Source of the DNA: Akkermansia muciniphila
GTDB lineage: Bacteria > Verrucomicrobiota > Verrucomicrobiia > Limisphaerales > F1-80-MAGS106
Direction of reading: 5' to 3'
DNA: 64,000 bases
Assembly: GCA_945865375.1 (NCBI GenBank)
Contig: CAMBEJ010000006.1
Coordinates: 1 to 64,000, forward strand
The position numbers were made by a program, and so were the translations under genes. Below are positions 1 through 64,000 of the stretch, in pieces (positions within the stretch are counted from its first letter, which is position 1; every line of letters begins with the position of its first letter). Below the pieces are notes generated by a model. The model was not told the DNA's origin, made no database searches, and worked only from the letters and a program-made list of their open reading frames with translations.

Positions 1-40
1 CTAGGTGGCCAGAGGATCACTTCGAGGCGCAGGCTGCCTA

Positions 41-157
41 GCACTACAGCGACACTTTTGGAAATTGACCACGGATTGCACGGATAAGATGAGGGTGGAT
101 TTCCTCCCATCCGTGTCATCTCTTTCATCCGTGGCTGCATTCTCTGAACTCAGTAAA
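41..157. repeat. dispersed intergenic repeat, copy A (related in inverse orientation to 49332-49472)
   Basis: CACTACAGCGACACTTTTGGAAATTGACCACGGATTGCACGGATAAGATGAGGGTGGATT..CCCATCCGTGTCATC matches the reverse complement of 49332-49472 closely; copy A has one TTGCACGGA unit where the other has two. Confidence 0.8.
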
Positions 158-202
158 ACGACCCTGTTTAGCCTGATGATCGAGCAACTCCAATTCCCTG
201 CT

Positions 203-330
203 CCTAATCGTAATCGTAATCGTAATCGTAATCCACCCCTCTGTTTCAAGGGCAACACTCGAGGATTACGATTACGATTACGATTACGATTACGATTACG
301 ATTACGATTACGATTACGATTACGATTAGG
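203..330. repeat. inverted pair of TAATCG hexamer arrays
   Basis: Left arm 203-234 = CC(TAATCG)4TAATCC; right arm 263-330 = GG(ATTACG)10ATTAGG; 28-nt spacer; same end caps, different copy number. Confidence 0.95.
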
Positions 331-507
331 AAAAACGGAGGAATTGGGGTTGCGCGCCCAGATCACGATTTCAACCGGTTTTACTGAGGTCTGATTCTCG
401 GATGAAGTATCGCTGTAGTGCTAGTCTCCGAACTCTTGAAACAGGTGCCTTGGATTCATGGCCGCAAGGAATTGCGTGATCTAGGCTGGTCCCGATCCGC
501 GCTTCGC

Positions 508-3186
508 TCACTCCTGGTCTTCATCCGCGCTTTTGGTGATGGCCCATTCGGGATAGGGTTCGGCACTGCCTTTCATTGCGAACCAGAGGATGCGGTTCAA
601 CACATCCTCGGGTGCCTTGTCCACCTCGCGGAAGTTGAGCTTTGCCGACACTTCTGCGTTCTTTCGAAGCAGGGGATCATTGATCGCTTGAGGCTCAGGG
701 TTCAACTGGTCCAGAGGGACGTTGTTTGGCACCACGGAAAAAGGCGTGAAATCTGGACGATCCGTAAAGCAATCGGACATGGGGGTGGCGCTGGCGTCGA
801 ACTGATTCATGGGCGGCAGCCCGAGGATCTGCTCGATTGTGCGGATGAGGCTCGTCGTGTTGTATTGAGTGCTCACGACCGCGCCGCGTTTCGTGTATGG
901 GCTCACGCAATACGCCGTAGTGCGGTAGCCACTGACATGATCCCAGCCCGCTTGCGGATCGTCCTCGATGCCGAAGATGGCGGTCTCCGGCCAGAACTTG
1001 CTGTGCGATATCGCATCGACGATGCGGCCGAACGCGAGGTCATTATCCGCCACACACGAGGCGGGTGTCGGCGAGCCTTGGCTGGTGCCGCTGGTGTGAT
1101 CGTTGGGGAGGCAGATGAGAATGAGGTTCGGGAGCGTGCCACGAGCCTCGTAGGCCTTTAACTCACGGATGAAGACGTCGGCGCGATACTGGTCCGGCAC
1201 CTCCATCGCCCAGCCAACGTAATCCGTCGGCAGGTGCGGCTTGAGCGAGGGGACCATCGGATGACTGGCGAAGATGACGTCGTGAGACTCTCCCTTCCAT
1301 TGGCGGTAGCAGTCCATAAACTTGGGTGAGCCCTTACGCTTTGGGTCGCGCCACCTCACGGCAGGGGCGGCGAACTCACCGTAGTTGCGGAGCGTCCGAC
1401 CGTGCTTGAGCGCGTTGTCCCAAACAAAACCCGCCGGAGAATAGGCGAGCGCGTCGTCCTCATCCTCGCCCATGCCGTCCGGATAGCTCCTCGGAAAGCC
1501 GGCGAAGGACTTTTCCATGTAATCCGTCGAGAAGGCGGTGGTGCTCCATTGATGGCCGTCGGCGCTCAGGATCCCGGAGCAGTAGGTGTTGTCAAGCAGG
1601 ACGAACTCGCGAACGAGCTTGTGCTGATTGGGAGTGATGGCTTCGCCGAAGATACACAGCGAGGGGTCCCCATTGCCAGACTTCATGTCGCCAAATACTT
1701 GGTCATAGGTGCGATTCTCCTTGATGACGTAGACAACGTGCTTGAAGACGCTCGGTTCACCGATGCGCTCTGGCACGGGCCGGGCGGGCTGACCTTTTCT
1801 AGGAGGCAGCTTGCTTGCGATGATGGCTTCCCGGCGCAGGTTGCGCATCACCGTCTCGGAGAGCTTTGGCAAGTGGCGCTTTTTCGGGATTGGCACGAAC
1901 GAAACAGACCCGGAATAATGGTGCGAATTGAACCCGATCTTCCCCTCCTTGTCCTGCTTTGGCACCGCTGGATGGCCCTTGATGTTCGCGACCAGGAGCG
2001 TGCTTCTCGCGGAGTCTAAAACAAGCGCCCCTGGGAACCAACCCACCGGGATCAACCCGTTCAGCTTGGACTCGCGGTCGCCCGGATCGAATCCGACCAC
2101 GGCGATGGCGTTCTGCGTCCCATTCGCAACGTACAGCGTCTTCCCATTTGGGTCGAATGCAAGCGCGTTAGGGGATGCGCCAAATAGGTCGCTGGGCTTG
2201 GCTTTTGCCAAAATGGTCTCGACGACCTTGTCCACGCGGGTGTCGATCACGCTGAGACTGTCGGAGCCGGCATTGGCGCAAACCACATGGCGACGGTCGG
2301 GCGAGACGCCGAGCGCGCAGGCGTGGAGGCCCGTGAGCAATTCTGTCAAAACGTTGCCGGTCTTAAGGTCGATCACGCTGACGGAGCCTTCGCTTGCGAT
2401 GTGTCTCGTAGGATCCACGCGCACCACGGTGCCGCGACCCGCCGGGCCCGTCAGGTCCCCCGCACCGGGGCGGCGCCCACCCCAATTTGAGACGTATGCC
2501 TTGTCGCGGACCAGCGCCACATCGTAGGGGGCAACCCCCACGTCGAATCGGCGAAGAACCGAACCGGTGGAGGCGTCGAGTTCGAGCAGCCTGTTCGAGA
2601 GGTTGCCGCAGACATAGAGCTTCAAACCGTCCCCAGAGAAGGCCAAGCCAGCGGGGATCTCTTGTTTCCGCCGCGGCGCGTCGGCATGTGGCAGCGAAAT
2701 TGAATGCGACGGCGCTACGACTCCATCGGCGGTGACGGTAAACACTTTGATGGAGCCGTTCACATTGCTCAGCAGAACACGCCGCCCATCGGGGGAAAAG
2801 ATCAGGCCGGTATAGCTGACCTGCCCCTCCTTGTCGGGCTTCAGGATGTTCGGCGAGACCACCTCGGGCTGAGGTTCATTGACATTCTCTCCCGGGAGGG
2901 CGACTCGTTGACGGATCGCACCGGTGGCTGGATCAAGCACCAGCAACTCACTTGTCTTGCCGGAGACGAGGAGCACTCTTCCGTCGGGCGAAAGAGCAAG
3001 AACTTGGGGCCGTAAGCCGGGAAGGTCGATCTGCCGACCCAGCGGAGACAGGACCTGGTTGACTGGAAGTATGATGCGGTTAGCACCTGAACGGCCAACC
3101 CGTTCGTCAGTGGCAGCCGACCCTGAGAACTCAAGGACATGCGACCACAAGGTGAAGGCGAGGCAGGCGGGAAGGAGTAAGTTCAT
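508..3186 (-). CDS. YncE-like beta-propeller / alkaline phosphatase superfamily phosphoesterase
   Basis: 892 aa; YVTN-type repeats (LYVCGNLSNRLLELDASTG, HVVCANAGSDSLSVIDTRVDKVV) followed by phosphoesterase-like C-terminus (VVYVIKENRTYDQVFGDM...NLILICLPNDHTSG). Confidence 0.85.
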   Translation of the reverse strand: MNLLLPACLAFTLWSHVLEFSGSAATDERVGRSGANRIILPVNQVLSPLGRQIDLPGLRPQVLALSPDGRVLLVSGKTSELLVLDPATGAIRQRVALPGENVNEPQPEVVSPNILKPDKEGQVSYTGLIFSPDGRRVLLSNVNGSIKVFTVTADGVVAPSHSISLPHADAPRRKQEIPAGLAFSGDGLKLYVCGNLSNRLLELDASTGSVLRRFDVGVAPYDVALVRDKAYVSNWGGRRPGAGDLTGPAGRGTVVRVDPTRHIASEGSVSVIDLKTGNVLTELLTGLHACALGVSPDRRHVVCANAGSDSLSVIDTRVDKVVETILAKAKPSDLFGASPNALAFDPNGKTLYVANGTQNAIAVVGFDPGDRESKLNGLIPVGWFPGALVLDSARSTLLVANIKGHPAVPKQDKEGKIGFNSHHYSGSVSFVPIPKKRHLPKLSETVMRNLRREAIIASKLPPRKGQPARPVPERIGEPSVFKHVVYVIKENRTYDQVFGDMKSGNGDPSLCIFGEAITPNQHKLVREFVLLDNTYCSGILSADGHQWSTTAFSTDYMEKSFAGFPRSYPDGMGEDEDDALAYSPAGFVWDNALKHGRTLRNYGEFAAPAVRWRDPKRKGSPKFMDCYRQWKGESHDVIFASHPMVPSLKPHLPTDYVGWAMEVPDQYRADVFIRELKAYEARGTLPNLILICLPNDHTSGTSQGSPTPASCVADNDLAFGRIVDAISHSKFWPETAIFGIEDDPQAGWDHVSGYRTTAYCVSPYTKRGAVVSTQYNTTSLIRTIEQILGLPPMNQFDASATPMSDCFTDRPDFTPFSVVPNNVPLDQLNPEPQAINDPLLRKNAEVSAKLNFREVDKAPEDVLNRILWFAMKGSAEPYPEWAITKSADEDQE

Positions 3187-3329
3187 AACTTAGGCGAATG
3201 ATCCACTCCGGAGCGGATGCTCGCAAGTCGATCGAGTGACAAAATAAAGAATTCATGCGCGCGTCGAAATCGCGATTCCAGCCCGTTTTACTGAAATCTA
3301 ACGATGCTGACTGGCTGCAAACAGCGATT

Positions 3330-4160
3330 TTAGCGTCCCGGACGCTTCGCCGGCGGAACCCAGTTTTTGTGCCAAGTGAGGTTCCAGAGTTCCTCCAGTC
3401 GCACGGATTCCGCATGGTTGTCGGCGAAACCGACGTTGACGGCGCCAGGGAGCAGATTCTTGGCGTCAAAGTTTTTCGATGCCGCAGCAAGGGTGCTGTT
3501 GTGTCTCGGAATTGCCATCCTCGAAATCCCGCCGCCATTGAACTTGTCGCCGTCGAAGAGGTTTTTGGCCGGTCGGTCGGTCACTTCGGGCCATGCATCC
3601 ACCCATATTCCATCCGCGAAAAAGGGTGTCTTTGTGGTTGAGATGATATCGCTCTCGCTCTTGATCATGTTCTTGGGATCGCCAAAAGGGCTGGCGCTGT
3701 AGAGGTAGCCGTTGATCGCATAGCTTCCTTGATAAAACTTCACGTTATCGGTGACGAGCCAAGCCCGGGTTACCCATCCCTCGCCGGTCACGTCCTTCTT
3801 TAGTTTCTCAGGGGACCTTTCCGGAGCCGTGGGACAGATCCTCACCTGGTTAATCGCGGAGTACTGTTGTGCCAGCCGAGTCATCCAGAGCTCCGGCCAA
3901 TTATCATAATTCACCGGTTTTCCCGCGTCGCTGAAATACATGAAGTTGGCCATGCCGATTTGTTTCAGATTGCTGACGCACTTGATGGACTGCGCCTTGG
4001 TCTTGGCCCTGGCCAACGCGGGCAATAACATGCCCGCCAGGATGGCGATGATGGCAATGACAACCAGGAGTTCAATCAGGGTGAAGGCCGAAGTGGGATT
4101 TTGGGATGGCGGCTGTGTCATAAAGTTTGGCGAGGATGATTGGGCGAAGTGCTTCACCAC
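3330..4160 (-). CDS. prepilin-type N-terminal cleavage/methylation, H-X9-DG-like protein
   Basis: [29 protein letters not shown]-terminus; C-terminal [24 protein letters not shown]. Confidence 0.9.
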
Positions 4161-4315
4161 AAAAGTAAGGCTTTTGATCGGGACTACAAGTCGAAACCGG
4201 GCAGCCCTCGCATTTTGCGGTCACGGGTGGGCGCATCCCGTTCGTTATAGAACCCTCGAAAATCCAGGCCGAGAGCGCTTCTTTACTTTAAGCAAAGGAG
4301 AGACATACTCGCGCC

Positions 4316-5071
4316 ATGAAGAAGACTGGGTTGCGAGTTTTGACAGTAGGGTTCTTAATTTTCGTTTTCGGGGTCTTTATCGCCATGTTTTTTATTGATT
4401 CAATCGTCAAGCGAGGTGTTGAAACCATTGGTCCGAAGGTTGCCAAGGTGGATGTGAAGCTCGAAGGGGCTTCGTTGTCGATGCTTTCAGGGCGCGGCGG
4501 GCTCAGGGGGTTGGTGGTTGGAAATCCAGAAGGATTCAAGACGCCCTATTCAATGAAGGTCGGCGAAGCGACTGTGGTCATCGACACGCTCACACTGATG
4601 AAGGAAAAGATCGTCGTTCGTTCGGTGAACGTGGTGGCGCCCGAGATCACATTCGAAGGGAGCCTCAGCGGCAACAATCTCAGCAAAATCCTCGAGAATG
4701 TGAAGGCTTACACCGCTGCGGACAAGAGCTCTTCGAAGGATGGTTCTTCGAAGAAAATTCAAGTCGATGAGCTGGTCATCACCGATGGAAAAGTCACTAT
4801 CAGCACGACTCTGATAGGTGGGAAGACGGCCACGCTGGCGCTGCCGACCATTCGATTGACAGATTTAGGCAGGGGAGGGGATGGCATCACGCCGGGAGAA
4901 CTTTCGGAGAGGATCATCAAGGCTGTGTTGGAGGGCGCAACCGGAGTGGTGGGTGAAGCCCTCGGGAAACTCGCCAACGAAGTTACGGGTGCCGCGAAAG
5001 ACCTTGGACAAGGCGCCAAGGGTCAGGTGGACAAGCTGAGCAAGGGAATCGGCGGCTTATTCAAGAAGTGA
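4316..5071 (+). CDS. AsmA-like / conserved hypothetical protein
   Basis: N-terminal TM segment, then VRSVNVVAPEITFEGSLSGNNLSKILENV, AsmA-like style. Confidence 0.55.
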   Translation: MKKTGLRVLTVGFLIFVFGVFIAMFFIDSIVKRGVETIGPKVAKVDVKLEGASLSMLSGRGGLRGLVVGNPEGFKTPYSMKVGEATVVIDTLTLMKEKIVVRSVNVVAPEITFEGSLSGNNLSKILENVKAYTAADKSSSKDGSSKKIQVDELVITDGKVTISTTLIGGKTATLALPTIRLTDLGRGGDGITPGELSERIIKAVLEGATGVVGEALGKLANEVTGAAKDLGQGAKGQVDKLSKGIGGLFKK

Positions 5072-5074
5072 CCT

Positions 5075-5953
5075 GTGAAGATACTGAATGTTCACGCTCA
5101 TTTCGATGACTTTGAGCTCACCGCCGGAGGAACTTTCGAGATGTGGCGGCGGGATCTTGGGACACAACTCTCGGCGAGAGTTCTGGTCTTTACAGATGGG
5201 GCGGCGGGACATTATTGCAGGAGCCGCGAGGAGACAGCCTCTATTCGGCTCGTCGAACAGAAGGAGTCGGCAAAGATCGGTGGTTACGAATTTCAACTCT
5301 TGAAACTGCCCGATGGAAGCACTTTTCAGGAGGGCGGAGTTCTGACCCGTCTCGCATTGGGCGCGCTTTGGAAGGCCATTCGAGCCTTTGAGCCGGACTA
5401 TTTATTTTGTCCGCCTTTGCCCTCAGATCCGTTGATGGGAGTTCACACCGATCATTTGACGGTTGCTGAGGCGGTCAGGAGGGTGGCTTACCTCATCAAT
5501 GTCCCGCATGCTTTTTCGGACATTTTCCCCACCGATGAAACTCATTCCGAGCCCCTCAAAACGCCAGTGATCTTGAACGTGTACGACGGGTATATGTTTG
5601 GGGCCAACCAGTATGATTTGGCGGTGGATGTGGAGGAGGCTTTTCCCGTGATTGCCCAATGTGCTTACTGCCATCGCTCACAGTTCCAGGAATGGATTCC
5701 ATGGATCGGGCGGCATGAAATTCGCGGGCCTACAACCTTCGAGGAATGGTCTGCGGCCCTGCGTGGGCGGATGGCCCGGCAGCGGCAGGACATGGGCGTC
5801 GCTGGGGAACGCGCGCTTGAGTTTTTTACTGTGACAGCATGGGGTGCCACGCCTAAACTCGAAACTTTGAAGAGGGACCTTCCAGGGCTTTGCTTGGATC
5901 CCTCCCGGCTTGCGGCGCTGGGTGAAAAGCTTTTGCGGTGGGGTGTGCTGTGA
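5075..5953 (+). CDS. PIG-L family deacetylase
   Basis: GTG start; KILNVHAHFDDFELTAGGTF and VHTDHLTVAEAVRR motifs. Confidence 0.85.
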   Translation: MKILNVHAHFDDFELTAGGTFEMWRRDLGTQLSARVLVFTDGAAGHYCRSREETASIRLVEQKESAKIGGYEFQLLKLPDGSTFQEGGVLTRLALGALWKAIRAFEPDYLFCPPLPSDPLMGVHTDHLTVAEAVRRVAYLINVPHAFSDIFPTDETHSEPLKTPVILNVYDGYMFGANQYDLAVDVEEAFPVIAQCAYCHRSQFQEWIPWIGRHEIRGPTTFEEWSAALRGRMARQRQDMGVAGERALEFFTVTAWGATPKLETLKRDLPGLCLDPSRLAALGEKLLRWGVL

Positions 5954-6201
5954 GGCGCAGTCGGAGTTTCACGAGATAGAGTGCCATGGGAACGGTTTTC
6001 CTTCGCAGCGAAGGAGCGCGAGGCGGCGATCCGCTGGTGAGGGCAAGCTTGGGCCGGATTTTCGTGAGCTTGGTTGCAAATGGATTCATACGGCTTGTTT
6101 CATGCTAGCAAATCCCGTGCCGATCGCCTAGATCAAAACCGAACAACGTTGAAATCCGGCTTGGCAGCGCTTGAGTGTATTGGGTAGCGTGAGAAGACTT
6201 C

Positions 6202-8499
6202 ATGAGAAACGACCGTTTTTTCGAAAAAATCGCCGTGGCACCAACCACTGTTCCCGGCTCATCGCCACTGGCCCCGCGTCTCTTCGGGCATTTTCGCCAA
6301 GCCGGAGGGGAGGCACATTGCCGGGCGATGGGGATCTGCCGGATTTTTTACATCATGATCCTGTGCGCAGGGCAACTATTGCCCTTAAGCGCTGCCTCGC
6401 TGAGCGACTTCAACGTGAAAGCGTTTGGGGAGAAGAGCAAAATAGAGTTCAGTTTCGAAAGAAACGCATTTGTTTTCACGAACGGAGTGGTGATTACGTA
6501 CAGCAACGCGGTGCTCACAGCGGACTGGGGAGTTGCGAGTCCGCAGACCCGGGAGGCTGAGGTTCATGGGAACGTGGTGTTGCAGCGCGACGCGCACACA
6601 TGGAAGGGCGAATCGGCGAAATATAATTTTAACACAGGGGTTTTCGAGTCCGGAAAGTTCCGCACGGGGTCGGTCCCCGTGTTCATTTCCGGCGATTCGG
6701 CGTCTTCAACACGTTCCAACAACACGTATGTGGTCGAGCGCCCGAGACTGACGACCGATGATGTGGATGAGCCGGGCTACACGATCCGGGCAAAGGAGTT
6801 CACGTTTGTTCCCGGCGAGTTTGTGGAGGCGAAGGGAGCGACCCTCTATTTGGGGAACACACCAGTGATGTATTTTCCGTTGTACCATCGGAGCTTGAAG
6901 CGGCACCCGAACAACGTGGTTCTCACGCCCGGCTTCCGGAGCGTTTACGGGCCTTATTTGTTGACCGCCTACAACTGGTATTGGAACGACAAACTCAGTG
7001 GAGCCGTGCATTTGGATTACCGGCAGCGGCGGGGTTTTGGGGTTGGACCGGATGTGAACTACGATCTCGAAAAGTTTGGCGCTGGACAATTCAGCTTTTA
7101 CTATCTCCGCGACGAGGAACCTGGGCTGAACCCTGCGCAACTACCCATTCCCGATGAGCGGCGGCGGATTGAGTTCTATCACCAGGCCGATCTGGCAACC
7201 AACCTCACCGCTCGAATCATGGTGCGCGATTACAGCGATGCCCAGATCCAACGCGATTTTTTTGAGTCCGAACATCGCCGGAATCCACAGCCGAACTCGT
7301 TTTTAGAAATCAACCAAGCCTGGTCAAATTTCAATTTAAATGTTCTTGCGCAGCCTCAAATCAACGACTTTTATGAGACCATCGAGCGGCTCCCGGACCT
7401 CCGGTTTGACGCGTTCCGTCAACAGTTGGGAGAGAGTCCTATTTACTACGAGAGCCAGAGCTCCATAGGATATTTCCAGCGTAAATTCTCAGACGACCTG
7501 ATTCCTGACTACGGTGCGATGCGGGCTGATTCCTACCACCAGCTTGTGTTGCCGAAGAATTTTTTTGGCTGGCTCAATGTGGCGCCCAGAGTGGGAGGGC
7601 GTTTGACTTACTATGGCGAGACGGATGGTTTGGGAAGCACGCTGGACGCTGAGAGCCGTTGGGTTTTCAACACGGGAGTCGAGTTGTCATCGAAAGCATC
7701 ACGGACTTGGCCAGGGGTTCGAAACAAGTTCTGGGAGATGGACGGTGTCCGCCACATTTTTGAGCCAACGGTGAATTATGCGTTTGTGCCGTCGCCGAAC
7801 AAACTTCCCCCACAACTGCCCCAATTTGACTACGAACTACCTACTTTTCGACTGCTCCCGTTGGATTATCCTGATTACAATTCCATCGATTCGATCGACA
7901 GCCAAAACGTGATCCGCTACGGCGTCCGCAACAAGGTGCAGACCAAGCGCGATGGTCAAGTTGTCAACTTCCTAAACTGGGCGATCTACACGGACTGGAG
8001 AGTGCATCCGCGGCCTGACCAAAGCACGTTTGCGGACATCTACTCGGATTTGGATTGGGAGCCGTGGTCGTGGCTCACGCTCAGCTCCCAGACACGGTAT
8101 GATATTGGCGAAGGGCGGTTGAAGGAGTCCGATCACTGGGCGACGTTAACCCCGGAGGATTGGTGGAGCTGGAGTGTGGGCCATCGCTACTTGAAGGATG
8201 ATATTTTTCTGGGGCAAGGGAACAACACGCTCATGAGCAGCCTGTATCTTCGTTTCAATGAAAACTGGGGCGCGCGAATGACTCACCATTTCGAGGCGCG
8301 TGATGGAGTCATGGAAGAGCAGTATTATACCCTTTATCGGGACTTGCGCAGTTGGACGGTTGGTTTGACGTTGCGACTGCGGGATCACCGGGAGCGTCCA
8401 AATGATGTCACGATTGGAGTGACGTTCTCTTTGAAGGCGTTTCCGAGGTTCAAGCTGGGTTCGGATCGGGACACTCCCCAGAAACTTTTGGGAGGCTGA
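6202..8499 (+). CDS. lptD: LPS-assembly protein LptD / OstA-like outer membrane protein
   Basis: OstA-type N-terminus (GVVITYSNAVLTADWGVASPQTREAEVHGNVVLQ), LptD-like beta-barrel body; true start may be 6328 (MGICRIFYIMILCAG signal peptide). Confidence 0.8.
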   Translation: MRNDRFFEKIAVAPTTVPGSSPLAPRLFGHFRQAGGEAHCRAMGICRIFYIMILCAGQLLPLSAASLSDFNVKAFGEKSKIEFSFERNAFVFTNGVVITYSNAVLTADWGVASPQTREAEVHGNVVLQRDAHTWKGESAKYNFNTGVFESGKFRTGSVPVFISGDSASSTRSNNTYVVERPRLTTDDVDEPGYTIRAKEFTFVPGEFVEAKGATLYLGNTPVMYFPLYHRSLKRHPNNVVLTPGFRSVYGPYLLTAYNWYWNDKLSGAVHLDYRQRRGFGVGPDVNYDLEKFGAGQFSFYYLRDEEPGLNPAQLPIPDERRRIEFYHQADLATNLTARIMVRDYSDAQIQRDFFESEHRRNPQPNSFLEINQAWSNFNLNVLAQPQINDFYETIERLPDLRFDAFRQQLGESPIYYESQSSIGYFQRKFSDDLIPDYGAMRADSYHQLVLPKNFFGWLNVAPRVGGRLTYYGETDGLGSTLDAESRWVFNTGVELSSKASRTWPGVRNKFWEMDGVRHIFEPTVNYAFVPSPNKLPPQLPQFDYELPTFRLLPLDYPDYNSIDSIDSQNVIRYGVRNKVQTKRDGQVVNFLNWAIYTDWRVHPRPDQSTFADIYSDLDWEPWSWLTLSSQTRYDIGEGRLKESDHWATLTPEDWWSWSVGHRYLKDDIFLGQGNNTLMSSLYLRFNENWGARMTHHFEARDGVMEEQYYTLYRDLRSWTVGLTLRLRDHRERPNDVTIGVTFSLKAFPRFKLGSDRDTPQKLLGG

Positions 8500-8590
8500 T
8501 TCGGAGTCAACTGGAAGAGCGTGCGCGCGTCGTCGTGGAACCGAGTGAGGGCGATTCGATCCCTCTGTTTTTGTGGGAGCTCGTATGTTC

Positions 8591-9904
8591 CTATTCCAGC
8601 GTCACGGTGGGGGGTGTGGCGTAATCATTCCACAACCGATCCAGCTCTTGCTTGTTTGGGAGGCCATCGAAGACGACGAGGCGGTATTTTGAGATATAAG
8701 GCTTTCCGGGAGTGATCTCCATGTCGCCGCCTTGTTGGGGTGCGTAGTTAAAAAATGGCTCGGTGGGGTGAACCCGCATGGGTTGAGGGGCGCGGAAGTT
8801 GGAGGGATGACAAAGAATCGCGAGGCCGGACTGTTTGTCCTTGAATTTCCCGCCCATGTAGCACCAATTGGCACGCGTGGCATGGGCTTTCTCTCGATCC
8901 GTTTCGCCATTGGACGTCAACACCAGAAAGTTCTCTTTCCCATTCCAATGAGCGTTTCCCCTAAACCCCAGTCCTCCATAGCGATACTCTGGGAGTTTAA
9001 GCGTGGATTGGCCGCGGAGCAATTGGGTCGAGCTGATGTCGGCTATCCATGCCGGGTGTTTCTTGTCCAAGATCGCGTAGAGCTGGACGTGCCAGGTTTC
9101 GTCGAGGACCTCCAAAGGCTTGTCCGGGGTCATGTCCGTGTAGATATGTTTAGAAACGAATCCTGCATGCACATCGCCGCTCCATCGGCTCACAAGCGAC
9201 GAGAAATCCACCTTTCCCTTGCCATCTCCCATGTTCCAGAAATCTGGTTTTCGCCCTTCGAACTCCGTGTGGGTCCAGGCAGACCAGATCCCATGATGAT
9301 GCACATGGTTGGTGGGAAAATCGTCGGTAATGATTTGGCCGTCAGGGGTTCGGATTGGGTGCAGGTAACCACCTCGCTTGAAAATCGGTTTGATATCGGG
9401 CCGGGGCAATGGTCCCGCTTCGGTTTGATAACGAAACACAAGCTGTCCGTTCTCCTGGAGCCGGACGCCTCCAGTCTCAACCAGAGCCTCGACTGTTGGG
9501 TGACGCGACGCAGCCTGCGGCCTTGCCGCCCTGAGGGAGAGACTTTCTGTTCGCTTCAGTTGTGGGATGATGAACGACGCACCGCCCGATTCATCGTACT
9601 GCACCGGGAGATCTTTTCCATCCGGAGTTTTCAAAACGACAGGCTCGATCCATCCTTGAGGTTTCGCGAACGAGACCACGGTCTGGAGACGATCGAGTCC
9701 GCCCGCAGAAACGGTGATCTTTGCCGGGGTGAGGCCCTGCATCGAATGGGCGAACCCGAGACACAGTATCACGCCCATCCGGATGCCGAAGCGATGACGG
9801 GATTGGAATCCTTTCTGGGTCACGGCACCGGGTGTCACCGGAGTGGTTATCGAGCGGGCAGATTTTTGGTGTGTAGGCACAGGTTGCATGTGGGTTTTCG
9901 TCAT
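8591..9904 (-). CDS. PmoA/DUF6807 family protein
   Basis: DDFPTNHVHHHGIWSAWTHTEFEGRKPDFWNMGDGKGKVDF motif; signal-peptide-like N-terminal region. Confidence 0.8.
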   Translation of the reverse strand: MTKTHMQPVPTHQKSARSITTPVTPGAVTQKGFQSRHRFGIRMGVILCLGFAHSMQGLTPAKITVSAGGLDRLQTVVSFAKPQGWIEPVVLKTPDGKDLPVQYDESGGASFIIPQLKRTESLSLRAARPQAASRHPTVEALVETGGVRLQENGQLVFRYQTEAGPLPRPDIKPIFKRGGYLHPIRTPDGQIITDDFPTNHVHHHGIWSAWTHTEFEGRKPDFWNMGDGKGKVDFSSLVSRWSGDVHAGFVSKHIYTDMTPDKPLEVLDETWHVQLYAILDKKHPAWIADISSTQLLRGQSTLKLPEYRYGGLGFRGNAHWNGKENFLVLTSNGETDREKAHATRANWCYMGGKFKDKQSGLAILCHPSNFRAPQPMRVHPTEPFFNYAPQQGGDMEITPGKPYISKYRLVVFDGLPNKQELDRLWNDYATPPTVTLE

Positions 9905-10132
9905 TCAACCGTGCCGCGTCGGTTCCGTCAAACGCCGCTTTCGATTGTTCCAAGCGGTCGAGTTGGCTCTCGCTGGGTCGGGATGCATCAACTCGGCCAG
10001 ACTGAAACCGCCAGGTCCCAACTCGAACTTCTGAAGAAAAGTACCTCGGTTCAGGAAGATCTCGCTTCCCCGCAACGGGTCGTGGACATTCATGATCTCT
10101 GTCAGGATCTTTCGCAGTAATAACAAACGCAT
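9905..10132 (-). pseudogene. N-terminal remnant of a DUF1501-type secreted protein
   Basis: MNVHDPLRGSEIFLNRGTFLQKFELGPGGFSLAELMHPDPA resembles the Tat-type N-terminus of DUF1501 proteins, then loses similarity and stops. Confidence 0.45.
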
Positions 10133-10195
10133 TGTCGCCAACGAGGTTACAGAAAACGTTTGAACACGGAGCCGACGATGGCTTCGCAACGGATC

Positions 10196-12892
10196 TCACC
10201 AGGACTCCGACAGTTTTTCCACGACGTCCTTGCGTGCCAGCACGCGGGAGCAGAGTTCCCAGCGGCTTTTGTCGGGGTCGATGGTTTCCTTGTAGCGGAG
10301 TTCGAACACGTCCCGTGCCTTTTGTCGGAGGTGGATGTACTCGTCCATCATTTCTTCCAGCCGCTCCTCCGTATCAATCCAATCGTCTTCGATGGTGTCG
10401 GGCAGACCGCCGAAGATGTCGAACTTGTCCTTCAAGCGGCGCGACAGCACGCCATAGACCTTTTCGTCTTGGGTGTCGTGATACACGAGGTTGAGCATGT
10501 CCACGGAACAGCGGGCCTGGCCGAAGCGTTTGATGCGACCGAGCCGCTGCTCCAGCCGCGAGGGATTCCACGGGAGGTCCACGTTGATAAGCGTGCCGAG
10601 GGTTTGAAGGTTCAACCCCTCGCAGGCGGCGTCCGTGGCGACGACGAGCCGCACGCTGCGTTTCTTGACGGCTTTCTTGATCTCCTCGCGTTCGATGGAG
10701 GCGAACGCATCGCCCCGGAACATGCCGCTCTTGCCGGTGCCGGCATAGACGGCCACCGGCTCGGCCGGCAGAGTCTTCGCCAGCTCGGAGGCGATCCAGT
10801 GCGCGGTGTCGTAATACTGGCTGAAGACGATGCAGCCATGCTCCAGCCACGTTTTGCCCTCGGTTCGATGTTCGGTCAGGAAATAGCGGACGGCAGCGAG
10901 TTTGGGGTCGTGCGCTTCAGGTCGTGACAATTCCTCGACGATGGCGCGGAGGTGGCCAGCCTCGGCAGGAGTGAGCGAACTCAGCGGTTCGAGCAGCAAA
11001 GCTGCCTGTTCTTCATCTTCAAGCAATTCGCGCCGCAACATCTTCGTGGCCGTGCCGCGGCCGGAGGCGAAGCTGGAGCAGATGCGCTGGAGCAGCATGG
11101 ACTTCATGAAGCCGGCGGCCTTGGTGCGCTGTTGCAACGCGGCGGTGAAATCTTCGGCGGCTTTGTAGGCGAGATCGAACGGGTGGTTCGTGAGCAGGCC
11201 GAGGCCGTCAAAATGCACGCCGGGGTAGGCGGTCGAGGGAGCATCGGGAACGGGATGCACTTCGACCGCGACCCGCTCCAGCAAGCCCGCATCCTCCAAC
11301 GTCTGCCGGCGACGCAGGACGGTGTGACGGACGATGGGGTTGTGCTGCTGGTAGAAACCGGGAGACAACGTCTGGAGAACGGATTGCTGGGAGAAGAATT
11401 CCAGCGAGCCGAAGCCTTTGTCCGTAAAGAAGGCGTTGTCGGCAATGCCAAGCTGCAGGCGCAAGTTGGCGACCAGCGGTTCTTCGTCGCCGGGCGGGAG
11501 CGGGTTGCGGAGCCATTCCCAAGCATCGCGCTCGTCGAGCGGGATTTCATCTCCTTTGACGACGGGCAAAGCCCGTTGCAGATCAACCCACAGGCTGAGG
11601 GCCTCGCGTCCGAGGACGAAATCCGCGCCTGCATTCAGGATGCGCATCAAATCCCAAAGCTCGTGGACATGGGTCTGGATGGGCGTGGCCGTGCCGAGCA
11701 GGAGATTGCGGGTGCGCGGGCCGATGCGCAGCATGAAGTCGAGCAAGTTGTTCGACTCGTCCTTGTGCTCGCCGAGACCGCCGCGCCGCCGCGCTTTGTG
11801 GGCTTCGTCTAAAATGACAGTGCCGAATCTGCGTTCCAGCAAGCAGCGCCGCTCATCCGACGCGTGCAACATCAAGCCGGTGGAGACGATGGCGATGCGG
11901 AACGGGCAGCGGGTGATGTCCTCGGCGCCACGGGTCTTGATGGTGTGGCCGTGGGGGTCGATCCAGACCTTCCGCCCGGAGGACCAGACGGCGCTGGGAA
12001 TGCCGAGGCGGTCGTGCAACTCCACCTGCCACTGGAACGTGAGCGTCGAAGGGCAGAGGATGAGAACCGGGCCGTCATCGAGCAACGCGGACATCATGGC
12101 GCTAGCGGCGAGCGACAGCGTTTTGCCGACACCGACTTCATCAGCCAGGAGAAGGCGGGCCTTGCCGTAGGTCTCGCGGTGCTTAAGGAACATCGTGACG
12201 AACGCCCGTTGCCACGACTGGAGCTGTTCACCGCCGCGGTAGATGGGCGATTCAGCGAGAGCCGCGGCGGGCAATTCGGCGGGTCGGACTTGGTCGAATC
12301 GAACCTCGACGCGGTCCGCAATGCGCTTGATTTCCTCCACGATGGCCTCGGGCAGCGGGTAGGAATCCTTCCACAGCGCGTCGAATTCCTCCTCGACCCA
12401 GGCGACGCCTTCGGGCGATGGGTCTTCCCAAAGGATTTCGTAGTTGTGGGCGAACGCGCTTTTGGTCTCGTTGATGGAGCCCAGGAAGCACGTTTTTGAA
12501 CCGTCCGCCGCTTCGACCACGCCGGCCTTGCCATGAATGAACACCCGGTCTTTGGGGACGACGCGGATTTCGACGCGACCGCTGGTCAGTAGATCGTGGA
12601 GCTTGCGGTAGCGATCTCTGTATAACAATGCTTCGACCTCGGCAGGCGCCTCGTTCCAGCGTTCTTTGAGCGCGGTTTCTCGAACCTGTTTGGAGACGGC
12701 GACATCCGCCGCGTCGAGTTCGCTGTTGCAGACAATCTGGACTTGCGAGATGCCGGCGATTTCCTCACCGACGAGTTCGAAGATGGAACTGCGGAAGTAG
12801 CCGGCGATGCGGCGATAGGACTTCGCGCCCGCGAGCTTCTTTGACAGAAAGGCGTGATCCAGCCTTTGGCGGCGGGAGGAGAAGCGGTTCAT
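10196..12892 (-). CDS. PLD-like domain + SNF2-family DEAD/DEAH helicase
   Basis: PLD-like VFIHGKAGVVEAADGSKTCFLGSINET; Walker A LLADEVGVGKTLSLA; VILDEAHKARR; C-terminal ATDAACEGLNLQTLGTLINVDLPWNPSRLEQRLGRIKRFGQ. Confidence 0.95.
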   Translation of the reverse strand: MNRFSSRRQRLDHAFLSKKLAGAKSYRRIAGYFRSSIFELVGEEIAGISQVQIVCNSELDAADVAVSKQVRETALKERWNEAPAEVEALLYRDRYRKLHDLLTSGRVEIRVVPKDRVFIHGKAGVVEAADGSKTCFLGSINETKSAFAHNYEILWEDPSPEGVAWVEEEFDALWKDSYPLPEAIVEEIKRIADRVEVRFDQVRPAELPAAALAESPIYRGGEQLQSWQRAFVTMFLKHRETYGKARLLLADEVGVGKTLSLAASAMMSALLDDGPVLILCPSTLTFQWQVELHDRLGIPSAVWSSGRKVWIDPHGHTIKTRGAEDITRCPFRIAIVSTGLMLHASDERRCLLERRFGTVILDEAHKARRRGGLGEHKDESNNLLDFMLRIGPRTRNLLLGTATPIQTHVHELWDLMRILNAGADFVLGREALSLWVDLQRALPVVKGDEIPLDERDAWEWLRNPLPPGDEEPLVANLRLQLGIADNAFFTDKGFGSLEFFSQQSVLQTLSPGFYQQHNPIVRHTVLRRRQTLEDAGLLERVAVEVHPVPDAPSTAYPGVHFDGLGLLTNHPFDLAYKAAEDFTAALQQRTKAAGFMKSMLLQRICSSFASGRGTATKMLRRELLEDEEQAALLLEPLSSLTPAEAGHLRAIVEELSRPEAHDPKLAAVRYFLTEHRTEGKTWLEHGCIVFSQYYDTAHWIASELAKTLPAEPVAVYAGTGKSGMFRGDAFASIEREEIKKAVKKRSVRLVVATDAACEGLNLQTLGTLINVDLPWNPSRLEQRLGRIKRFGQARCSVDMLNLVYHDTQDEKVYGVLSRRLKDKFDIFGGLPDTIEDDWIDTEERLEEMMDEYIHLRQKARDVFELRYKETIDPDKSRWELCSRVLARKDVVEKLSESW

Positions 12893-14526
12893 TTACGCTG
12901 GGATTTCCGTTTGGCAATGTCCCGTTTGTCTCGTTTATGTCCCGTTTCGGCAGATGGCTTAACCGTGCCACCATTGGCCTTTCTTGACGAGTTGGCTTTG
13001 GCGGCCTTGTTCCGGGCTGGCGGCGGTCGAACTTTTGGCGCCTTTTCGGCAGCCTTTGCATTGGATGTCCCCATTGTCCCCTTAATGTCCCCTTTGCGTG
13101 CGAGGCAATAATAGGTGCCTCGCCCGGTCATGCCCACCTTGGCAAAGACACCCCGGCGCACGAGGTCGTTCAGGTCGCGGGACGCGGTTTTCTTGGTGGC
13201 GTGCGTGAGACGCTGATATTCAATATTCGCGATCCTCTGTCGAATCTTGACGAAGCCAACCGCCAGCCTCTGCCGCTCGTTGAGTCCCAGTGCGTTCACC
13301 ACCTTCTCCGTCAGCCAGTCGCGCCAGACTGCGGTGACGAATTCGCCAGCCCGCTGGAAGAAGTCAGGCTCGGGCAGGCCATGCGCCTGGCACTCGCGAA
13401 TCATCATCAGGGTGCCGGTGCCAAACTTCTCGATGTAACGAGCCAGGAAGAGCGCCTCGCAGAGGCGATGGTTGCGGGCGATGGAACTGTGCCGATGCCG
13501 AAGCTTCTCGGGCGTAAGGGGCGGAGGAAGCTGGCCTGGGTTCCACACCTCCAGGCGATCCGCAAACACGCAAACCTGCACTGCCGCATCGGAGGCGTAG
13601 TCGCGATGAACAATGGCATTGACGATCGCTTCGCGAAGCACGTCCGGCGGAATCTCGTAGCGCACGGGGGCTTGCACGCTCTCGCTGCGGGTGCCAACGC
13701 TCCGGTCGAGTTTGGCCAGCACGAAGTCGAGGGCCATGTCCACCTGGTCAAACAGGTTGCCCTTGAAGATGCGATAGTAGGGAACAGGGCGGACGATTTC
13801 CGTGCCGTGAAAGTGCATGCACCGCACTTCGGCGCTCGGGAGAAACCGCTGTGGGTTGCGCCCGAACAGCAGGACAGCGGCCTTGGTGGGCTGTCCGCCC
13901 AGGAGCAGGTTGAGATAAATCAGCACGTCCGCCAGGCCCGCTTCGTCGGACAACGGAAACTGTCGTTCTACTCTGGCCCGGCGCACAAAGGCAGCAACCG
14001 CCTTGGGATCCAGATCATCAAGCGTGGCGTCGGGGCACAGTTGCTCATCGAAGGGGCGGTCTTGCACCAAACCCTTCGCAGCGAGGTGCTCCACCAGGCT
14101 CGCGTAAAGCGCTGCTGTCAGCTCCGGCACGCCGTTAAACCGGCGGCGGATGAGTTGATCGCCTGCCCTGCGAATGAGCGCGCGCATTTTCGGATGCCGC
14201 CCCTGGTCGTCCGCACCTTTCACGAAAATCAACCGCGACTTGCCACCCCCCGTGGCGCGGTCGAACTCATGTTCCGTCGGCGAGACGCCATTCTTGTCCT
14301 CGAAGCCATATTCGTTGCCGAACAGCCCCACGTAGACCGCGCAGCGATCCACCTCATCGAGATAAACTTCATCCGCCCTGCGGTCAGTTGCCGGCAGATC
14401 CTCAAAGGCAAACGCTGTAAAAAACCGGCGCAATAGCGAGTCGCCCTCGATGAATGCCTTCACCGCCCGGCGCTCTTCTGCCAGTTCCTTTTGCACGCTG
14501 CTGATAAAGATCGGTGCGGTTGCCAT
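12889..14526 (-). CDS. DUF4062 + AlbA_2/Schlafen-type ATP-binding transcriptional-regulator-like protein
   Basis: PIFISSVQKELAEERRAVKAFIEGD (DUF4062); AIVNAIVHRDYASDAAVQVCVFADRLEVWNPGQLPPPLT. Confidence 0.85.
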   Translation of the reverse strand: MATAPIFISSVQKELAEERRAVKAFIEGDSLLRRFFTAFAFEDLPATDRRADEVYLDEVDRCAVYVGLFGNEYGFEDKNGVSPTEHEFDRATGGGKSRLIFVKGADDQGRHPKMRALIRRAGDQLIRRRFNGVPELTAALYASLVEHLAAKGLVQDRPFDEQLCPDATLDDLDPKAVAAFVRRARVERQFPLSDEAGLADVLIYLNLLLGGQPTKAAVLLFGRNPQRFLPSAEVRCMHFHGTEIVRPVPYYRIFKGNLFDQVDMALDFVLAKLDRSVGTRSESVQAPVRYEIPPDVLREAIVNAIVHRDYASDAAVQVCVFADRLEVWNPGQLPPPLTPEKLRHRHSSIARNHRLCEALFLARYIEKFGTGTLMMIRECQAHGLPEPDFFQRAGEFVTAVWRDWLTEKVVNALGLNERQRLAVGFVKIRQRIANIEYQRLTHATKKTASRDLNDLVRRGVFAKVGMTGRGTYYCLARKGDIKGTMGTSNAKAAEKAPKVRPPPARNKAAKANSSRKANGGTVKPSAETGHKRDKRDIAKRKSQRK

Positions 14527-14535
14527 CGTTTGGTT

Positions 14536-17532
14536 TTACCCCAGCCGCTGGTTCTTCACCATCTCCCGCAACACGCGGGCGGCGCTGGCTTCGTCGGGGC
14601 GGAGGGTTTCGAGCTTCTTGGCCAGGTAGTCGGCGAGTTCGACGACGCGGTCGCGCTGGGTTTGATCCGAATAGTAGTCGGGCACGTTCAGGACGAGGTG
14701 GGCGAGGACTTCGTTGCCGTCCACGTTCTTCGCCAGTTCCATGATGGCGTAGAGGACGGCGCGGAGGACTGATTGGTGGAGTTCCGAGCCTTCGCTCATC
14801 TCGTTCTTGCCGAATTCGACGGCGGTGCGAAGGCGGGCCTCGTTGGCTTTCTCATTGCCCATGAGGGCGCGAAAATCGCGGACTTTGAACGCCTTGGCGA
14901 AGTTCTGGTAGTTGTCCAGCGTCTTGAGGCCCTTGGCTTCGAGGTCGAGCAGCTTGAGATAAAAGCGCTCCGCGCCGGTGAACTCCTTCCAGTGGCGCTC
15001 TGGAATGCCTTGGGGGACGAGGCACTGGTTGGCGGTGTCCACGGCGAAGGCGATGAGGCCGTCCACAAAGGTCGTCTCGCCTTTCACTCGGGGGCGGATG
15101 GCTTCGGCGGTCATGTCGCGGCCGTCGATGATGAGGTAGCGTGTGAGCACGCGGAGGGCGGCGGCGTAACCGGCCATCTGGATGTCGGCGTCCTCGAAGA
15201 CGTTCTCATCGCGGTAAAGGCCCTTGGCTTCCTGGTTCAGGCCGGTGAGGTCGCGGATCTGCTTTTCGACCTCCTCCTGAATCTCCCAAGCAAGGTCGTC
15301 GCGAGTGGTCTTGTGAGTGCCGGACCGTTTCCGTAGGACGAGAAGGACTGTGCCCTTCACGTTGCTTCCCGCGCGCAAGGCGCTCTCTGTTTCGGTGACA
15401 ACATACCACGCAGCGGTGACTTGCAGCCCGGAGGCCCAGACGATGTTCGCCATGTCCGCCCAGATGCTCTCGGACTGGTGGGTGAACATGACGACCTGGA
15501 TGCCGTTGTCCGGCATACACTCCGTCATGCGCTTGTAGGCGGCGACCATACTGCGGCGGAAGTCCTCGCCGTCACCTTTGATGGCGAGCGAGCGGCGGCT
15601 GTCCCAAACCCAATCTGCAAACTCCTTCGGCGGGTTCTTGCGGAGCCAACCGATGAAGAACTCAAGGATTTCGTGGTAGTTCACCGCGTCGCCGTAGGGC
15701 GGGTCGGTCACATACACGTCGTTCTGGCCGGTCATTTGGTCCGCCGGCACGGCGGCGATTCGAGCCGCGATGCCGCCGAGTGGAAACGACTTGTATTCCT
15801 TGCCAAGGAACGGAGTGAGATTCTCCGAGCCTCTCGTGCCGTATTGAAGGAGCGTGTTGAGAGCTTGGTTTGAAAAAACGTTCTTCACCCCGGCTCGCCC
15901 GCCGCCAGACGAGTCCCACATACTGAGCCTCGCGTTGTGTTGGATGGCCTGTGCGAACGCGGGTTTTAGGATTGCGCTGGTGTGCCGATTGATGAGCGCG
16001 TTGACGAGCAACTGACGCGGATTGAAGAGGTGGCTCCAGTGCGTCCAACCTCGCGTTCGAATCGGCTCGTCAGTTTTCTCACCCGGTTCGATGCGCATCT
16101 CCGGAATCCAGCCTTTTGCCTGCCACTCCGCGAAATGCTTCGAAACGAACTCCTCGACGGTGCGTTCTCGCTTGAGGTCATCTTCTGTCACCGAGCGGAA
16201 TTCGAGATAGAATCCTTTCCCTGTTTTCTTCGGCTTCGTCCATTGCACCGCGTAAAGCCGTTCTTGGAAAATGTCATCGGTCCGTGGTTTGAAATCGCTC
16301 TTATCCCACATGCGCAGCCTATTTGCGGTTGCGCCATCCGGTGCTCGGTAATCCCCGCGCAACGTGGAGACCTTGGTCGTCGTCTCGCAGCCGGGATGAA
16401 TCACATAGGGGTCTTGGCCACGCCCGCCCGTCCGCACCGTGCCTTTCGAGGCCGTCTTCATTTCCTCGGCGGTGGCACCGTTGCGAAGCTTGATGTCGTA
16501 GCGCTTCCGCTGCTCATCCATCATCAACTCGACAATCGCGCCGACGTCCACGCTCACGAGTTGGCTGGGCAGGAGCGGCACCAGCCATCCGTCGGGCATA
16601 CGCGCCTCAACGCAGTAGAGATAAGCGCGTGCTCTCCAACCCTGTCCGTCGGTTTCGATACCGAGCGCATCGACCTCTTCGCGAATCTTGGCGACAAGTT
16701 TCTTCTGCTCACGCGCAAGTTCCTCGCGGCTGGCCTGAGCACCGCCAACGATGTGAAACGCACCCCAGGTCAACATGCACGCGATGGGATTGAGGTCGGA
16801 GGCATAGACATCGCAACCGAGACGGGCCGCCTCGAAAGGGATTTGGCCTGAGCCGCAGAAAGTGTCGCCCACGCGAGGACGATGACCAAAGCGCATGATG
16901 CCAAGCTGCTCGACCAACTCCGGGAACGAATGCGCGGTGGTGCCGAGGTGGGCATTGACCGCTTCCCAGATATGGACGTGGACGGTGTCCATGACTTCCT
17001 CGGGCCGTTTCGCCTGGTCCACGCGCTCGCGATACGGGGCCTTCGGCAGCAACTGGGCTTCGAGCTGGCGACGCTCCAACTCCGTGATGTTGTCCCGCCA
17101 CCGGACCTTCACGCCCGCCAACTCCGGCTTGGACCAATCCACGGGCGCCGATGGAGGCAGGAGCAGGGGCGGGTCGGAAACGAAGTAATCGGCGATACGG
17201 GCAATGCTCAAGGTGGCGAGGATTTCGCGAGGTTTGGCACGCCGGGGCCAGCGGGCGACGAAGGATTCATCGTCCATCGCCATGAGCTTCTCAAAGATTT
17301 CCAGGTCGCGCTTGGGATCGTCCGTGGCCGGGAGGAGACAGCCGAGGATGCAGGCTTTGTTCAGGATGAGCGGCTTTCGGCCTTTCCAGTAGGAGCCGAG
17401 CGCGGTGAGCGTCTTGCCCTGATTCGACATCTGCTCCTTGTAAGCCTCGGCGGAGAGTTTCTGGACGGGCAGGAGCCGCTCGATGAGCGCGGGGGCGTCC
17501 TTGAGCGCGAAGGGTTTCACGGGCTGGCTCAT
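14536..17532 (-). CDS. DUF1156 domain DNA methyltransferase (COG1743-like)
   Basis: 998 aa; DTFCGSGQIPFEAARLGCDVYASDLNPIAC (SAM motif) and DVYVTDPPYGDAVNYHEILEFF (DPPY). Confidence 0.92.
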   Translation of the reverse strand: MSQPVKPFALKDAPALIERLLPVQKLSAEAYKEQMSNQGKTLTALGSYWKGRKPLILNKACILGCLLPATDDPKRDLEIFEKLMAMDDESFVARWPRRAKPREILATLSIARIADYFVSDPPLLLPPSAPVDWSKPELAGVKVRWRDNITELERRQLEAQLLPKAPYRERVDQAKRPEEVMDTVHVHIWEAVNAHLGTTAHSFPELVEQLGIMRFGHRPRVGDTFCGSGQIPFEAARLGCDVYASDLNPIACMLTWGAFHIVGGAQASREELAREQKKLVAKIREEVDALGIETDGQGWRARAYLYCVEARMPDGWLVPLLPSQLVSVDVGAIVELMMDEQRKRYDIKLRNGATAEEMKTASKGTVRTGGRGQDPYVIHPGCETTTKVSTLRGDYRAPDGATANRLRMWDKSDFKPRTDDIFQERLYAVQWTKPKKTGKGFYLEFRSVTEDDLKRERTVEEFVSKHFAEWQAKGWIPEMRIEPGEKTDEPIRTRGWTHWSHLFNPRQLLVNALINRHTSAILKPAFAQAIQHNARLSMWDSSGGGRAGVKNVFSNQALNTLLQYGTRGSENLTPFLGKEYKSFPLGGIAARIAAVPADQMTGQNDVYVTDPPYGDAVNYHEILEFFIGWLRKNPPKEFADWVWDSRRSLAIKGDGEDFRRSMVAAYKRMTECMPDNGIQVVMFTHQSESIWADMANIVWASGLQVTAAWYVVTETESALRAGSNVKGTVLLVLRKRSGTHKTTRDDLAWEIQEEVEKQIRDLTGLNQEAKGLYRDENVFEDADIQMAGYAAALRVLTRYLIIDGRDMTAEAIRPRVKGETTFVDGLIAFAVDTANQCLVPQGIPERHWKEFTGAERFYLKLLDLEAKGLKTLDNYQNFAKAFKVRDFRALMGNEKANEARLRTAVEFGKNEMSEGSELHQSVLRAVLYAIMELAKNVDGNEVLAHLVLNVPDYYSDQTQRDRVVELADYLAKKLETLRPDEASAARVLREMVKNQRLG

Positions 17533-18905
17533 GGTTTCCGGGGCTTCCGTCGCCGGAGTGGCTGGGCGGCGGGCGTTTTTGTTCTAGGAGCAGGCTCAGA
17601 TGGGCGGCTGTCCGTAAGAGCTTCGATGCGGGCGCGGTCGGTTTCGACAAAGCGCTGAAGCTGTTCGGCGGAGGGCAGGGCCGTGAGGTAGCGGGAGACG
17701 AAGAGCTTGTTGGCCATGCCGGCGGTGGCGAACTCGACCTTGGTGTGGTCCTTGTCGCTGCACAGGAGGATGCCCACGGGCGGCTGGTCGCCGTCGGCCA
17801 TCATGCGGGACTTGAAAAAGTTGAGGTAGTAGTTCATCTGGCCCGCGTCGCCGTGCTTGAAGGGGCGGATTTTCAAATCGAGCAGGACGTGGCAGCGGAG
17901 CCGCCGGTGATAGAAGACGAGGTCCACGTAGTCGTGCTCGTTGCCGAGGGTCACGCGGAACTGGCGGGCCTCGAAACAGATGCCGGTGCCGAGTTCGAGG
18001 AGGAATTTTTGCAGGTGGTCGAGCAGGGCCGTTTCGAGGTCGTTCTCGGTGTAGTGCGGCAGTTCGCCAAGGCCGGTGAATTCCAGGACGTAGGGATCGC
18101 GAATGAGGTCGGCGATGGTTTCCTGCGGCTCCTGGGCACGGGCGCGTTTGATGACGGCGGCCTTGTTTTTGGAAAGGCCGGTGCGCTCGAAGAGGAGGGA
18201 ACCGATCTGGCGCTGGAGCTGGCGCACGGACCAGTTGCCCTTGAGGCATTCGTTCTCGTAGAAGGCACGCTTGAGCGGGTCGTCGAGGCGGATGAGTTCG
18301 ATGAGCTGAGTCCAGGAGAAATGAAGGACGGCATTCGCGGAGAGGGGCGTGATGCTGCCGGCAGATTTCCGCAGCAGTGGTGCGGAAATTGGTTTCGGCT
18401 CGTCCGTGAAGGATTCCGTCATCAGGGATGACGGAATCAGCGAACCACTGGCGATTTCCAATTCCCTCATCACTGATGAGGATTTCTCGATTCGTTGCAG
18501 CGCCGGAGCAAAGTCCAATTTCCTCATCACTGATGAGGAAATTGATGTGCTCAACTGCGGATAGGCGTAATACAGATGACGTGTTCGCTCCAGCATCTGC
18601 ACGCTGAGCCCCTTCACCGCACGCTTTTGAAGGTCGTTGGCCAGCCGATTCAACAGATTTGATCCATACTTAGCGCGGTCTTCCCCACGCTGCTCAAACT
18701 CCACGACATATGCACCGATGAGCCAGTTGCGGATGACCAGCGACTGGTTGACGGCGGCAGCCGCGCGCCCGAGCAGTTGCCGGCTCGCGGTGTCGATGGT
18801 CTTGACGAGTTCGACGTATTTCATTGGCAAAGCATTCCTGGATGGCAGCAGTGGACGGATTCGCTCATGGGCGACTCCGTTCGGGAAGCGCTGCCCGCAC
18901 GACAT
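17529..18905 (-). CDS. DUF1016 (YhcG-like) PDDEXK nuclease, paralog 1
   Basis: HDYVDLVFYHRRLRCHVLLDLKIRPFKHGDAGQMNYYLNFF, PDDEXK-like core; ATGA overlap with next gene. Confidence 0.9.
   Translation of the reverse strand: MSCGQRFPNGVAHERIRPLLPSRNALPMKYVELVKTIDTASRQLLGRAAAAVNQSLVIRNWLIGAYVVEFEQRGEDRAKYGSNLLNRLANDLQKRAVKGLSVQMLERTRHLYYAYPQLSTSISSSVMRKLDFAPALQRIEKSSSVMRELEIASGSLIPSSLMTESFTDEPKPISAPLLRKSAGSITPLSANAVLHFSWTQLIELIRLDDPLKRAFYENECLKGNWSVRQLQRQIGSLLFERTGLSKNKAAVIKRARAQEPQETIADLIRDPYVLEFTGLGELPHYTENDLETALLDHLQKFLLELGTGICFEARQFRVTLGNEHDYVDLVFYHRRLRCHVLLDLKIRPFKHGDAGQMNYYLNFFKSRMMADGDQPPVGILLCSDKDHTKVEFATAGMANKLFVSRYLTALPSAEQLQRFVETDRARIEALTDSRPSEPAPRTKTPAAQPLRRRKPRKP
18365..18544. repeat. 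cluster of four palindromic hairpin units inside DUF1016 paralog 1
   Basis: ATTTCCGCA/TGCGGAAAT 18365-18389; GATTCCGTCATC/GATGACGGAATC 18412-18438; CCTCATCA/TGATGAGG 18465-18481; CAATTTCCTCATCA/TGATGAGGAAATTG 18516-18544. Confidence 0.95.
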
Positions 18906-20037
18906 CGGAAAGCTGTTTGGCCGTCGGCAGTTTTCCCTTCAAGTCCGCCGGGAGTTTCGACTGGAGTTGATAGACAGCCACCCCGATGGGATTGCTCTTG
19001 GAGCGCAGGGCGTATTCGACTTCCACGTCGTCCTTTTCCGCGCAGAGGATGATGCCGATGGAGGGTTGGTCGTCCGGGGCGCGTTGCTTGTCATTGAGCA
19101 GATTGAGGTAGAAATCCATCTTGCCGGCGAACTCCGGCTCGAACGGCCCCATCTTGAGATCGAACGCGACGAGCGCCCGGAGGAAGCGGTGATAGAAAAG
19201 CAGATCCATGAAATACTCCTTCTGGCCGAGGGTGAGCCGGTATTGGCGGCCGACGAAGCAGAAGCCATAGCCGAGTTCGAGGAGAAACGCTTGCAGACGG
19301 GAGATGAGTCGGTCTTCGAGCTCGCGCTCCTTGACCGCGCCCTGGAGGCCAAGGAACTCGAGGTTGTAGGAGCTTTTGAGCATCTCGTCCGCCTGCGCGG
19401 CCAGGTTTTCCGGCAGGGCGAGCGGGAAGTTGTGGGATTTCTTCTCCGTAACGGCCCGCTTATACGCCCCCGCCTTGATCTGGTTGAGGAGGACGTTGCG
19501 CGTCCAGCCGAAGCGGGCGGTGGCGCGGAGGTAGTAGAGGCGGGCGGCGGGGTCGGCAAGTTTGTCGAGAATGAGCCGGTGATGTCCCCACGGAATTTCT
19601 GCCACAAGCTGTGGCAGAATTTGGATCGGAGCAGCGCCGTCTTCAATTTTGGCGACAGGTTGTCGCCCAAATGCGGTGCTTTTCCGGAATGGCTTCGGAT
19701 CTGCTGCAGCTTGTGGCAGAAAGTCACCCGTGCCATAGACTTCGAACAGTCGTCGCATATACCACACGTTACGGGGAGAAAAGCCGGTCATCTGCGGAAA
19801 GGCCCGCCGCAAGTCGGCGGAAATCATTTCCACCACGGACTCTCCCCAGCCCAGCACATGCTGCTTCTCGACAATGGCCCGCCCAATGTCCCAGTAGAGC
19901 AGGATGCCCTCGCGGTTCATGGCCCGCGCCGCAGAGATGCGGGCCGAGATCACCCGCGTCTTCAGATCCTCAATAAACTGCCGGTATTCCGGCGAGGTCA
20001 TTACGGGCGCATTTTTCGCTCTCTTCATGGCCTTCAT
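18865..20037 (-). CDS. DUF1016 (YhcG-like) PDDEXK nuclease, paralog 2
   Basis: AEIPWGHHRLILDKL and KEYFMDLLFYHRFLRALVAFDLKMGPFEPEFAGKMDFYLNLLND; 41-nt overlap with paralog 1. Confidence 0.92.
   Translation of the reverse strand: MKAMKRAKNAPVMTSPEYRQFIEDLKTRVISARISAARAMNREGILLYWDIGRAIVEKQHVLGWGESVVEMISADLRRAFPQMTGFSPRNVWYMRRLFEVYGTGDFLPQAAADPKPFRKSTAFGRQPVAKIEDGAAPIQILPQLVAEIPWGHHRLILDKLADPAARLYYLRATARFGWTRNVLLNQIKAGAYKRAVTEKKSHNFPLALPENLAAQADEMLKSSYNLEFLGLQGAVKERELEDRLISRLQAFLLELGYGFCFVGRQYRLTLGQKEYFMDLLFYHRFLRALVAFDLKMGPFEPEFAGKMDFYLNLLNDKQRAPDDQPSIGIILCAEKDDVEVEYALRSKSNPIGVAVYQLQSKLPADLKGKLPTAKQLSDVVRAALPERSRP
19597..19719. repeat. cluster of palindromic hairpin units inside DUF1016 paralog 2
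   Basis: TTCTGCCACA/TGTGGCAGAA 19597-19619; TTTTGGCGACA/TGTCGCCCAAA (1 mismatch) 19647-19671; imperfect CTGCTGCA/TGTGGCAG about 19701-19718. Confidence 0.85.
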
Positions 20038-20624
20038 GCTTTTGCCTTCATCCTTTCCAGATCGAACAACGGCAGGCTGAAGAGATCGCTCTCCACCGGG
20101 CGACGGCGCTTGCGGCCCTCGGGCGGCTTCTCACCGTCGGAGAGGGCGAGGAACAAGGCCCGTCGCCAGCCGCGCTGGGTGTCCTCCGGCAGGCCAGCTT
20201 CGGCGACGGTCATGGAGAAGAGCCACCAGCGTTCCTCGGGGCGGAGCGCGGCCCACTTGCTGCAAATCACGGGAAGCTGATCGCCGTTGGCTGTCTCCGC
20301 GGCCCAGGCCAGGACGCAGAGTTCCTTGCCGAGCAGGCGGTCCACGAGGTTGGTGCCGCTGTGCCAACGGCCGGTGGGCGCCTTGGCGACCTTGAGTCGG
20401 TCGTTGAACTCGCGCCGGGCGATGTCCGCGATGCCGGACCAGCCGGCACGGGTGAGGATGACACGTTCTTCATCGCGAGGGATGCCGCCTTCGAGACCGC
20501 GATAGCCGAAGTCCTCCACGATGCGAACAGGTTCGGTGCGAACCGCGGGCAGCTCAACGCGGAAAAGATGCGCGCCGAACTTATCGGGTGCGCCGAAGTC
20601 CACGAGCTGGAGCGTCTCGTTCAT
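20034..20624 (-). CDS. DUF3780 domain-containing protein
   Basis: 196 aa; GAPDKFGAHLFRVELP...WHSGTNLVDRLLGKELCVLAWAAE; between DUF499 and DUF1016 genes with ATGA overlaps. Confidence 0.8.
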   Translation of the reverse strand: MNETLQLVDFGAPDKFGAHLFRVELPAVRTEPVRIVEDFGYRGLEGGIPRDEERVILTRAGWSGIADIARREFNDRLKVAKAPTGRWHSGTNLVDRLLGKELCVLAWAAETANGDQLPVICSKWAALRPEERWWLFSMTVAEAGLPEDTQRGWRRALFLALSDGEKPPEGRKRRRPVESDLFSLPLFDLERMKAKA

Positions 20625-23560
20625 TGCTCCACATCAACGGGATTGAGTTCCATGCCTAGCTTTTCGGCAAAGTCCCTGAGGTCGTGGCCGGAATTAAAGT
20701 GCGCTTTGCGGAAGGTCATGGTGACCGGCGTGTCGGGCGCGAACTTCTCCAGCGTCGTCTTGAGGATGGCTTCGATGAAGGCGGCGTTCACCGGAATTTC
20801 GCCGACAAAGAAGGTGGCGACCTGGGTGCCGCTGCCGACATTGACAGTGACGTTCTCGAACGTGACGGATTTCTCTGTGGCTTGCTTGAGGCCCTCGAAG
20901 GTCTTGGCACGGGAATCAAGCTTTCGACCCGTTCGGGAGACAAGGCGGCCCGGTTTCACGGCGTCCAACTGGAGGCCCTTCTTGCCCTTGGCCGGGTAGC
21001 GGAACTCGGATTTGGCCTCCAGGCCGCTGGCCTCAGCGAACACACGCACGAGGGTCTCGCCTTCGCCGATTTCGACGGGCTTGTCGTAAAGCAGGCCTTC
21101 GCGGGGTTCCTCGCCGCCGAGCGTGTATCGAATCTTGCCAGCGGGCGCGACGAGCAGCTCGACGCTCCGTTTGCCACCGGTTTCCGTGAGGTGGTTGCGG
21201 AGGACGAGCCGGTTCGACCAGGTGACCACGTCGCCAGCTTCGTATTGGCCGGAGGGGTCCACGACGAGGAAGTTCACCCGGAGCGCCTTGGTGGTGAGGA
21301 ACTGGTCCTTGAGCTGCGGACTTTTTTCGCCGACAGGCCCCTCTTCAGCGTAGTGGATGCGAGGGGCCGGGCCGGCGTTCTGGGCGTTGATGCGCAGACG
21401 GACCTCGCCCTTATCGTCGGGCTCGGACTCGGCGATGACCTGAACGGACGTGCGTTTCTTTTTCGGTTTCTTCGTGACGTAGCCATTGCCGAGGTCCTCC
21501 CAGAGGCCTCGATTGCAGGCGATGGATTTGAGCGTATCGAGGCCCTTGGGTGGCAGCCACGGCATGCCGGCCTGCTCGGTGTAGCGGTCGGCCACGTCAG
21601 ACCATCGGGCTTCGTCCTGATTCTCCGGCCAGAGGAGATCCTGGGATTTGTCACGGATGGGGTCAAAATCCTTCTCAACGTCAAGATAGAGCTTGAGCGG
21701 GTTCGACGTGAGGGTTTTCTCCACCTGGGCCTCGCCGTCGAAGGGCTTGGTCTGGTCTCTTCCTGAGTCGAGCGGCTTGCCGGCGAGCTGCGATGGCTTG
21801 CCCGCCCGTTGGATGGGGAAGAGGACTTTGTCGAACAAGTTCAGCACAGTGGAATTGAAATCTTGCTCGTAAGATTGCTGCTTCTTTTCCAGCTCGTCGC
21901 GCTGCGGGTGGCCCTTGGGGATGCGGCCATCAGCCTTTTGCACGGCGTAAACCTGACGCGCTGCCTTCTCAACGCTGCCCATCGCGGTCTTGTCGCCGGT
22001 AAGCACGCAGAGATTGTTCTTCTGGCTGAGGCCGTCGAAAAACTTTTGCACTTCCTCGGGTGGTATTTTGGAGTCCGGGCTGACGATGAGCAGGACTCGA
22101 CTCTTACGAACCTTGTCAGCGACATCCTCCAGCTTGGGCAACGGCAGGACTTCTTCGTAAGCGGATTTGCGCGTGGGCTTGAACATGTCGCGCAGACGGT
22201 GGCGGATGAGGTCGTCCACCTGATTCTCCGGGGCGTCGTGGGCAAGGCTTTGGAGGAGTTTGGTGAGGTTCTCCTGCCGGTCAAAGTAGTAACGGCCCTC
22301 CTGAGTGTGGTGGATATACCACGCGTTTTCTTCGAGCTGCTGAAACGATTCGAGGAACGCGGACGGCTCGCGCAAAGGCGACACGAGGCACTCGACCATC
22401 TCGGCGGTCGTGAGGCCCTTCACAGCGTTGACGGCGGTGGAAAGGCTGGCTGTGAGCAGGAGCGAGCCGACCTGAGCAGCGGCCTCCTTGCCGGTGCAGA
22501 GGTCGATGATTTGCGCGTGGGCAGACTGCTGGGCATCCCAAAGGTCCCTGGCGATGACGTCGCGCATTCCCGAGATTTCGGTGAGCTTGTCCCGGACCTC
22601 GGCGATGGACAGGTCGAAGTGCTGGGGGCCGATGAGGAAGACATCGTTCGACTTGCCGTCCCAGACGGAACGCAGGAGGCGCGAGACGAGTTCGATGATG
22701 CCGCGAGTCTGCTTGAACTGCTCGTTCTCCTTGAACAGCGCGATCACGTTTTTCAGGCGCGGGTGGAACGGATACGTCGCGGCAATCTCGTCGGCGATAG
22801 CCTCCGCGCCGCGATTGGCGACCTTCGACTTGGAGGCTTCCTCCAGTTTTTTGCCGTAGGCGTCGGCGATGTCGTCGATCTCCGCCTTGTCAGGAAGCTG
22901 CGTGAAAAGGCGTTTGCGGAGAATGTCGTAGATTTCGTTGGCGGCAAGATCAACGGGGGTGATGTGGCGCTCGGCTCGGCCAAGCTCCTGGCGGGCATTG
23001 TCGAGGGCGCGATTGATCAGCGCCCCGCCGGACTGGTAAGCGGCGAACAGGTCGGAGATGACCACGCAGACGTTGGACTTTTTGCCGGCCGCGGTCAGGA
23101 GGTTCGCGAACGCGCGCGTCGCGATGTCGGCCACGGTGCCCGCGCCGACGGGCCGGGTGGCGAGGTCTTCGAAGTAGGGCGGCATTTCATCCAACAAGAT
23201 GAGGATGGGTTCTTTGCCCTCGAACAGCTTGAGCCAGGCTTTTTCGTCCGGTGCCTTCGGACCCGAGGCCCAGAACTCTTGGAACACGTCGGCTCTGCCG
23301 AGTTGTTGGGCGATTTCGCCCCAGAAGAAATGGGGTGGGCTGTTACGGCCGTTGAAAGCGGCCACGCGGGCGGTGTCGAACATCTGGGAGTTGGCATCGC
23401 CACCGCAGTATTTCCTACGAAGGGAGGGATGCTTGGCGAGCAAGCCAAAGCCGACGAGCAAGTGGGTTTTGCCGCCGCCCATCGCCTGCTTTAGATGAAA
23501 CACTGCCTGGGTTGAGACGCTTGCGAGGCGGGCGAGGCCCTCGGTCACTAGGTCCTGCAT
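20621..23560 (-). CDS. DUF499 domain AAA+ ATPase (COG1483-like); 5' end uncertain, apparent frameshift upstream
   Basis: FHLKQAMGGGKTHLLVGFGLLAKHP; ILILLDEMPPYFEDLATRPVGAGTVADIATRAFANLLTAAGKKSNVCVVISDL; frame stays open to 23708 without an ATG. Confidence 0.92.
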   Translation of the reverse strand: MQDLVTEGLARLASVSTQAVFHLKQAMGGGKTHLLVGFGLLAKHPSLRRKYCGGDANSQMFDTARVAAFNGRNSPPHFFWGEIAQQLGRADVFQEFWASGPKAPDEKAWLKLFEGKEPILILLDEMPPYFEDLATRPVGAGTVADIATRAFANLLTAAGKKSNVCVVISDLFAAYQSGGALINRALDNARQELGRAERHITPVDLAANEIYDILRKRLFTQLPDKAEIDDIADAYGKKLEEASKSKVANRGAEAIADEIAATYPFHPRLKNVIALFKENEQFKQTRGIIELVSRLLRSVWDGKSNDVFLIGPQHFDLSIAEVRDKLTEISGMRDVIARDLWDAQQSAHAQIIDLCTGKEAAAQVGSLLLTASLSTAVNAVKGLTTAEMVECLVSPLREPSAFLESFQQLEENAWYIHHTQEGRYYFDRQENLTKLLQSLAHDAPENQVDDLIRHRLRDMFKPTRKSAYEEVLPLPKLEDVADKVRKSRVLLIVSPDSKIPPEEVQKFFDGLSQKNNLCVLTGDKTAMGSVEKAARQVYAVQKADGRIPKGHPQRDELEKKQQSYEQDFNSTVLNLFDKVLFPIQRAGKPSQLAGKPLDSGRDQTKPFDGEAQVEKTLTSNPLKLYLDVEKDFDPIRDKSQDLLWPENQDEARWSDVADRYTEQAGMPWLPPKGLDTLKSIACNRGLWEDLGNGYVTKKPKKKRTSVQVIAESEPDDKGEVRLRINAQNAGPAPRIHYAEEGPVGEKSPQLKDQFLTTKALRVNFLVVDPSGQYEAGDVVTWSNRLVLRNHLTETGGKRSVELLVAPAGKIRYTLGGEEPREGLLYDKPVEIGEGETLVRVFAEASGLEAKSEFRYPAKGKKGLQLDAVKPGRLVSRTGRKLDSRAKTFEGLKQATEKSVTFENVTVNVGSGTQVATFFVGEIPVNAAFIEAILKTTLEKFAPDTPVTMTFRKAHFNSGHDLRDFAEKLGMELNPVDVEQ

Positions 23561-23967
23561 GCCCTGCGTGATGAAAGTCTTTTCGAAAAACGTGGCACCG
23601 TCGCCCTCGGCATGAATCAGTTCGTCGAGCTGCTCGATCTGGTCGCTCAGTTTGATCGCCCGCCGTTGGGCTGAAGTTTGCAGGCGTCTCGGACGGTTTT
23701 CATCTTCTTAGTAATCTGTCATCACGCTTTCCATCCTCAGATTGCGCTTCGTGGGAGGATGCCCGACAACACACGGGGCTGCATCAGAAAAATTGCTGGT
23801 GAATTTGGGTATTCATCAGCCGACCCTCGCCGCCGCATGATCACGGTGCTAACGCCACTCGCGGGACTGGGTGCGTGCTGTGACTTCGTTGAGAACAAAG
23901 TATCTTCGCTCACATTTCGCTGTTGCCGGGAGCGCGCGACATAGGCACCGTGATATCTTGAACGAGC

Positions 23968-24552
23968 ATGGCAAACTCCAGCGGCGATAGTCTCCAGCGG
24001 GCGCTGCGAATCAGCAGCGCCTGGATTCTGCTCATCTTTCTCGTCATGCTTGTGAGCCGGCTCTCGCCGATTCCTTTCGAGTCCTTCGGTGTGCGACCGC
24101 GTACGCTGACCGGGTTGCCGGGCGTGTTGCTCATGCCTCTGCTGCACGCCAACTTCCCGCACATTCTCGCCAACGCCCTTCCACTCTTCATCCTGCTGAC
24201 CCTGCTGTTCTGGGACCGCCGTTACCGGCCTTGGACGACTTTGCCACTGATCTGGCTGGCCAGCGGGTTGGGGACTTGGCTCATCGGGCGGGGAGGGCAG
24301 TGGCGGGGCGAGATGGTGGTGCACATCGGGGCCAGCGGCGTCGTGTTCGGCTTGGTGGCGTATTTGATCGTCGCGGGGGTTCTTATTCAGAGCTGGCGTT
24401 CGGCGTTCATCGGCATCCTCGTGTTCCTGTTCTTTGGGGGGATGTTCCTGGGCATGATCCCGCAAGCTGGACCGGTGTCGTGGGAAGGGCACCTGAGCGG
24501 CGCAGTCGCGGGCGTTTGGGCGGCACGGAAGTGCCATAGTCGGCCTCTTTGA
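23968..24552 (+). CDS. rhomboid family intramembrane serine protease
   Basis: Hydrophobic 194 aa; ANFPHILANALPLFIL and HIGASGVVFGLVAYL (GxSG-type) motifs. Confidence 0.85.
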   Translation: MANSSGDSLQRALRISSAWILLIFLVMLVSRLSPIPFESFGVRPRTLTGLPGVLLMPLLHANFPHILANALPLFILLTLLFWDRRYRPWTTLPLIWLASGLGTWLIGRGGQWRGEMVVHIGASGVVFGLVAYLIVAGVLIQSWRSAFIGILVFLFFGGMFLGMIPQAGPVSWEGHLSGAVAGVWAARKCHSRPL

Positions 24553-24562
24553 GATTCAAGGA

Positions 24563-25777
24563 GTGATGCCGAAAGATGACTTCACAATGACTCAAGCCCA
24601 GAGCTCAAAGCTTCCGTCCAGTTCCGCATTGCCAAGCATTCCGATGAAATCCAACATCGGTGGTGTGAACAGAACATGTCATGCGGCGGTGCTGGAATCG
24701 TTCAGAGAGCCCTTGTGTGCGCGCGAGTTTTCGGTTCCTGAACGGGCTTCGCAAGGGGAAATTCTTGTCAAAACGGAGATGGCGGGGATTTGCGGGACGG
24801 ACGTGCATTTGTGGAAGGGAGAGCTTCCGATTCGGCTCCCAGTAATTTTGGGGCACGAAACAGTGGGCACAATCGTTTCTCTCGGGGAAGGAGTCGAAAA
24901 AGATTGGACGGGTGCGGATCTTCGGGTTGGGGACCGGATCACATGGAATTCCACGACGTCTTGCGGGCAATGCTACTACTGTGCTGTGAAACGCCAGCCA
25001 ACACGTTGTCCGCAGCGAAGGGCGTATGGCATCGGGTATCCCTGCGATCAGGCCCCTTATCTACTCGGGGGCTATGCCGAGTACCATGTGTTGATGCCGC
25101 GGGCGACGACGTTTCGGTTGCCTGACGAATTAGCGACAGAGACATTGATCGGGGCGGGATGTGGGCTGTTGACGGCGATCCATGGGATCGAGAGAACCGG
25201 GCTGGAGTGGGGTGATGTCGTGGTGATACAGGGGTCTGGGACGGTGGGAATTTCAGCTCTGGCGGTTGCGCGAGCGGCGGGTGCTGCGCGCGTCCTCGTG
25301 ATTGGCGGCCCGAGGTCCCGGCTCGACTCCGCTTTGATTTTTGGTGCGGATGCCGCTTTAGATATCGATGCGGTTCCTGGTTCCAGGGAGAGGATCGAAT
25401 GGGTACGACGTGAGACGGGCGGTTATGGTGCCGACGCGGTGATCGAATGCGTGGGACATCCTGGGGCCGTTGTGGAGGGGATGGAGATGTGTCGAGATGG
25501 TGGAAAGTATCTGATTTTGGGTCATTATTGCGATGCTGGGAGCGTTTTATGGAACCCTCACATCGTGACTCGAAAGCAGTTGCAGGTCTTCGGGAGTTGG
25601 TCGAGCGAGCCGAGGCATTTGAAGTCAGCAATTGATTTTCTGGTGCGTGATGGGGCGCGGTTTCCGTTTGGAAAACTTGTGACACATCGGTATGGGTTGC
25701 GGGATGCTCAAAAGGCTTTGGAGACGACAGCATCCTGGCAGTGCGGGAAGTGTGTCTTGGTTCCCGGTGAGGGATGA
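24563..25777 (+). CDS. zinc-binding alcohol dehydrogenase family protein
   Basis: AGICGTDVHLWKGELPIRLPVILGHETVG; VGDRITWNSTTSCGQCYYC; VIQGSGTVGISALAVARAAGA. Confidence 0.92.
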   Translation: MMPKDDFTMTQAQSSKLPSSSALPSIPMKSNIGGVNRTCHAAVLESFREPLCAREFSVPERASQGEILVKTEMAGICGTDVHLWKGELPIRLPVILGHETVGTIVSLGEGVEKDWTGADLRVGDRITWNSTTSCGQCYYCAVKRQPTRCPQRRAYGIGYPCDQAPYLLGGYAEYHVLMPRATTFRLPDELATETLIGAGCGLLTAIHGIERTGLEWGDVVVIQGSGTVGISALAVARAAGAARVLVIGGPRSRLDSALIFGADAALDIDAVPGSRERIEWVRRETGGYGADAVIECVGHPGAVVEGMEMCRDGGKYLILGHYCDAGSVLWNPHIVTRKQLQVFGSWSSEPRHLKSAIDFLVRDGARFPFGKLVTHRYGLRDAQKALETTASWQCGKCVLVPGEG

Positions 25778-25895
25778 GGGGGCCGCGGTCCGAGAGCTGA
25801 TTTCAGGGATTCCGTGCCCGATCATTTTAAACGTTTTCAGACGGATTTTGTAACAAGATGTTTTCAAATTGTGAGCGGGCTGCGACGATGCTGAC

Positions 25896-28823
25896 ATGGC
25901 GCGTGAGTTCATCAAGATCGGCGGTGCTCGGGAGCATAATTTGAAGAATCTCTCGATCTCCATTCCTCGAGATAAATTGGTGGTGATCACCGGCTTGAGC
26001 GGGTCTGGGAAGTCGTCGCTGGCATTTGATACACTGTATGCGGAGGGCCAGAGAAAATACGTCGAGTCTCTCTCCGCCTACGCGCGCCAGTTTCTTGGTC
26101 AATTGAAAAAGCCGGACGTGGACTTTATCGAAGGCCTTTCTCCGGCCATCGCCATCGAGCAAAGGGGTTCCGCGGGCAATCCGCGTTCCACTGTGGCGAC
26201 GGTGACAGAGATCTACGACTATTTGCGCTTGATCTATGCGCATGTGGCTCAACCGCACTGTCCGGAGAGTGGGCAACCCATCGTTCACCAGACAGCGAGC
26301 GCGATCACGGATCGCATCATGTCGTTGGCGCCTCGGACCCGGATTATGCTGCTTGGGCCGGTTGTGCAGGGCGAGAAGGGGGAGTTTCGCGATGTGATCG
26401 AGAGACTGGCTCGCGACGGTTTTGTGCGGGCGCGGGTGGATGGCGAGATCGTGGAGCTCGCCGTGAATCTCAGGATCAAGCTCGATCCCCAAAAGGCGCA
26501 CGCCATCGAAGTGGTGGTGGATCGACTCGTGATCGAAGAAAAATGTCGTACCCGTCTGAGCGACTCTGTCGAGACAGCGCTGCGATTTGGGAACGGCGTT
26601 CTCAGGGTGCTGCATCAGCCTCCCGGAGCGCCTTCGACGGATCCATGGGATGAAGTTCTGCATTCCACCCGGATGCTGAGTTTAGCCACAGGGCGCAGCT
26701 TCGAGCTGCTGACGCCGAAGCACTTCTCCTTTAATTCACCGGCGGGTGCCTGTCCGGTTTGCCACGGGCTCGGCCAGAAGCTTGTGTTTGACGAGGGCCT
26801 GGTGGTGCCTGACCCCAAGAAGTCCATCGAGCAGGGTGCGATTCTCCCATGGCGGCGCGGGGGCAAGCGGATGATCCTGTATTACAAAGCGATGCTGCGG
26901 GGGATTTGCCACCATTACTCTCAAAGCATGGAGGCGTCGTTCGAATCTTTGCCCGACTTCTTTCGGAACGCGGTGATTCGGGGCTCGGGAGACACAGAGA
27001 TTGAGTTTCAGTTCTGGCGCGCCGGGAAACAGAGTCAGGTCAAGAAGCCATTCGAAGGCGTCATCGCGAATCTTGAGCGTTTGTACAAGGAGAGTGAGAG
27101 CGAATTCACAAGGAACCGGCTGAAGAGCTTCATGAGTCCCCAGGCGTGCGATGGCTGCCACGGACGTCGCCTGAAACCGGAGGTGCTCGCGGCCACCCTG
27201 GTCAGGGGAGATGGCGGAGGGGTCAGAACGGGGCAGGGGACCTTGGTTCCGGGGCTTTCGATCATGGGTTTTTGCGCACTGACCGTGCGTGAGGCGGATG
27301 TGTTTGCGGGGTCGTTGAAGCTCACGCCTTCTCAGGCGCAGATCGCCACGGAGCCATTGAGGGAGATCCAGTCTCGCCTTCGATTCTTGATGGACGTGGG
27401 CCTGGGGTATCTGACCCTGGACAGAGAGAGCGGAACGTTGAGTGGTGGCGAGGCTCAACGGATTCGGCTGGCGACCCAGATTGGGGCGGGTTTGGTGGGA
27501 GTGTTGTACATTCTGGATGAGCCGAGCATCGGGCTTCACCAGCGGGACAACGGTCGGTTGATGAGAAGCCTGGAACATTTGCGTGACCTGGGCAACAGCG
27601 TGGTGGTAGTGGAGCATGACGAGGACACGATCCGGCTGGCGGACCACGTGATTGATTTGGGCCCTGGGGCTGGGGTGCATGGGGGAGAAGTCGTTGCCTC
27701 GGGGACGGTTCAGGAGGTGATCGGCACGGCGAAGTCCCTCACTGGACAATATCTTTCCGGGGGGATGTCCATCCCCTTGCCTCGAAGCCGTGTTGCGCCG
27801 GACGGGAGCCGGGGATGGCTGGAGCTTCTTGGAGCGAGCGAAAACAATCTGCGCGATGTGGACCTGAGGATTCCCATCGGAACTTTGACCTGCGTGACAG
27901 GAGTGAGTGGATCAGGGAAGAGCACCCTCGTGGACGACACATTGCGAAGGGCTCTTTTCAGGATCTGGCATGGTTCGAAGGATCGGCCTGGCACCTACCG
28001 GCAGTTGCGAGGGATTGAGTATTTTGAAAAGGCTATCCTGGTGGACCAGAGCCCGATCGGACGGACGCCGCGCAGCAACCTTTCAACCTACTCGGGAATG
28101 TTTGATCTTATACGGGAATTATTCTCGAAGCTCCCGGCGTCACGCGTTCGCGGCTACAGCGCGGGCCGGTTCAGTTTCAATGTAAAAGGGGGGCGCTGTG
28201 AGAAATGCGAGGGGGACGGGCTGATTGAGATAGAGATGCATTTTTTGCCACCCGTCTATGTGACTTGCGAAGCGTGCGGAGGGAAGCGATACAACCGGGA
28301 AACACTGGAGATGACCTATAAAGGGCTGAACATTGCGGATGTGCTGGCGTTGACGGTGGATGAGGCGTTGACATTTTTCCGGGTCGTTCCGCGGATTCTG
28401 GATGTGTGCCAGACCTTCGCCGAGGTGGGGCTTGGCTACCTGGGGTTAGGGCAACCGGCAACCACGATCAGCGGCGGTGAGGCGCAGCGCATCAAGCTTG
28501 CGACGGAGCTCAGCCGCAAGTCCATAGGACGGACGATTTATTTGATGGACGAGCCGACAACGGGATTGCATTTCCATGATGTGGCGAAGCTGCTTGAAGT
28601 CTTATTTCGATTGCGCGATGCGGGGAACACCGTGGTCGTGATCGAGCACAACCTGGATGTGATCAAGTGCGCGGATTGGGTCATCGACATGGGGCCGGAT
28701 GCGGGGGATGAAGGCGGGCTGATTGTGGCGGAGGGCACACCGGAGATGATTGCGACTTGCGGAAGAGGGCATACAGGGGCTTATTTACAGCGGTTACTTT
28801 CGAATGTTTCCAAAGCAATATGA
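25896..28823 (+). CDS. uvrA: excinuclease ABC subunit UvrA
   Basis: GLSGSGKSSLAFDTLYAEGQRKYVESLSAYARQFLGQ; two ABC signature regions (LSGGEAQRIRLATQIG, ISGGEAQRIKLATELS). Confidence 0.98.
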   Translation: MAREFIKIGGAREHNLKNLSISIPRDKLVVITGLSGSGKSSLAFDTLYAEGQRKYVESLSAYARQFLGQLKKPDVDFIEGLSPAIAIEQRGSAGNPRSTVATVTEIYDYLRLIYAHVAQPHCPESGQPIVHQTASAITDRIMSLAPRTRIMLLGPVVQGEKGEFRDVIERLARDGFVRARVDGEIVELAVNLRIKLDPQKAHAIEVVVDRLVIEEKCRTRLSDSVETALRFGNGVLRVLHQPPGAPSTDPWDEVLHSTRMLSLATGRSFELLTPKHFSFNSPAGACPVCHGLGQKLVFDEGLVVPDPKKSIEQGAILPWRRGGKRMILYYKAMLRGICHHYSQSMEASFESLPDFFRNAVIRGSGDTEIEFQFWRAGKQSQVKKPFEGVIANLERLYKESESEFTRNRLKSFMSPQACDGCHGRRLKPEVLAATLVRGDGGGVRTGQGTLVPGLSIMGFCALTVREADVFAGSLKLTPSQAQIATEPLREIQSRLRFLMDVGLGYLTLDRESGTLSGGEAQRIRLATQIGAGLVGVLYILDEPSIGLHQRDNGRLMRSLEHLRDLGNSVVVVEHDEDTIRLADHVIDLGPGAGVHGGEVVASGTVQEVIGTAKSLTGQYLSGGMSIPLPRSRVAPDGSRGWLELLGASENNLRDVDLRIPIGTLTCVTGVSGSGKSTLVDDTLRRALFRIWHGSKDRPGTYRQLRGIEYFEKAILVDQSPIGRTPRSNLSTYSGMFDLIRELFSKLPASRVRGYSAGRFSFNVKGGRCEKCEGDGLIEIEMHFLPPVYVTCEACGGKRYNRETLEMTYKGLNIADVLALTVDEALTFFRVVPRILDVCQTFAEVGLGYLGLGQPATTISGGEAQRIKLATELSRKSIGRTIYLMDEPTTGLHFHDVAKLLEVLFRLRDAGNTVVVIEHNLDVIKCADWVIDMGPDAGDEGGLIVAEGTPEMIATCGRGHTGAYLQRLLSNVSKAI

Positions 28824-28827
28824 CGGC

Positions 28828-31479
28828 ATGTCGTTGGATACGCGCTGGCGGCGCGGCTGGCGGGAGCGATCTCTTTTATTTCGAGGTTGCCGGGTGTTTC
28901 TGGCCCTGGCGCTGAGCGTCTTTTTCGTCGTCAAGGCTGTCGCGCAGGGGCTGAGCGAGAAGGCTCTCTTTGAAGCGGCTGTGAAGGCGCTTCAGGACGG
29001 TTTTTTTCGGAGGGCAGAACAGGAATTTTCCGACTTCGTCCGCGATTTTCCCCAGTCCGCACAGGCGGTTGACGCGGGGATGTTGCAAATGCATGCCCGC
29101 GCGGAGGCCGCGCTCAATGAAGAGTCGTACAGGGACGCGTCCGAGATTTTCGAATCCATCGTCAAGAAGTATCCAACCTCGGCGCGCGCGCGGGACGCGG
29201 TGTTTGGATTTGCGTGGAGCCAGTTCAAGTTGGGGGAGAGCCGGAAAGCTTTCGAGAGGCTGACGCAGCCTGATGTGGCGCTTTTGAAGGCGGTCGAAGG
29301 GACCGTCTTGGACTCCGGGATGGCCCGTGGGCTTTTGTTATTGGCTGAGGTGGCACTGGTCACAAAGGAGACGAAAACTGGCGAGCTGGCTTTGGCGAGA
29401 GTCTCAGGTCTGACATTGACCGCCGCCTCTTCGTGGCAGCGCCAGTTTTTGACAGTTCGTTATCAGCTACTGAAGGGCGATCTGGAGTCTGCGTTTCAAT
29501 CCGCCAGCAATTTGGTTTCCTTGGCGCGGGCGCTGCCGGGTAGCAAGAATCTGGCTGAGTCCGCATCGTTGCAGGCGGACGTGTTTTTGCAGCGAAGCAA
29601 CGTTGTGGAAGCGTTGGGTGCTCTGGAGCTGAACCTTCCTACGAACGCGCCTCCGGCCTACCGCAGAATGGCCATGCTACGCACGGTGGATTTGTTAAAG
29701 ACTGCGTTGAAACCTGAAGACGCTATACCCAAATTGGGGGTTTTGTTGAAAACCTACGCGGGCGATCCGATTCTGGACGCCGCTCAGATGGCTATGGGTG
29801 AGGTCTTGATGCGCCGGTTCTATTCGCTCGCTGCTCAGGCGCGGGCTGGGGAGGGGACAAACATTCTTTCCCAGGCGCGGTCGCATTTATCCTTGCTGGT
29901 TTTGCAGGGCACGAAGACGGACTTTCTCGGGCATGCGCATTATCATTTAGGTTGGGGTTGGTGGGAGGAGAACTCGATGTTCCCGAGCCCTGACCGAGTG
30001 CGTGGAGCGGGAACCAATTTCGATCTCGCCATTCGGAATCTGCCTCGTTCAACGGAGCAGATGGTGGCCCGCTTCAAGCTGGCGGATACCTTTTTGCTTT
30101 CCATGGACTACAGGAGTGCTGTGAGCAACTATTCCCGGCTATTGGCGGATTATCCTGAGTGGGCCACCTCCAAATCTGCTCCGCACGATCAGGTTTTGTA
30201 TCAGTTAGCGCGGGCCTGGGTGGGGCTGCGCGACTTGGGACAAGCCAGGGAGGTTTCGAAGCAGCTGACCCAGCGGTTTCCAAACAGCGCGTTTGGAGAG
30301 CTGTGTTTGCTGTTGGTGGCCCAGGAGATGAATCGCCAAAGCCCGGCTGCGGAAGCACGGGAAGTGTTTGATCAACTTATCAAAATCTATCCTGGGTCGG
30401 AAAAGCTGCCCGAGGCGAAGCTCGGTGTGGCTCAGACTTTTGAGCGCGAGGAGCGGTGGCCGGACGCCGTGACCGCATACACGTCTTGGCTGGCACTCTA
30501 CACGAATCATCCATCCATCCCGTTTGCGGAGTTTCAGAGGGCGTCAGCGAGCTCTCGCAGCGATGCCAGCAGCAACTCTTTTCACTTGTTCACGAATTTT
30601 CTGGCCCGATTTCCGCAGCATGAGCGGGGTCCTCTGGCGCAAAACTGGGTGGGGGACTATCACTTCGAAAGAGGCGACTTCGTTTCCGCGGAGGAGAGCT
30701 ATCAGCGGCTGTATTCGAACACCAACTGGGTGGCTCTCGGGGCACTGGACATTCTCTATCGCGCCCATCTTATGGCAGCTCGTTCATTGCTCATGAGGCA
30801 GAGCGTCAAACAAGCAAAGGGACAACTCACGACTTTCATCAGTTTTCTGAACCAACAAACCAACACCCCTCCCAATGTGATAGACGAAGCCTGGTTTTTG
30901 CTGGGTGACGTACTCCGGACTTGGCCTGAGCCCGGACGTTCGTCCGACGATATGCAGGAGGCCATCAACGCGTTCAAGCGTATTCCTGACACGAGCGATC
31001 TCGCGCCTCGTGCATGGGGCGCGATTGCTGGGTGTCATCTTGCGCTGGCGTCGGGGGCGGGGGGGGTGATCATCACGAATCGTTATCACGATGCTTTGTT
31101 TTTTTTCCAGAAATCTTCGAGCGCTCTGAACGCCGACATCGAGACGCGCAGCCTGGCAGATTACGGGATCGGCACGGTTTTCCTCGGCCTTTCGGAGATT
31201 GTGGTTGAGGTCCGGGAACGGAACCGTCTCCAGCGCGAAGCGCTCGGAGGTTTCTTGAGGGTGTTTTATCAAAAGAACCGATTGGCTGGTGAATCCCCAG
31301 TTCCTTACCTGCTGGAACAGTGCGGCATCAAAGCCGTGGATACCGCCCAGGCTCTTGGCCAAACAGTCGAGGCGGCGAGTGTGACGCGCCGACTGATCGA
31401 GTTGTTTCCACCGCTAAGGCCCAAGTTTCAACCGCGCCTTGACGTTTTGGAAAAGAACCAAGCAGAAAGTGGAAAGTAG
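28828..31479 (+). CDS. tetratricopeptide-repeat protein
   Basis: Repeated TPR-like helices (ALQDGFFRRAEQEFSDFVRDFPQSAQAVDAGM, ASEIFESIVKKYPTSARARDAV); ORF opens at 28750 but 28828 avoids uvrA overlap. Confidence 0.75.
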   Translation: MSLDTRWRRGWRERSLLFRGCRVFLALALSVFFVVKAVAQGLSEKALFEAAVKALQDGFFRRAEQEFSDFVRDFPQSAQAVDAGMLQMHARAEAALNEESYRDASEIFESIVKKYPTSARARDAVFGFAWSQFKLGESRKAFERLTQPDVALLKAVEGTVLDSGMARGLLLLAEVALVTKETKTGELALARVSGLTLTAASSWQRQFLTVRYQLLKGDLESAFQSASNLVSLARALPGSKNLAESASLQADVFLQRSNVVEALGALELNLPTNAPPAYRRMAMLRTVDLLKTALKPEDAIPKLGVLLKTYAGDPILDAAQMAMGEVLMRRFYSLAAQARAGEGTNILSQARSHLSLLVLQGTKTDFLGHAHYHLGWGWWEENSMFPSPDRVRGAGTNFDLAIRNLPRSTEQMVARFKLADTFLLSMDYRSAVSNYSRLLADYPEWATSKSAPHDQVLYQLARAWVGLRDLGQAREVSKQLTQRFPNSAFGELCLLLVAQEMNRQSPAAEAREVFDQLIKIYPGSEKLPEAKLGVAQTFEREERWPDAVTAYTSWLALYTNHPSIPFAEFQRASASSRSDASSNSFHLFTNFLARFPQHERGPLAQNWVGDYHFERGDFVSAEESYQRLYSNTNWVALGALDILYRAHLMAARSLLMRQSVKQAKGQLTTFISFLNQQTNTPPNVIDEAWFLLGDVLRTWPEPGRSSDDMQEAINAFKRIPDTSDLAPRAWGAIAGCHLALASGAGGVIITNRYHDALFFFQKSSSALNADIETRSLADYGIGTVFLGLSEIVVEVRERNRLQREALGGFLRVFYQKNRLAGESPVPYLLEQCGIKAVDTAQALGQTVEAASVTRRLIELFPPLRPKFQPRLDVLEKNQAESGK

Positions 31480-31512
31480 TTTCGACTGGCGCTTTCAGCT
31501 TTCTACTTTTCT

Positions 31513-33855
31513 TCAAAAAGTTCCGACAACTCTATAAAAACGTTTCTTAGTGGTTGTTGGTTCGGAGAAGTTGATTGTCCCCGTCGGCGAATTAGTGGTT
31601 CCGATTGTCTCCCAGGCGGCCAAGTTGACCGATGCCTGTATTCGGTAGACCACGCCGGGCACTCCCGACATTTCCCATCGGACTTGATCCTTCACCAGCA
31701 TCGTCGAAATCACACGTGTCGGGGCGTCAAATACGTAGGTGAGTTGGACGTTCCCCGAGGCTCCGTTCACACCGTCCACAGCGATGAAGTAAGACGTCCC
31801 CTTCGTTGCTTTTAATCGTGTTCGGCTGGTTTTTCGATCCGCGCCGCCGTCGTTGTCGCAGGCAACCAACAGCAGGGATTCAAAATCTGTCCCCGGGCCT
31901 GTGAACACTCCCAGCAAAGTGTCGAAAGAACTTCCTTCAGTGCTGACAATCAAATTGCCGTCCGCGGGAGATTCGTACGTGAACCATTGAGAGGCTCCGC
32001 CGATGGCACCACACAGGTTTGGTTCCCCGACCTCGGTAGTCGAGCCGACCGAGTTGAACACTTGCGTTCCCCGGAACCCACTCGCGGCGGCTCCAGCGGC
32101 ATGCCTCCAAGAGGAGCGAGCGCCAATCCCCGCCCTGTTTATGTTGACCGGTGCCACGGGTTCTCCGAGAAGAATTTGGTCGCGGAACTTGTCCTTACTG
32201 GCCACCTTGGGGTCGGGCCCAAGTTGGATGCTTGCCTTCTGGCTGAAGACAATTTCACGGCCATTGCTGAGTTTAACCTGGTAATCGCCGGCATCCGACG
32301 GCTGAGCGGACCGGACGCGCCAGAGGGTTGAGACGCCGCCCGGGATGTCCGATGCATTGAGCTCCCATTGGTAGCTTTGAACTCCCAAGGCCTCGACGTC
32401 GATCAGTGTAAAATTGCCAGGTTGCACGACACGGCTCAAAGGGTGCCGAAGGATTTTCGGGACGGGCAGGGCGCCCGATTCGAATTCCCAGGACAAAACA
32501 AAGGCGCCGCCGGCACCTGCGAGGCCATCGACGACGATCTGATACTCCTTCCCATTGACCGTCGTGAAGCGGATGGCGCTAGTGAAAAACCCTGCGACAT
32601 CGTCATCGCTTGCTTCGTTTTGCAACGAGGCCAGATTTGAGCCTGTGTAGGCGGCCAGGACCGTATCGAATGAGCTTCCAGCCGTGCTCAATCGCATCAC
32701 TCCATCTGAGGGTGCGGTCCACCTCGCCCATACCGATGCGGCAGGTTTTTTTCCTGCATGGTAGGGCTCTTCGGCCTGGGCCGTGGCACCATTGCTCGCA
32801 GCGCGCAGAACCCCTTGATTTCCAGGCAATAGCGGACGCCCATCGAACGTGTCGGACAGCATGAAAACCGGCGTCTCGACCACCAGGGTGGCGGGTCTGC
32901 TTGTGAGGGCACCAAAGGGGCCTTTCACCACCACCGAATAGACGCCGGCCGATGAAGATTTCGGGGATGGAAGGATGAGAACGGAGGCTGTTTGAGCTTG
33001 GAGATTGACCCCATTGCGGCGCCATTGGTAGGAAAAAGGTCCTTGTCCGATGGGGATGACCGAAAAAGATGTTGGGACCCCTTCGGGCACTGTCTGGCTC
33101 CGGGGATCCGTGGCGATGACTGGCGGAGCGATCACATCCAGTCGGGCGTTCCCACTCGTGACGGTGCCCAGCGGGTTGCTCACGACAACTCTGTAGCTGC
33201 CGATTTGATCGGCGGCTATGTTGGGCAAGCGCAGCACAGGCCCGCTCGCGTCAGACAGGGTTTGATTGTTATACTGCCACTGGTAAGTGAGAGGTTCACT
33301 GCCTGTGACGCTGACGGCGAACTCCGCCGTTTCTCCGCTGTGGACCGTGGCCATAGCGGGTTGGTCCGTGATGTTGGGGGGAGATCCCACGACCGAGACG
33401 GCCATGGTTTTTGTCAGTGAAATATTTTGAGGACCTCTCACGTTGATGCGGAGGCGGCCGTCACCCCGCTGGTTGACTTCAGGTGTGATCTTGAGGGTCC
33501 ATTTTGGGCCCGTGCCTTCCAGGATGAGGTTCTCTTCAGGGAGCAACGTCGGAGTTTCAGAGAGCAATGTGAGCTCCAGGCCGACGCTGTTAGGAACGTT
33601 CAAGACTTCGATGGTGATGCGTGCGCTCACCTGGTTTTCCTGGAGAACCAGGTCCTCAAACACTCGCAACAAAGGTGGATCATTTTGTTGGGCGCGTGGT
33701 GTGAGGGAGCCTGGGATGAGCAATGCCGCGCTCATCAAAACCCAAGTTCCTGGAAGCCCTCGGGATCTTGTCTGAGCGATCGTGCGCGCGATGACAGATC
33801 TCACGCGAGCGAACTTTTGAGCGGGCGGCAGTTGGGCTGTATTCATTTTTGGCAA
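31513..33855 (-). CDS. secreted immunoglobulin-like domain protein
   Basis: Repeated Ig-like units (ATVHSGETAEFAVSVTGSEPLTYQWQYNNQTL, QTVPEGVPTSFSVIPIGQGPFSYQWRRNGVNL). Confidence 0.8.
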   Translation of the reverse strand: MPKMNTAQLPPAQKFARVRSVIARTIAQTRSRGLPGTWVLMSAALLIPGSLTPRAQQNDPPLLRVFEDLVLQENQVSARITIEVLNVPNSVGLELTLLSETPTLLPEENLILEGTGPKWTLKITPEVNQRGDGRLRINVRGPQNISLTKTMAVSVVGSPPNITDQPAMATVHSGETAEFAVSVTGSEPLTYQWQYNNQTLSDASGPVLRLPNIAADQIGSYRVVVSNPLGTVTSGNARLDVIAPPVIATDPRSQTVPEGVPTSFSVIPIGQGPFSYQWRRNGVNLQAQTASVLILPSPKSSSAGVYSVVVKGPFGALTSRPATLVVETPVFMLSDTFDGRPLLPGNQGVLRAASNGATAQAEEPYHAGKKPAASVWARWTAPSDGVMRLSTAGSSFDTVLAAYTGSNLASLQNEASDDDVAGFFTSAIRFTTVNGKEYQIVVDGLAGAGGAFVLSWEFESGALPVPKILRHPLSRVVQPGNFTLIDVEALGVQSYQWELNASDIPGGVSTLWRVRSAQPSDAGDYQVKLSNGREIVFSQKASIQLGPDPKVASKDKFRDQILLGEPVAPVNINRAGIGARSSWRHAAGAAASGFRGTQVFNSVGSTTEVGEPNLCGAIGGASQWFTYESPADGNLIVSTEGSSFDTLLGVFTGPGTDFESLLLVACDNDGGADRKTSRTRLKATKGTSYFIAVDGVNGASGNVQLTYVFDAPTRVISTMLVKDQVRWEMSGVPGVVYRIQASVNLAAWETIGTTNSPTGTINFSEPTTTKKRFYRVVGTF

Positions 33856-33898
33856 TCTCCAGGTTGTTCCCAGTTTAGTTTCTTAAATCCTAAATCTC

Positions 33899-34020
33899 GA
33901 TGAATTATCTCTCAGATTTTGAACCACAGAGGTGCAGAGAAGAACAAACGATGAAACCAAACTTTCCCCCCTCTTTTTCCCCCTCTGTGTCTCCGTGTCT
34001 CTGTGGTTCAAACTTCAAAT
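33899..34020. repeat. palindromic intergenic repeat (ACCACAGAG type)
   Basis: TTTGAACCACAGAG 33918-33931 vs CTCTGTGGTTCAAA 33999-34012 perfect 14-bp inverted repeat. Confidence 0.85.
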
Positions 34021-34250
34021 CTGTTTGGCTAGCTTTTCACGAAGGCCCCATCGTCCATGGTGGCTAGGGTTGATTCTGTTTTCTAGCTTCAAGAGATCCC
34101 CAGCTAAAACCCTGTCTTCAGTGTTCAAAGACTATTTCAGAGCTGAATGAGCCCGTCAAGGAAGGGTCCCGCTCGCCAGCAGTCCTCACCTTGAAGAGCT
34201 GCTGGACTTCTTGACATGAGGATTGCCGGGCGGGTTATGGTGTGGGCGAC

Positions 34251-35324
34251 ATGGCTGTGCTTGCATTTGAGACTTCTTGCGACGAGACCAGCGCCTCGGT
34301 GGTGCATGACGGGGTGATCTTGTCCAACGTCGTGACTTCTCAAATCGCGTTGCACGCTGAATATGGGGGCGTCGTTCCGGAACTCGCGGCGCGGGAGCAT
34401 TTGCGGAACCTTCTGCCAGTCGCCCGTGAGGCGTTGCGCCGTTCGGGGTTGGGATTTGAGAGGCTGGTGTGCATCGCTTCGACTCTAGGGCCAGGATTAC
34501 CCAACGCGTTGATGTCCGGCGCGCAGGCGGGTCAAGGCCTCGCGTTTGCTCTCGGTTTGCCTTTTGTAGCGGTCCATCATCACGAGGCTCACTTGTATTC
34601 GCCATGGATCGATGGGGATCCATTGACCGCGCGATGGTTGCAGCTGCGGCCGCACATCGCCTTGATCGTGAGCGGTGGCCACACTTTGCTCGTCTTTGTG
34701 GAGGGATTTTCGCACCACAGAGTTCTGGGGATGACGGTGGATGATGCCGCAGGGGAGTGTTTCGACAAAATTGCAAAATTGATGGGATTGCCTTACCCGG
34801 GCGGAGTTTATCTGGATAAGCTGGCAGCGGGAGGAAATCCTGAAGCCATCAAGTTTCCGAGGCCCATGATGGGGAGTGGCGACTTCGACTTCAGCTTCAG
34901 CGGGCTGAAGACTGCCGTGCGCTATTATTTGCGAGATCACCCTGAAATCGTTCAAGAGAAGTCCAGGCTGCGCGACGTGTGCGCTTCAGCACAAGCAGCG
35001 ATTGTCGAAGTCCTGGCGTTCAAATCCTTAAGTGCTTGTCACGCGATGGGCGTGGGGTGCTTGACAGTGTCGGGCGGAGTGGCGGCAAACAGCCGCTTGC
35101 GAGCGGTGTTGGAGCGGGGATGCGCGGAGCGGGGCTATGAGCTCAGGATCGCCGGAAAAAGTTTGTGCGGTGATAACGCTGGAATGATCGGCGTTCTCGC
35201 GGAGGAACAAATGCGCTCGGCCACTGTCCTTGCTGGGGAGGATTTAACGCCGAGACCTCGGTGGGCCTTGTCCGAGGCTAGTGCCGCTGAGTGTGTGCGA
35301 AAAAGCCCCAAAACAAGACATTAA
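34251..35324 (+). CDS. tsaD: tRNA N6-adenosine threonylcarbamoyltransferase
   Basis: MAVLAFETSCDETSASVV; VHHHEAHLYS; GGVAANSRLR. Confidence 0.97.
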   Translation: MAVLAFETSCDETSASVVHDGVILSNVVTSQIALHAEYGGVVPELAAREHLRNLLPVAREALRRSGLGFERLVCIASTLGPGLPNALMSGAQAGQGLAFALGLPFVAVHHHEAHLYSPWIDGDPLTARWLQLRPHIALIVSGGHTLLVFVEGFSHHRVLGMTVDDAAGECFDKIAKLMGLPYPGGVYLDKLAAGGNPEAIKFPRPMMGSGDFDFSFSGLKTAVRYYLRDHPEIVQEKSRLRDVCASAQAAIVEVLAFKSLSACHAMGVGCLTVSGGVAANSRLRAVLERGCAERGYELRIAGKSLCGDNAGMIGVLAEEQMRSATVLAGEDLTPRPRWALSEASAAECVRKSPKTRH

Positions 35325-35342
35325 ACCGGAAGAACTCTGATT

Positions 35343-35423
35343 AAAAAAAACAGTCCGGGCAACGGACGCCAAGGAGGTGGGCGTGGAGAACGCCGCTGAA
35401 GAAACGTCCCGCTGCCCGAACTG
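35343..35423 (-). ncRNA. candidate small structured RNA with terminator-like stem and 3' U8
   Basis: Minus strand: CAGTTCGGGCAGCGGGACG pairs with CGTCCGTTGCCCGGACTG (two G.U, one bulge) followed by T8; inner hairpin GGCGT-TCTCC-ACGCC. Confidence 0.55.
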
Positions 35424-35429
35424 ATTTAA

Positions 35430-35457
35430 AACTTAGCGTACAGGATTCTTTTGTCAA
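35430..35457 (-). promoter_or_regulatory. putative sigma70-type promoter for the candidate sRNA
   Basis: Minus strand TTGACA (35457-35452) - 16 nt - TAAGTT (35435-35430), positioned about 7 nt before 35423; -10 only 3/6 to consensus. Confidence 0.4.
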
Positions 35458-35627
35458 TGAATTAGGCGCGTCTCATTGGAATTAGGCGCCTCTCCGAATG
35501 AGGACGACAATCTGCTGGGTGGATAACGGGGGGAGGCGAGGTGAAAACTGTGAAAGTTTTGAGGCGGAGCGGCTCATCGCATCCTTTTTTTGTCGTCGCC
35601 TAGCCTGCTTCCCCCTAAGATATCCTG

Positions 35628-36677
35628 ATGGCGAAGTTCAGAGTTGTTTTGCTCAAGCATGGCTACGAGTCCGTGGGGACGGAGCGGCGAATCGTCGAGG
35701 CTGCCGGTGGCGAATTTCTCGATGCCGAGACCCTCGGAGAAGACGAGGCCCTTCGGTTGTGCGAAGAAGCGGATGCTATCTTGGTTCGGTGGTCGAAGAT
35801 CACTCCGGAGCTCATCCAGCGATTTCGCCGATGCCGAATCATCGTCCGGTACGGGATTGGCGCCGACAACATCGATGCGGCCGCCGCTACCGCTGCCGGT
35901 ATTATTGTGGGCCACGTGCCGACCTACTGCCTTGATGACGTTTCATCCCATGCGCTCGCGCTCTGGCTGGACTGTGAGCGGCTCATCTCGCGTAACCACG
36001 GAAAAATCGTGAAGGGTGGGTGGGATGACAATCCCACGGCAAGAATAAGGCGCACTTCGGGTCGGACGTTTGGACTTGTTGGCCTGGGCAACATCGGCCA
36101 AGCTACCGCGCGCAAGCTCCAAGGCTGGGGCATGACGCTCCTCGCTTGCGATCCGTTCGTCGACGCGTCCTTGGCGGGAGCGTTCGGCGTCGCACTGGTG
36201 GATTTTGGCACGCTCTGCCGGGAGTCAGACTTTGTGTCGCTGCACGTGCCGCTTTTGCCGGAGACTCGCCATTTGATGAATGCCCGGTCGATTGGAACCA
36301 TGAAAAAGGGGGCCACCCTTGTGAACACGGCGCGCGGTCCAGTGGTTGAGACGCAGGCGTTGTTGGCGGCGCTCGAAGACGGGTCGCTGGGTGCCGCCGG
36401 CCTCGACGTCTTTGAGACCGAACCGTTGCCGCTTGATTCGCCGCTGCGTCAGCATCCGCGCGTCGTTTTGAGCGACCATGTCGCGTGGTATTCTCAAGAG
36501 TCCCAACAAGCGTTGAAACAAACCGTCGCCGAAGAGGCGGTGCGTGTCTGCACTGGCGGCCTGCCGCTTTCTCTGATGAATCCAGCAGTGTTGAAAAAGC
36601 TCGGCCGATGGGCAGAGTGGACACCGCCTGAGAACGTGCGGTGGCAGTTGAAGCGGATGGAAGGACTTGGTGGGTAG
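35628..36677 (+). CDS. D-isomer-specific 2-hydroxyacid dehydrogenase (C-terminal binding protein type)
   Basis: RTFGLVGLGNIGQATARKLQGWGM; NARSIGTMKKGATLVNTARGPVVETQALLAALEDG. Confidence 0.93.
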   Translation: MAKFRVVLLKHGYESVGTERRIVEAAGGEFLDAETLGEDEALRLCEEADAILVRWSKITPELIQRFRRCRIIVRYGIGADNIDAAAATAAGIIVGHVPTYCLDDVSSHALALWLDCERLISRNHGKIVKGGWDDNPTARIRRTSGRTFGLVGLGNIGQATARKLQGWGMTLLACDPFVDASLAGAFGVALVDFGTLCRESDFVSLHVPLLPETRHLMNARSIGTMKKGATLVNTARGPVVETQALLAALEDGSLGAAGLDVFETEPLPLDSPLRQHPRVVLSDHVAWYSQESQQALKQTVAEEAVRVCTGGLPLSLMNPAVLKKLGRWAEWTPPENVRWQLKRMEGLGG

Positions 36678-36697
36678 ATTCTTACTCATCGAATGTC

Positions 36698-36860
36698 GAT
36701 GATTTATCTTTCAGAATGTGAACCACGGAAACAACACCGAAAGGGACCGAATGATTCCGCTTTGCAATTGTTGGATTGCCCCCATCGGTTCCATTTCGGT
36801 ACTCTTTCCGTGGTTAATCCCCATGTGCGAGTTCGTTGTTGTTCAAATTTCAAATGTTTT
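36698..36860. repeat. palindromic intergenic repeat (ACCACGGAA type)
   Basis: AACCACGGAAA 36722-36732 vs TTTCCGTGGTT 36806-36816; shares CGATGAwTTATCTyTCAGA left flank with 33899 copy. Confidence 0.8.
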
Positions 36861-36933
36861 TGAGTAGTCTTTGATCAGTGTGATCAAGTCGGCAACTGAT
36901 ACGGACACCTGTTGCGGCGGTGCAGGGAATGCG

Positions 36934-38046
36934 ATGATTCGAAATGTCATTTTTGATTGGTCGGGCACATTGGTCGATGACCTGGAGGCGGTGATCGAGG
37001 CGACGAACCATGTCTTTGTGCGATCCGGACGGGAACCGTGGACGAGAGAGACATTTCGCACCGAATTTTCGCTCCCGTTCACGGGGTTTTACAAGCGATT
37101 TTTGCCGGACGTGCCGCTTTCCAAGCTGGAGGAGTGGTTTCATGAACGGTTCGGTGAGGTCCAGGAGCTTGTCCAACCGATCGGGCACGCCCGCGAGTTC
37201 CTGGAATTTTGCGAGCAGCAGGGATTTCGCACGTTCGTGCTCAGCACGGTTCGAGCCGATTACTTCCATCGGCAGGCGCGGGCGGTTGGTTTTGACCGGT
37301 ATTTGCAGATCCCTTACCTTGGGGTTTGGGACAAAAGGGAAAAGATCCGTGAATTGATCGCGAACCATGGGCTCGAGTTGTCCGAGACCGTTTTTGTGGG
37401 GGACATGGAACACGATGTGATCACTGCCAAGTTTGGAGGTATCTCCTCGTGCGCCGTGTTGACCGGCTACAATCGACTTGATCAATTGCGTGCTGCTCAG
37501 CCGGATTGGATAGTGGAGCATCTCGGTGAATTTCGGGCGCTGCTTGCCGAACAGATCAAGAACAGCCGTCTCGACGTGGGTGGGTGTGTGCGGCGGTGGC
37601 CCATCGTCACGGTGGGGGCGTTAATAGGCGATGCGCAAGGCCGGGTTCTGATGGTTCGGACGCGGAAGTGGTCTGATTTGTGGGGCATTCCGGGTGGGAA
37701 AATCGAGTGGGGGGAGTCTTCCGAGGCGGCCTTGCGGCGTGAGATTCTCGAAGAAACCGGTCTGAGAGTTCGGGATGTGAGTTTTGTCATGGCACAGGAC
37801 AGCATTTTTTCGAAAGAGTTTTACAGGGAAGCCCATTTTGTGTTGCTAAACTACACGTGCCAAGTGGACAGTGAGGGTGGGCAGCAAGTGCTTCTCAATT
37901 CCGAGGCGCAGGAGTTTTGCTGGATTGAGTTGGGAAGTGCTTGGGAGTTAGATCTGAACCAGGCGACACGAGCTCTGCTGCGAGCGCTGTTGGGAGAGGG
38001 GGGCAAAGGACAACCTCCAAAGAGCGGACCTGAACTGGGGGTATGA
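36934..38046 (+). CDS. HAD-family hydrolase fused to Nudix hydrolase
   Basis: N-term VIFDWSGTLVDD (HAD motif I); C-term GGKIEWGESSEAALRREILEETGL exact GX5EX7REUXEEXGU Nudix box. Confidence 0.92.
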   Translation: MIRNVIFDWSGTLVDDLEAVIEATNHVFVRSGREPWTRETFRTEFSLPFTGFYKRFLPDVPLSKLEEWFHERFGEVQELVQPIGHAREFLEFCEQQGFRTFVLSTVRADYFHRQARAVGFDRYLQIPYLGVWDKREKIRELIANHGLELSETVFVGDMEHDVITAKFGGISSCAVLTGYNRLDQLRAAQPDWIVEHLGEFRALLAEQIKNSRLDVGGCVRRWPIVTVGALIGDAQGRVLMVRTRKWSDLWGIPGGKIEWGESSEAALRREILEETGLRVRDVSFVMAQDSIFSKEFYREAHFVLLNYTCQVDSEGGQQVLLNSEAQEFCWIELGSAWELDLNQATRALLRALLGEGGKGQPPKSGPELGV

Positions 38047-38210
38047 ACCGCAGTCGTGACGCCCAGTGTTCAACATTGGTGCGGCCTAGAGGGCGGAACG
38101 GGGCATGAACTCTGCGAGCAGAGCAACTCGGCCGGTTACGGTTGTTGGGTTAGACAAGTCAGAGCAGTCGATACTTTCGTGAAAGGATCGCGATTAAATA
38201 ACTAAAGAAA

Positions 38211-38552
38211 ATGGACACCATTTTAATTCAGGAACTGGAAGTGTGGTATTCGGTCGGCCTGACCGACGAAGAGCGAGGGAAGCCGCAGCGATTATTGATC
38301 AATGTAGAGATGGCGCATGATTTCGCGGCGGCGGCGCATCGTGATGATCTAAGGAAGACGATCGACTATGCGGCGGTGTGCGAGAGACTTCTGGGACTTG
38401 GGCAGGGCACAAGCTGGAGGCTTTTAGAGACGTTGATTCTGGATATCGCGCGCATTTGCAAGGAGGAATTTGGGGCTTCTAGGGTGAGTGTGGAAGTTCA
38501 GAAATTCATCATCCCGCAGGCGCGTTTCGTGGGAGTGCGAGTGACCCGCTGA
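38211..38552 (+). CDS. folB: dihydroneopterin aldolase family protein
   Basis: 113 aa; MDTILIQELEVWYSVGLTDEERGKPQRLLINVEM ... TIDYAAVCERL. Confidence 0.9.
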   Translation: MDTILIQELEVWYSVGLTDEERGKPQRLLINVEMAHDFAAAAHRDDLRKTIDYAAVCERLLGLGQGTSWRLLETLILDIARICKEEFGASRVSVEVQKFIIPQARFVGVRVTR

Positions 38553-38863
38553 GTTCGGCGAAAGCGATGTGACCGTGGAAAAAGGACTGAACACGGCGGC
38601 CTGCTCGAAGTCTGCAAAACGCCCGAAGACAGAACGTATCAAGCGGTCAGATTGTTCCGGTTCAAAGAGATTACAACTGTTGAATCATGGATGGCAGCAT
38701 TCATCGCCCCATCCGTCCGGAAAGAGAAAAATAAGTTCTCCGAGATGGGTTGAGGAACTCGCCTCAAAACGGGCTGCATCGGCAAGCTGCTTGGCTTAGA
38801 AATTCCCGAAAACACTTATTGACGGTCAGGGGAGTGATTTGTAAATTCTCCGCCCACTCGAGT

Positions 38864-38938
38864 TCCAGAGTAGCTCAATGGTAGAGCAATCGGCTGTTAA
38901 CCGATCGGTTGCAGGTTCGAGCCCTGCCTCTGGAGCCA
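38864..38938 (+). tRNA. tRNA-Asn (GTT), CCA encoded
   Basis: TCCAGAG/CTCTGGA acceptor; ATCGG-CTGTTAA-CCGAT anticodon arm with GTT; GCAGG-TTCGAGC-CCTGC T-arm; G + CCA. Confidence 0.97.
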
Positions 38939-38941
38939 TTT

Positions 38942-39370
38942 TCATCCGTAGCGATAGGGCGACGCAAGTCCAAACGCATCCTCAATGTGCCGCACTTCGG
39001 TGATCTTTCGGTCCACCGTCAGCACTTCCACGACATCGAATCGAAGAGAGACTTCGGGGTTGCGGCACTGGCGCAGGTATTCGAGAGCCGTTTTGGAGAT
39101 CCTCCGTCGTTTCCCCGCATCCACTGCGGCCGCAGGGCGGGTCCATGAGTTGGAGGTTCTCGATTTCACTTCGATAAAAATGAGGATGCCTTCGCCCTTA
39201 AAGATGAGATCGATCTCTCCACGGTGGCCGCGGTAGTTGGCGCATAAAAATGTGAGCCCGGATTTTTCAAGAAATCGGCGGGCGGCCTCCTCACCTTCGC
39301 GCCCGATTTCTTGAGTGATGCAGACCGGTTCGGGATGGATCCAGCGCCTGATGGTTTGAACGACGCTCAT
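38942..39370 (-). CDS. YraN/UPF0102 family endonuclease-like protein
   Basis: GREGEEAARRFLEKSGLTFLCANYRGHRGEIDLIFKGEGILIFIEVKSR. Confidence 0.93.
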   Translation of the reverse strand: MSVVQTIRRWIHPEPVCITQEIGREGEEAARRFLEKSGLTFLCANYRGHRGEIDLIFKGEGILIFIEVKSRTSNSWTRPAAAVDAGKRRRISKTALEYLRQCRNPEVSLRFDVVEVLTVDRKITEVRHIEDAFGLASPYRYG

Positions 39371-39395
39371 GGTTGTGGGTCGCGATGGGCGCTGT

Positions 39396-40061
39396 TCATA
39401 ATTCGAGCTGAAGCGTGCGGACCGGGGCAAAGGAACGGCGATGGATGGGGCAGGGACCGTGCTTTAAAAGAGAATCGATGTGTGCCTTGGTGGGATAGCC
39501 TTTGTGGATAGCGAAACCGTAGAGGGGATATTGCCTGTCGTATTCGACCATGATCCGGTCCCTGGTGACCTTCGCGAGGATGCTGGCTGCCGCGATGGAG
39601 TAGCTTTGAGAATCGCCTTTGATAATGGGAGTGTGAGGGATGGGCAACCCTGACACGGCGGTGCCGTCGATGAGCGCGTGATCGGCAGGCTCGCATAGCT
39701 TGTCGAGGGCCTCGGCCATCGCGAGATGGGTCGCCCTCAAAATGTTGAGTTGGTCGATCGTGCCGTGTGAAATGATGGCGATGGCGAAGTGAATCTCCGG
39801 CAAAAGGTGGAGCGCGTCGAAGAAGCGTTCGCGCGCGCGCTCGGACAATTGCTTAGAGTCGTTGAGGCCCAGGAGACTTTCGGGGATGAACCCATCCACG
39901 GCCCAATCACGGGGAAGAACCACGGCGGCGGCCGTCACAGGTCCGGCGAGCGGGCCGCGGCCTGCCTCGTCGACTCCTGCGAGGCGACCAAGCCCCTGGT
40001 GAATCAGGCGGCGCTCATGGCGGAACCTATCCGCGTGCGGTGTTGTTGAATGGGATTTCAT
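39396..40061 (-). CDS. rnhB: ribonuclease HII
   Basis: LAGVDEAGRGPLAGPVTAAAVVLP; ILAKVTRDRIMVEYDRQYPLYGFAIHKGYPTKAH. Confidence 0.96.
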   Translation of the reverse strand: MKSHSTTPHADRFRHERRLIHQGLGRLAGVDEAGRGPLAGPVTAAAVVLPRDWAVDGFIPESLLGLNDSKQLSERARERFFDALHLLPEIHFAIAIISHGTIDQLNILRATHLAMAEALDKLCEPADHALIDGTAVSGLPIPHTPIIKGDSQSYSIAAASILAKVTRDRIMVEYDRQYPLYGFAIHKGYPTKAHIDSLLKHGPCPIHRRSFAPVRTLQLEL

Positions 40062-40273
40062 GCCTCCGATCGGTCCCGATTGTTGACGCATCAGGAGGAG
40101 GCGGACAACCTAAAAATGAATCTTCATTTTGGAGCCTCTTGGGCCGTGGGAAGTGGGCGGATCTGCAAAGTAGGCTTTTTCAAGGCTAACACAACTAATT
40201 GTGTACGGGGGCTGAGGCATGCGCAAATTATCGTTGTTTTGTTTTTGTGAAGCCGGTAGGTTTGAGTGTATAA

Positions 40274-42787
<2,514 letters not shown>

Positions 42788-42869
42788 TTTCCGTTTAAAA
42801 TCCAGAGCCCGACGGAGATGTGGTTTCGCCGGATTGAGGGGAGGTCTGGAGCCCACGAAGCAAAGTTCT

Positions 42870-45527
42870 ATGTCCGATCAAGAAAAGAAGAGTGAAGTGG
42901 TTCGCGCCATTCCATTGTTCGCGGCCAACGAGAAGGTCGAGAAGATAAACGTCGCCGAAGAGATCAAGAATTCATTCCTTGATTACTCGATGTCCGTGAT
43001 CGTCTCGCGAGCGCTTCCCGATGTGCGCGACGGATTGAAGCCGTCGCAGCGTCGTATTTTGTACGCGATGCATGAGCTCTCGCTGTTCCCTGGCCGGAAG
43101 CACTTCAAATGCGCGAAGATTTGCGGCGATACGAGCGGCAACTATCACCCGCACGGCGAGGCTGTGATCTATCCGACGCTCGTGCACATGGCGCAGCCTT
43201 GGGCGATGCGAGAAAGGCTTGTGGATGGCCAGGGCAACTTCGGCTCTGTCGAAGGGGATCCTCCGGCGGCGATGCGTTATACTGAAGCGCGCATGACCCA
43301 CTTGGGTGCCCTCCTCATGGAGGACATGGATAAGGACACGGTAGATTTTGTTCCGAATTATGACGAGCGGTTGACGGAACCTACCGTGTTTCCGGCGGCT
43401 TTTCCGAACCTGCTCGTGAATGGTGGCACTGGGATCGCGGTGGGCATGGCAACCAACATGGCCCCGCACAACCTCGGCGAGGTCATCGATGGGGTCATCG
43501 CGCAGATCGAAAATCCCGACATCACCATTGAGGAGCTGATGCTGCACGTGAAGGGACCCGACTTCCCCACAGGCTGCACCCTGTGCGGTTTGGAGGGCAT
43601 CAAGAATTATTTCATGACGGGCCGTGGCAGCGTCAAAATCCGGGGTCGTGTTGGACTGGAGCAGTTGAAGGGAGGCCGGGAGCAGTTGGTGATTACGGAG
43701 ATCCCCTACAACGTGAACCGCGCGGTGCTGGTGAGCCGGATCGCGGAGCTTGCCAATGAAAAAATTATCACCGACGTCACGGCCGTGCGCGATGAATCGG
43801 ACGAGAACACGCGTGTGGTGGTGGAGATCAAGCGAGACGCGGTTCCCGAGGTAGTGATCAACAATCTGTACAAATTCACGCAGCTCGCGACCAGCTTCAG
43901 CGTCCATATGCTGGCCATCGACCACGGGAGGCCGAAGACGCTGAATCTGAAAGAGCTGATCGCTTGTTATATCGAACACCGCCGTGAAGTGGTGCTGCGG
44001 CGGACCCGGTTTGAACTGCGCAAGGCCGAGGATCGTGCGGAGGTACTCGAGGGCTATCTGATCGCGCTCGCCAATATGGACGATTTCATCCGGATCATCC
44101 GGAGTTCTGCGAATCGTGATGAGGCGCGTATTCGGCTTTTGGCGTATGAGTTCACACGCGCCACGGTGGAGCAGTTGGGGGTTTTGATCCGCAACGAAGC
44201 GCGCTTGAGGAATGGCCGCTATGAATTCAGCGACCGCCAGGCAGACGCCATTCTTGAACTGCGCCTGTATCAGTTGACCGGTTTGGAGCGCGACAAGGTC
44301 AAAGCCGAATACGCCACGCTGATCGACAAGATCCGGGATCTGATGGATATTTTGGCCAAGGAAAGCCGTGTCATGGCGATCATTAAAGCGGAGCTGCTGC
44401 TGGTGAAGGAAAAGCATGCTTCACCACGGCTTACAGAACTCGTGCCCGACGAAGGGGATATGGCGATCGAAGATTTAATCGCCAACGAAGGGGTGATCAT
44501 CACCATCACCCACAACGGGTTGATCAAACGTACGAACGTCAGCGCCTACCAGGCTCAACGCCGAGGTGGGAAGGGTGTGATCGGGATGGTCACCCGCGAG
44601 GATTCTCCGGTTAAGGGCGATGGCACCGGCTTTATCGAACACCTTTTTACCGCGAGAACTCACGATTATCTGATGTTTTTCACGAATACAGGGCGTGTTT
44701 ACGCGGAGCGTGTTCATGAAGTGCCGAACATGGCCCGCGACGGAAGGGGCCGAAGCATTGCGAACTTGTTGGACTTGCGGCCCGAAGAGAAGGTGGCCGC
44801 AATGATCCGGGTGGAATCGAAGGCGGACCTCAACAAGGAGGACGAAACGTGGGCTCAGCCCGGATTCATCTTCTTTGCGACCCAGAAGGGGACTGTGAAA
44901 AAAACCGCCCTCGCCGAGTTTGCGAACATCAACAAGGGCGGGATCATCGCGATCAACATCGATGAGGGCGACCTGTTGATCGATGTGAAGATGACGACAG
45001 GTGAGAATGAGGTGGTATTGATCACTCAAGGCGGCATGAGCATCCGGTTCAAAGAGGAAGATGTGCGCTCGATGGGACGCCAGACTACGGGCGTGCGAGG
45101 CATCCGGCTCGAAGGCAAGGAATCCGTCATCGGACTGGCGGTTGTGGATATGACGGCGATGCTTCTTGTGGCCGGTGAGAACGGGATCGGCAAGCGCACC
45201 GGGTTCGATGAGTATCGGGTCCAAACAAGAGGCGGCGTCGGCATCATCACGATGAAAACGACTGACAAAACCGGAGTTGTCGTGGGCGCGTTGACGGTGA
45301 CCGAGAACGACGAGATCATGCTGATCACCAGCGGGGGACAGATGGTCCGCACTCGCGCGGGAGACATTCGCGAGACAGGCCGGAATACCATGGGCGTGAA
45401 ATTGATCGACCTGGAGGCAGGCGACAAGCTGCAAGCGATTGCTCCCGTGATCAGCGAAGAAGAGGTGGTGCCAGAATTTTCCTTGCCTGAAACATCCTTG
45501 CCTGAAGCTCCGTTGCCACCGGCATAA
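42870..45527 (+). CDS. gyrA: DNA gyrase subunit A
   Basis: [40 protein letters not shown]-type C-terminal repeats. Confidence 0.97.
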
Positions 45528-45638
45528 CGTGCAAACCTCTTGAGGGCGCGAGGTGGGCCGTGGCCTGATCTCAACCACCAGCTTCATGGAAACCCTTATT
45601 TCGGCGGCTTGCGCCTCATCTGAAACGGATCCTCTGCC

Positions 45639-46232
45639 ATGACTCAAACCGAACCCATTCGCATGCTGGCCGTCTCAGCGAGCATGCATCGAGCGAGTGT
45701 GACGAGAACCGTGATGGAATTTGTGGCCGAACGGTTGCGGCAGCAGGGATGTTTTGTGGACGTCCTGGACCTCAGCTCAGAGCCGCTGCCGTTGTTCAAT
45801 CCAGACACGAGTTTTGATGCGGACTATTATCAAGATCTCCGCCGGCGTGTCGTCGGGGCAGATGTTTTTATACTCGGCACACCCGATTATCACGGCAGCA
45901 TGAGCAGCGCTCTCAAAAACTTTCTCGACCACTTTTGGAAGGAGTTTTCGGGCAAGCTGTTTTCAAGCGTTGTGGCTTCGCACGAAAAGGGACTGACGGT
46001 GACCGACCATATCCGCACGGTGGCGAGACAGTGCTACGCATGGTCGATGCCCTATGGCGTTTCCTTCATGGAGAAGGAGGACGTCCAAGGTGGAGAAATT
46101 CTGAGTGCCTCCTTCAGATCGCGGTTGGAGATGTTCACGCGGGACGTGCGCGTTTACGGCGAGGTCCTGTCAAAGCAGCGCCAAGCGGACTTGGCCGGGA
46201 CGGATCCCGGATTCCTTGCCCGCTTGAGGTAG
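45639..46232 (+). CDS. NADPH-dependent FMN reductase family protein
   Basis: RMLAVSASMHRASVTRTVMEF; GTPDYHGSMSSALKNFLDHF. Confidence 0.9.
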   Translation: MTQTEPIRMLAVSASMHRASVTRTVMEFVAERLRQQGCFVDVLDLSSEPLPLFNPDTSFDADYYQDLRRRVVGADVFILGTPDYHGSMSSALKNFLDHFWKEFSGKLFSSVVASHEKGLTVTDHIRTVARQCYAWSMPYGVSFMEKEDVQGGEILSASFRSRLEMFTRDVRVYGEVLSKQRQADLAGTDPGFLARLR

Positions 46233-46316
46233 AGATCTGCTGAAGGTCGTGATCTCAGGAAAAACAGAGCCCGCTCAGCCTCAGAACTCCTGACCCTAAA
46301 TCCGGCAGTTGATTTA

Positions 46317-46462
46317 GCCACGAAAGAACCCAAAGAACGCAGAGAGAATGAGTTCTGAAAGGAATCTCTCGGCTTAATCATTCACTCGCTGGGTGAGCAA
46401 CTCTTCGTTGACATTGACCCCTGAAGCCCTTCTCTTTGCGATCTTTGTGCTCTTTTGTGGCC
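46317..46462. repeat. palindromic intergenic repeat (CCACaAAAGA type)
   Basis: 33-nt arms 46317-46349 and 46430-46462, about 6 mismatches. Confidence 0.75.
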
Positions 46463-46612
46463 ATTCCAATCGCAGTTTTTAGGCTGACATGGTGTTTTGG
46501 ATTCAGGGACGCAAGGCATCTGTGTGACCCAGCGCGTTGCCGCTCACGTCAAGATCGGGTAGAGATGCTCCGAATGGGCTCTATCCCGCTCGCGGGGCCT
46601 GTTGAGTGGATA

Positions 46613-47953
46613 TCAGGCCACCGTCGGATACACCCAAGGTGCTCTGTAGGGCCTTCTCAACAGGCGGTTGGCTTCTGGATCGTCCAGGATTGTTTCCTTT
46701 TCCCCATCCCACCGGATGCTGCGTCCCAATTTAAGCGACAGCATGCCGAGCAAACTAAGGCTCGTTGACCGGTGCGCCGACTCCACGTCCGCGACCGGCT
46801 TTTTACCGTCCTGGATGCTCGTGATGAAATCTTTCCACAGCAGCGTGAGGTTGTGGCCGTCCGGTTCCTGAAGCTCCGACTCCTGGTGCGTGGGGTTGTT
46901 CTTTTCATCCGCTGGATAAAAGGTCCAACCGTCCCTCCAACCCATGTGAAATGTCCCTTTGGTGCCAAAAAAATAACATCCGACACCCGTCTTTTCCGCC
47001 CCAGTTCCGGCGAATTTACGGTGCTCCCATGTTGCGGTGAAGGATTCGAACTCATACACGGCGACTTGGGAGTCAGGGGCGTCGGTGGTTTGTTCGGTGG
47101 CGTTCAAGACGGGCTTACCTTGAATCGGTCGGCCGCCTGTTGAGTAGATTCGCTTGGGATGCTTCTCGTCGGTCCAACGAAGAACCTGGTCCAGCCAGTG
47201 AACGCCCCAATCTCCAAGCGTGCCATTTGCGAAAGCCAGGAAATTGCGCCATCCCCCCGGATGAATTTTTCCATTGTAAGGACGAAGCGGCGCCGGCCCA
47301 CAATAGAGGTCCCAGTTCATTCCTTCCGGGGGTTCGCTGTTGGGTGAGGGACGCTCTTTGCCACCCCGACTGTTCACGAACATTCGCACCATTCCGATAT
47401 CGCCAGCGCCTCCCGATCTTAGAAACTTAAGGCCCGAAACGTGGTGCGGACCAATGCGGCGGTGCAGGCCAACTTGGACGACCTTCCCGGTGGCTTTGGT
47501 GGTTTCGACCATGGCGCGACTTTCCTCCACGGTATGGCCTGTGGGTTTCTCGACAAAGACGTGCGCTCCCGCGCGCAGGGACGCGATGGTGATCAAAGCA
47601 TGCCAGTGGTCTGGTGTGGCGATGATCACGATCTCCGGTTTTGCCTGATCCAGGAGCTCCCGAAAATCTTGGTATTTCTTGGGTTGATCGCCTGAGGCCT
47701 CGGTGACCTGGTTTGCTGCAACATCGAGCGTTTGTTGGCTCGGGTCACACATCGCCACGACGTGGCAACTTCCGCTCGCCATCGCTTCGCGGAGAATATT
47801 CATGCCCCACCAACCGGAGCCGATCAGTGCCACCCGATACTTTCGTCCGGATTCCGCGCCAATAATTGGGATCGCGCCGAACGCCGTGAAGGCAGCCGCA
47901 CTTTGGATGAACCGTCGTCGTGAAACAGGCGATTGAATCAGGTGAGATTTCAT
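46613..47953 (-). CDS. Gfo/Idh/MocA family oxidoreductase (Tat-type signal)
   Basis: VSRRRFIQSAAAFTAFGAIP; YRVALIGSGWWGMNILREAM; VFVEKPTGHTVEESRAMVE. Confidence 0.93.
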   Translation of the reverse strand: MKSHLIQSPVSRRRFIQSAAAFTAFGAIPIIGAESGRKYRVALIGSGWWGMNILREAMASGSCHVVAMCDPSQQTLDVAANQVTEASGDQPKKYQDFRELLDQAKPEIVIIATPDHWHALITIASLRAGAHVFVEKPTGHTVEESRAMVETTKATGKVVQVGLHRRIGPHHVSGLKFLRSGGAGDIGMVRMFVNSRGGKERPSPNSEPPEGMNWDLYCGPAPLRPYNGKIHPGGWRNFLAFANGTLGDWGVHWLDQVLRWTDEKHPKRIYSTGGRPIQGKPVLNATEQTTDAPDSQVAVYEFESFTATWEHRKFAGTGAEKTGVGCYFFGTKGTFHMGWRDGWTFYPADEKNNPTHQESELQEPDGHNLTLLWKDFITSIQDGKKPVADVESAHRSTSLSLLGMLSLKLGRSIRWDGEKETILDDPEANRLLRRPYRAPWVYPTVA

Positions 47954-47990
47954 GGAAAAGAGTTTGAGGACGTCGGCTATCAGACTTTGG

Positions 47991-49220
47991 TTATGGGCGT
48001 TTTCTGACGTCGATGCAGACGAGGTTTCCTGTTGCATTGCGGCAATAGATCATTCCGTTGGCGAGAACGGGCACGGTCCAACATTTGCCACCGAGCACCT
48101 GGGCTCGCGCGGACGGTTTGAAGCCTTCCGGCGAGGCATGTGCGATCAGGAGTTCACCGCGATCGCTCAACACAATCAGTTTGCCGTCGGCTCCCACCAC
48201 CGATCCCGAGCCGATCCCCGCCTCCGTCCACCGCACCGCACCGGTCAAAAACTCAACGCATTTGAGTGTGGCTTTTGCGCTCGTGTCTCCGTCGATGCCA
48301 TAGAGGAACCCATCCATGAGAACACTCGGGTTCATCTGGTTTCGGAGCGATTTGCTTTGCCAAACTACCACCGGTTGCCCTTTGTCGATGGAGAATAAGG
48401 CGGAACCTTTGTTGTAGCCCGAGCTCACAAAAATATGATCCCCCCGAACGATCGGATCAGCGGCGTTGACGCCATATTGGGTTGGCCACGGAAATCGCCA
48501 GTTTTCCTTGCCCGTTTTAGGGTGAACTCCCACATAAGATTTGGCGGAGCCGATTATCAGAGTCGCCTCGGCGCCGATGCCCATCAGATAGGGGGTGGAA
48601 TAACCCGCGTCCTTGTTTGCTGAACTCCAAACGATCTTGCCTGTGGATTTGTCCAGAGCCAAGCCCGCATCGCCCACATTCAGGAGAACCAAATTATCGA
48701 GAACCACTGGTGAACCTGAGAATCCCCAATCGGGAATCCGGATGCCGGTTTCTTTCTGGACATTCTTGGACCAACGCACTTTTCCGGAGGTGATCTCGAT
48801 GCAGAACACATCGCCCCAACGGCTCATCAAATAGACGAACCCCGAATCAACCGCAGGCGTGGACGCGGTGCCTCCGTCGAAGTATTTGTCCCCCAGGTCG
48901 GAGTCGTAGGAATGCTTCCATTTGACAGTCCCTTTGGTGCTGTCCACACACCAGAGGGTGTCCTGGCCGTTCGCATGGCCCGTGGTGAAAAGCGATCCTT
49001 CGCTGACGACAAAGGAGGCAAATCCGATTCCCACCGAGATTTTCCAGGCGATCGGCGGGCCTTGTGAGGGCCATTCACTCGACCAATTTTGTTCCTTTGA
49101 GACGCCGTTCAGATGCGGCCCACGCCACTGCGGCCAGTCATCCGCCATGCCGACGAACCTGACCAGGAGGCAGGCTGTCATCACGCTGGGAAAGAAGCAT
49201 TTCGCGAAACCGGAGTTCAT
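47991..49220 (-). CDS. PQQ-binding-like beta-propeller repeat protein
   Basis: DWPQWRGPHLNGVSKE; repeated LVLLNVGDAGLALDKSTGKIVW-type blades. Confidence 0.92.
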   Translation of the reverse strand: MNSGFAKCFFPSVMTACLLVRFVGMADDWPQWRGPHLNGVSKEQNWSSEWPSQGPPIAWKISVGIGFASFVVSEGSLFTTGHANGQDTLWCVDSTKGTVKWKHSYDSDLGDKYFDGGTASTPAVDSGFVYLMSRWGDVFCIEITSGKVRWSKNVQKETGIRIPDWGFSGSPVVLDNLVLLNVGDAGLALDKSTGKIVWSSANKDAGYSTPYLMGIGAEATLIIGSAKSYVGVHPKTGKENWRFPWPTQYGVNAADPIVRGDHIFVSSGYNKGSALFSIDKGQPVVVWQSKSLRNQMNPSVLMDGFLYGIDGDTSAKATLKCVEFLTGAVRWTEAGIGSGSVVGADGKLIVLSDRGELLIAHASPEGFKPSARAQVLGGKCWTVPVLANGMIYCRNATGNLVCIDVRKRP

Positions 49221-49331
49221 AATAAAAATGATGTCGAGAACGAGTTAAGCACGCCTGCAAGAAGAGCAGACTCCATCGGACTGGGGAACAAAAAAATGGG
49301 GGCGCATTGGACATCTAGCCGACTTCTTGTT

Positions 49332-49472
49332 TTAACACTACAGCGACACTTCCTCTGAGAATTCAACCACGGATGACACGGATGACACGGATGGGCGGGA
49401 ATCCACCCTCATCTTATCCGTGCAATCCGTGCAATCCGTGGTCATTTTCCAAAAGTGTCGCTCTAGTGTTAA
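49332..49472. repeat. TIR-bounded short repeat (MITE-like), copy B
   Basis: TTAACACTACAGCGACACTT 49332-49351 vs AAGTGTCGCTCTAGTGTTAA 49453-49472 (19/20); internal (ACGGATGAC) and (TTGCACGGA) units. Confidence 0.85.
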
Positions 49473-49477
49473 GCTTC

Positions 49478-49626
49478 AAGTCAGAGCTGATTCAAGAAAG
49501 CCGCCGCCGCCCAGCCAGAAGCGCACGAGCGCCGATTTCCAATCGGCTCGGGTGCGCGAGCGGCGGATCCATGAACCAAAGCCGGTTGCAAACCGGCGCT
49601 CCGCTTTCTTGAATCAGCCCTGGCTT
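49478..49626. repeat. second TIR-bounded short repeat adjacent to the first
   Basis: AAGTCAGAGCTGATTCAAGAAAGC 49478-49501 vs inverse at 49603-49626, 22/24; inner hairpins CCGATTTCCAATCGG and GCCGGTTGCAAACCGGC. Confidence 0.85.
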
Positions 49627-49726
49627 CTAGTTTCCATGTCGCGGTTTCCCTTGTCAGGAGCTGTCGGTCGGATAGGATGCGACTGAACCCAGGCCTGTTT
49701 GCATATATTTTCAACCCTATGCCGCC

Positions 49727-50338
49727 ATGAAGACTCTCATCAAACCCACACTCATCAAACTCACGCTCGTCGCCCTCGTTACAGGGTTCAGCCTTGCCGC
49801 CGAGGAGCCGTCCAAGCAACCCGACGCCCCGCTTGTAGTGGGCCAGCTCGCGCCCGATTTCAAGATCAAGGACTCACGCGGCAAGCAGATCAGCCTCGCC
49901 AAATTGACAGCCAAAGGGCCCGTGCTTGTGCGCCTTACATGCGGTTGCCTCGGCTGCGACAAGGAGCTGCCTTACTTCCAGGAAGTGCAGCGCGCCTACT
50001 CAGGCCAAGGGCTGACGAGCCTCGCCATCTTCAAAGAGTCGGATGCGAAGGTCGAGGCCTACGTCCGCGAAAAGAAGCTGAACATGCTCTACGCCGTGGA
50101 CACGAAAGGCGAGAGCTGGGGCGTCTTCAAGACCAAGGCCATGCCAAGCAATTTCCTCATTGAGAAAGGCGGCAAAATTTCCGCCATCGCCACCGGATGC
50201 GACACCAGCGGTCTCCTCGCGAAACACCTCTCCCAAAAAGCTGCCGTACTCACCGGCTCCCAAGCCGTGGATGTGAAGGCAAAGGTGGACGCCCGGAAAA
50301 CCTCGCAAGCCGAGACGCAGAAGGAACCGTCGAAGTGA
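49727..50338 (+). CDS. redoxin / peroxiredoxin-like thiol-disulfide protein
   Basis: GQLAPDFKIKDSRGKQISLAKLTAKGPVLVRLTCGCLGCDKELPYFQEVQ. Confidence 0.85.
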   Translation: MKTLIKPTLIKLTLVALVTGFSLAAEEPSKQPDAPLVVGQLAPDFKIKDSRGKQISLAKLTAKGPVLVRLTCGCLGCDKELPYFQEVQRAYSGQGLTSLAIFKESDAKVEAYVREKKLNMLYAVDTKGESWGVFKTKAMPSNFLIEKGGKISAIATGCDTSGLLAKHLSQKAAVLTGSQAVDVKAKVDARKTSQAETQKEPSK

Positions 50339-50344
50339 TCTGAT

Positions 50345-51703
50345 TTGAACGATTCACTTGCAGATAATCCCGCGCTTGACCGTGCGCGGCGCAAAGCCTA
50401 TTGGCGGCTGCTGCCGCTGCTCTTCATTTGCTACGTCATCGCTTATGTCGATCGCTCGAATGTGAGCATTGCCAAGCTGACGATGACGAAAGATCTCCCT
50501 GGGTTCACTGATAAGGTCATTGGCTACGGGGCGGGGATGTTCTTCATCGGTTATTTTCTTCTAGAAATCCCGGGAACGCTGTTGGTGGAAAGGTGGAGCG
50601 CCCGCAAATGGATCAGCCGGATCATGATTACATGGGGCATCATGGCGGCGCTGACGGCGCTGGTGAAAACACCGGCCCATTTCTACGGCGTACGGTTTCT
50701 CCTGGGGTTGGCGGAGGCTGGGTTCTTCCCCGGCGTCATTGTTTATCTCACCCACTGGTTTCCCAGCCGCGATCGGTCAAGAGCGCTGGCGTACTTCTTT
50801 GTAGCCACCCCGTTCGCACAAATGTTGAGCCCGAAAATCTCCAACGCGCTGCTCAAAATAGGCACGAGCGAAACGGTGAACGGAGTTTTGGTGCAACGCC
50901 CTGAATTCCTGGGCCTGGAGGGTTGGCAGTGGGTCTACATTTTCTGGGGCATTCCGGCGGTCATTTTGGGCGTCGTGGTGTTCTTCATGCTGACGGATCG
51001 TCCGGGCGAAGCCCGTTGGTTGACGGCGGAAGAACGCGATGCGTTGGAAGGAGAGTTGGAGAAGGAGAAGGCGACGCGAGCGCGCGGGCGTCGGATGACC
51101 GTTTTCGAGGCATTGCGGCATCCCAAGGTGCTGCTTCTGGCACTGGCCTACTTTTGCATTGTCACCGGCAGTTATGGGGTGGAGTTCTTTATGCCGAGCA
51201 TCCTCAAGGACTGGTACGACATGAGCCTTGATAAACTCACATGGCTCATCATCCTGCCGCCGACGCTCGCGTTGGCAGGCCAATTGTTCGTGGGGTGGAA
51301 TTCAGACCGGCTTAAGGAGCGCCGCTATCATGCGACGCTGCCAATTCTCCTGGGCGCGCTGGCGCTGGGGCTTGCCCCGCTGACGCGTGGTCATCTTGGG
51401 TGGACTGTTGTGTGTTTCATGGTGGCCTTTGCCGGGTTCAAGGCGTATATGCCGGCTTTTTGGGCTTTGCCCAGTCTGTTTCTGACGGAAGCGGCCGCCG
51501 CTGGCAGCATCGGGTTGATCAATTCCATTGGCAATCTCGGTGGTTATCTGGGGCCGTCCTTGTTGGGCGAAGTGAAAACGATCACCGGCTCGTACGTGGG
51601 CGGCATTTATTACCTGTGCTTCTCCATGACCCTGGCCGGGATCATTATTTTTTTCCTCGGATTGGGGGCGAAAGAACCACCTGCAAAAAACCCCAAGACA
51701 TGA
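50345..51703 (+). CDS. MFS transporter
   Basis: ICYVIAYVDRSNVSIAKLTM; GYFLLEIPGTLLVERWSARKWISRIMITWG; TTG start. Confidence 0.92.
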   Translation: MNDSLADNPALDRARRKAYWRLLPLLFICYVIAYVDRSNVSIAKLTMTKDLPGFTDKVIGYGAGMFFIGYFLLEIPGTLLVERWSARKWISRIMITWGIMAALTALVKTPAHFYGVRFLLGLAEAGFFPGVIVYLTHWFPSRDRSRALAYFFVATPFAQMLSPKISNALLKIGTSETVNGVLVQRPEFLGLEGWQWVYIFWGIPAVILGVVVFFMLTDRPGEARWLTAEERDALEGELEKEKATRARGRRMTVFEALRHPKVLLLALAYFCIVTGSYGVEFFMPSILKDWYDMSLDKLTWLIILPPTLALAGQLFVGWNSDRLKERRYHATLPILLGALALGLAPLTRGHLGWTVVCFMVAFAGFKAYMPAFWALPSLFLTEAAAAGSIGLINSIGNLGGYLGPSLLGEVKTITGSYVGGIYYLCFSMTLAGIIIFFLGLGAKEPPAKNPKT

Positions 51704-51814
51704 GCGTGTTCTGGATTGGCTCCCGTCCCACCCGGATCATGGGCTGGGATCACATCTAGCGGGTGCGCTCATTGATCTCGTTCACTGAACTGCTCCGAGC
51801 CTCCGAAATCATGT

Positions 51815-54031
51815 TTACGGAGAGACGAGACCCCGTTCCTTGAGCTGTTGAAGCAAGATGTGGGTTCTAAGGGGAAAATAGTCTTTGATCAGCCGGGCAA
51901 TCTCCGGCCTCCAATGGTTGTCGCGGGTGTACAGCTCGTAGGGACCGGTTTTATAGGAATGCACATCACGACGGTAATCGCCCCAGCGGGCGGATTCAGC
52001 AACGATTGCCAGTTCGATCTCTTGCGCGCGCGTTTCAAATCGTTTGGCGCAGCGTTCGGGGGAGAGCGCTCCACCTGGGGAGCAATGCAGCCGGACCCGC
52101 TCCCGAAATAGGCGGCGAAACTCCTGGTTATTTTCAAGCTTGTGGAACAATCGAGTTGGGCTGAGATCGTCATCAAAAGCCATCCGGTTATCACGCACAT
52201 CCTCCAGGGTGCGTTCTCCGTCCCAGACAAAGAATTCAAAGGGCCCGGGAGGGGTCTTGCGGCGCGCGGCATACCAGTTGGAAGCTCTGTCCCAGTCCGC
52301 GTTGGCACCATAAAAATTCAACAGCATATAATCCACGAAATTGGTGAGGTTAAGCAGCGGACGGATCAGATCGAGAGACGACTGCTCAGGAACGCCCGCG
52401 TTGACGATCCCGAACAGTTGGCTCCAGGTGTTGTTGTCGCCGGACAACACTTTTTCGGCGTTTCTGGCCTCAAAATCTTTTACGCGGCCCCCGGCCGCTG
52501 CGGACAGAAACGGTTCGCTGGGCCGTTCAGTGAGCACATAGAGCCCCCAGTAGAGACCGTTGATGTAGAGGTGCACAAACCGTCCACGGGCTGAGATCTG
52601 GCCCATCTCCCCGAAGGTTTCTCGCATCCATTGGTCGCGGACATAGTCGCCACGCCGACGTTCCTCGCTATTCCAATGGAGCCACGTGTTGTTTGAGCCG
52701 CCACGCAGGATCAGGGTTTCAAACCGGGTTGTGCCCGTGTTCCCGAAGACAGGGTAATCCAGGCTCGGGCTGCCGTATTCTCGCTTGAAGAGCAGCCGCA
52801 AAGAGTGCTTGGGACACTCTTCGGGCCTTCGATTCCACCCGCCCTGAATGCGCAATCCGCAGTCCACATGGGCGCCTTTTGAACCGTCGGGCTGGATCAG
52901 ATCCATGGATGCGGGACGTTCCCAATCAGAACCGCTTTCGAGAGGGTTCGCATACACGCCTGTCTCAGGGTGGAACAGGTTGTCTGGATCGGTCACGAGA
53001 GACACGGATGGGATCGAATACAAACCTCGGAGGAGATCCTTTGTGGACCCGCTGTGACCCACGATCTCTGGGTCCATCCCATAGTCGGCGACGACAGGCA
53101 AGCCATCCCGGTTTCCCCAGGTTTTAGGCCAGGAATTTCCATTCTGGTGCAGCGTATCCTTCGGAAAAATGAAGCTTCGAGTCAGAGCAGGGGACGGTGC
53201 CCAATCTGCACGGAACGCTGAGGCGCGCAAGACGGTGCTGGATGTGATCTGAAGCGGGTTGATGTAGCGCAGGCTTCGGGCGGGGTCGGGGATCGCGCCA
53301 TTCGTGGTGTAGAAAATCATCGCGCGCGGGGTCCGAGTCGAGAGGGTGACGGACAACGGCGCGCTGCCCAACGATGAAGCTTCGCTACATTTCACCTCGG
53401 TGGCCAGGCCGAACAGCTCGGAGCCATTTGGCAAACCAGGGGTGGATTGGTTAAAGAAGCGGTAGGCATCGGCGGGAACCTTGCCTCCCGAGCCCGTGAG
53501 GAAGAGCCCTTCGCGAAGGCCCCAGGTCGCACGACCATTCTGCTTCGGATATTTCGGCAAAATTTCGTTCGCGATGGTCAGTCCGTCCGGCATCATGAGA
53601 GCCAGGTACTCCCCATTTCCATCGAGCTTGAAATTCGTATGCAACGGACGTCCCGGCGTCTTCCTGTCTTTGCCCGAGGCGTAAACGATGATCCGTTCGC
53701 CGCGTTTGAGGATGATTTTTGGAAAAGCCCACTTGGAGGGTTGATGAAAATTGTCCGTGACCTTCCATCCCTCGATCGAGACCTCTTCGTTTCCGAAATT
53801 TCCCAGTTCGACCCATCCCTGACGCTGGCCGTCGTCATCGGCGATGGCGTTTTCGCCGGTTGCGGCGATCTCAGTGATGAAGACATCGGCCGTGCCTGCG
53901 CGGGAAGGATCCCGAAATTCCAGCAGGACGAGAGTGACCACGAAAGCGCCAAAAACCGCGAAGAACGCCCACGGTGGTAGGAACTTCGGGAATGCTTCCG
54001 AGCGAAAACGTTTTGTGGATCTCGGGTTCAC
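51815..54031 (-). CDS. lamin-tail-like + CotH kinase family protein
   Basis: DVFITEIAATGENAIADDDGQRQGWVELGNFG; LTNFVDYMLLNFYGANADWDRASNWYAARR...FFVWDGERTLE. Confidence 0.88.
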   Translation of the reverse strand: MNPRSTKRFRSEAFPKFLPPWAFFAVFGAFVVTLVLLEFRDPSRAGTADVFITEIAATGENAIADDDGQRQGWVELGNFGNEEVSIEGWKVTDNFHQPSKWAFPKIILKRGERIIVYASGKDRKTPGRPLHTNFKLDGNGEYLALMMPDGLTIANEILPKYPKQNGRATWGLREGLFLTGSGGKVPADAYRFFNQSTPGLPNGSELFGLATEVKCSEASSLGSAPLSVTLSTRTPRAMIFYTTNGAIPDPARSLRYINPLQITSSTVLRASAFRADWAPSPALTRSFIFPKDTLHQNGNSWPKTWGNRDGLPVVADYGMDPEIVGHSGSTKDLLRGLYSIPSVSLVTDPDNLFHPETGVYANPLESGSDWERPASMDLIQPDGSKGAHVDCGLRIQGGWNRRPEECPKHSLRLLFKREYGSPSLDYPVFGNTGTTRFETLILRGGSNNTWLHWNSEERRRGDYVRDQWMRETFGEMGQISARGRFVHLYINGLYWGLYVLTERPSEPFLSAAAGGRVKDFEARNAEKVLSGDNNTWSQLFGIVNAGVPEQSSLDLIRPLLNLTNFVDYMLLNFYGANADWDRASNWYAARRKTPPGPFEFFVWDGERTLEDVRDNRMAFDDDLSPTRLFHKLENNQEFRRLFRERVRLHCSPGGALSPERCAKRFETRAQEIELAIVAESARWGDYRRDVHSYKTGPYELYTRDNHWRPEIARLIKDYFPLRTHILLQQLKERGLVSP

Positions 54032-54141
54032 TGAATCAGCCTGGCAAGCGCTTGCTCATCACGCATCCCATTCCTGGAACAAAAAGCATGAAACAACACC
54101 GAGAATTTGGTTGGATCTCAGCTTTCAGCTTCTCCGGAGAG

Positions 54142-54774
54142 TCAGGTCTGCGCGCGCGGAAGCACCGCCGAGGGGTTCCCATAAAGTTTCCGCAGCGCGT
54201 CCTCGTTGTAGCTCCGCATGGCACCGTCCTGTGAGCGAACCTTGAGGGAGCGTTTGATGATCTCCACGACGATACCGATGTATCCACCAATTTCCAATAA
54301 CTCTCCAAAGACACACTTGGGGAAATCAGAGCGGGCTGCAAACAAGGAAACAGGCTTCGGTTCTCGGTTAAAGTCCATAGGTGGGAGGGCTTCGCGCCTA
54401 GGAGCGGGAGTTGCAGGCTGTTCCGGGATGGCTTTTTCCGTCCCGAGCGTGTCTGACATTCCCTGCCTCAACGTCTCCTGCGACAGAGGGCGACCGTAGA
54501 GCCTCCTCACTCGGATGGTGTTAAAACTTTGGACGGTTCCTTCTGTCGTTTTGATCTTGATCGACTGATTCACAATTTGAACAAGAACCCCGGTGGATCC
54601 GCCGATGTTCAAGTGCTTCCCGAGGGCGCACCGGGGGAAGTCGGGAAGCTCCACGAACTCCTCGATAGGCAAAGGCAGTGGACTGAAGTCGGGTTCAGCG
54701 ACGTAATCCTTTTCTTCTGCTTGGATTTGCTTTTCCCGGGGTTTGCTTTTATTGAGTGGCATCGATTCCAACAA
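54142..54774 (-). CDS. hypothetical protein with an internally duplicated ~55-aa domain
   Basis: DFPRCALGKHLNIGGSTGVLVQIVNQSIKIKTTEGTVQSFNTIRVRRLYGRP vs DFPKCVFGELLEIGGYIGIVVEIIKRSLKVRSQDGAMRSYNEDALRKLYGNP. Confidence 0.75.
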   Translation of the reverse strand: MLESMPLNKSKPREKQIQAEEKDYVAEPDFSPLPLPIEEFVELPDFPRCALGKHLNIGGSTGVLVQIVNQSIKIKTTEGTVQSFNTIRVRRLYGRPLSQETLRQGMSDTLGTEKAIPEQPATPAPRREALPPMDFNREPKPVSLFAARSDFPKCVFGELLEIGGYIGIVVEIIKRSLKVRSQDGAMRSYNEDALRKLYGNPSAVLPRAQT

Positions 54775-54885
54775 TATGGCGAAACTATTTCCGGAAGGCG
54801 ATTTGATTCTGTGACAATTTAATGAACACCCTAGCGACAGATCAGTTTTGACGCGTGGCCTTCGATTTGGCAGGGAAGCGCTTTG

Positions 54886-56367
54886 TCATGGGTGCATTCC
54901 ACGCAATTCGGTCTTCAGGACCTTTCCCGTGGCGTTGCGCGGAAGCGCGTTCAAGAAGTGGATATGGCGCGGGACCTTGTAATCCGCGAGTTTTGTGCGC
55001 AAGAAATCGATGATCTCCCGTTCGGTGGCCTGAGCTCCCGGGTTCAGAACCGCAAAGGCGACGGGTTGTTCACCCTTGCGCGGATCAGGCCGGCCGATCA
55101 CGGCACCCTCTTTGATCGCACCCATTTGATAGAGCACTTCTTCGATTTCACGGGGATAAACATTGATGCCGTTGACAAGCAGCATGTCCTTCTTACGGTC
55201 GGTGATGAAGAGATAGCCATCGGTGTCCCGGTAACCGATGTCTCCTGTGAGGAGCCATCCGTCGCGGATGGCCTTGGCGGTTTCCTTTGGCTGGTTCCAG
55301 TAACCGAGCATCACATTCCCACCGCGGACACAGATTTCGCCGGCTGTTCCGTCAGGCAGGATTTGGCCTGAGTCATCTTGAACGCTGACCTCCACGTCTG
55401 GTATCGGGATGCCGATCGAGCCTGTCCTCCAGGGGCCGCGAATGGGATTGAGGGAAACCACTGGGCTGGCTTCGCTCAGGCCGTAACCTTCAATGAGCGG
55501 GATTCCGAGCTTCGCAGTAAATTCCCGGAGGATCTCCGCAGGGAGCGGGGCTGCTCCGCTCAGGCAAAGGCGGAGCGGCAGCTCTTGACCTTCGAACGCC
55601 GTGCTTAAAGCGCGGAACAACTGGGGGATGGCGGGGAGGATCGTGGCTCCGTGACACTTGATCTCGTGCAGAATGTTCTTCGGTGGATGCAGAGATCGGA
55701 CGATGACAATAGAGCCCCCGACACTCAGGGGGAGCAGAATTCCGACGCAGAGCATGAAGCTATGAAACATCGGCAGGAGCACGGCGAAGCGGTCCAGTTG
55801 CACCGCTTCAAGGACCTGTCGGCAGCTCTCCACGTTATGCAGCAGGTTGCCGTGGCTTAGCATGGCGCCTTTAGGTTTTCCTGTCGTCCCGCTGGTGTAG
55901 ATGATGACCGCGAGATCGGAGCTCAGGCGTTTGGCTTCGCCAATAAACGACACCGGAAGCGAACTGGAATGAGGCAGTTCCTCGACGTGAAACGTCTGGA
56001 GCCCAGGCATATCTCGCATCAGGGATTGAACCGACGCATCCATCGCCTGCTCAGTCAGGAGGATTTGAATGCCCGCATCCGCGAGGATGTGCTTGACCTC
56101 TTCGGGTTTGAGAAAATTATTGATGGGCACCGCCACTCCACCCGCTTCAAGGATGGCTAAGAGCACGGAAATAAACTCCGGGCGGTTCTTGAGCCACACG
56201 CCGACGCGGTCCCCTTCCTGAAGGCCCCAGCGCGCTTTCAGTTGAGTGGCCAACCACGCTGCCTGACGGCCAAAGTGATCATAGGAGTAGAGTTCGTCCC
56301 CCCAAAACACTGCGGTTTTTGAGCCTTCCCTACGGATCGAATTTCCAAGCGCAACCGCTAAGTTCAT
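54886..56367 (-). CDS. AMP-binding protein / long-chain acyl-CoA ligase
   Basis: LAVIIYTSGTTGKPKGAMLSHGNLLHN; GYGLSEASPVVSLNP; PRNATGKVLKTEL. Confidence 0.94.
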   Translation of the reverse strand: MNLAVALGNSIRREGSKTAVFWGDELYSYDHFGRQAAWLATQLKARWGLQEGDRVGVWLKNRPEFISVLLAILEAGGVAVPINNFLKPEEVKHILADAGIQILLTEQAMDASVQSLMRDMPGLQTFHVEELPHSSSLPVSFIGEAKRLSSDLAVIIYTSGTTGKPKGAMLSHGNLLHNVESCRQVLEAVQLDRFAVLLPMFHSFMLCVGILLPLSVGGSIVIVRSLHPPKNILHEIKCHGATILPAIPQLFRALSTAFEGQELPLRLCLSGAAPLPAEILREFTAKLGIPLIEGYGLSEASPVVSLNPIRGPWRTGSIGIPIPDVEVSVQDDSGQILPDGTAGEICVRGGNVMLGYWNQPKETAKAIRDGWLLTGDIGYRDTDGYLFITDRKKDMLLVNGINVYPREIEEVLYQMGAIKEGAVIGRPDPRKGEQPVAFAVLNPGAQATEREIIDFLRTKLADYKVPRHIHFLNALPRNATGKVLKTELRGMHP

Positions 56368-56598
56368 GTGTTCCTTCGTATCAAGACCCCATGAAACGGC
56401 TAGAGCAATCGGACGTCAAGCTTTTGGTCTTTCCTTGTAACCCTTTGAACCCATGGGCGATCAATGACTTTGAACAATGGTCTGGTGACTTCGGATAGAG
56501 GTACTGTCCGCTGAAGCCAAAACCTTTCCTGACGGCTCGGCGCAGGCGTGTTGCTCCCGGGCCGTTATTCGTCAGGCGAACCCAAAAATGAACAAACT

Positions 56599-56994
56599 AT
56601 GAAGAGAAACATCAGAGTATTCGTGACGGTCGGAATTGTCGGATTGCTGGCAAATGGAGTGCTCGCCTGGCAACTGAATGCCGCAGATTCCAAGGAAGAT
56701 CCCATCAAGGAGGTGATGAAGAAATATCATAAGGCACCGAAAGGCACCGATCCCATCTGCAAAAAAGCTCAGGATGGGTTGGCGAGTAAGGAGGAACTCA
56801 AGGGACTGGTTGAAGGGTACAAGATTCTGGCCAAGGAGAAGGCCCCCAAGGGCGATGCAGCTAGTTGGAAGGAGAAGACCACCAAACTCCTCGCCGCGTC
56901 CGAGGCCCTGCAAAAAGGCGCGCCCGATGCCGCCGCCCAGTACAAAGAGGCCGTGAACTGCAAAGCCTGTCACACCGCGCATAAGCCCGACTAA
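56599..56994 (+). CDS. small c-type cytochrome-like protein
   Basis: Signal-like N-terminus; single C-terminal heme motif CKACH (VNCKACHTAH). Confidence 0.7.
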   Translation: MKRNIRVFVTVGIVGLLANGVLAWQLNAADSKEDPIKEVMKKYHKAPKGTDPICKKAQDGLASKEELKGLVEGYKILAKEKAPKGDAASWKEKTTKLLAASEALQKGAPDAAAQYKEAVNCKACHTAHKPD

Positions 56995-57342
56995 TCGGGC
57001 GGGAGAGATTGCACGGGATTATTTGGATTGGAACCAACGGGACGGTGGTGCTTCCAATGAACAGATCCAGAAGCCGCTGGACCCCGAATTTGAGATTTCA
57101 GATTACCCGAGGGGCGGGGGACACCGTCAGAGGGGGTCGCATTTTGATTGTTGTGGGGTAGATTTTCCGACCTGCCGGTTCGCGGAGTGTCCCACTCGGC
57201 ACCGGGCCAGAGGCCTCTGCAACTGGCAGACCTGGAGGGACTACCCCACTTTGCCACCAAAATGAGAACTGGTGAGCGATGGCTTGCCTTTGATGACCCC
57301 GGTCAGCATCCTAGGATGTCGTTGCATTTTTGACGTCATTCT

Positions 57343-58470
57343 ATGGAACTAAACTTGCCATCGTCCAAGGATAAAGTGTTGTTCACACCGGGTCCTCTCA
57401 CGACCAGCCTGAGTGTCAAGCAGGCCATGCTACGGGACGCGGGCTCATGGCACTTTGAGTTCAACGCTCTTGTTTTAGAGATCCGCGAAAAGTTGCTGAG
57501 AATCGCCGGTCTCTCTCGGGAGAAGGGTTATGAGGCCATCCTGATGCAGGGCACCGGGACGTTCGGCGTCGAGAGCGTCATCGGCTCCATAGTGCCTTCC
57601 GATGGCAAGATCCTGATCCTTTCCAACGGGGCTTATGGAGCGCGCATGCTGCAGATGGCAGGCCACCTCAAGATCCACTCAGAAGCTTTCCACTCCGCCG
57701 AGGACCAGACCCCTGACCTGGACCGATTGCGACAGGTGCTTCAAGCCGATTCCTCGATCACGCATGTCGCCGCCGTGCATTGCGAGACCACGACTGGTAT
57801 TTTGAATCCCGTTCATGAGATCGGGGCGGTGGTTCGCGAGGCTGGGCGAATTTACATCGTGGATGCGATGAGCAGCTTTGGAGCGATCCCCATCGATTTT
57901 GAGCGCGCTGGTATTCACTACCTGATTTCTTCCGCAAACAAGTGTCTCGAAGGGGTTCCGGGATTTTCGTTTGTGCTGTGCCTACGGTCCGCGCTCATGA
58001 GCTCGGAAGGGCACGCTCGGAGCCTGAGCCTGGACCTGCTTGGACAATTGCGAGGCTTCGAGAAAAATAAGCAGTTTCGTTACACGCCTCCAACCCATTC
58101 GATACTGGCTTTCGACCAGGCTCTGGCGGAATTTTTTCAGGAGGGAGGCGTGGAAGCCCGTGGAGCTCGCTACGCGGCGAATCACCGTGTCCTTCTCGAA
58201 GGGATGTTTCGCCTCGGTTTCAGATCGTATCTTCCTCCCTCGGTCCAAAGTTATATCATCACATCCTTTATTTTTCCGACCGACGAAAGGTTTCAATTCC
58301 CGGAATTCTATCGACGGTTGAGCGATCGAGGATACATCATTTATCCCGGCAAAATCAGCCAGGCCGACACGTTCCGCATCGGGTCCATCGGGCGTGTGTT
58401 TGAATCCGACATGCGCGACTTGACGCACGCCATCGCGGATGTGTTGCATGACATGGAGATCACTCTTTGA
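57343..58470 (+). CDS. phnW: 2-aminoethylphosphonate--pyruvate transaminase-like aminotransferase
   Basis: KVLFTPGPLTTSLSVKQAMLRDAGSWHFEFN; YIVDAMSSFGAIPIDFERAGIHYLISSANKCLEGVPGFSFV. Confidence 0.9.
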   Translation: MELNLPSSKDKVLFTPGPLTTSLSVKQAMLRDAGSWHFEFNALVLEIREKLLRIAGLSREKGYEAILMQGTGTFGVESVIGSIVPSDGKILILSNGAYGARMLQMAGHLKIHSEAFHSAEDQTPDLDRLRQVLQADSSITHVAAVHCETTTGILNPVHEIGAVVREAGRIYIVDAMSSFGAIPIDFERAGIHYLISSANKCLEGVPGFSFVLCLRSALMSSEGHARSLSLDLLGQLRGFEKNKQFRYTPPTHSILAFDQALAEFFQEGGVEARGARYAANHRVLLEGMFRLGFRSYLPPSVQSYIITSFIFPTDERFQFPEFYRRLSDRGYIIYPGKISQADTFRIGSIGRVFESDMRDLTHAIADVLHDMEITL

Positions 58471-58480
58471 TAAGACCATT

Positions 58481-59731
58481 ATGAGCATCGCAGCGGTGAG
58501 TTTCAGTGCTAACGGACGGCACTACTCCACGCCAGACCGACCCGTGGTGGTGGTCTGTTTGGATGGATGCGCCGACGAGTATTTAGACGCGGCTTCGTCC
58601 CGGGGATTGATGCCCAATCTGGTTCGGATGTCGATCGAGGGTTTTCGCTGCATGGCACGGGGCGCGCTGCCTTCTTTCACGAACGTCAACAACTCTTCCA
58701 TCGTCACGGGTGTGCCCCCTTCGGTTCATGGGATTGGAGGGAATTTTTTCTATGATTCCACGACCGGGCAGGAGGTGATGATGAACTCGGCGCGGTATTT
58801 GCGCGCTGGCACGATTCTCGCCGCCGCCGCCAAGGCTGGGCGTCGAGTGGCCGTGGTCACGGCGAAGGAGAAGCTGAGGGACATCTTCGCGCACGAGCTC
58901 AACGGGATCGCTTTTTCATCAGAGAAAGCGGGTCTCGCGAGGACGGAGACCCACGGGATTGGCGATGTGGAACAGTTGGTTGGCAAACCGACTCCTCCAA
59001 TCTATAGCGGGGAGGCCAGCCTCTACGTGCTTGAGGCCGGAGCCGCCTTGCTGCGGGATCGAAGGGCCGATTTCCTCTATCTTTCAACCACTGATTTTAT
59101 TCAACACAAGTTTGATCCAGACTCGGGTGGCGCTCTGGAATTTTATGCGGGCGTGGATGTTCAGTTGGGCAGGCTGCTGGAATGGGGTGCGGTGGTTGGA
59201 ATCACGGCGGACCACGGCATGAATTCCAAGCAGCATCCAGATGGTTCCCCTAATGTGCTCTATCTGGAGACCTTGTTGGTCGAAAACTTCGGCCCGGGTT
59301 TTCGAGTGATCTTGCCGATTACGGACCCTTACGTCGTCCATCACGGCGCGCTCGGATCGTTTGCGGCGGTCCATGTTCCCAGCACGGCGAGCATTGCCGA
59401 CGTGGGACGGTGGCTGATGGACTTGGACGGCGTCACGGAAGTTCACACCAGGGCATCCGCCGCGAGGAAGCTTGAGCTTCCCGAGGATCGGATTGGGGAC
59501 TTGGCCGTGCTCTCGGCTCGCGATGTGGTGCTGGGACGCACGCCGGCGTGCCACGACCTGAAAGCCATCGAGGGCGGCTTGCGATCCCACGGAGGCCGCT
59601 ACGAGGAGATGGTGCCGCTGATTGTTTCCAGGCCATTGCGACGGGAATATCTGAGGAAGGCGGCCTGTGATCCCAGGAATTTCGACATCTTTGACTTGAC
59701 CATTAATGGCCCGTTGGTTCCTGACTGTTGA
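58481..59731 (+). CDS. phnA: phosphonoacetate hydrolase-like alkaline phosphatase superfamily enzyme
   Basis: PVVVVCLDGCADEYLDAASSRGLMPNLVRMSIEGFRCMARGALPSFTNVNNSSIVTGVPPSVHGIGGNFFYD; TADHGMNSK. Confidence 0.88.
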   Translation: MSIAAVSFSANGRHYSTPDRPVVVVCLDGCADEYLDAASSRGLMPNLVRMSIEGFRCMARGALPSFTNVNNSSIVTGVPPSVHGIGGNFFYDSTTGQEVMMNSARYLRAGTILAAAAKAGRRVAVVTAKEKLRDIFAHELNGIAFSSEKAGLARTETHGIGDVEQLVGKPTPPIYSGEASLYVLEAGAALLRDRRADFLYLSTTDFIQHKFDPDSGGALEFYAGVDVQLGRLLEWGAVVGITADHGMNSKQHPDGSPNVLYLETLLVENFGPGFRVILPITDPYVVHHGALGSFAAVHVPSTASIADVGRWLMDLDGVTEVHTRASAARKLELPEDRIGDLAVLSARDVVLGRTPACHDLKAIEGGLRSHGGRYEEMVPLIVSRPLRREYLRKAACDPRNFDIFDLTINGPLVPDC

Positions 59732-59901
59732 TCTGGTGTCGTTCCTGCCCGGTGCCCTTCCAGGGGATGAACGGATTTAGAAACCGACCAAGCGCCCCGC
59801 TCGCAGACTCACTTGCACCCGGCTCACATCCAAAGCCATTCCAGGGCGAGGGCACCTTTCAAGTCTTAAGAAAGCGTGAATTGGGGCAGTGAACCTGGGA
59901 G

Positions 59902-59962
59902 TAACGCTCAACATTCAACGTTCAACGCTCAACTTTAAAGGTTGAATGTTGAGGTTTGAGTT
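59902..59962. repeat. palindromic intergenic repeat (CTCAACATTCAAC type)
   Basis: CTCAACATTCAACGTTCAACGCTCAACTTTAAAGGTTGAATGTTGAGGTTTGAG. Confidence 0.75.
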
Positions 59963-60144
59963 CAGCGGATTTCAACGCCGGATGGAACAACGGCGCAGCG
60001 AAGGGCAGGCGATGGAGATGGCGATGGTGGCGATGGTGGCGTGGTTGGCGGCTGTGGGCTGGCGATTTTCTGGAGCGGCTCTCGGAGAAGCTGGGTCGGC
60101 GTCAGCGCCATGAGGGTCATTCCACCAAGAACCGCTAAGAACCA

Positions 60145-60429
60145 CTAGGGAGTGCTCGCAGGTCCTGGGGAAGCCCTTTTGGAGGGATCAAGCGGCGCTG
60201 CGGGGATCAAAATCGCATCAGGAGCCGCGTTCTTGCCTCCGAGGATCTTGAACATCACCACTCCGCAGGTGGGGCATTTGCCCTTGATCGCTTTGCGTCC
60301 GTTCTTCATCAACTCTTCCGCCGCGTCCGCAATTTCTTTCTTGGACTTGCACTTTACGCAGTAACCTTCTGGCATAAACCAACCTTGCTGGGTTGTGTGG
60401 AGTTCAACGCGATCGGCGTCAACGTTCAT
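60145..60429 (-). CDS. DUF5679-like small Zn-binding protein
   Basis: YCVKCKSKKEI...KGKCPTCGVVMFKI. Confidence 0.8.
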   Translation of the reverse strand: MNVDADRVELHTTQQGWFMPEGYCVKCKSKKEIADAAEELMKNGRKAIKGKCPTCGVVMFKILGGKNAAPDAILIPAAPLDPSKRASPGPASTP

Positions 60430-60502
60430 CGCACACGCACGCTTTTATTATAAGGGGGTGGCAGGGGACCGTCAACTGGGAACTGGGGAAGTGGGTTTTG
60501 TC

Positions 60503-60732
60503 GTGCGCATCTCAGATTTTTCCAGATCTTCCCGTAATCGTAATCGTAATCGTAATCGTAATCCTATCCCGGGTTTCCCTCGTGCAACCCGTAATCCGAG
60601 TTGGCTTTAATCAAGCCGATCGGCTTTTGTGGTCGAATCGGCGGTTCATTGGATTACGATTAGGATTACGATTACGATTACGAGGTGGAAAACGAGGTGG
60701 AAACGCGAGGACGAAAAATCTGAGATGCGCAC
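60503..60732. mobile_element. 230-bp MITE-like element with 20-bp perfect TIRs and 9-bp target site duplication
   Basis: TIR GTGCGCATCTCAGATTTTTC 60503-60522 / GAAAAATCTGAGATGCGCAC 60713-60732; GGTTTTGTC at 60494-60502 and 60733-60741; internal hexamer arrays 60535-60564 and 60651-60682; no ORF of its own. Confidence 0.85.
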
Positions 60733-60803
60733 GGTTTTGTCCGATATTCGGGTTAATGAGGCATTGCGTTGCGAGGAAGCGGGCGGCTAATCTGTGCGGG
60801 TCG

Positions 60804-61892
60804 ATGTCACGAATGGAAGACACTTTAATTGACGAACCACGAATGCTCGCGGAGCTAGCGGCGCAGATTGCGGTCGCCCCGTGGGTGGGAATCGATACTG
60901 AAGCGGACAGCCTGCGTTCGTATCCCGACAAACTCTGTTTGATACAAGTCACCGTCCCTTCAGGCGACTTTCTTGTGGATCCGATGGCGCCGCTGGACAT
61001 GGGGCCGTTTTTTGTTGCCTTGAGGGACCGCGAGCTGATCTTTCATGGGGCCGATTATGATCTGCGGTTGCTGAGGCGGTATTACGGATTTCTGCCTGGG
61101 AGTGTTTTTGACACCATGCTAGCGTCGCGATTGTTGGGCATCGAACCCTTCGGCCTGGCGGCTCTGGTGGAGAGATTTTTCGGCCTAAAGCTTGTGAAAT
61201 CGGCTCAGAAAGCGGATTGGCGGCAACGTCCCTTGCCGAAGATGATGATCGATTACGCGCGCAAGGACAGCCACTTTCTACCCGAGCTCGCGGGGATTCT
61301 CCGCGGGAGCTTGGTAGAGCGAGGTCGTCTGGTCTGGCACCAGCAGCTCTGCGCCCGGAGTGTGGCGGATGCATCCGTCGACCCGCCTGAGGACTTGGAC
61401 GAGCGCTGGCGTCTGAAGGGAAGCTACCGACTAGGCCCCCGCGCGCTGGGTATTTTGCGGGAGCTATGGCATTGGCGGGAGCGTGAAGCCATCGAGGCGT
61501 CGAAACCGCCCTTTTTTGTCGTGGCGCACGAGACCTTGGTGGGGATGGCGGCCTCCGCGGCGGAGCGCGAGCCCTCCGGCATCGCATTCCCGCATTATGT
61601 GCGCGAGCGCCGCCGGCACGGAGCGATGCACGCGATGCGTGCCGGGCTGGCGCTGCCAGAGGAGCAGTTGCCGACCAACAAACGGCCTCGGGGGCGCCGG
61701 TTGACATGGGCGCAAGGAGAGCGGATGGAGCAGTGCCGACAGCGGCGTGACAAGATCGCCATGGAATTGGGGTTAGATGCCTCCCTGATCGCGACGCGGT
61801 CGGACCTGGCTGAGTTGGCCATGGACTGGGAGAACCATGCAGCCAAGATGATGAATTGGCAGGCCGAATTGTTGGCCGATCAAGCTTCGTGA
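60804..61892 (+). CDS. rnd: ribonuclease D-like protein (3'-5' exonuclease + HRDC-like)
   Basis: WVGIDTEADSLRSYPDKLCLIQVTVPSGDFLVDPM; IFHGADYDLRLLRRYYGF; ORF extends upstream through the MITE but ATG 60804 gives canonical N-terminus. Confidence 0.92.
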   Translation: MSRMEDTLIDEPRMLAELAAQIAVAPWVGIDTEADSLRSYPDKLCLIQVTVPSGDFLVDPMAPLDMGPFFVALRDRELIFHGADYDLRLLRRYYGFLPGSVFDTMLASRLLGIEPFGLAALVERFFGLKLVKSAQKADWRQRPLPKMMIDYARKDSHFLPELAGILRGSLVERGRLVWHQQLCARSVADASVDPPEDLDERWRLKGSYRLGPRALGILRELWHWREREAIEASKPPFFVVAHETLVGMAASAAEREPSGIAFPHYVRERRRHGAMHAMRAGLALPEEQLPTNKRPRGRRLTWAQGERMEQCRQRRDKIAMELGLDASLIATRSDLAELAMDWENHAAKMMNWQAELLADQAS

Positions 61893-62034
61893 GCCGAACC
61901 GGAGTTGACCTTACCGGAATGATGGCTGACAGCGCCCGTTCCGGACCTGATTTTGTTTGCTGCCCAGGAATGGAGTGTCTAGCGTCTGCCCGGGTTCGAG
62001 CCCGATGACGATCAGTAAATTATTCATCCACCAC

Positions 62035-64000
<1,966 letters not shown>

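Follow-up and report, generated by a model that had tools for sequence, protein, structure and literature searches.

A probable Type-2 BREX-related operon with exchangeable defence cargo in two slots

The window, the whole 64,000-nucleotide stretch of DNA that we analysed, carries seven minus-strand genes of a Verrucomicrobiota genome. Very likely, they constitute a restriction-like operon of the Type-2 BREX-related (BR) kind in which two fixed slots take exchangeable defence cargo. The core of this operon is already named and catalogued, and the combination of its cargo genes is new. The window reveals the docking sites of accessory defence genes in Type-2 BR operons, and two observations are worth keeping: the two-slot pattern itself, and the replacement of an RNase by a putative NADase on one regulatory chassis.

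Organization of the operon

From the open frames and their Pfam domains, we identified an uninterrupted run of seven consecutive genes on the minus strand at positions 10196-23560. Pfam, PADLOC and NCBIfam assigned these genes, in the order of transcription, to a DUF499 ATPase, a DUF3780 protein, two DUF1016/YhcG PD-(D/E)XK nucleases, a DUF1156 methylase, a DUF4062-HATPase_c_4 protein and a PLD-SNF2 helicase. The original prediction had proposed a seven-gene operon here, and all seven genes were confirmed, with the start of the DUF499 gene corrected as discussed below. The overlaps and spacing that it gave for the gene junctions (-4, -4, -41, -4, +9 and -4 nt in the order of transcription) were exact, and Pfam recovered the DUF499, DUF3780, DUF1016 (twice, as DUF1016_N/YhcG_C), DUF1156, DUF4062 and PLD-SNF2 (PLDc_2, SNF2 and Helicase_C) domains that it named. 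The seven genes may be expressed as one transcript.

The G+C content of the operon is 61%, against about 56% on either side. A divergent rhomboid gene (23968-24552, plus strand) lies upstream, and a DUF6807 gene (8591-9904, minus strand) lies downstream. No further defence genes were found among the scanned neighbours of the operon, and no direct or inverted repeats of 11 bases or more border its ends. A search limited to the sigma-70 type gave no convincing promoter upstream, and no convincing terminator was detected at the operon ends. An empty insertion site was sought in genomes of the same genus: in one (G290), the left flank is kept to position 9718, where the contig stops, and the right flank is on another contig; in a second (G289), the flanks are likewise split by a contig break.

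Identity of the core genes

All four core proteins scored above the NCBIfam "anti-phage" equivalog cut-offs (NF042961-NF042964), and they matched the PADLOC core models over their full length (PADLOC 2023; PDLC02189-02193). The DUF499 AAA+ ATPase gene (20621-23560, minus strand) matched PF04465 (4e-22), PF13287 (5e-6), NF042962 (1407 bits; cut-off 1200) and PDLC02192 (1519 bits). Its open frame of 979 aa has a Walker A motif, GGGKT, at residues 28-32 and, near the C-terminus, one FnIII-like stretch recognized above cut-off as Fn3_assoc (805-846) and CHB_HEX_C_1 (797-847). The DUF3780 protein (20034-20624, minus strand; 196 aa), a hallmark of Type-2 BR, matched PF12635 (3e-69) and NF042961 (228 bits; cut-off 200). 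A DUF3780 gene is present in 10 of the 320 genomes of the host order, and among annotated phages a DUF3780-like gene is recorded once, in Proteus phage vB_PvuS_Pm34 (KY420199.1:1108-1563).

The DUF1156 DNA methyltransferase (14536-17532, minus strand; 998 aa) matched PF06634 (8e-20) and NF042963 (1310 bits; cut-off 1000). It is probably of the adenine-N6 type and has the catalytic motif TDPPY at residues 609-613, in which DPPY is invariant. Compared with its counterpart in the closest related locus, L014, the methylase is 84-100% identical towards both ends and 42-66% identical between residues ~250 and 600; this middle region is hypervariable, as expected for a target-recognition region. The last core gene (10196-12892, minus strand) encodes an HKD/PLD nuclease-SNF2 helicase of 898 aa (PLDc_2 1e-12, SNF2 1e-12, Helicase_C 8e-15; NF042964 1227 bits, cut-off 1100; PDLC02193 1486 bits). 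Its PLDc_2 domain at residues 23-174 precedes the SNF2 domain at 235-421, and the HKD motif (H120, K122 and N141) lies in a conserved HGKAG...GSxNE pattern.

In its main text, PMC12839542 (NAR 2026) describes Type-2 BR as a DUF499 ATPase, a DUF1156 N6-methylase, an HKD-helicase and a standalone DUF3780 protein; the system is reported there from 1120 taxa, and in 53% of them FnIII-like domains precede the RRM at the C-terminus of DUF499. The same parts were found in the window, namely the DUF499 AAA+ ATPase with its FnIII-like stretch, DUF1156, an N-terminal HKD in place of TUDOR, and a standalone DUF3780. The restriction-like or BREX-like reading of the original prediction could thus be given the name Type-2 BR. 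Its DISARM-like alternative did not hold, since the DrmD model scored 178 bits against a cut-off of 610 and no DrmB-type gene is present among the seven. BREX proper was also ruled out, because neither the seven genes nor the neighbours that were scanned gave a PglZ/BrxZ domain.

The cargo genes

The three remaining genes occupy the two junctions on either side of the methylase gene: slot A, between the DUF3780 and methylase genes, and slot B, between the methylase and helicase genes. Slot A contains two DUF1016 PD-(D/E)XK nuclease genes, Y1 (18865-20037, minus strand; 390 aa; YhcG_C 2e-60, DUF1016_N 1e-34, PDC-S02 4e-129) and Y2 (17529-18905, minus strand; 458 aa; YhcG_C 3e-52, PDC-S02 6e-123). 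In an alignment, both keep the active-site D and DxK motif, which reads D...DLK in Y1. A recent duplication was ruled out, as Y1 and Y2 are 34% identical and have different best PADLOC models. No relatives of Y1 were found in viral contigs.

Slot B holds a 545-aa protein (12889-14526, minus strand) in which a DUF4062 domain (PF13271, 1e-20) is followed by a linker, HATPase_c_4 (PF13749, 2e-19) and a winged helix-turn-helix (wHTH). An AlbA label had been put on this gene, and it had to be dropped: PF04326, the AlbA/Schlafen domain, was absent at E 0.1, whereas genuine Schlafen-HATPase proteins of related operons matched it at 7e-17 to 3e-12 (AlbA_2 is carried by L014, L092 and L045). The predicted structure, acceptable for residues 1-150 and the wHTH only and poor elsewhere, matches DIP2311 and nucleoside deoxyribosyltransferases, which are relatives of TIR folds.

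A profile built from six sequences of the DUF4062 protein matched the HATPase part of DIP2311 (3lmm) and, over residues 5-169, the solved chain of KpSwz (10wc; E 5.5e-5). DUF4062 proteins were shown by experiment to be TIR-like NADases, and KpSwz in particular is an experimentally established NADase and brings about abortive infection; E97 is its catalytic residue, mutated in the cryo-EM construct described (E97A; PMC13174449). Indeed, in the column of E87 of the window protein, the solved KpSwz chain has Ala and the natural relatives L121 and L122 have Glu. Both E85 and E87 are invariant in the family of the window protein, and E87 is the catalytic Glu predicted from the alignment. The DUF4062 protein is thus probably an NAD-destroying suicide enzyme. 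The AUX winged-HTH domain of KpSwz, which binds the phage portal, was not found, the KpSwz match stopping at residue 169; beyond this residue, the window protein has HATPase_c_4 and a wHTH that resembles Fic C-termini.

Among viral contigs there was a single match to the DUF4062 protein, confined to the HATPase part. This region also resembles the PADLOC pAgo-associated SIR2 models. On the Mesorhizobium plasmid pB2-1-8 (L095:7212-9773), a SIR2 protein that shares the linker-HATPase region adjoins a type I RM operon, which makes SIR2 the third killing domain seen on this chassis. Tentatively, and with low confidence, we suggest that the linker-HATPase-wHTH part may be a general sensor chassis with a swapped killing domain (Schlafen RNase, DUF4062 NADase or, elsewhere, SIR2), which in Type-2 BR would be gated by the state of the core, so that a blocked core fires the suicide domain.

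Cargo slots in related loci

Using an alignment of the methylase, we scanned a single genome of each species and took the best 80 of 370 loci together with eight from viral contigs; the resulting 88 loci are biased towards close methylase relatives. We assigned the genes of these loci in phmmer searches with the window proteins and counted the gaps of more than 300 nt between neighbouring core genes. The order of the core genes was constant across the 88 loci, and the window has the same order. Such gaps occurred between the DUF499 and DUF3780 genes in 2 of 78 loci, in slot A in 18 of 82, and in slot B in 26 of 76.

The cargos were identified by Pfam and PADLOC scans of representatives, and the rest by phmmer clustering. 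Most of the scanned cargos matched known or candidate defence families. DarT with a macro domain (DarTG) occupies slot B of seven loci (L015, at 12916-14731, L027, L028, L036, L049, L069 and L090) with a nearly constant spacing of ~1.7 kb, and slot A of three viral loci contains the macro partner, accompanied in L008 by the DarT partner. DUF4062-HATPase was found in slot B of six loci, the window included, and the Schlafen AlbA_2-HATPase cargo in slot B of L014 and slot A of L092. DUF1016 genes were detected in slot A of only three of the 88 loci: two in the window and one each in L014 and L042, which come from the same host order. Further cargos were AbiJ_NTD4 (PDC-S32; L016), GmrSD (L038), Fic (L033), a HEC-01-like AAA with DUF4276 (L070), PDC-S01 (slot A of L022), PDC-M28 (L093) and DUF3800 (L044). 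Some gaps hold no gene of a recognized family, and the gap of L007 holds an IS1 transposase. In another locus (L112:1527-3059; G327:C6), the N-terminal half of a 510-aa frame is GmrSD/DUF262-like, and the remainder is the C-terminal part of the DUF1156 methylase, from ~residue 731. This frame adjoins an intact Schlafen-HATPase gene and a helicase, and is either a deletion fusion or a chimeric assembly.

PADLOC and HMM searches returned the core as already catalogued, and the exact seven-gene combination was found in none of the other loci among the 88. As had been suggested, the DUF1016 pair and the DUF4062 gene mark a variant, in the limited sense that among the 88 loci their combination is unique to the window and no other locus has two DUF1016 genes; they are, however, exchangeable cargo and not fixed members. 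Five other loci have DUF4062 in the same slot.

Cargo exchange between close relatives

The window and L014 share 92.4% identity for DUF499, 92.5% for the helicase and 81% for the methylase, as opposed to 41% for DUF1016 and 26% for the slot-B protein. L014 has a Schlafen protein where the window has the NADase-like DUF4062 protein, and only the linker-HATPase-wHTH parts of the two can be aligned. The similarity in DNA to L014 and L016 ends at or near the ends of core genes; with L016, it covers 20064-23704 and 14536-17532 and resumes at the helicase start at 12892. In a FastTree tree of the core from 74 loci, the window grouped with L014 (Schlafen), L016 (AbiJ-like) and L044 (DUF3800), all of them with different slot-B cargo, and the DUF4062 cargo changed at least four times on well-supported branches. 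The DUF4062 proteins of five distant operons are 55-65% identical to that of the window, and the cores of these operons are 67-81% identical; the protein may therefore have long resided in slot B and have given way to other cargo in the sister operons. This exchange of a Schlafen RNase for a TIR-like, putative NADase on a regulatory part common to both, in operons with 92% identity in the ATPase and the helicase, provides a natural pair for testing whether the cargo is coupled to the core or rides along.

Discussion

In the families concerned, the methylase marks, the ATPase surveys and the HKD-helicase cuts, which together give a restriction-modification (RM)-like core. In the window, the hypervariable middle region of the DUF1156 methylase would determine the sites at which this enzyme marks adenines of the host, DNA would be surveyed by the DUF499 ATPase together with DUF3780, and the HKD-SNF2 helicase, presumed to be the main effector, would move and cut incoming DNA that lacks the mark. 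The cargo would add further defence layers under the same promoter as the core: the two DUF1016 nucleases may help to cut DNA, and the DUF4062-HATPase-wHTH protein may, when the core fails, act as an NADase that causes abortive infection. An RM-like core is also proposed for Type-2 BR in the main text of PMC12839542.

The backup-layer part of this proposal, and that part only, competes with an explanation to which we give an even chance, namely that the cargo consists of autonomous defence genes that ride in the operon for a shared promoter and easy recombination, with no functional link, and that the core works the same without them. Indeed, a protein 46% identical to the whole DUF4062-HATPase protein stands alone, without BR genes, on a Legionella anisa plasmid (L094:114-11497), DUF1016 homologues occur in 455 plasmid records, slot B in 50 of 76 loci and slot A in 64 of 82 have no gap above 300 nt, and DarTG is known to be embedded in a similar way within an operon for type I RM (PMC12255303). 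However, of the four junctions between cargo and core in the window, three are overlaps of 4 nt, suggesting translational coupling, and cargo is confined to two junctions, hardly ever entering between DUF499 and DUF3780. Autonomous cargo is therefore about as likely as coupled cargo, because the same proteins occur without the core and yet these overlaps are present. (The Legionella plasmid also has a DUF1016 nuclease gene ~9 kb from its DUF4062-HATPase gene.) A distinct seven-gene machine, a subtype of its own with the DUF1016 pair and the DUF4062 protein as integral subunits, is on the other hand highly improbable. Seven tightly packed genes in one orientation would agree with such a machine, as would the DUF1016 genes that L014 and L042, both of the same host order, have in slot A, but the set recurs in no other locus of the 88, the L014 and L042 proteins are only 40-41% identical to Y1 though their DUF499 proteins are 89-92% identical to that of the window, and DUF1016 is absent from the close relatives L016 and L044, in which slot B has other cargo.

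The DUF499 gene bears on whether the window copy works at all. The gene had been taken to be open up to 23703; DNA and protein alignment with L014, L016, L042 and L044 instead placed its original 5' end at 23561-23703 (minus strand), outside the present open frame. The ATG at 23703 (MKTVRDACKLQPN) opens the conserved start MKTVRDAC-LQPN, after which, near 23660 (~codon 14), the gene has one base fewer than in these four relatives and goes out of frame. The open frame from the in-frame ATG at 23560 consequently lacks 49 conserved N-terminal residues and keeps Walker A. If the sequence is right, the interruption near the start means that the window copy may be dead, and DUF499 could be a frameshifted pseudogene in a decaying operon. 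We consider this unlikely, as the six other genes and the remaining 979 DUF499 codons are intact, the in-frame ATG (with the conserved GMQDLV) could restart translation, and the DUF499 frame of L032 is similarly short at the N-terminus. A base-call error is also plausible in a single draft assembly; since this draft genome is in 266 contigs, a real lesion and an assembly error at ~23660 are indistinguishable.

Read as a Type-2 BR system with exchangeable cargo, the window operon agrees with the description in the main text of PMC12839542 in its four core genes, the FnIII-like part of DUF499, the N-terminal HKD of the helicase and the standalone DUF3780, and differs by the addition of two DUF1016 nucleases and the NADase-like DUF4062-HATPase gene. 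The docked genes include non-nuclease effectors (putative NADase, DarTG and Fic) that go undiscussed in the main text of this catalogue, which covers nucleases; that text makes no mention of DarT, TIR, SIR2, NADase, DUF1016 or DUF4062, some of which its supplements may list. Hma, or Type-1 BR, shares the helicase-methylase-ATPase logic and has a related ATPase and methylase. It was ruled out by scores far below those of the Type-2 models (HmaA 114 bits; HmaB 76 and HmaC 162, against 1435 and 1519 for the Type-2 models), by the presence of DUF3780 and by the N-terminal PLD of the window helicase. As in Swarozyc (PMC13174449), the DUF4062 domain aligns with KpSwz over residues 5-169 with the catalytic Glu column kept, but HATPase_c_4-wHTH takes the place of the portal-binding AUX, and the gene sits in a BR operon. 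With the Schlafen-HATPase-wHTH backup effectors of BREX/BR loci, as described in the main text of PMC12839542, the window protein shares an alignable linker-HATPase-wHTH part and, in L014, the same slot, the AlbA_2 RNase domain being replaced by DUF4062. Finally, DarTG2 in type I RM (PMC12255303) and Septu in Hma (cited there) likewise place a second defence system between the genes of a first, and compared with such cargo in RM operons, the type found in the window occupies two slots of a BR operon that recur between loci and take many different cargos.
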